Source: a virus. From it: a stretch of DNA of 22,946 bases. Positions 1 to 22,946 of this stretch are shown one piece after another. Positions within the stretch are counted from its first letter, which is position 1. Every line of letters begins with the position of its first letter. The notes under the pieces are model-generated. The model ran no database searches. It was not told where the DNA came from and saw only the letters and a program-made list of their open reading frames with translations. Position numbers and translations under genes: made by a program. The stretch spans positions 1 to 22,946 of the IMG/VR virus record IMGVR_UViG_3300020139_000004. One strand, written 5' to 3'.

Positions 1-547
1 CTTCAAGTTCTTCCCACGTGAGATTTCGTATTCCTAAAAGTCTTACTATTCCCTGCCCTATACAATTTGTTATTGCAGATTTTATTACATTTGGTAAGTC
101 AACCTCATCAGGGGGAAGTTCAATTTTTTTACCTTCTTGATACCGAATTGCGAAAAATGGGTCATCACTTTCTCTTATTCCAATCACTTCAATTGAGGAA
201 TTACCAAGAGTGAAAACTCCTTTAACAGAAACTCTATAATGTCCGTTTGGTTTTCGTTCTATTTCAGGAGTATATAATTGCCACGAGATTCCGAAGAGTC
301 GTGCAATTTTTTCAGCCCCCGAACTTTCAAGATAAGGTTTTCCTCCGAAATCCGTCCAGTCATCCTGATTGGTAATTCGGAGAGCCAACAACTTGATTTT
401 TTTGATTGCTTCAAGGCGTTCTTCAGCTCTCTTTGCAATCTCTATAAGCATATCTTCTGCGATGAGAGGAGTTGAAGAAGGGACAATTGCAATTTCTTCT
501 TTTTTTGTTATTTCCTTGTTTTCTTTATTTTCTTTTCTTTCTACCAT
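1..547 (-). CDS. Conserved phage protein, possible DNA-annealing protein, 3' part cut by window edge
   Basis: An open frame begins with ATG at 547-545 and runs off the left edge, giving 182 residues with no stop. AAGGGGG lies 6 bases before the ATG and the gene follows its upstream neighbour after a short gap, so it is the last visible gene of the minus-strand terminase unit. After a charged, low-complexity start (Lys/Glu-rich to about residue 18) comes a helical segment and a motif of the form DDWTDFGGKPYLESSGAEKI near residues 66-85, then beta-rich sequence ending in an IGQGIVRLLGI segment. I associate the WxDxGGKPYLxxSGAEKIARxFG pattern with conserved phage proteins near recombination or replication genes, and single-strand annealing is one possible role. 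That assignment rests on memory of a motif only. The frame is certainly coding; its function is not established. Confidence 0.8.
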   Translation of the reverse strand, partial: MVERKENKENKEITKKEEIAIVPSSTPLIAEDMLIEIAKRAEERLEAIKKIKLLALRITNQDDWTDFGGKPYLESSGAEKIARLFGISWQLYTPEIERKPNGHYRVSVKGVFTLGNSSIEVIGIRESDDPFFAIRYQEGKKIELPPDEVDLPNVIKSAITNCIGQGIVRLLGIRNLTWEELE

Positions 548-558
548 GTTAAACCCCC

Positions 559-894
559 TTATATATTATTCATTACCTTTTTAATTTCTTTTTTAAACAC
601 ATAATGCATAAAGTCAGCTCGGATATGCTCAGGAGCTCCCCATTCCTCCGTCAATTTGAAAACTTTTTGAAGAATTTCATGAAGTTCCTCAAGAGTCGCA
701 TTTTTAATAGTCTTTCCAAAATCTTCGAGTAGTAGTTTCCGAAACAATCGCCGAGTTTCCTTTTCCAACAAGAACAATTTTTTTATTTTTGCATCCTTTT
801 CTTCTTGAGAAAGGTCGGGATTTTCTCTGATTTTTTTGATTTCCTCGTCTCGCCAATCTAAAAACAATTCTCCTTTTTGAGGTAATTTAAACAT
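559..894 (-). CDS. Hypothetical charged helical protein (111 aa)
   Basis: I do not recognise this family. The ATG at 894-892 follows an excellent AAAGGAGGT ribosome binding site (about 901-909), and the stop lies 11 bases before the next gene, so it is clearly a translated member of the terminase/ring nuclease unit. The protein is about half Lys, Glu, Leu, Ile and Arg and should be almost entirely alpha-helical, with possible coiled-coil stretches at residues 15-60 and 65-85. No cysteine pairs, signal peptide, membrane segment or catalytic motif is visible. Small acidic/basic helical proteins downstream of a counter-defence gene can be regulators or accessory inhibitors, but nothing in the sequence shows that here. 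Confidence 0.75.
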   Translation of the reverse strand: MFKLPQKGELFLDWRDEEIKKIRENPDLSQEEKDAKIKKLFLLEKETRRLFRKLLLEDFGKTIKNATLEELHEILQKVFKLTEEWGAPEHIRADFMHYVFKKEIKKVMNNI

Positions 895-909
895 CGTCGT
901 ACCTCCTTT

Positions 910-1203
910 TTATATTTCAATTTTCAAGATTTCTCCTACTCTCTGCTCTATGGAATGAGAAGCTATAACTACCGGTCCCAACCGAGGGTCGTATATTGCA
1001 ATCCAAGCGGTCGGATGGAAAAAGTGGACAAGAAAGCCATAAAGCCATATTGGAGCTCTTCCTGTAAGAATTACCCCCTTGCGGGAGTTGACAGCCGGAA
1101 CCTCTAATCTTTTCAATTCGTCGGGGGTTATTACCCCTTCCGGTGGCAGAATAATCTCTACCACCGTTGCCAACAAACCTTCTTTCGCTCTCAATTCTAC
1201 CAT
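910..1203 (-). CDS. csx3: Csx3/Crn3-family ring nuclease (candidate viral anti-type III CRISPR protein)
   Basis: The 97-residue protein matches the Csx3 (Crn3) family over its whole length, the usual size of stand-alone members. The diagnostic stretch is VPAVNSRKGVILTGRAPIWL (35-54), then H60, H63, AIYDPRLG (69-76) and ASH (81-83). From my memory of Archaeoglobus fulgidus Csx3, the invariant GRxPIWL, the YDPRLG loop (Asp and Arg near its catalytic centre) and the later His all have counterparts here (D72, R74, H83). Csx3 is a metal-dependent enzyme that linearises cyclic tetra-adenylate, the second messenger by which type III CRISPR activates Csm6/Csx1-type nucleases. No cas gene or array is nearby; the neighbours are the large terminase and small phage genes. 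It therefore looks like a viral counter-defence enzyme, not part of a CRISPR locus. A good AAAGGAG site (1211-1217) and a promoter of its own precede it. Confidence 0.9.
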   Translation of the reverse strand: MVELRAKEGLLATVVEIILPPEGVITPDELKRLEVPAVNSRKGVILTGRAPIWLYGFLVHFFHPTAWIAIYDPRLGPVVIASHSIEQRVGEILKIEI

Positions 1204-1226
1204 TTTTACACTCCTTTTCGTTTTCT

Positions 1227-1245
1227 ATGTATATATACTTGTAAT
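1227..1245 (-). promoter_or_regulatory. Candidate promoter for the csx3 gene
   Basis: On the minus strand the sequence reads TTACAAG followed directly by TATATA (plus coordinates 1232-1237 for the hexamer), about 30 bases before the csx3 ATG and overlapping the terminase stop. The same TACAAG plus a -10-like hexamer precedes three other transcription units in this window. No good -35 is visible, so it would act as an extended -10 or use a phage factor. It would let the ring nuclease be expressed separately from the terminase. Confidence 0.45.
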
Positions 1246-1247
1246 TT

Positions 1248-2606
1248 TCATAGTTTCTTTATGGGCGTTAAATATCTTTTTTCTGAACTAACTGCGACTG
1301 GACGTTTTATTCTTGTAGTTATTGTAGGAATATCGGTGGGGAAATATATTGAAACTGCATATCCTAGAGCATCAACCACATGGTCATAATATCCGTCCTT
1401 AAAAGGTTCATCTTTTACTTTCGGAGAAGTAGTTTCTGGGAAATGATACCCTCCTAACATTGCATCAATCAATACTTCACAACGAGGATGTATTTGTAAA
1501 ACGGGTCTTCCTGCTCTTAATGTGGTTAATAGTTTTTTAATCATATAAACTCTTTCCAGAACGGGGGTTCGACGATAAAAAGGAGTTATTCCGAAATCTC
1601 TTAAAATTTCTAATGAAGTTTTACCCTTATCGGTGTATTGTGAACCTGAGGGGTCGCAGGTATCCTCAAATTCAGCAAAAGGAAATTTTTTAACAGAATG
1701 CTTTATTACTTTATCTGCAAAATCCGTTAAATATATATCTAATCCCACCAATTCATCTAAAACATTTAAGTTACCGTCATGGTCTATCTGAAGCCACAAT
1801 ACAACGGGACGATGAAATCCAAAATCCCACGACCTGATTACTGATAATCCAGGAATATATTTTAAATTTTCATTAACATGTAATTTTCTGTTAAATTCGG
1901 TAAATACAGGTTTTCCATATATATCTGACCCCCACTCTCCCTCTAAATATCTTCTTCTATATTCAACTGGCATTTCTTCTAATTTTTTGAAATATGAAGG
2001 TGGCAAATTATCTTTGTTTTCAACAGTTGAAGCTTTATAACAAATTCTATCTTCACTCTTTTGTTCCACAAACAACTGATATAAATATGATTTTTTTGGT
2101 GGTGAAGCAGAAGTTAAAAAGAAATAATGTTTCGGCATTCCTTTCAATCTTAATCTTTTTGAAAGAAAATGATAAGTGTATTCATCACGCAAAGCCTCAT
2201 GTGCCTCATCAATGTAAATATAATGCAGTTCAAGTGATTGAAATTTGACGGGGTCATCCAGTGCTCTAAATAAAACTACTGAAGGAGTATTTCCAATAGA
2301 TTGAATAACTGCTAATTTCCGTGTATAATGATAATTCTTTAGAATTTTTAAACCCTCAATCTCATTGAAAAATGTTTGCATAGTGCTATCCTCAAGTTCT
2401 CTCATTGTGAATCTGCTTATCATTCCGACTGACCCGGGATTTAAAAAAGATAACAAAATTGCTTTTCGACATCCCGCAGTAGTTTTCCCGCATCCCCACC
2501 CCCCAATAAAAAGTTGTTCGGGATGTTCAAAATCAAATACAAATTTTTCCTGCGTCGGTGTCCAGGTCCGCCACAATTTTTTCAGTTTTTCTTTATCAAA
2601 ATTCAT
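1248..2606 (-). CDS. terL: Terminase large subunit (DNA-packaging ATPase and nuclease)
   Basis: This 452-residue protein has the full two-domain layout of phage large terminases. The ATPase half shows Walker A GGWGCGKT (35-42), Walker B YIYIDE (129-134) and the coupling motif LTSASPP (164-170), then RRYLEGEWG (218-226), typical of the domain link. The RNase H-like nuclease half shows SWDFG with D261, DTCDPSG with D318, and DHVVD with D408 and D412, the usual metal-binding acidic residues. It cuts concatemeric DNA and drives it into the prohead. Its ATG overlaps the stop of the upstream gene by 4 bases, so translation is probably coupled. No small terminase is recognisable; the unknown gene just upstream sits where one might be expected. 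A csx3 gene follows immediately. Confidence 0.95.
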   Translation of the reverse strand: MNFDKEKLKKLWRTWTPTQEKFVFDFEHPEQLFIGGWGCGKTTAGCRKAILLSFLNPGSVGMISRFTMRELEDSTMQTFFNEIEGLKILKNYHYTRKLAVIQSIGNTPSVVLFRALDDPVKFQSLELHYIYIDEAHEALRDEYTYHFLSKRLRLKGMPKHYFFLTSASPPKKSYLYQLFVEQKSEDRICYKASTVENKDNLPPSYFKKLEEMPVEYRRRYLEGEWGSDIYGKPVFTEFNRKLHVNENLKYIPGLSVIRSWDFGFHRPVVLWLQIDHDGNLNVLDELVGLDIYLTDFADKVIKHSVKKFPFAEFEDTCDPSGSQYTDKGKTSLEILRDFGITPFYRRTPVLERVYMIKKLLTTLRAGRPVLQIHPRCEVLIDAMLGGYHFPETTSPKVKDEPFKDGYYDHVVDALGYAVSIYFPTDIPTITTRIKRPVAVSSEKRYLTPIKKL

Positions 2607-2941
2607 TGCACTATTATTGAATCTTCTTCTATAAAATCATACCCCAAATAATTAAGAAAATCCAGTATGCCTCTAAATATAAAAGCAAAAAACAAAATTT
2701 CATTTTTATCAAAAGTCAATTCTTTTTCGGTTTCTTTTGGTATCATTCCTGGCACACAAAGAATTTTTAATCCTTCCATTTCATTATGGACGATGATGTT
2801 TATGTTTATGTCTTTTATTTCTCTGTCTTCATCACCTTCTTTACTCTTATCTGATTTTATTCTTTTCTTCTCCAGTATGTCTATGAATTGTTCTAAAAGG
2901 AATTTTTTGGTATAAATATACACTTTTTTCTTTTCTTTCAT
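2603..2941 (-). CDS. Hypothetical protein upstream of the terminase (112 aa)
   Basis: I do not recognise this protein. It starts at ATG 2941-2939 with a GAAGGAGG site lying inside the last codons of the preceding gene, and its stop overlaps the terminase ATG (ATGA), so it is translationally coupled on both sides. The first third is very Lys-rich, residues about 28-50 are highly charged, and the C-terminal third (FFAFIFRGILDFLNYLGYDF) is hydrophobic and aromatic and probably helical. Its position just before the large terminase is where a small terminase subunit often lies, but no helix-turn-helix is evident, so that is only a positional guess. Confidence 0.75.
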   Translation of the reverse strand: MKEKKKVYIYTKKFLLEQFIDILEKKRIKSDKSKEGDEDREIKDININIIVHNEMEGLKILCVPGMIPKETEKELTFDKNEILFFAFIFRGILDFLNYLGYDFIEEDSIIVQ

Positions 2942-2946
2942 TTTAT

Positions 2947-3489
2947 TTATCCTCCTTCTTCTAAAATCGCTTTAATAAGTTCCCAATCTGAAATATCTTC
3001 AATAGTTTCATCTGTGCCATTAAGCTTATAAATTGTTATTCCATGACTAGCATCTCCATGAAGTTTGCCTGACCGTTTCCATCTGATAATAAGCTTTTCC
3101 GGTTGAACATTAATTAATCCCCCTATAGATATACCCAATTTTCCTCGGGAAGAATGAAAATACTTATATTCAAAAATATCCACTTCATTTTTGGGAGGCG
3201 ATATAACTTCAAAATATGCATTGCCACGATATCCGCTTTTCACTGAAACCCAAAACACGTTCCACCCTGAGACAGGACGAAGAATAAAATTACCCATCTC
3301 TGTTCTTTCTATTTTTGCATTCTCAAGAGGAAACTCTATATACGGAGTCCAACCTTTTTCTGTTTTTACAAGATTCTGATTAACCCAAAGTCTGAAAGAA
3401 GGTTTCCCATGCCCTTCATCGCCAAAATCCATGTAGTAGAGGATTTTTTCTTCTATTTTTTTCATCTGCAACTCAAATCTCTCTTTCAT
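2947..3489 (-). CDS. Hypothetical beta-rich protein, first gene of the minus-strand terminase unit (180 aa)
   Basis: The function is unknown. The start at 3489 is supported by a GAGGTG site 5 bases upstream and by the promoter at 3522-3550. After a short helical N-terminus (residues 1-20) the protein alternates hydrophobic and polar residues with many aromatic residues and glycines (for example PFASFRLWV-like and VFWVSVKSGYRGNAYFEV stretches between residues 30 and 95), suggesting a beta-sandwich. The C-terminus (DISDWELIKAILEEGG) is helical. There are no cysteines, signal peptide or membrane segment. A 15-bp direct repeat (3479-3493 and 3498-3512) straddles the start and duplicates the first codons out of frame. 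Confidence 0.75.
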   Translation of the reverse strand: MKERFELQMKKIEEKILYYMDFGDEGHGKPSFRLWVNQNLVKTEKGWTPYIEFPLENAKIERTEMGNFILRPVSGWNVFWVSVKSGYRGNAYFEVISPPKNEVDIFEYKYFHSSRGKLGISIGGLINVQPEKLIIRWKRSGKLHGDASHGITIYKLNGTDETIEDISDWELIKAILEEGG

Positions 3490-3521
3490 TGTTGCACCTC
3501 TCTTTCATTGTTTTCACTTAC

Positions 3522-3550
3522 ATTATACTTGTATTTTTCAAAAAATACAA
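3522..3550 (-). promoter_or_regulatory. Sigma-70-like promoter for the minus-strand terminase unit
   Basis: On the minus strand, TTGTAT (plus 3545-3550) and TATAAT (plus 3522-3527) are separated by exactly 17 bases, with TACAAG directly before the -10. The start codon at 3489 follows about 33 bases later. It overlaps the divergent plus-strand promoter, and both -35 boxes lie in the arms of one palindrome. Confidence 0.7.
3529..3550. repeat. 22-bp near-perfect palindrome between divergent units (candidate operator)
   Basis: TTGTATTTTT (3529-3538) and AAAAATACAA (3541-3550) are perfect 10-base inverted arms separated by CA. Each arm carries the -35 box of one divergent promoter, so a dimeric regulator bound here would block or activate both directions at once. 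The symmetry could also arise simply from two back-to-back -35 boxes with A/T tracts. Confidence 0.6.
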
Positions 3551-3557
3551 TTACAAT
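3529..3557 (+). promoter_or_regulatory. Sigma-70-like promoter for the replication unit
   Basis: TTGTAT (3529-3534), a 17-base spacer and TACAAT (3552-3557) lie 32 bases upstream of the ATG at 3589. It is the mirror of the minus-strand promoter, and the two overlap almost completely. Confidence 0.65.
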
Positions 3558-3588
3558 TAAGATAAAGAAACTAAACAGGAGGTCTCTT

Positions 3589-4077
3589 ATGGACAAAATC
3601 CCCCCAAAAGATATTTTTAAGGTGTTCAACGGCTTGCCCCCTGAACACAAACTGGAATTCATAATCACGATGAGTCAGGAATTACCCCCAGAAATCATAG
3701 ATGAATTTGAATACGAAAATTTGAATATTTTCGAACCAGAGAAACTCCCAGAGCCACCTCCCTGCTATTCCGAACACAAAAAACTCCTGAAAACCATAAA
3801 ACAAAAAAAGAATCGTGTCTCTTTTCAACAAGTTGTATGCCCAACATGTCTAAAATTCATTAAACAATACGAAGAAACTTTATATGAAAACTACGGTAAA
3901 TTACAGCACCTCATAAAATTATACAAAAATTTTGGATCCCGTGAAGAATACATAAAACAAAAAACCATACTTGAAATGATAAAAAAATACCCGCCTGTAA
4001 CCTGGTTTAGGAGCAGACTTTTCGGTATAATACAAAAAAGCGAAGAATTTGAAAATGATATAATAGGGGGTGACTGA
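3589..4077 (+). CDS. Hypothetical protein with a Cys pair, first gene of the replication unit (162 aa)
   Basis: The frame is open from 3409, but the start at 3589 is chosen because AGGAGG (3577-3582) sits at ideal spacing and the promoter lies just upstream; an earlier start would run through both promoters. I do not recognise the family. The N-terminus (MDKIPPKDIFKVFNGLPPEH) and residues to about 60 are acidic and Pro-rich. Residues about 65-120 contain a lone CxxC (VCPTCLKF) and a preceding Cys, too few to predict a complete zinc site in one chain, followed by a helical, Lys-rich C-terminus. The stop overlaps the ATG of the replication-initiator-like gene by one base, suggesting a partner or regulator in replication. 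Confidence 0.8.
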   Translation: MDKIPPKDIFKVFNGLPPEHKLEFIITMSQELPPEIIDEFEYENLNIFEPEKLPEPPPCYSEHKKLLKTIKQKKNRVSFQQVVCPTCLKFIKQYEETLYENYGKLQHLIKLYKNFGSREEYIKQKTILEMIKKYPPVTWFRSRLFGIIQKSEEFENDIIGGD

Positions 4078-5120
4078 TGACCGATAAAATAACAAAAAAG
4101 AAAAAAACAATAACTATACCCGAAGACCTCATGCGATTTCTCGTATCAACCAACTTCCTCAATGAACGAGGTCGCATACTCTTAAGCATCATAACCCTCA
4201 TCAACTTCCTCAAAGATGTAAGCCCCTCCGCCATAAAAAAACTCACTGGAATGCCCCGTCAAAATGTTCACCGAAATTTAGAATTATTAAAAAAATTGTT
4301 CGGAAACAATCTTATGCTACTACTACAGACCTACGACAGAGAAAAATACCTGTATCACGACATAACTCACAAATATTATAAAAATGTAATCAAAATTGAT
4401 GACGCAAAAATCTCAAAAAATAGTGGGGTTAGAAAAAATGTAATCAAAATTGATGACGCAAAAATCTCAAACTGGACGCAAGATTTTGAGGAAATCCCAG
4501 AATGTAATCAAAATTGCTTACAAAACAGCATATCCGAGAGCAAAGATGTAATCAATTTTGATTACGCAAAACCCTCGATTTCACCCCTTCCCCCTCTCCC
4601 TAAAAATTTAAAGAAAGAAAAAAGAAAAGAAAAAAGAAGCAAAAAAGAAAAGAAAAAAGAAAGAAATTGTATTATAGACTCAAGTATTATATTAAATATA
4701 CTTAATCCCTGTATTAAAGATAATAATACTGTATTTCATAAACCTTCTCCCCCTTCCCCTAATATAAATAATATAGGGCAAAATTTTTTAAAAATTGACG
4801 AAAGTGTAATCAAAATTGATGACAAAATGGAAGAAAAGAAAGACCAAGAGGACCAAGGTGTCCCACCCTATCAGCCACTCATCAGTACTCAGCAGAATAT
4901 CCCAACCCCCTCTCCCACATCCCATCAACCATCAAAAGAAAAAACCACTCCACCCTCACTCAAAGACTACGCCACCCAGATCATCCAGGAAACCATCTCC
5001 AGAGAAGAAGCTCTTAACCAGCTTCAGCAAATCTATCCGCACCTGCCTAAACAAATCCTCAACCAACTCCTTGACCAATACATAAAACTCCTAACCCCAA
5101 AAACCCCTAATAATAAATAA
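4077..5120 (+). CDS. Putative replication initiator with embedded iterons (347 aa)
   Basis: The N-terminal ~90 residues form a likely winged helix: an IPEDLMRFLVSTNFLNERGR start, then SPSAIKKLTGMPRQNVHRNL (50-69) as a helix-turn-helix. This is the layout of phage O-like and DnaD-like initiators, which bind origin repeats and recruit the helicase loader. The middle (about 105-290) is low-complexity: NVIKIDDAKIS repeats, a Lys/Glu run encoded by a purine tract, then Pro/Ser/Gln-rich linker. Residues 295-340 form a compact helical C-terminal domain that could contact a loader. The repeats in the gene are conserved as DNA (one copy is in a different reading frame), which supports an origin lying inside its own initiator gene as in lambda. 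Its ATG overlaps the previous stop. A transcriptional regulator is the main alternative. Confidence 0.65.
   Translation: MTDKITKKKKTITIPEDLMRFLVSTNFLNERGRILLSIITLINFLKDVSPSAIKKLTGMPRQNVHRNLELLKKLFGNNLMLLLQTYDREKYLYHDITHKYYKNVIKIDDAKISKNSGVRKNVIKIDDAKISNWTQDFEEIPECNQNCLQNSISESKDVINFDYAKPSISPLPPLPKNLKKEKRKEKRSKKEKKKERNCIIDSSIILNILNPCIKDNNTVFHKPSPPSPNINNIGQNFLKIDESVIKIDDKMEEKKDQEDQGVPPYQPLISTQQNIPTPSPTSHQPSKEKTTPPSLKDYATQIIQETISREEALNQLQQIYPHLPKQILNQLLDQYIKLLTPKTPNNK
4380..4822 (+). repeat. Five iteron-like repeats inside the initiator gene (candidate replication origin)
   Basis: Copies of GTAATCAAAATTGATGAC begin after a T at 4385, 4439, 4503, 4547 and 4805. Copies 1 and 2 are identical over 38 bases (4380-4417 and 4434-4471). 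Copy 4 is almost a perfect palindrome, GTAATCAA..TTGATTAC. Copy 3 (GTAATCAAAATTGCTTAC) is read in another frame (CNQNCLQN instead of NVIKIDDA), so the DNA is conserved and not just the peptide. Spacings are 54, 64, 44 and 258 bases. Clustered dyad-like repeats in an initiator gene, next to purine-rich and AT-rich DNA, match the organisation of lambdoid origins. Confidence 0.65.
4610..4743 (+). other. Purine tract and AT-rich stretch, candidate DNA-unwinding element
   Basis: From 4610 to 4676 the plus strand is all A and G except for one C (4640). It is preceded by a pyrimidine-rich stretch (about 4573-4601) and followed to 4743 by very AT-rich sequence. It lies between iteron copies 4 and 5. 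Strand-asymmetric, easily melted DNA beside iterons is what a helicase-loading site looks like in lambdoid origins. It also encodes the Lys/Glu-rich linker of the protein. Confidence 0.5.
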
Positions 5121-5191
5121 AGGCACCGACCTCTTAAAAAAATAGCCCTGAAACGCACAGAAATGCCTCTATTTTTAATTTTCTCAACACA

Positions 5192-5218
5192 CCCCCTATT
5201 GAGATAAGGGGGTTTTTT
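5192..5218 (+). terminator. Rho-independent terminator of the replication unit
   Basis: CCCCCT (5192-5197) pairs with AGGGGG (5207-5212) around a 9-base loop and is followed by six Ts. It lies 72 bases after the initiator stop. Confidence 0.8.
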
Positions 5219-5264
5219 CAAAATTTTAACCCCTTCTCAAAAAAATACCCATAAAATAGAATAC

Positions 5265-5292
5265 TTATCAGTTTTGAAAACTTTGTTGATAA
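5265..5292. repeat. Nested inverted repeats in the gap after the replication unit
   Basis: TTATCA (5265-5270) and TGATAA (5287-5292) flank AGTTTT-G-AAAACT (5270-5282), itself a perfect 6-base palindrome. The rest of the 5121-5407 gap holds the terminator and an AGGAGG-like sequence at 5333-5339 with no ATG behind it. This could be an operator, but no partner gene is obvious. Confidence 0.35.
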
Positions 5293-5407
5293 AAAATACG
5301 AAAAAAAATCGGTCAAAATAAGCCCTGTTTTTGAGGAGGTCTAAATTCATCCCCCTCTACTCAGACTTCCGGAAAAAAGGTTGTTTGATAATATTGGAGA
5401 AAAAACT

Positions 5408-5671
5408 TCACTCCATAAACACAACCTCAAACCCCGTCTGGCTCTCTATCCACTCATTCACCTGCTTCTGCATACATCCACCACATAAAAAAACCGCCCT
5501 TTCAAATACATAATACACAAACGGCTCCTCCCGACGGTTTATCTCCTTTAAGCACTCCCCACATTTTAATTCATTTCCAAAAATATGCTCATGTTCAGTC
5601 AATTTCAGCCACCTCAAAGCCTCCCCACTCTTCAACCTCCTCACCTTCTTCACATCATTCTTATACACCAT
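5408..5671 (-). CDS. Small zinc-binding protein with two CxxC pairs (87 aa)
   Basis: ATG at 5671-5669 is preceded by AAGGAGGTG and by a TACAAG-type promoter, so this is a monocistronic minus-strand gene converging on the replication unit. Residues 37-40 (CGEC) and 63-66 (CGGC) are two Cys pairs 22 residues apart, the spacing of a zinc ribbon or treble-clef fold; the intervening EPFVYYVFERAVFL segment would be the beta hairpin. The N-terminus is basic (MVYKNDVKKVRRLKSGEALR), suitable for nucleic-acid contact. Such proteins in phages are often early regulators or host-takeover factors. No specific family can be named and the role is unknown. Confidence 0.75.
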   Translation of the reverse strand: MVYKNDVKKVRRLKSGEALRWLKLTEHEHIFGNELKCGECLKEINRREEPFVYYVFERAVFLCGGCMQKQVNEWIESQTGFEVVFME

Positions 5672-5703
5672 ATCCGCACCTCCTTGGCTTTCTCACTCAT
5701 TAC

Positions 5704-5715
5704 CTATAACTTGTA
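5704..5715 (-). promoter_or_regulatory. TACAAG-type promoter for the zinc protein gene
   Basis: On the minus strand TACAAG is followed directly by TTATAG (plus 5704-5709), 33 bases before the ATG at 5671. The arrangement and distance match those at the csx3 and terminase-unit promoters. No clear -35 is seen. Confidence 0.4.
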
Positions 5716-5738
5716 TTAAAAATTTTGGTCCGTATAAA
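5711..5738 (+). promoter_or_regulatory. Plus-strand promoter candidate facing the G-rich element
   Basis: TTGTAT (5711-5716), a 16-base spacer and TATAAA (5733-5738) predict a transcript starting near 5745, at the G-rich structured element. As at 3529, this -35 overlaps the divergent minus-strand TACAAG promoter. The transcript would lead towards the amidoligase unit. Confidence 0.45.
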
Positions 5739-5740
5739 AA

Positions 5741-5820
5741 GGGGTATCGTTGGCAAAAACGGGGGGGTGGTGGGGGCTTCCAAGCAAGGGATTTGACGCA
5801 GGGATAGCATACCCCCTACC
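5741..5820 (+). other. G-rich structured element (possible G-quadruplex or leader/small RNA)
   Basis: In otherwise AT-rich DNA this stretch has runs of seven and five Gs (5761-5767, 5772-5776), then GGG at 5788 and 5801, followed by CCCCC and CCC. GGGGTAT (5741-5747) is exactly complementary to ATACCCC (5809-5815), closing a 61-base loop. The plus-strand G runs could also form a quadruplex. It begins where the candidate promoter at 5711-5738 would start transcription. Confidence 0.4.
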
Positions 5821-5944
5821 CTATCTCATCAAGAAAACAGAAAAAAGACCGATAATTACCATTATGTAAAATAGAATCCAAATGGGATAAAAAACCTGTG
5901 AAATCTCTAGAAGTTATCAAAAATTTCTAAAGTGGCTCTTGAAA

Positions 5945-6097
5945 ATGTCAAATAAAACAGTGACAAAAATTGTTATTGACGGTGTCATAGATTTAACGAT
6001 TAACAAGAAAAAATTGTCAAAAAACCGACAGTTAGAAGTAAAACTTCCAGAAAAACTTGAAAAATCATCCTTCACTTTTTACCTATCAAATTTTTAG
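5945..6097 (+). CDS. Possible small protein (50 aa)
   Basis: ATG at 5945 opens a 50-codon frame ending TAG at 6095-6097. The peptide (MSNKTVTKIVIDGVIDLTIN at the start, KLEKSSFTFYLSNF at the end) has a normal composition and alternating hydrophobic residues suggestive of two or three beta strands. There is no AGGAGG site, unlike nearly every other gene here, so translation is doubtful. If real, it would be the first gene downstream of the G-rich element. Confidence 0.3.
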   Translation: MSNKTVTKIVIDGVIDLTINKKKLSKNRQLEVKLPEKLEKSSFTFYLSNF

Positions 6098-6133
6098 ACC
6101 AATTCTAAAATCACAATATATAGTGGTCTTTAA

Positions 6134-6160
6134 CTTAACACTTTTAAAGATAATGTTAAG
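6134..6160. repeat. Inverted repeat upstream of the amidoligase unit (candidate operator)
   Basis: CTTAACA (6134-6140) and TGTTAAG (6154-6160) are perfect 7-base arms with a 13-base spacer. No T run follows, so it is not a terminator. It lies about 65 bases before the TACAAG promoter of the amidoligase unit, a position suited to a repressor or activator. Confidence 0.4.
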
Positions 6161-6224
6161 AATGGGGTATAAAACACAAGACTGGAAAGGGATATTTTTC
6201 TCTAGTGGTCGGTAGGATAGAAAA

Positions 6225-6236
6225 TACAAGTGATAA
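6225..6236 (+). promoter_or_regulatory. TACAAG-type promoter candidate for the amidoligase unit
   Basis: TACAAG (6225-6230) is followed directly by TGATAA (6231-6236), 65 bases before the ATG at 6301. It matches the motif seen before three minus-strand units, but the -10 is weak and no -35 is evident. Confidence 0.35.
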
Positions 6237-6263
6237 GGGATGAGAACGAAAAAGAAACTCCCT

Positions 6264-6280
6264 TGGGGTTCAAATCCCCG
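6264..6280 (+). other. tRNA T-arm-like hairpin in the leader of the amidoligase unit
   Basis: TGGGG - TTCAAAT - CCCCG forms a 5-bp stem (one G-U pair) with a 7-base loop of exact tRNA T-loop consensus. No matching acceptor, D or anticodon arm lies at the proper distance upstream, so this is not a whole tRNA. It may be an attachment-site remnant of a tRNA 3' end, a regulatory hairpin just before the ribosome binding site, or chance. Confidence 0.3.
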
Positions 6281-6300
6281 GAGGTAAAAGGAGGTGTGAA

Positions 6301-6780
6301 ATGACTGAAGAAAAAAAGGTGATGGAAAAAGAAATAAAAAAGGAATTCCTCGTCCTCCGACTGAGGAGGACTGAGGAAGGCTTGAAGGTATATCTCCGGT
6401 CCGAAAAACTAGAAACTTTTTGGCAAAAAGCTGCAAAGGGGGTTGTCAGAGAATACAACCCCCCATACATCATAAAGGGGAGGGAAGAGGATAGAATAGA
6501 GGGCTATCCCTTCCCGGAGACTCTTCCCGGTAAAATAGAAAAAACATTTTTTAACAAAATCGAGAAGGGTCTCTTTTATGACGGAGAGCCCAATTTTTCC
6601 TTCTCCCGCCTACGAGGGGTAGGAGAAGGAATAACAATTCTTTTTCCAGAGCCTTATTCAAAAACAGCAATAAAAAGATGGGTAGAAGAGCTCAAAAAAT
6701 CAATACAGATATTTGTGCATGAATATCTCAAACCAATAGAGATTGAAATCGTAATCAATGAAAAAGGAGAGGAAGCATGA
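6301..6780 (+). CDS. Hypothetical protein, probable partner of the amidoligase (159 aa)
   Basis: ATG at 6301 follows AAAGGAGGTG, and the stop overlaps the amidoligase ATG (ATGA), so the two are translationally coupled. I do not recognise the family. The first 25 residues are charged. Residues about 16-35 (FLVLRLRRTEEGLKVYLRSE) look like paired beta strands, residues 53-80 are aromatic and Pro-rich, and residues 120-145 form an amphipathic helix ending in EYLKPIEIEIVI. No cysteines or membrane segments are present. Its obligate-looking linkage to the amidoligase suggests a substrate carrier, adaptor or substrate-recognition subunit, which is inference from position only. Confidence 0.8.
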   Translation: MTEEKKVMEKEIKKEFLVLRLRRTEEGLKVYLRSEKLETFWQKAAKGVVREYNPPYIIKGREEDRIEGYPFPETLPGKIEKTFFNKIEKGLFYDGEPNFSFSRLRGVGEGITILFPEPYSKTAIKRWVEELKKSIQIFVHEYLKPIEIEIVINEKGEEA

Positions 6781-7469
6781 AATATAAATATATAGATAAG
6801 ATAGGAATAGAATTAGAAGGGGGCTGGCGGGAAATTCCTCCCGCTGGCAAACCCTATTACGATGGGAGCATTGAGGGAATAGATGCTCCCATCATCGGTG
6901 AAATTGCCTCCCCTCCAATTCCAGCAGAAAAAATATCAGAATTGGAAAAGTGGCTGAGACAGAATTACCCCCACAGGGTAAATAATACCTGTGGGTTTCA
7001 CATTCATATTTCCCTCAGAAACCTCCTTTTCTATTCGCAGCTCCTCACTCCCGAATTTCATCAATTCCTTCTGCAGGAACTTCACAAGTGGGGTGAAGAA
7101 AACGAAATTCCTTCCTCACACTATTTCTGGAAAAGGCTGAATGGAGCGAGATATACCCGAAAGGAATGGCGAGCAGAAGAACAGATATTCGCAACTGAAA
7201 AAACAACAAGTCGGTATTGCCAGCTCAATTTCTGTTTTCGCCTTCATAAAACGGTAGAATGTAGAATTTTTCCGCAATTTGAAAAGAAAAAATGGGCGAT
7301 ACTTGCTCTAAAGAAATATATATGGATTGTAGAAGAGTGGCTCCGGAATTGTCCTCCGGAGCAGTCGGAAGAAGTGATTATTGAAGGGGAAGCGGAAAAT
7401 GAAATTGAAAATGAAATTTTTGAAATTGAAAATAATAAAGAAGAAATAAAAGAAGAAATTGAAATATAA
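6777..7469 (+). CDS. Amidoligase (glutamine-synthetase-like ATP-dependent COOH-NH2 ligase)
   Basis: This 230-residue protein carries the motifs of the putative amidoligase family (Pfam Amidoligase_2, by motif recognition): GIELEG (10-15), DGS (29-31), GEIASP (41-46), CGFHIHIS (72-79, the His-x-His signature), SRYCQLNF (145-152) and VECRIF (160-165). These acidic, His and Arg residues correspond to the ATP/metal and substrate sites of glutamine-synthetase-like ligases, which activate a carboxyl with ATP and join it to an amine or ammonia. A class II glutamine amidotransferase follows 12 bases downstream, the known partner of this family, and could supply ammonia. The C-terminal ~35 residues are an acidic EIEN-type tail. 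The substrate is unknown: peptidoglycan side chains, a small peptide and a viral protein are all possible. There is no signal peptide, so the enzyme is cytoplasmic. Confidence 0.88.
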   Translation: MKYKYIDKIGIELEGGWREIPPAGKPYYDGSIEGIDAPIIGEIASPPIPAEKISELEKWLRQNYPHRVNNTCGFHIHISLRNLLFYSQLLTPEFHQFLLQELHKWGEENEIPSSHYFWKRLNGARYTRKEWRAEEQIFATEKTTSRYCQLNFCFRLHKTVECRIFPQFEKKKWAILALKKYIWIVEEWLRNCPPEQSEEVIIEGEAENEIENEIFEIENNKEEIKEEIEI

Positions 7470-7481
7470 GGAGGTGAAACA

Positions 7482-8069
7482 ATGTGTGTAATTGCAGTAT
7501 GTGAAAAGAAAATCCCTCCTCTGGATGACTTGCTTTTGATGGAGAAAGCAAATCCAGACGGAGGGGGTCTGGCGTGGAGAGAGAAAGGGAAAGTTCTTTT
7601 TGAAAAAGGACTTACCGCACAGGAAATCCATCAAAAAATAAAGAGACTTCCTCTCCCGGTTGTCATTCATTTTAGGCTTGGGACTTCTGGCGGAAAATGT
7701 CCTGAACTCTGCCATCCCTTCCCTATTCAAGAGGATGTTCCTCTCATTCTCAAGGGTGAAGCCAAGGCAGTCCTTTTTCACAATGGAATTTGGAGGGACT
7801 GGAAAGAATTGTGCCTCAAAACAGTAATATATCACAAAAAGAAGTTTCCAGGTGGTAAGATGTCGGATACTCGGGCAATGGCTTGGTTTTGTAGCGTTCA
7901 TGGTGAAAGCGTATTAACACTCATCGATGAAAAAGTAGTTGTTTTCACTCCCTCTCAGATAACTTTATATGGTAATGGCTGGACGGAGAAAAACGGGATA
8001 ATATACTCAAATCTCTACTGGGAAAATACATTTGATGTGAGGAATATAACTCCAAAATGGTGGAAATAG
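7482..8069 (+). CDS. Class II glutamine amidotransferase-like (Ntn-hydrolase) protein
   Basis: The 195-residue protein starts MCVIAV, so removal of Met exposes Cys as the N-terminal nucleophile, the hallmark of class II glutamine amidotransferases. Supporting motifs are NPDGGG (24-29), HFRLGTSGG (63-71, Arg for the glutamine carboxylate), HPF (78-80), FHNG (99-102, oxyanion-hole Asn and Gly) and SDTRAMAW (128-135). The enzyme would hydrolyse glutamine and release ammonia. It is short and has no synthetase domain, so it should work with a separate ligase; the amidoligase directly upstream is the obvious partner. AAGGAGGTG precedes the ATG at a good distance. An Ntn-type peptidase role remains possible because the fold is shared. 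Confidence 0.88.
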   Translation: MCVIAVCEKKIPPLDDLLLMEKANPDGGGLAWREKGKVLFEKGLTAQEIHQKIKRLPLPVVIHFRLGTSGGKCPELCHPFPIQEDVPLILKGEAKAVLFHNGIWRDWKELCLKTVIYHKKKFPGGKMSDTRAMAWFCSVHGESVLTLIDEKVVVFTPSQITLYGNGWTEKNGIIYSNLYWENTFDVRNITPKWWK

Positions 8070-8079
8070 GGGGTGGGAA

Positions 8080-8484
8080 ATGGCAAGGTATCACGTGGAA
8101 GTAATAATAAGTGAAAAAATAGTAAAAAATAGTTATCTAAAACTTTCAGAATGGGAAATCCGAGAATGTTTACTTTCTCCCACATTTCCTCCTTGGCTCA
8201 AAAAGAAATTATCTTACTACTATCTTTTAAAAGATGAGGATGCGGACGGGGCCTTAAACTGGCTTCGGAACAACAACAAAATTATTTTTTATTCTCTTTC
8301 TACATGTAGAATGTCAAAATTTGAATATGACCCAGAAACAGAAAAATTAATAATTAAAAAAGAAAACGAGAAAATAAGAGAAGCAGACAATCTACAAAAG
8401 AAATATGAAGAAGAACTATCATCAATTATGTGTGCTCTTTTCTTTTTTTATGGGATATTTGATTTTTTTGATTATAAAGAATAA
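8080..8484 (+). CDS. Hypothetical protein in the amidoligase unit (134 aa)
   Basis: ATG at 8080 follows AGGGGGTG and lies 10 bases after the amidotransferase stop, so it belongs to the same transcript. The family is not recognised. The N-terminal 15 residues look like a beta strand (MARYHVEVIISEKIV). Residues 20-65 are Trp/Leu-rich and helical (LSEWEIRECLLSPTFPPWLK), and residues 95-115 are a charged helix. The last 20 residues (MCALFFFYGIFDFFDYKE) form a short, Phe-rich hydrophobic segment that might touch a membrane but is only about 13 residues long. The function is unknown; it may bind the product or partners of the amidoligase system. Confidence 0.75.
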   Translation: MARYHVEVIISEKIVKNSYLKLSEWEIRECLLSPTFPPWLKKKLSYYYLLKDEDADGALNWLRNNNKIIFYSLSTCRMSKFEYDPETEKLIIKKENEKIREADNLQKKYEEELSSIMCALFFFYGIFDFFDYKE

Positions 8485-8500
8485 AAAAGGAGGTGCGAAG

Positions 8501-8743
8501 ATGAAGAAGAAAGTAAAAATAAAAATAAACATGAGAAAGTTCGGGTGGTGGTTAGTAAAAGACCATATTGATGGCAAAATAATAGATATTGGTCCCAACT
8601 TCGTGCGAGTGCATGGAGTGGGAGTAGATGACTGGCATCCTTGCGGGGTTAATAGAACATACACTCGCAAGGATGCGTTAGAAACTTACTTTCTTCTGTC
8701 TAAAAAAGAGAGAAGAAAAGTAGATTGGGTGAAAAAGGTTTAA
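8501..8743 (+). CDS. Small basic hypothetical protein (80 aa)
   Basis: The frame is open from 8405, but the start at 8501 is chosen because AAAGGAGGTG precedes it at ideal spacing and the earlier part overlaps the upstream gene. The protein is basic (MKKKVKIKINMRKFGWWLVK at the start, KKERRKVDWVKKV at the end) with a beta-rich middle (GKIIDIGPNFVRVHGVGVDD) resembling a small SH3-like or OB-like barrel, and a DWHPCGV segment. This architecture would suit nucleic-acid binding, but no family is recognised. It is the last gene before the terminator. Confidence 0.75.
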   Translation: MKKKVKIKINMRKFGWWLVKDHIDGKIIDIGPNFVRVHGVGVDDWHPCGVNRTYTRKDALETYFLLSKKERRKVDWVKKV

Positions 8744-8778
8744 ATTCCTTATAGGTAGGCTGGTAATCCTGTAAAAGC

Positions 8779-8807
8779 AGAAGGGGGGCGACCCCCTTCT
8801 TTTTTTA
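8779..8807 (+). terminator. Strong rho-independent terminator of the amidoligase unit
   Basis: AGAAGGGGG and CCCCCTTCT form a 9-bp stem with a 4-base loop followed by seven Ts. It ends at the stop codon of the convergent minus-strand gene and separates the two units. Confidence 0.9.
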
Positions 8808-9239
8808 TTTGTTGCCACTTTTATTAAAAATCACATAAAATACTGCAAGCCCCCAGTATTCATCAATTTTTTTAAAATTGATTGTAAGAGTATTTTCATT
8901 GAGTTCATATGACCAGTCTTCACTTGCAACTGCGAAGGGGTCTCTGAAGATTTCAGCGTGAATGTTATCTACAAATTTATATTTTTTAATCGCTTTTGCA
9001 ATTTTCTTGATTAATTCTAAAAATTCTTTTTTGGTAAGTTTTTTGCCTTCTTCATAATCTGCGAATATAGTATACAAAAAATCCACGCCTGAAACTTCGT
9101 ATTCTACAATTTTAAATTCTTTTCCATCTTTACTCCATTTTTTTATTTCTTTTAAAAAACCTTCGACTTCATTTCGGGGGTCAAGAAATACTTTTCCTTT
9201 TCTTTTTGTTTTTTGTATCTTCTTTCTCATTTTTCTCAT
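8805..9239 (-). CDS. Hypothetical charged protein at the end of the minus-strand virion unit (144 aa)
   Basis: I do not recognise this gene. Two in-frame ATGs lie close together (9239 and 9230) and neither has a good ribosome binding site, so the exact start is uncertain. The first 15 residues are very basic (MRKMRKKIQKTKRKGK). Then come a helix (about 24-36), a beta segment (FKIVEYEVSGVDFLYTIF, 42-60), a Lys/Glu-rich helix (67-90) and further beta strands up to a hydrophobic C-terminus (YWGLAVFYVIFNKSG). The alternating beta-alpha pattern suggests a small alpha/beta domain. It is separated from the virion genes by a 20-bp hairpin, so it may be expressed at a lower level by read-through. Confidence 0.7.
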   Translation of the reverse strand: MRKMRKKIQKTKRKGKVFLDPRNEVEGFLKEIKKWSKDGKEFKIVEYEVSGVDFLYTIFADYEEGKKLTKKEFLELIKKIAKAIKKYKFVDNIHAEIFRDPFAVASEDWSYELNENTLTINFKKIDEYWGLAVFYVIFNKSGNK

Positions 9240-9278
9240 TTTAACCCGTCTTTTTAAAAATTCAAGTTTTTTGATAAA

Positions 9279-9298
9279 CCCTCCCTTAAAAGGGAGGG
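9279..9298 (-). terminator. Perfect hairpin after the holin-like gene, possible attenuator or terminator
   Basis: CCCTCCCTT (9279-9287) and AAGGGAGGG (9290-9298) are perfect inverted arms with a 2-base centre. On the minus strand it follows the last virion-unit gene by about 30 bases, but only TTTAT follows the stem, so termination would be partial. It could limit transcription into the downstream gene. Confidence 0.5.
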
Positions 9299-9329
9299 TA
9301 AGTAATGGGGAATGTGGAAGAGGAAAAAG

Positions 9330-9587
9330 TTAATCCTGGTTATATATTAATCTTTCAACAAGGTTTCTAATTTCATAGAGAAGCCTTTTCAATTCCTCAT
9401 GTCTTATTTGAGCTTTTTCCTCGTGTATATTGAGATATTCTTTCATTTCATGGGTATGGGTAGGATTATGTGGATTTTTATTGTTTTTGTTTTTCACAAG
9501 ATTAAAGAGTTCTTTGAGTAATAGAAGAATAACTCCCACCAGGATAGAGGAATTCATAAAAACAAGGATTGATGAATTCATATCCAT
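9330..9587 (-). CDS. Small membrane protein with coiled-coil tail, holin candidate (85 aa)
   Basis: AAAGGAG lies 5 bases before the ATG at 9587-9585, which is therefore preferred to the in-frame GTG at 9593 that overlaps this site. The N-terminus has one strong membrane segment (SSILVGVILLLLKELFNLV, about residues 13-31), preceded by a near-duplicate MNSSILV. A polar hinge rich in Asn, His and Pro follows (about 33-47), then a charged helix with coiled-coil character (about 48-83). It overlaps the end of the ATP-grasp gene and is the last gene before a hairpin at the end of the virion unit. This position, size and one-TM plan fit a holin or spanin-like lysis protein, but no endolysin is in view, so the assignment is tentative. 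Confidence 0.65.
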   Translation of the reverse strand: MDMNSSILVFMNSSILVGVILLLLKELFNLVKNKNNKNPHNPTHTHEMKEYLNIHEEKAQIRHEELKRLLYEIRNLVERLIYNQD

Positions 9588-10897
9588 TGCCACTCCTTTA
9601 ATGTATTATAGCGGTTGATAGCGGATTGTCCAGCATCAATCCTGTATTGAAGGTTGACGACTTTGATTAACTTTGTATAAGCCATAACCTTTGAGATTGC
9701 CTCTTCAATTGTATCTCCTATCTCTACAAGTTCTCCCAGAATACCATCATATCCTGCCATTTCAATTTCTCCTTTTTTTGTTTTTCTAACATCTAATAAA
9801 TACAAGTTATTCTTTAACAATTGTTCAGGGTAAATCACAGGCAATCCCTCAACAACATTCTTGAGATTATTTTTTTCATCAAGTTGCATAACATGTCCAG
9901 GGTAGGGGAAGGTCGTTAGTCTTAAAGCAAAACTAAATTTGTCATAATAAACTGGCAATTCCTGGAGATTTCCAGAAAGTAATCTGAAAAATACATTCAA
10001 CAGGCTTTCATTTTTCAGAAGATGTTTCCACGCAAAAATAGCATTGTAGCCAAAACGGGGGGTAATTTCTAAAAAATATGCTTTTCGGTCTGTTTTTGAA
10101 ACAATACAATTGAAATCCACAGGTCCCGTATAATCAAAATTTCTCATAACAGGAATAAAATGCTGGAAGATTTGTCTATAAGGACGACAAGTAAAAGTAT
10201 CTTTCCAGTTAAATACGACTGATGACATACATCCTGTATTACATCCGAGGTCTCCAGCAAGAAATTTTTTGTCTTCAAATGTAGAATTGAGAGGCGGGAC
10301 AAATCTTCCATGACTAAACCACGCTTCAGTTGAAATTTCAACACCTTCAATGAATTGTTGTACTATGAAAGGATATGTGAGAATACCTTCAGAAGTTTTT
10401 TCTCTAGCAACCTCATAGGCTTCTTCTCCCGTCTCACAAATGATTGTGTTTTCAGTCATCCTTGAAGCCTCTTCCTTTATCACACATTTTTGATTTTTGA
10501 AGTGTTCTATAATAAGAGAAAGAGCCTGTGGAGAATGAATATAAATTGTTTTCGGAACAGGAATTGATAATTTTCGCACAAGTTCAATTGTTTGAAATCT
10601 TTTGATTTCAAATTTTGACATATTTTCTGCACATCCTAACACAAGATAACCCTGTTTTTGTAGTTCACCTGCGAGTTTGTCCTGAAGAGCAGTTTCAAAA
10701 ACAAATATAGTTTCATTCTTTTTGAATTTTGAGAGTGGCGGTAATATCGGGTATATAGGAACGATATTTTGGTATACTTTCTGTTTCCAGCATGCTTTGT
10801 TTTTGTAGTATATTACCATTACTTCCTGTCCTTCGTCTTGAAACTCTTTAGCAATAGGTAAAAGGTCTCCTACATCACTGATAAAAACCCATTTCAT
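9578..10897 (-). CDS. PurD-like ATP-grasp ligase in the virion operon
   Basis: The 439-residue protein has the ATP-grasp layout of the glycinamide ribonucleotide synthetase/carbamoyl-phosphate synthetase group. It has a Rossmann-like N-terminal domain (MKWVFISDVGDLLPIAKEF), a KFEIKRFQTIELVRKLSIP segment (95-113), the ATP-binding lysine in CVIKEE (138-143), QQFIEGVEIS (180-189), YTGPVDFN (256-263) and FLEITPRFGYNA (275-286) with metal-binding Glu and Asn. A PurD-like C-terminal domain follows (GYDGILGELVEIGDTIEEA, then YRIDAG). Such enzymes couple ATP to carboxylate-amine ligation. The usual PurD N-terminal glycine-rich signature is absent, so purine synthesis is unlikely and the substrate is unknown. 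It overlaps the giant virion protein stop (TAATG) and the holin-like gene, so it is made late, with structural proteins. It may modify virion or host-wall components. Confidence 0.85.
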   Translation of the reverse strand: MKWVFISDVGDLLPIAKEFQDEGQEVMVIYYKNKACWKQKVYQNIVPIYPILPPLSKFKKNETIFVFETALQDKLAGELQKQGYLVLGCAENMSKFEIKRFQTIELVRKLSIPVPKTIYIHSPQALSLIIEHFKNQKCVIKEEASRMTENTIICETGEEAYEVAREKTSEGILTYPFIVQQFIEGVEISTEAWFSHGRFVPPLNSTFEDKKFLAGDLGCNTGCMSSVVFNWKDTFTCRPYRQIFQHFIPVMRNFDYTGPVDFNCIVSKTDRKAYFLEITPRFGYNAIFAWKHLLKNESLLNVFFRLLSGNLQELPVYYDKFSFALRLTTFPYPGHVMQLDEKNNLKNVVEGLPVIYPEQLLKNNLYLLDVRKTKKGEIEMAGYDGILGELVEIGDTIEEAISKVMAYTKLIKVVNLQYRIDAGQSAINRYNTLKEWQWI

Positions 10898-13800
10898 TAT
10901 TGTTTCCTCTCCATTTCTTTTTCTCTTTCAAATTCCTGTTCAATTAAACTCTTAATGTAGTCCCATTGCAACATGTAAGCGGGGGGTTTATAAACTCGGG
11001 GTATTCTTTTGATAAAATTAAATGCTTCAGGATAGTTCATTGCTTTTAAGCCATTCTTTGTGCCTCTTACTACACCTTGTAAGAGCAAGATTTTTTCAGC
11101 ATCTGTAATATCTTTTCTTTCACTTATTTTCAATAAAGTATCTAACAGTCTGTTTCCTATTTCAACTGGAGTTTCACCCCTCAAAACATAATTCACAGTT
11201 TCACTAACTTCAATTCTACCTGAAGCAATTTTTTGATAGGTTGCAAATTGTTTTTCTCTTTCAATTGCTTCTCGATATGTTCTACCAAATGCAAATCGGC
11301 GAAGTGCGTCAATAAAAGGATTTTCACTGATAAAAGTATATCCCTTTTTCTTTGTTTGTCTATCTATATTTGCGAAATGTATTTGATTTTTCAAAATAGC
11401 AAGTGCATCATACAAGTTATGAGGAGCCACGCCCATCCGGGTTATAACCTCTTCCAGGATATTTTTGATTATTTCAGTAGCGGGGACTTGATGAATAGTT
11501 TTGAATTTCTGTGCGGTTATGCGGGTTGCTTCGGCAACCTGTCGTAAAGTTGCATAAGGCATTCCACCGACCATTGCAATAATATTGTCCATTGCCTTGG
11601 CAATATCGGGTTGATTTGTGATTGTTTCAAGCGTGTATTGAAAATCAAATGCTGGTTTAATAGAATTGGAAATGTCAATATCAAAAATTTCTGCGGGTAA
11701 TCCTCCACCCAGGATAGGATATTTTCTGAGTGCATCAAGAAATTCTACTTCTCGTAAAGGATTATCATCACCTGTATATTTTTTGTATTGTGAATAAACC
11801 AAATACCCAAATAAAGTAGCAAGTGGTATTCCTCTTACTCCACCACTCAATCCAAGAATAGAGGCATGTCTCAAATATGCTTTTGCACCCTCTTTTTTGT
11901 AAGTTTGATATAGCAACTCCAATTCCTTCATAAACCAAAATCTAAACATATATAACCATTTCGTAAATTCTGACCTCACACCCATGGGTAAATCGGAAGG
12001 AGAATAATAAAATTGTGTTTTTCCAATCATATCAACAACATATTTTCTGATTTCAAGAGGATTTGTCATACCCAGTTTTTCTTTTGCGTGTAAATAAAAA
12101 GCAATTGATGAAACAGTTCTATTGACGGGTTCAGGAGCGGAGAATAAATAAAGTGCTGTCCCTGTTAATTTTTCACCCCATCCTTTGATAGGAATATATC
12201 CCTTTTCATTCCAGCCCCAACTTGCAATTAATTCTGCAATATCCTTCGGAACACTTTCAGGATTTATAAGATAATCTGTGAAATACTTATAACTTCTTAT
12301 AATTGTATTTCTGCCTACTATCGGATAAGTATTAAGCCATACCTGTAAAGCATTAACAAAAGCACCTTTTACATTAAAGCCCAAACCCATTAAAGCATTT
12401 ATTGTTCTGGCAAAACGAGGGATTTTTGAAAGTGTTCTATATTGAGCCCACCAGCCATGCGTATAAGGTTCTACAATTTCCCAGCCCATGAGCCTATCAA
12501 TCCATTGCAAGGCAACTTGGTCTGCAAATTTCTTACCGATAAGAGGAATTTTTGAAACTGAATTATAAAAAGGCACTGCTTCATTCTTATACCAGTTATT
12601 CAAAAATACATTTTTCAAATCATTATAAAGTAATTTCCTCATGTTTCTAATGGCATTCCATTCCATCAATTCAGGAGTTTTCTCTACTATTCCCGTTCTT
12701 CTGGCAAATGAAGAAATAAATTTTCTTCTATTTTCCATAATCCACAAAAGAGGAGTTCCCAATTGACGGGCAAATTGAGCGTGGAGATTTCGTATATCTT
12801 CTTTTGTCAATATTTCAGATAATTGTTCACTATAATTTTTTAATATGTTTGTAAGTTTTCCAACAACTGCATGTAATTGTCTTCTACTAACTCGTCTTTT
12901 CAAAAATGAAAGATTGATTGTAGAAGGTTGAATAATAACTTGTTCTATATCTGCAAGTTGTTCAGGAGTAAGATTTTTTATGAAAGCGTAGGCTTGTTCA
13001 GGACTATCAACCCGTATTTTTACCTCTGTTCCATCTGTTTTTTTGTATGTTATGTCTGTTTTGTAAAAATTAACGAGGTCATAGGCAAGAGTATGATGAT
13101 AATAATTTGGAATAATTCTTTCTTCAGGAAGAGCCCCTAGTTTAGCAAGCATGCCTGTAAAACTTCTGTATGTTTTGAAAAGTCCTAATGCCTCATCCCT
13201 GTATGTTTGAGGAATTCTGGCATACTCGGGTGAAGCAATGAATTGTTCAGGAGTGGCATAAGTATTTAAGGCTTTTCCTACAATCTCTTGATATTTTGCA
13301 GGTAATTTCATTTCAATTTCTTTCAAAATACTTTCATAATTTTCAACTATTTTGTTATATGTGAGATTTGTAATGTGAAATGAAGTATATGCATCTTTCC
13401 ATTCCAGCCCTGCCTGCCTCAAATATGCACTTAAAGTTGGATTTTTCACTTTATTATTAATTAAACTTTCAATTCGTGCTTGAATAGATTTTAAATATGT
13501 ATTTTTGACTGTCGGAGTAAATTTTAGTTCTGCTTCAGCAACTTCAACTAAATCAATATGTTCAACAGGGATTGAATTTGAAATTTCAATTGCCTCATTA
13601 TACCACCTTGACCCTTTTGAAAATAGATTTTTTAGATTTTTTGAAATAACAGAAAGAGAAGGTAATTTGAAAAGCCCCAGTTCAATATCAATTTCACCTT
13701 CTTCAAGTGGGATTTGAGAAAGTCTCTTTATTATACCTTCATTCTTCTCAGTTAATTCAATTATATTTTTTTCAGGGAAAGTATCTAACAGGTTAAAATA

Positions 13801-15978
13801 ACTTTCATGTAAGTCTTTTATAAACTCATTTTTAAATTTTGAAAAATCAAGATTTTTTACTTTTGTTGCCTCTTCAATTCTTTTATAAAAAGGTTTTAAA
13901 ATGTTGTTTCTTGTATTATTAACATAATCCTGAATAGTAAAAGCAGTTAAACGGCGTCCTTTTCCTTCATATACATATTCTCGCATTGCAACAGGCAATT
14001 TATATGCTTTATCAAGTATGGCTTTAATCTGAGAAAGTGAAGTACTTGAAACAATAGAATTTGTGAGGTTTACAAATTCTTTGATTGCCAAATCTTTGTA
14101 GGTTTCTTTTGCAGTTCGTAGTTCACCTGTTTTCGGGGGTCTACCTCTTGCAATGCGTTCTATTTCTTCAAGTGCCAATAATTTCTTTTCTTTTGCGGTA
14201 GTAATATATCTTGAAACATCTTGTTCCCATTTCTTAAATATCTCTGTAAGAGTTGTAATTTCTTGAGGAGTTAATACATCCCACCCCGTTTTTGCTGTGA
14301 AATCAATAAAATCTTCAATAGTAAGTTCCTTTTCAATCACTCGTCCTGGTTCAGGGGATATTCTAAAAAGAAAAGTAGGTTTTTCAGGTCTTCTACTTTT
14401 TGCTGTAGAAATTGATAATTTTCCTTCTGAAATATCAAATACAATAATATCATTAAATTGTGTTTTTTTGCTAAAATCATTTAAAGCCTCAATGATTTGA
14501 GTTTTGTTATTTTTGATAAAACTATCTATATCAACTGGAACTTTTGTTGTTGGTGGTGGGGGTAATTCTGGGCGTTCAATCGGTTCTTCCCATAATGCTT
14601 TAACCTCTTCTTTAGGGATGTTTATATTTTCGGCTAATTTTTCAAAAACTTTTTCCTGAGTAATTATTTGAGAAGGCTCAATTGTTTTTGAAACTGGATT
14701 TTGAGTATCTTCAATTTCTTTAATAGGTTGTGGAGTTTTTGTAATTTCTCGTTCTTTTGATAATAATTTTGTTTCTTCTATTGCTTCCTGGATTATTTTT
14801 GTTATAGGAGTTTGAGGTAATTCTTTTGCAACTGCTTCAGGAGTTAATACAGGAGGTGGAATTTCGGAAGGTGTCGGCACTTCAGCAGGTGGTTTTTCAG
14901 GAACAGGTGGAGGTGCTGGTGCTTTTTTTGGTTTTTTAGTAGTTTGTTGAGAAATAGATTTAAACAGGTTTTGTGCTTCAAGTATAGAATTTATTGTGTT
15001 TTCTATATTTGAAATCTTGACGTCGTAACTTGTTGTAAGCATTTTTAAACGAGGTAATCCCGTAAGTCCCCCTATTGCTGTTGCAATACCACCCCATTTT
15101 AATGCCTCTTCTATATCCCCTGTTGCAGTGCCCACTGCTACTGCTGTGGGTATTGCTTCTCTTCCCACAACTTGCCCCATATATGCTCCTGTCGGTAAAA
15201 GTGTGCGTCCCACTTTCGCTGTTGCGGGAATTCTTGTTAATGCTCTTCCGGGAAGTGCTCCAATTTGTGCTCCTAATCTTCCCAATCCTAAAACTTCTCC
15301 TAACGCTCTAATTGGAGTTTCCACCGCTCTAAAACCCGTTGCAGTTCCCATCAATCCATATAGGGTTTGTGCAAGAGGATGTGCGGTTGCTAATGCTACT
15401 GATGGTAGGGTTTCACGACTAACAAATTTTTGAATAGGACGCTCTAATCTTTCAGGCAGTGCTCTTGCAAGTAAAGAGGCAATCCCCCCAAAAACTCCAC
15501 CTAATCCCGCATATATTCCTGCTCCCGCTATATGTTCACGATATTTTTGTTCTTCTTTTTTTCCCTCAGGAGTTCCTCTTTTTTTCTCTAAATATGTATT
15601 CCAGGTTTTCTGATGAAAATCTTCAATTTTCATAAGTTGTGTTTCAAAAGTGGGATATGAAGTGAAGAATTCTCTAAATTTATCAAAATAAAACTGATAC
15701 CGAGTGGGAATATCCATCTTTTGTGCTTGTTCATATTCTTGTCGTGTCAAAAAAACAGGTAGATTTTTAACTTCAAATTCTTTTCTTTTTCCTTGTTCAA
15801 ATTCCTGTAATTGATTATAAAATTCTACTAAGGCTCTTGCTGAAGAATTGATTTTTTCTAAAAATCCACCACTTCTCGCATACTTTCCACCAAATTTTTT
15901 TTCAATATGTGAATAGGTTAATTCAGGGTCATCTACATAAATTGTGAAAGTTGATTTTGAAAATATATCATTGTTCAT
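10897..15978 (-). CDS. Giant virion protein, probable internal/ejection protein (1693 aa)
   Basis: This is the largest gene in the window. Order of regions: a helical N-terminus (1-145), a Gly/Ala-rich hydrophobic region with several membrane-like segments (about 150-316), a Pro-rich linker (about 345-400, 465-480), a long helical body, a hydrophobic segment near 1193-1222 (MGLGFNVKGAFVNALQVWL), and a block near 1315-1400. That last block has FYYSPSDLPMGVRSEFTKWL and FRFWFMKELE followed by a Gly-rich hydrophobic helix. The SPxxxPxxxRSxxxxxxxxFRFW pattern recalls the domain found near the C-terminus of very large podoviral internal or polyvalent virion proteins that enter the host with the DNA. 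No transglycosylase or RNA polymerase motif was recognised. It starts 5 bases after the previous stop without a strong ribosome site, so it is probably translationally coupled. Confidence 0.75.
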   Translation of the reverse strand: MNNDIFSKSTFTIYVDDPELTYSHIEKKFGGKYARSGGFLEKINSSARALVEFYNQLQEFEQGKRKEFEVKNLPVFLTRQEYEQAQKMDIPTRYQFYFDKFREFFTSYPTFETQLMKIEDFHQKTWNTYLEKKRGTPEGKKEEQKYREHIAGAGIYAGLGGVFGGIASLLARALPERLERPIQKFVSRETLPSVALATAHPLAQTLYGLMGTATGFRAVETPIRALGEVLGLGRLGAQIGALPGRALTRIPATAKVGRTLLPTGAYMGQVVGREAIPTAVAVGTATGDIEEALKWGGIATAIGGLTGLPRLKMLTTSYDVKISNIENTINSILEAQNLFKSISQQTTKKPKKAPAPPPVPEKPPAEVPTPSEIPPPVLTPEAVAKELPQTPITKIIQEAIEETKLLSKEREITKTPQPIKEIEDTQNPVSKTIEPSQIITQEKVFEKLAENINIPKEEVKALWEEPIERPELPPPPTTKVPVDIDSFIKNNKTQIIEALNDFSKKTQFNDIIVFDISEGKLSISTAKSRRPEKPTFLFRISPEPGRVIEKELTIEDFIDFTAKTGWDVLTPQEITTLTEIFKKWEQDVSRYITTAKEKKLLALEEIERIARGRPPKTGELRTAKETYKDLAIKEFVNLTNSIVSSTSLSQIKAILDKAYKLPVAMREYVYEGKGRRLTAFTIQDYVNNTRNNILKPFYKRIEEATKVKNLDFSKFKNEFIKDLHESYFNLLDTFPEKNIIELTEKNEGIIKRLSQIPLEEGEIDIELGLFKLPSLSVISKNLKNLFSKGSRWYNEAIEISNSIPVEHIDLVEVAEAELKFTPTVKNTYLKSIQARIESLINNKVKNPTLSAYLRQAGLEWKDAYTSFHITNLTYNKIVENYESILKEIEMKLPAKYQEIVGKALNTYATPEQFIASPEYARIPQTYRDEALGLFKTYRSFTGMLAKLGALPEERIIPNYYHHTLAYDLVNFYKTDITYKKTDGTEVKIRVDSPEQAYAFIKNLTPEQLADIEQVIIQPSTINLSFLKRRVSRRQLHAVVGKLTNILKNYSEQLSEILTKEDIRNLHAQFARQLGTPLLWIMENRRKFISSFARRTGIVEKTPELMEWNAIRNMRKLLYNDLKNVFLNNWYKNEAVPFYNSVSKIPLIGKKFADQVALQWIDRLMGWEIVEPYTHGWWAQYRTLSKIPRFARTINALMGLGFNVKGAFVNALQVWLNTYPIVGRNTIIRSYKYFTDYLINPESVPKDIAELIASWGWNEKGYIPIKGWGEKLTGTALYLFSAPEPVNRTVSSIAFYLHAKEKLGMTNPLEIRKYVVDMIGKTQFYYSPSDLPMGVRSEFTKWLYMFRFWFMKELELLYQTYKKEGAKAYLRHASILGLSGGVRGIPLATLFGYLVYSQYKKYTGDDNPLREVEFLDALRKYPILGGGLPAEIFDIDISNSIKPAFDFQYTLETITNQPDIAKAMDNIIAMVGGMPYATLRQVAEATRITAQKFKTIHQVPATEIIKNILEEVITRMGVAPHNLYDALAILKNQIHFANIDRQTKKKGYTFISENPFIDALRRFAFGRTYREAIEREKQFATYQKIASGRIEVSETVNYVLRGETPVEIGNRLLDTLLKISERKDITDAEKILLLQGVVRGTKNGLKAMNYPEAFNFIKRIPRVYKPPAYMLQWDYIKSLIEQEFEREKEMERKQ

Positions 15979-15983
15979 TTTTA

Positions 15984-16856
15984 CTAATATTCTTCAACTT
16001 GAAAAGAAGGTGGGGGTGATTGAGGAGGTGGTGAACCTTTCATAAATCCAAACCACTCTTTAAAAGATTTTTTAGTTTCAGGTTTTTTCTTTTCAGGTTC
16101 AATCTCTTTCATAATTCTTTCTAATTCTTTTTCACCAATTTTTCTTAATTGTTTTCGTTCCTCTTCGGGTAAGGTTGGGTCATCACCCATAATAATATAT
16201 GCTCTTGCATTCAAATATGGTTCAAGTAAATCTTTTCTTTTCAGTGAAATAACAAAATAATCAATATCGGGTGAAGTCTGTAATTCACTAATGACTTGCT
16301 GTCTTGCTCGGAAAAATCTATCTCTCTGTTCTTTTTCTCGTCTCCATGCAAGGGTTTGTCGTTCATATTCTGTCATTGAAGGTGGGATGTAAGGAGTAAA
16401 TAAATTCATTAGAAATTGTAATCTATTCCAGTAATCCTGCATTTGTTGTGCATATCTTTGTTGTTCTATATTTGCTCTTGTAAGTGCACCTTGTAATACA
16501 CCACTGGGAATAGAAGATAATCCCGTAAATACTTGTGCTCCTGGCGTTGCTCCGTATCTTGTCCAACCCGTCGCTAATCCTGTCAATAAACCTGCTCCTG
16601 CGGGTATTAAAGAAGATAATAAAACACCCCTCATTATCCGTCCCCAGTCAATTTGAGGTGGTTGTGTTTGTAACCCTCCTAATGCAGTTTGTAGTAATTG
16701 AGAAAGTTGTTCCTGTGTGAGTTGACCAAATAAAGGATGTATCATCCAGGGCACGGGTGAAGGATACAATGTTGAAAGAGTAGGTGAGGATGAAGGTGAA
16801 TAAGTTTGTGTGAGTGTGGGTTCACCTGTTAATAAAGATTGTTTTTTCTCAGGCAT
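15984..16856 (-). CDS. Probable internal virion protein (290 aa)
   Basis: The family is not recognised. The N-terminal 45 residues are Ser/Thr/Pro-rich and disordered-looking. Residues about 50-70 are Gln/Leu-rich (LTQEQLSQLLQTALGGLQ), and residues 75-125 are Gly/Ala-rich and hydrophobic (GVLLSSLIPAGAGLLTGLAT). The region from 125 to 255 is strongly helical and charged with Gln/Arg/Glu runs, and the C-terminus is Pro-rich. The mix of amphipathic helices and a Gly-rich membrane-prone segment, and its place between nozzle and giant protein genes, fit an ejected core protein like those of T7-type phages. ATG follows the previous stop by 4 bases. Confidence 0.7.
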   Translation of the reverse strand: MPEKKQSLLTGEPTLTQTYSPSSSPTLSTLYPSPVPWMIHPLFGQLTQEQLSQLLQTALGGLQTQPPQIDWGRIMRGVLLSSLIPAGAGLLTGLATGWTRYGATPGAQVFTGLSSIPSGVLQGALTRANIEQQRYAQQMQDYWNRLQFLMNLFTPYIPPSMTEYERQTLAWRREKEQRDRFFRARQQVISELQTSPDIDYFVISLKRKDLLEPYLNARAYIIMGDDPTLPEEERKQLRKIGEKELERIMKEIEPEKKKPETKKSFKEWFGFMKGSPPPQSPPPSFQVEEY

Positions 16857-16860
16857 TTTA

Positions 16861-17529
16861 TTATGCGATTTTGGCTCCTATACCCATTCCTAAACCCGTG
16901 GCAATTCCTCCAGCTACTTGCCCTAATCCTGCTGCAAGATAATCCCAGAAAGTAGGTTCTTGTGCCCATTGTGCTAATAACTGCGGTTGTGTTGCTGCAT
17001 ACATTTGAAGCCACGGTGCAAATAATTGAGCGGGTGCACCATATAAAGAAATTCTTCTAGTTGCTTCTTCATAGGGGAGTAATCCTAACTGCATTGCGAG
17101 AGGTATTGCTTGTAATTGTCTTGCTTGTTGTTCTAAAGCAAGTTGAGCATATAATTCTCCTAAATTTTGTAATGCTCGTTCTGTTATTTCAGCCATTGCA
17201 AGTGCCTCGGCTGATGACCCAGGAGTTCCTAATCCTATAAATTGACCTCTTGTTTTTGCTAATGCTTCCTCTAATTCTTTTCTGTATTGCCGAGCGAGAG
17301 CGTCATAAAGTCCTACCAAACTTCCACCACTTAAAATACTTGCCAAGCTCTGCCTTGTTAACTTTCCGAGTTCGGTTGTTGTAAAAGTGGGTAGGGTGCT
17401 TATTTGTCTTAAAATATCTGTTTCAAATACTTTTTGTAATTCTAATTGAGGAAAGATATATTGTTGTCCCAAGGCTTCCGCACCTTTAAAAGGTTCAAGA
17501 TACTCATATTTTAATTTTGTTTGAGGCAT
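16861..17529 (-). CDS. Probable internal virion protein with Gly-rich hydrophobic C-terminus (222 aa)
   Basis: ATG at 17529 directly follows the previous stop (TAA ATG), with GGAGG inside the preceding gene. The protein is mostly helical and rich in Ala, Leu and Gln (residues 60-165, for example ELYAQLALEQQARQLQAIPL), like coiled core proteins, and contains a Gly/Ser break near residues 98-106 (GLGTPGSSAEALA). Its last 30 residues (YLAAGLGQVAGGIATGLGMG) form a Gly-rich hydrophobic helix similar in style to a segment of the next gene's product. A DNA-ejection (channel) role is plausible from composition and position, and is inference. Confidence 0.7.
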   Translation of the reverse strand: MPQTKLKYEYLEPFKGAEALGQQYIFPQLELQKVFETDILRQISTLPTFTTTELGKLTRQSLASILSGGSLVGLYDALARQYRKELEEALAKTRGQFIGLGTPGSSAEALAMAEITERALQNLGELYAQLALEQQARQLQAIPLAMQLGLLPYEEATRRISLYGAPAQLFAPWLQMYAATQPQLLAQWAQEPTFWDYLAAGLGQVAGGIATGLGMGIGAKIA

Positions 17530-18018
17530 TTATTTAATCCTCCATAACAAAAATTGTCTATTTGATACATTAACACTCACTCCACTGTTATTTTGACATA
17601 AAACTTTTATATTGTCAAGGGTTTTGAAGTTAATAATTGAAAAAATTGTATATTGTTGATAAGTAAGTGGTGGTGCAAAAGATAAACTCGCAAATTCTAT
17701 GCTTCCATTTGAATTTACAACTTTTAATATAATATTCCCTGTTGGTGAACCTGATGCCTGAACAAAACAAGAAGCAATAAAAATCATAGTTCCTGGCTCT
17801 AGTTTTTTGTTTATTCTTTCTATATCACTAATATTTAAAGTTGAACCATTTGTAACCACAAGTGTAGAAGTTATTATTTCTCTAAAAACGTCTACTTCTC
17901 GTAAATCTTCTCTGTTTTTAATATTCAAAAAATTATTGTTTATCTTAATAACACAATCTTTTGCCCAGGCAAGTAAATCTTCTATTTTGAGAAGTTCTTT
18001 TAATAAACTTATATTCAT
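17530..18018 (-). CDS. Beta-rich virion-associated protein (162 aa)
   Basis: Its ATG overlaps the stop of the tail-nozzle gene (ATGA) and its own stop abuts the next ATG, so it is coupled to virion genes on both sides. Residues 1-45 are helical (LLKELLKIEDLLAWAKDCVI). The remainder alternates Ser/Thr/Asn with hydrophobic residues in the manner of a jelly roll (GTMIFIASCFVQASGSPTGN, IILKVVNSNGSIEFASLSF), ending RQFLLWRIK. This plan, a helical anchor plus beta-sandwich, suits a tail-tip, fibre or decoration protein. No family is recognised. Confidence 0.7.
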   Translation of the reverse strand: MNISLLKELLKIEDLLAWAKDCVIKINNNFLNIKNREDLREVDVFREIITSTLVVTNGSTLNISDIERINKKLEPGTMIFIASCFVQASGSPTGNIILKVVNSNGSIEFASLSFAPPLTYQQYTIFSIINFKTLDNIKVLCQNNSGVSVNVSNRQFLLWRIK

Positions 18019-20042
18019 CCAGTTGCTCCTATTTCTTTAGTCCCTGCTTTTATTGAGGTATCTAGATAAATTATATTTATTCCCGTCAATGAAAAATAAT
18101 CCGTTGTTCTTATTAAAATTTGGAAAAACCTTGCTTTGATTGAAACATCCAGATAAGGATAAATAGTTATATCAGGAACTTCATATTCTTCACTTTCCAG
18201 CATCCCATCAGGCGTATCTCCATATCGGATTTTAACATATAATTTTTGCTGAATTTTTTCATCAGTTAAAAATTGAATGCGGTTTAGTCTCTTAACCACA
18301 TAGGGATTACCAAAGTCTAAAATGGGGGTGGCATAATATCCTTCATAATCTAGATTTAAACCACCTAAAACCGAAGTGAAATGTGCAACATAATTATAAC
18401 TTTCTTCACCATCATGTTCTTTTATTCCAAACCAAATTTCTCTAACTCTATCCTGAAGATACGCTTCTTGCCATCTAAACCCTGCTTTATCCCATGAAAT
18501 TCTTACCGTGTCCCATGTATACATGTTGACTAAATCTTCAACCTCTACAAAACCTCTGAATTCTATATTGGGAATTTCATATTTCGTCCATTGCCCTGTT
18601 AAAATATGATACCCCAATCCAATTCCATACAAATTGTCTTGAGGCACCGCAAAAGGAAGCCAGATAAAATATTGTTTTTTAATTTCTATATAAGAAGCGA
18701 AAACCTTTGAATAATCTATATTTCTTTTTATTGCTGAAAAGTATGTGGCAATAGGTTCAGAAATTTTTTGTATTCTATTTCCCGAATAGGTATATATTCC
18801 ATCATCACCGAGAAAAAACAATGTATCTTTATAGTTTACAATTGAATGTGGGGCTTTACAACCAATATCATCCGAAATTTTTTGAATTGTCATAATGATT
18901 GGTAAACCAACATATTTCCCTACATATATTGCTTTTTCTTTAAAGATTAATAAATCATCACCCATTACTTTTATTGCTGTTATTTCTCCTTTCTCATCTT
19001 GAATATCTACAAAATAGGCATCGTTTGCAGGTGAAGGAGTATAAGTATTGGCATCAAAATTTTTTGACAATCTTATCCGTGTGGGGTAATACACTCCTTG
19101 TTCAATAGTTTTTGCATGAACGCAATGCCATTTCCATACTTCTATTAAATATGCCTTAATATACTCATCAGCTAAATCTGTTGTAAGGTCTAATATTCGG
19201 GTATCTTGAATATTATGATGTCTATATTTACACCATTTGTTATCTATATCAAAAATGAAATATAATTCCCCATTACTCCACATGTTCTGTGAAGTTATCA
19301 TTTTTGCAAAATTATTGCTTAATTTTTTAAAAATAGAATAAGGAACTTGTGATACATTAGAACTTACAGCCGAAGTAAGTGTGATTTGAGTATCACTATC
19401 AATTGATTGAATGTAATAAGTTTCGGATATTCCTGAAATTTCAATTGCATCTCCTGGTTGTGCTTCACTCTTCGTCCAGGCTGTATTATGCCCTATTATA
19501 ATATTTGACCCTGCATAAGCAGTAACTGTTCCTCTTTGCCATACAATATTTAATTTTTGCCATTTTTTTGTTGCCCCATCATATTCATAACAAGAAGTAG
19601 TTGTTAACATCAAATATCTTTTTGACCCATCCCTTACAAACCATTTTCCTAAATAATAAATGTCTTCAGGAATAACTTGTATATACCAGAAAGGAATATT
19701 TGAATAATCTTGAGAGAAAGGGGTTGATATAGTTAATGCTGTATCAGAAGAAATACTTATAATTTTTCGTTTTTCAGAACCTATTACAATGAACCAGCCA
19801 ACCTCAAGTTCTGTTGTAAATTGTGTGTCTGTTCCTGTTATCTCTGTTCCATTAGTTGTAATTGTGCCAGTTCCTGCATTTAAAATAGGTTCAATACCAA
19901 GAGCATATTTTATTGAAGTATCGGTAAAATCTATATTTTTTAGATTTATTGAACTTTCGGGGGGTAATAAATAAGCAGGAAATTCAGTATATAAACCTTT
20001 GAAAGGTGCTTTTATGAATATGCTTTTTACTTCATATCCCAT
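18015..20042 (-). CDS. Tail nozzle / tail tubular protein B-like beta-propeller (675 aa)
   Basis: The 675-residue protein resembles podoviral tail nozzle proteins (T7 gp12, P22 gp10 group) by overall pattern. It begins FKGLYTEFPAYLLPPESSIN, typical of these proteins, and carries propeller-blade segments such as EITAIKVMGDDLLIFKEKAI, ISDDIGCKAPHSIVNYKDTL and FFLGDDGIYTYSGNRIQKIS (about residues 355-430). Two related insert domains occur: residues about 58-121 and 170-237 both read GTxT..G..I.G..T.W/F, then GD/GW..I, then ..I.SI.SDT.ITLT/AL..., an internal duplication. The C-terminus is a beta domain. The protein should form the distal part of the short tail through which DNA leaves. It has an AGGAG site and sits in the order expected between adaptor, appendages and internal proteins. 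Confidence 0.8.
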   Translation of the reverse strand: MGYEVKSIFIKAPFKGLYTEFPAYLLPPESSINLKNIDFTDTSIKYALGIEPILNAGTGTITTNGTEITGTDTQFTTELEVGWFIVIGSEKRKIISISSDTALTISTPFSQDYSNIPFWYIQVIPEDIYYLGKWFVRDGSKRYLMLTTTSCYEYDGATKKWQKLNIVWQRGTVTAYAGSNIIIGHNTAWTKSEAQPGDAIEISGISETYYIQSIDSDTQITLTSAVSSNVSQVPYSIFKKLSNNFAKMITSQNMWSNGELYFIFDIDNKWCKYRHHNIQDTRILDLTTDLADEYIKAYLIEVWKWHCVHAKTIEQGVYYPTRIRLSKNFDANTYTPSPANDAYFVDIQDEKGEITAIKVMGDDLLIFKEKAIYVGKYVGLPIIMTIQKISDDIGCKAPHSIVNYKDTLFFLGDDGIYTYSGNRIQKISEPIATYFSAIKRNIDYSKVFASYIEIKKQYFIWLPFAVPQDNLYGIGLGYHILTGQWTKYEIPNIEFRGFVEVEDLVNMYTWDTVRISWDKAGFRWQEAYLQDRVREIWFGIKEHDGEESYNYVAHFTSVLGGLNLDYEGYYATPILDFGNPYVVKRLNRIQFLTDEKIQQKLYVKIRYGDTPDGMLESEEYEVPDITIYPYLDVSIKARFFQILIRTTDYFSLTGINIIYLDTSIKAGTKEIGATG

Positions 20043-20045
20043 ATT

Positions 20046-20876
20046 TTAATCTCCTAAAAGTGGACATTGATACATTTTTATTTTTGATATTTTTTTGCCT
20101 GAAACCATCCACGCATCAGTAAAAGTAAAATCTTCAATTGTAAGAGAAAAAGCAAGTTCAAAAATAAGCCAAAAATTATCTTTATAAAATAGAATACATC
20201 TAAATCCTATTGGAGTAGGGATTGAAAAAGTTAAAGTATTCTGCCCCAATTCTTTATATTTTGTATCTTTCCACAAAAATTGATACCTATTTAAAAAGCA
20301 TCTTAAAACCACATTGCCTTCTTTATCTGCAGGAAAAGTAAATCCCACTTCTATCTCATCACTTTGTCCTTCAATTTGACAATATGTTAAGTATTTTCTA
20401 AAAGCATATGGATATGGGTTATCTCTGGGATAATAATATTTCTTATAAAAAGTATAAATACAGTATTTTTGATAAGTATTTAAAGTCATTTCATCTTCAT
20501 TTGGTGATAATTCTGAATATACTCCTTCCGCATATTTATATAAGTAATCATAAACAATAGTGGGACTTTCCTGAATACAAATTTTTTGAGTAGTATAATT
20601 TTTATATTGTTCTAATTTCTCAGGTGAAATAGGTTCTTGAGGAGAATAATGAATAATTCGTCCTAAACGAGGTGATAAAGGATTTAAGAGCCAACCTGAT
20701 TTTAAACTTCCTTCTTTATGTTCTCCTTTTTCCCATTGTAATCCATGTGGAATTGGTGAAGGTTCATGTTCAGTCTCATATATATTTTTGAATACTTGCT
20801 TGAATTCTCTTATAATACTTGCTCCCCTTCCTACGTAATCATCACCTGGTGGTGTTGAACTTCTCCATTTCGGCAT
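20046..20876 (-). CDS. Virion appendage protein 3 of three paralogues (276 aa)
   Basis: The N-terminus (GRGASIIREFKQVFKN, then EHEPSP) shares the pattern G..(I)IR.FK......EH with the next two genes, and GEHKEGS near residue 51-57 matches their GHHKEGS/GVHK stretch. This is the style of the conserved virion-anchoring end of phage fibre proteins. The C-terminal part is different from its relatives: a Tyr-rich helical region (about 95-165, KYCIYTFYKKYYYPRDNPYP) then beta strands (VGFTFPADKEGNVVLRCFL, IGFRCILFYKDNFWLIFELA). It probably attaches to the tail or connector and may bind the host. GGAGGAAG precedes the ATG. The receptor is unknown. Confidence 0.7.
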   Translation of the reverse strand: MPKWRSSTPPGDDYVGRGASIIREFKQVFKNIYETEHEPSPIPHGLQWEKGEHKEGSLKSGWLLNPLSPRLGRIIHYSPQEPISPEKLEQYKNYTTQKICIQESPTIVYDYLYKYAEGVYSELSPNEDEMTLNTYQKYCIYTFYKKYYYPRDNPYPYAFRKYLTYCQIEGQSDEIEVGFTFPADKEGNVVLRCFLNRYQFLWKDTKYKELGQNTLTFSIPTPIGFRCILFYKDNFWLIFELAFSLTIEDFTFTDAWMVSGKKISKIKMYQCPLLGD

Positions 20877-20878
20877 TG

Positions 20879-21562
20879 TTAATATTGACTTCCTCCTTCA
20901 AAATTTGCAACTGCTCGTATCATTAAAGTGCTTGCTACTACAAGAGGAGAGGTATAATTTATACAAAAACGCAATTTATTATATCCATCGGCATATTGTG
21001 CCGAAAAATTCAAATAAAAATACGTAAAAAATTGTGCATCCGTTGGCAAAACATACATTAATGTAGTTCCGCCTGTGAAATGAACTTGATATACATGTAT
21101 TTCTAAAGGATTTTCTAAAGTATGTTGATACCCCCTATAACTTCCCCACCAAATAAAATCAAGATAATAATGATGATATGTTGTATATTGAAATTCATAA
21201 ACTCCTTGAGAAGGGTCTGATACAATTTTAGTGTCTTGAACTAAAAAATGATAAGGAATTAAATTGAAAATTTGTTGCCACCCATCATTATAAATATATA
21301 ATTTTTTTGTGTCTAAATTCCAAAATAATTGCCTGGGTCTTAAATTAAACTCTAGAGGTGTGGGGAAAGAAGTTCCAATATAAACCAAACCTGACCCTTC
21401 TTTATGATGCCCGTATACTCCCGGGCTAACTTCTGCATTTTCATCGGGAAAAATATGTTCTCTTGAAAAAATTGTTTTAAAATCAGATTTTAATTCCCGT
21501 ATAATATCATCCCCAAACATAATTAAATCAGTATTAAGAGGTTTGTTTGTATTCCAGGTCAT
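20879..21562 (-). CDS. Virion appendage protein 2 of three paralogues (227 aa)
   Basis: Residues 1-45 (KPLNTDLIMFGDDIIRELKS, EHIFPDEN) and GHHKEGS near residue 51-57 match the neighbouring appendage proteins, so the three genes arose by tandem duplication of an anchor. Residues 75-95 read LRPRQLFWNLDTKKLYIYND, a pattern common in fibre necks that recurs in paralogue 1 (TLLYNNTTRRLYYYLPSEKK). The remaining ~130 residues are beta-rich and Tyr/Thr-rich, with no recognisable enzyme. The ATG overlaps the previous gene's end (ATGA), so the copies are translated as a set. Confidence 0.7.
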   Translation of the reverse strand: MTWNTNKPLNTDLIMFGDDIIRELKSDFKTIFSREHIFPDENAEVSPGVYGHHKEGSGLVYIGTSFPTPLEFNLRPRQLFWNLDTKKLYIYNDGWQQIFNLIPYHFLVQDTKIVSDPSQGVYEFQYTTYHHYYLDFIWWGSYRGYQHTLENPLEIHVYQVHFTGGTTLMYVLPTDAQFFTYFYLNFSAQYADGYNKLRFCINYTSPLVVASTLMIRAVANFEGGSQY

Positions 21563-22212
21563 AATGTTTTACCAATCCAATACCCAATAACAAATCTCAA
21601 TAATTGTGCGGTATCTGACGAATAAACTTTTAAAGCAATTGTTCCATTAACTATATCTTCAGGGGCTCTATAAAAAACATATAAATCCCCATACATAGTA
21701 TTATTACTTGCTTTTGCTAATTGTTTATATCCTAATTTTATATCATTTAACCACAATTCAAAATATTGCCAATTTGAGTGTGAATTCCAAATACCACATT
21801 CTATAACACAAATATTATTCTGTGGAACATTTACTACATTACTAATTGAATAAACATAAGGATTTCCACTAACATTACTGCCTACACTAAAACTTATTCT
21901 TTTATGAAGAGCATTTGCGGGATACCATTTTTTTTCAGAAGGAAGATAATAATATAATCTTCTGGTTGTATTATTATAAAGAAGGGTGCTTCTTAAATTT
22001 GGATTATCACCTAAATTAGGGAAACTACTGCTTACCATACAGCGTTGAGGTATTTTATGAACGCCTTTATCATCAGCATTTTCTCCTTCATTGGGAAAAG
22101 TATGTTCATTAGAAAGTAGTAATTTTATAACTTCTTTGAAGTTTCGTATTTCCCACGCACCGCCTTTTACAAGTTCACTATCATAAGGTTTTGTTATATC
22201 AAAAATAGGCAT
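21559..22212 (-). CDS. Virion appendage protein 1 of three paralogues (217 aa)
   Basis: The N-terminal anchor reads KPYDSELVKGGAWEIRNFKE followed by EHTFPNEGENADDKGVHK, the same plan as the two downstream genes and as the conserved start of many podoviral fibre or appendage proteins. A neck motif (LLYNNTTRRLYYYLPSEKKW) lies near residue 77-97. The C-terminal ~110 residues form a probable beta-sandwich (ISFSVGSNVSGNPYVYSISN, IALKVYSSDTAQLLRFVIGY) that could bind a glycan or protein receptor, or decorate the capsid. GAGG-type ribosome site upstream. It is unclear whether the three proteins form separate trimers or a mixed appendage. Confidence 0.72.
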   Translation of the reverse strand: MPIFDITKPYDSELVKGGAWEIRNFKEVIKLLLSNEHTFPNEGENADDKGVHKIPQRCMVSSSFPNLGDNPNLRSTLLYNNTTRRLYYYLPSEKKWYPANALHKRISFSVGSNVSGNPYVYSISNVVNVPQNNICVIECGIWNSHSNWQYFELWLNDIKLGYKQLAKASNNTMYGDLYVFYRAPEDIVNGTIALKVYSSDTAQLLRFVIGYWIGKTL

Positions 22213-22220
22213 TTTTTATA

Positions 22221-22868
22221 TTATCCTCGCCATTTTATAGGCAATTTTTTTGCTCCCAGTGAATATTTCATGAATGATTTAGGAGGGAATTTGCGTGCCT
22301 GGTCTTGACTAATCATTTTTCTAACTGCTTCTTCATAGTTCATTCTCCAAATGGTCACATCGCCCTCTTGAAGCCACATAAACCCATAATAAACTGCTCC
22401 ATTTATCAGGACATCTGGAAAGTTATTTGTAATATAATTTGTGTCTTCATCATTAATTAAATCAGGCAAATAAACATAATATTCCATAATTGCGTTATAA
22501 TCTTTTTCAGGAGTGGGATATATAACATAATTTCCATCGGCAAGTCTAAAATACATAGGTTCGGCTTTCGGAGTGGCAGGTGGAAACAATTCAAGTGCTT
22601 CAGTCAAAGTAATTTGTTGTAAAGGTTTATATGCGGTAGGTAATTCCAGCCAAATTTTCAAATCATCTTTGAACAAAGCGGGTAAATCATAAGTATTTAT
22701 ATTTTCATAAAAAGTTGTATTTTCTTGAGTTTTTAAGAAGGAAAAATTTGATAATCGGCAAACTTCTTTTTGAACTCTGTTAATCCAGGTGGGTATCAAA
22801 TCAAGTAGTTCTTGCTGTCGGTATACAAGTATTTTTTCAACTTCGTTTTTTATTTCTTTAAAGTTCAT
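22221..22868 (-). CDS. Head-tail adaptor protein (T7 gp11-like)
   Basis: The 215-residue protein matches the podoviral adaptor pattern: a helical N-terminus ending LIPTWINRVQKEVCRLSNFS (24-43), then TTFYENINTYDLPALFKDDL (51-70), LTEALELFPPATPKAEPMYF (87-106) and DGNYVIYPTPEKDYNAIMEY (109-128). A C-terminal helical region with NNFPDVLINGAVYYGFMWLQ follows. The YDLP, PxYF and YPTP steps are what I recognise from adaptor proteins (tail tubular protein A group) that sit between portal and nozzle. Position upstream of appendage and nozzle genes agrees. Its ATG overlaps the upstream stop (ATGA). Confidence 0.8.
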   Translation of the reverse strand: MNFKEIKNEVEKILVYRQQELLDLIPTWINRVQKEVCRLSNFSFLKTQENTTFYENINTYDLPALFKDDLKIWLELPTAYKPLQQITLTEALELFPPATPKAEPMYFRLADGNYVIYPTPEKDYNAIMEYYVYLPDLINDEDTNYITNNFPDVLINGAVYYGFMWLQEGDVTIWRMNYEEAVRKMISQDQARKFPPKSFMKYSLGAKKLPIKWRG

Positions 22869-22946
22869 TCTTCATTTACTTCAATTTTTTTAGAGGGTCT
22901 CCCTCTTTTTCGGGGTAAAGTAGTTGTAATTATTTCTTCAGCTTCG
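22865..22946 (-). CDS. C-terminal end of a protein with an AT-hook-like tail (partial)
   Basis: From the right edge a minus-strand frame reads 26 residues and stops at TGA (22867-22865), overlapping the adaptor ATG by 4 bases. The tail reads EAEEIITTTL, then PRKRGRPSKK, then an acidic IEVNEE end. RGRP flanked by lysines is the AT-hook core, which binds the minor groove of AT-rich DNA; it may contact packaged DNA. The N-terminal part and thus the protein's identity lie outside the window; the place before the adaptor suggests a capsid- or connector-related gene. Confidence 0.7.
   Translation of the reverse strand, partial: EAEEIITTTLPRKRGRPSKKIEVNEE

Follow-up and report, generated by a model that had tools for sequence, protein, structure and literature searches.

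Viral ring nucleases are a known means by which viruses erase the alarms of type III CRISPR systems. The phage families described so far are AcrIII-1, Csx16, Csx20, Crn4b and the SAVED protein AcrIII-2, all of them different from Csx3 (Crn3). A 2025 survey that applied Crn1-3, Csx15, Csx16 and Csx20 profiles to 28,114 phage genomes counted 36 AcrIII-1, 4 Csx20 and 2 Csx16 and did not list Crn3 (PMC12409355); a later study reported homologues of Crn4 in 11 phages (PMC12830947). We found no report of a viral Csx3 in the open-access literature, which is itself incomplete.

The closest characterized protein to the one described here is AfCsx3 from Archaeoglobus fulgidus (AF1864; PDB 3wzi, 6yud), a cellular enzyme whose host has type III CRISPR. 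Two AfCsx3 dimers sandwich cyclic tetra-adenylate (cA4) and, with Mn2+ or Co2+ as the required metal, convert it to A2-P; multiple turnover is cooperative and slow (0.075 per min) (PMC7371418). Its conserved residues are H57, H60, D69, R71 and H80; H60 and D69 are essential and lie on opposite dimer faces, and the R71A and H80A variants showed strongly reduced activity (PMC7371418). The Methanosarcina mazei enzyme (MmCsx3) partly relieved cA4-driven plasmid immunity in E. coli and was slower than AcrIII-1 (PMC7371418). Csx3 genes usually lie beside type III CRISPR genes, although the family does not require it. The gene that we describe does not: it stands in the packaging region of a phage, with no cas genes around it. 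The stretch of 22,946 bases (the window) that contains it is a whole IMG/VR record, classed as linear, and comes from an uncultured community.

The csx3 gene and its product

The csx3 gene and the features around it are listed in Table 1. The product is a real, intact Csx3 and, by family, an ordinary Crn3. The profile search of the 97-residue protein proposed in the preliminary description passed the cut-offs of both PF09620 (Cas_csx3; Pfam, 106.5 bits against 21, E 6.1e-31) and TIGR02579 (Crn3/Csx3; NCBIfam, 114.9 bits against 55.4, E 1.5e-33). The second score is twice its cut-off and the matches are far beyond chance; the PADLOC Csx3 profile also matched (E 9.2e-35). The protein carries GRAPIWL at residues 48-54, YDPRLG at 71-76 and H83, which bears out the earlier claim of a complete Csx3 with these two motifs and a trailing histidine. 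The family was likewise correctly separated from DUF1874/AcrIII-1, as Cas_csx3 was the sole Pfam match of the protein and DUF1874 gave none.

Table 1. Positions of csx3 and of the annotated features around it in the window.
Feature	Position	Strand	Remarks
Phage gene start, left end, running off the contig edge	2..547	-	Next gene downstream of orf111
orf111, 111-aa protein	559..894	-	ORF; downstream of csx3, 15-nt gap
csx3/crn3	910..1203	-	97-aa stand-alone Csx3; intact ORF
Shine-Dalgarno-like GGAG	1211..1214	-	Sequence; 7 nt upstream of csx3 ATG
terL, phage terminase large subunit	1248..2606	-	PF04466 E 2.4e-15; PF03237 E 8e-13
Small phage gene	2603..2941	-	Upstream of terL; 31% identical to the same-place gene of the sister phage (G012)
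Virion structural protein	18015..20042	-	phrog_3287 E 1.2e-32; 73% identical in G012
Head-tail adaptor, SU10 adaptor-like	22221..22868	-	PF24175 E 8.6e-23; 68% identical in G012

The AfCsx3 entries were the only significant PDB relatives by sequence (phmmer E 2.6e-22), with 52% identity across the aligned conserved core. In the alignment H60, H63, D72, R74 and H83 of the window protein correspond to AfCsx3 H57, H60, D69, R71 and H80, respectively. The preliminary description had named H60 among its mutant targets; this is the position of AfCsx3 H57, and the catalytic AfCsx3 H60 is H63 here. All five residues were kept in every viral relative described below except L014, whose Csx3 part is interrupted relative to that of L011, its 98%-identical sister. 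An AlphaFold2 monomer model (51 sequences) had a mean pLDDT of 96.5, and Foldseek showed the same fold as the cA4-bound AfCsx3 (6yud; TM 0.86-0.89, rmsd 1.3-1.5 A) and as all Csx3 chains of 6yud and 3wzi (TM 0.86-0.89, rmsd 1.3-1.7 A, E ~1e-10 to 1e-9). The residues of both dimer faces were kept. PHROGs held no family for the protein (best E 0.34) and a library of predicted viral structures held no similar fold at E 0.001, so the window Csx3 is absent from the large viral-protein reference sets that we used.

Because the same residues stand on both faces, the protein most likely acts like AfCsx3 and MmCsx3. We consider it probable (roughly 0.76) that the gene encodes a phage Crn3 ring nuclease, carried as cargo beside terL, which would destroy cA4 and so blunt type III CRISPR immunity. 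A host type III complex would detect phage RNA and make cA4, and dimers of the phage Csx3 would stack head to tail around it. The cA4 ring would be bound by one face (T47, G48, R49, D72, R74), while H60, H63 and H83 on the opposite face, with Mn2+, would complete the active site and cut cA4 to linear A2-P, leaving the cA4-driven effectors inactive. We infer the catalysis, the metal use, the tetramer, the cA4 substrate, the host type III system and the benefit to the phage; the anti-type-III role as such is inferred on good grounds. The proposed job, viral removal of cA4, is the same as that of AcrIII-1 (DUF1874, Crn2; PMC7371418), but AcrIII-1 has an unrelated fold, is metal-independent and is faster. 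Against this role, the slow, cooperative turnover of AfCsx3 and the lower speed of MmCsx3 would make Csx3 the weaker anti-CRISPR unless it is abundant. Dose would matter because of the cooperativity, and a high level of Csx3 from the terminase operon would be well suited to such an enzyme.

The slow turnover would also fit a cA4 sponge, a protein that binds cA4 but hardly cuts it and sequesters it in head-to-tail filaments. AfCsx3 H60A formed a milky colloid and filaments with cA4 (PMC7371418), and Csx15 has been described as a good sponge and a slow nuclease (PMC13148439). We regard this as unlikely for the window protein, since the catalytic residues, H63 included, are kept both there and in its viral relatives, and a pure sponge need not keep them. 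Action on RNA by deadenylation, or on another cyclic nucleotide, is suggested by the history of the family, since AfCsx3 was at first reported to be a Mn2+-dependent deadenylase and has been crystallised with RNA (PMC7371418; 3wzi). The family was later shown, with the same residues, to be a cA4-specific ring nuclease (PMC7371418), and we hold such an activity to be highly improbable.

Phage neighbourhood, genome closure and a sister phage without csx3

The terminase gene lies directly upstream of csx3 on the same strand, with a gap of 44 nt, and also matched a PHROG terminase (E 1.8e-28). The structural protein at 18015..20042 marks the contig as phage, and virion proteins are present in the rest of the contig beyond the csx3-terL region. 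No cas genes were found in the window by Pfam, PADLOC and Cas10 searches, nor were there Rfam matches or tRNAs in it. The phage context and stand-alone position claimed for csx3 in the preliminary description were supported. Orf111 had no credible family match in profile searches that included Pfam, NCBIfam and PHROGs; a Cas5b match (E 0.0025) was far under the cut-off and was taken as chance. The left-end gene is possibly a recombination or annealing protein. Relatives of it were found in 17 IMG/VR contigs and in two phages, Hydrogenobaculum phage 1 and a spring podovirus, both with a Cas4-like exonuclease gene in the vicinity.

Shine-Dalgarno-like sites precede both csx3 and orf111. A promoter of its own, which had been claimed for csx3, found no support in a sigma-70 scan: it placed no minus-strand site between terL and csx3, the nearest one falling within terL, and the csx3 region contained no more sites than shuffled sequences did. 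Transcription together with terL would be the simpler reading.

The GC content of csx3 was 45%, compared with 33-34% in the neighbouring genes, and its GC3 was 0.42, compared with 0.15-0.30 in the other measured minus-strand genes. The raised GC3 suggests a recent capture. The difference in GC would also fit host csx3 joined to phage DNA in assembly, or a decayed passenger gene. The preliminary description had itself raised a chimera at this gene as one case against its reading, and we tested this by looking at the genome as a whole.

One of the 17 contigs sharing the left-end gene, L172 (IMGVR_UViG_3300020139_000010, 12,342 bases), overlaps the left end of the window by 122 nt (97.5% identity) and its right end by 171 nt (98.8%), and has portal, major head protein, endolysin and Cas4-domain exonuclease genes. 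Together the window and L172 make up a single virus species with a genome of ~35 kb and circularly permuted ends, a closure at the level of the population, as the records are different and not identical. The missing arc of the window virus is thus a separate IMG/VR record (L172:1-12342). The completed genome was collinear with that of a sister phage, G012 (locus L096, IMGVR_UViG_3300009503_000059, 35,916 bases). Since L172 overlaps both ends and supplies the missing arc, an assembly chimera at csx3 is very unlikely. The ORF is intact, its active site is complete and phage genes stand on either side, the left one common to 17 viral contigs, and we give chimera and decayed passenger together almost no weight.

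Identity between the window and G012 was 68% for terL, 73% for an ATP-grasp protein and 41-73% for structural proteins. The ends of G012 split the homologue of a 1693-aa protein of the window, which makes G012 nearly complete as well. The two phages differ in that G012 has no Csx3, and its terL is followed downstream by a RecE-like PD-(D/E)XK exonuclease and then by a homologue of the left-end gene. The continuation of the left-end gene on L172 has a C-terminal part 32% identical to the G012 gene past the exonuclease; BLASTP with the N-terminal part of the left-end protein showed no relation to that gene. Because G012 has the exonuclease at this place, csx3 is variable cargo, and csx3 and orf111 together fill a variable slot between terL and the left-end gene. 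The sister phages with and without csx3 offer a direct comparison.

Several further features of the window were noted. The 1693-aa protein (10897-15978), 42% identical to the giant G012 protein, is possibly an internal or ejected virion protein. The regions 6777-8069 and 9578-10897 contain an Amidoligase_2 gene (E 1.6e-7), then a gene with weak similarity to class II glutamine amidotransferases, and separately the ATP-grasp protein (E 2.7e-12) that is conserved in the sister phage; a phage-borne ligase or peptide-modification set is possible. Within an ORF at 4077-5120 (+) that has a weak winged-helix match, a TGTAATCAAAATTGATGAC-like repeat occurs at 4380-4837 in four to five direct copies, possibly the iterons of an origin with a lambda-O-like replication initiator. 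The gene at 3595-4077 is divergent from terL, whereas its homologue in G012 (30% identical) is co-directional with terL, a change of orientation that reflects a local inversion or module swap.

Csx3 in other viral contigs and its origin

We searched for Csx3 in other phages, as the preliminary description had proposed, with a mixed outcome. INPHARED (50,697 phage records) gave no Csx3 by tblastn, and a single-sequence query of IMG/VR gave no close copies, in searches that may not have covered records very near the window, while an alignment-based search of IMG/VR gave 11 other contigs with Csx3. Csx3 is rare in phage isolates, since neither the survey of 28,114 phages nor our tblastn search gave any, which counts against the ring-nuclease reading of the window gene. 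Several of the viral genes adjoin phage replication, tail or lysis genes. The neighbours included a DnaG-like primase, RecA, ribonucleotide reductase and a sigma factor in L005, a tape-measure protein and VapE in L006, a Dda-like helicase in L008 (a 272-kb contig), an intein-bearing terminase and an endolysin in L009, and an RNA polymerase beta-like protein and an exonuclease in L010 (167 kb). Around csx3 in L007, L012, L011/L014 and L015 there was no clear phage hallmark, and their viral status is that of the IMG/VR classification. In the sister contigs L011 (7431-8312) and L014 (7431-8228), Csx3 is fused C-terminal to a Nudix-like region.

Stand-alone Csx3 also occurs in phage-like elements. 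An 18-kb Pyramidobacter element (NZ_CP133039) has crn3 beside a LexA-like regulator, an integrase, a DNA polymerase and VapE, and shares a region of 77% DNA identity with an IMG/VR provirus (L013). The csx3 pair of these two elements is under purifying selection (dN 0.125, dS 0.665). Both resemble the window in bearing a stand-alone Csx3, but theirs belongs to a different clade and lies beside repressor-type genes in a lysogeny-type region, not in a packaging operon. The window Csx3 is thus not one odd case, as related genes stand in several unrelated phages.

None of the 11 viral csx3 records contained Cas10. Cas10 lay within the flank of 57 of the 80 cellular csx3 loci and of 0 of 13 viral loci (Fisher P 9e-7), in a search whose 30 Cas10 queries came from genomes of the cellular set and so favours the cellular side; 33/40 of the genomes in that set passed the Cas10 profile cut-off. 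In the csx3 tree, which has about 100 columns and leaves most deep forks unresolved, the viral copies were scattered among cellular ones, with a parsimony minimum of 8 changes, only 2 of them forced by strongly supported branches. This argues for several captures of csx3 by phages, their number being unproven. The window copy has a long branch and grouped with Archaeoglobaceae, Thermococcaceae and other archaeal or thermophile sequences (support 87, not starred).

No convincing spacer emerged from DNA searches of 136 Aquificota, 59 Archaeoglobus-class and 5 Calescibacteriota genomes, in which all matches were low-complexity (A/G-rich) or conserved-coding. A bacterial host is suggested by the endolysin, together with a weak kinship to Hydrogenobaculum phage 1. 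The gene might instead have been captured from cells as an off-switch and work in the interest of the host, or of phage and host together, by limiting toxic cA4 signalling or acting against competing phages. Cellular Crn3 does reset type III signalling, and both the tree and the GC3 indicate that csx3 came from the cellular pool. Such a service is quite unlikely for the window phage, which has an endolysin and no integrase on the parts examined; no cas genes lie nearby, and csx3 recurs among phage genes for replication, tails and lysis.

The viral ring nuclease theme and the Crn3 family are both known, and what is new is Crn3 standing in phages. With the reading of the window gene as a phage ring nuclease, we lean, at somewhat better than even odds, to the broader view that Crn3 adds a family, unlisted until now, to the viral ring nucleases, and that tailed phages, one of them of 272 kb, would have acquired it in several independent events for use against type III immunity. 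If this is true, phages would need high-dose expression, for example from packaging, tail or replication operons, because Crn3 works only as a dimer of dimers. The intact Crn3 in several unrelated phages implies that a family seen as an off-switch of cells passes to viruses as well, and the cooperative, metal-dependent mechanism of Crn3 becomes testable as counter-defence. Two further records were cyanobacterial plasmids (L002 and L003, from Allocoleopsis and a conjugative one from Nostoc) with crn3 together with TIGR03985 CRISPR-associated genes, and one of the two carries two crn3 genes side by side.
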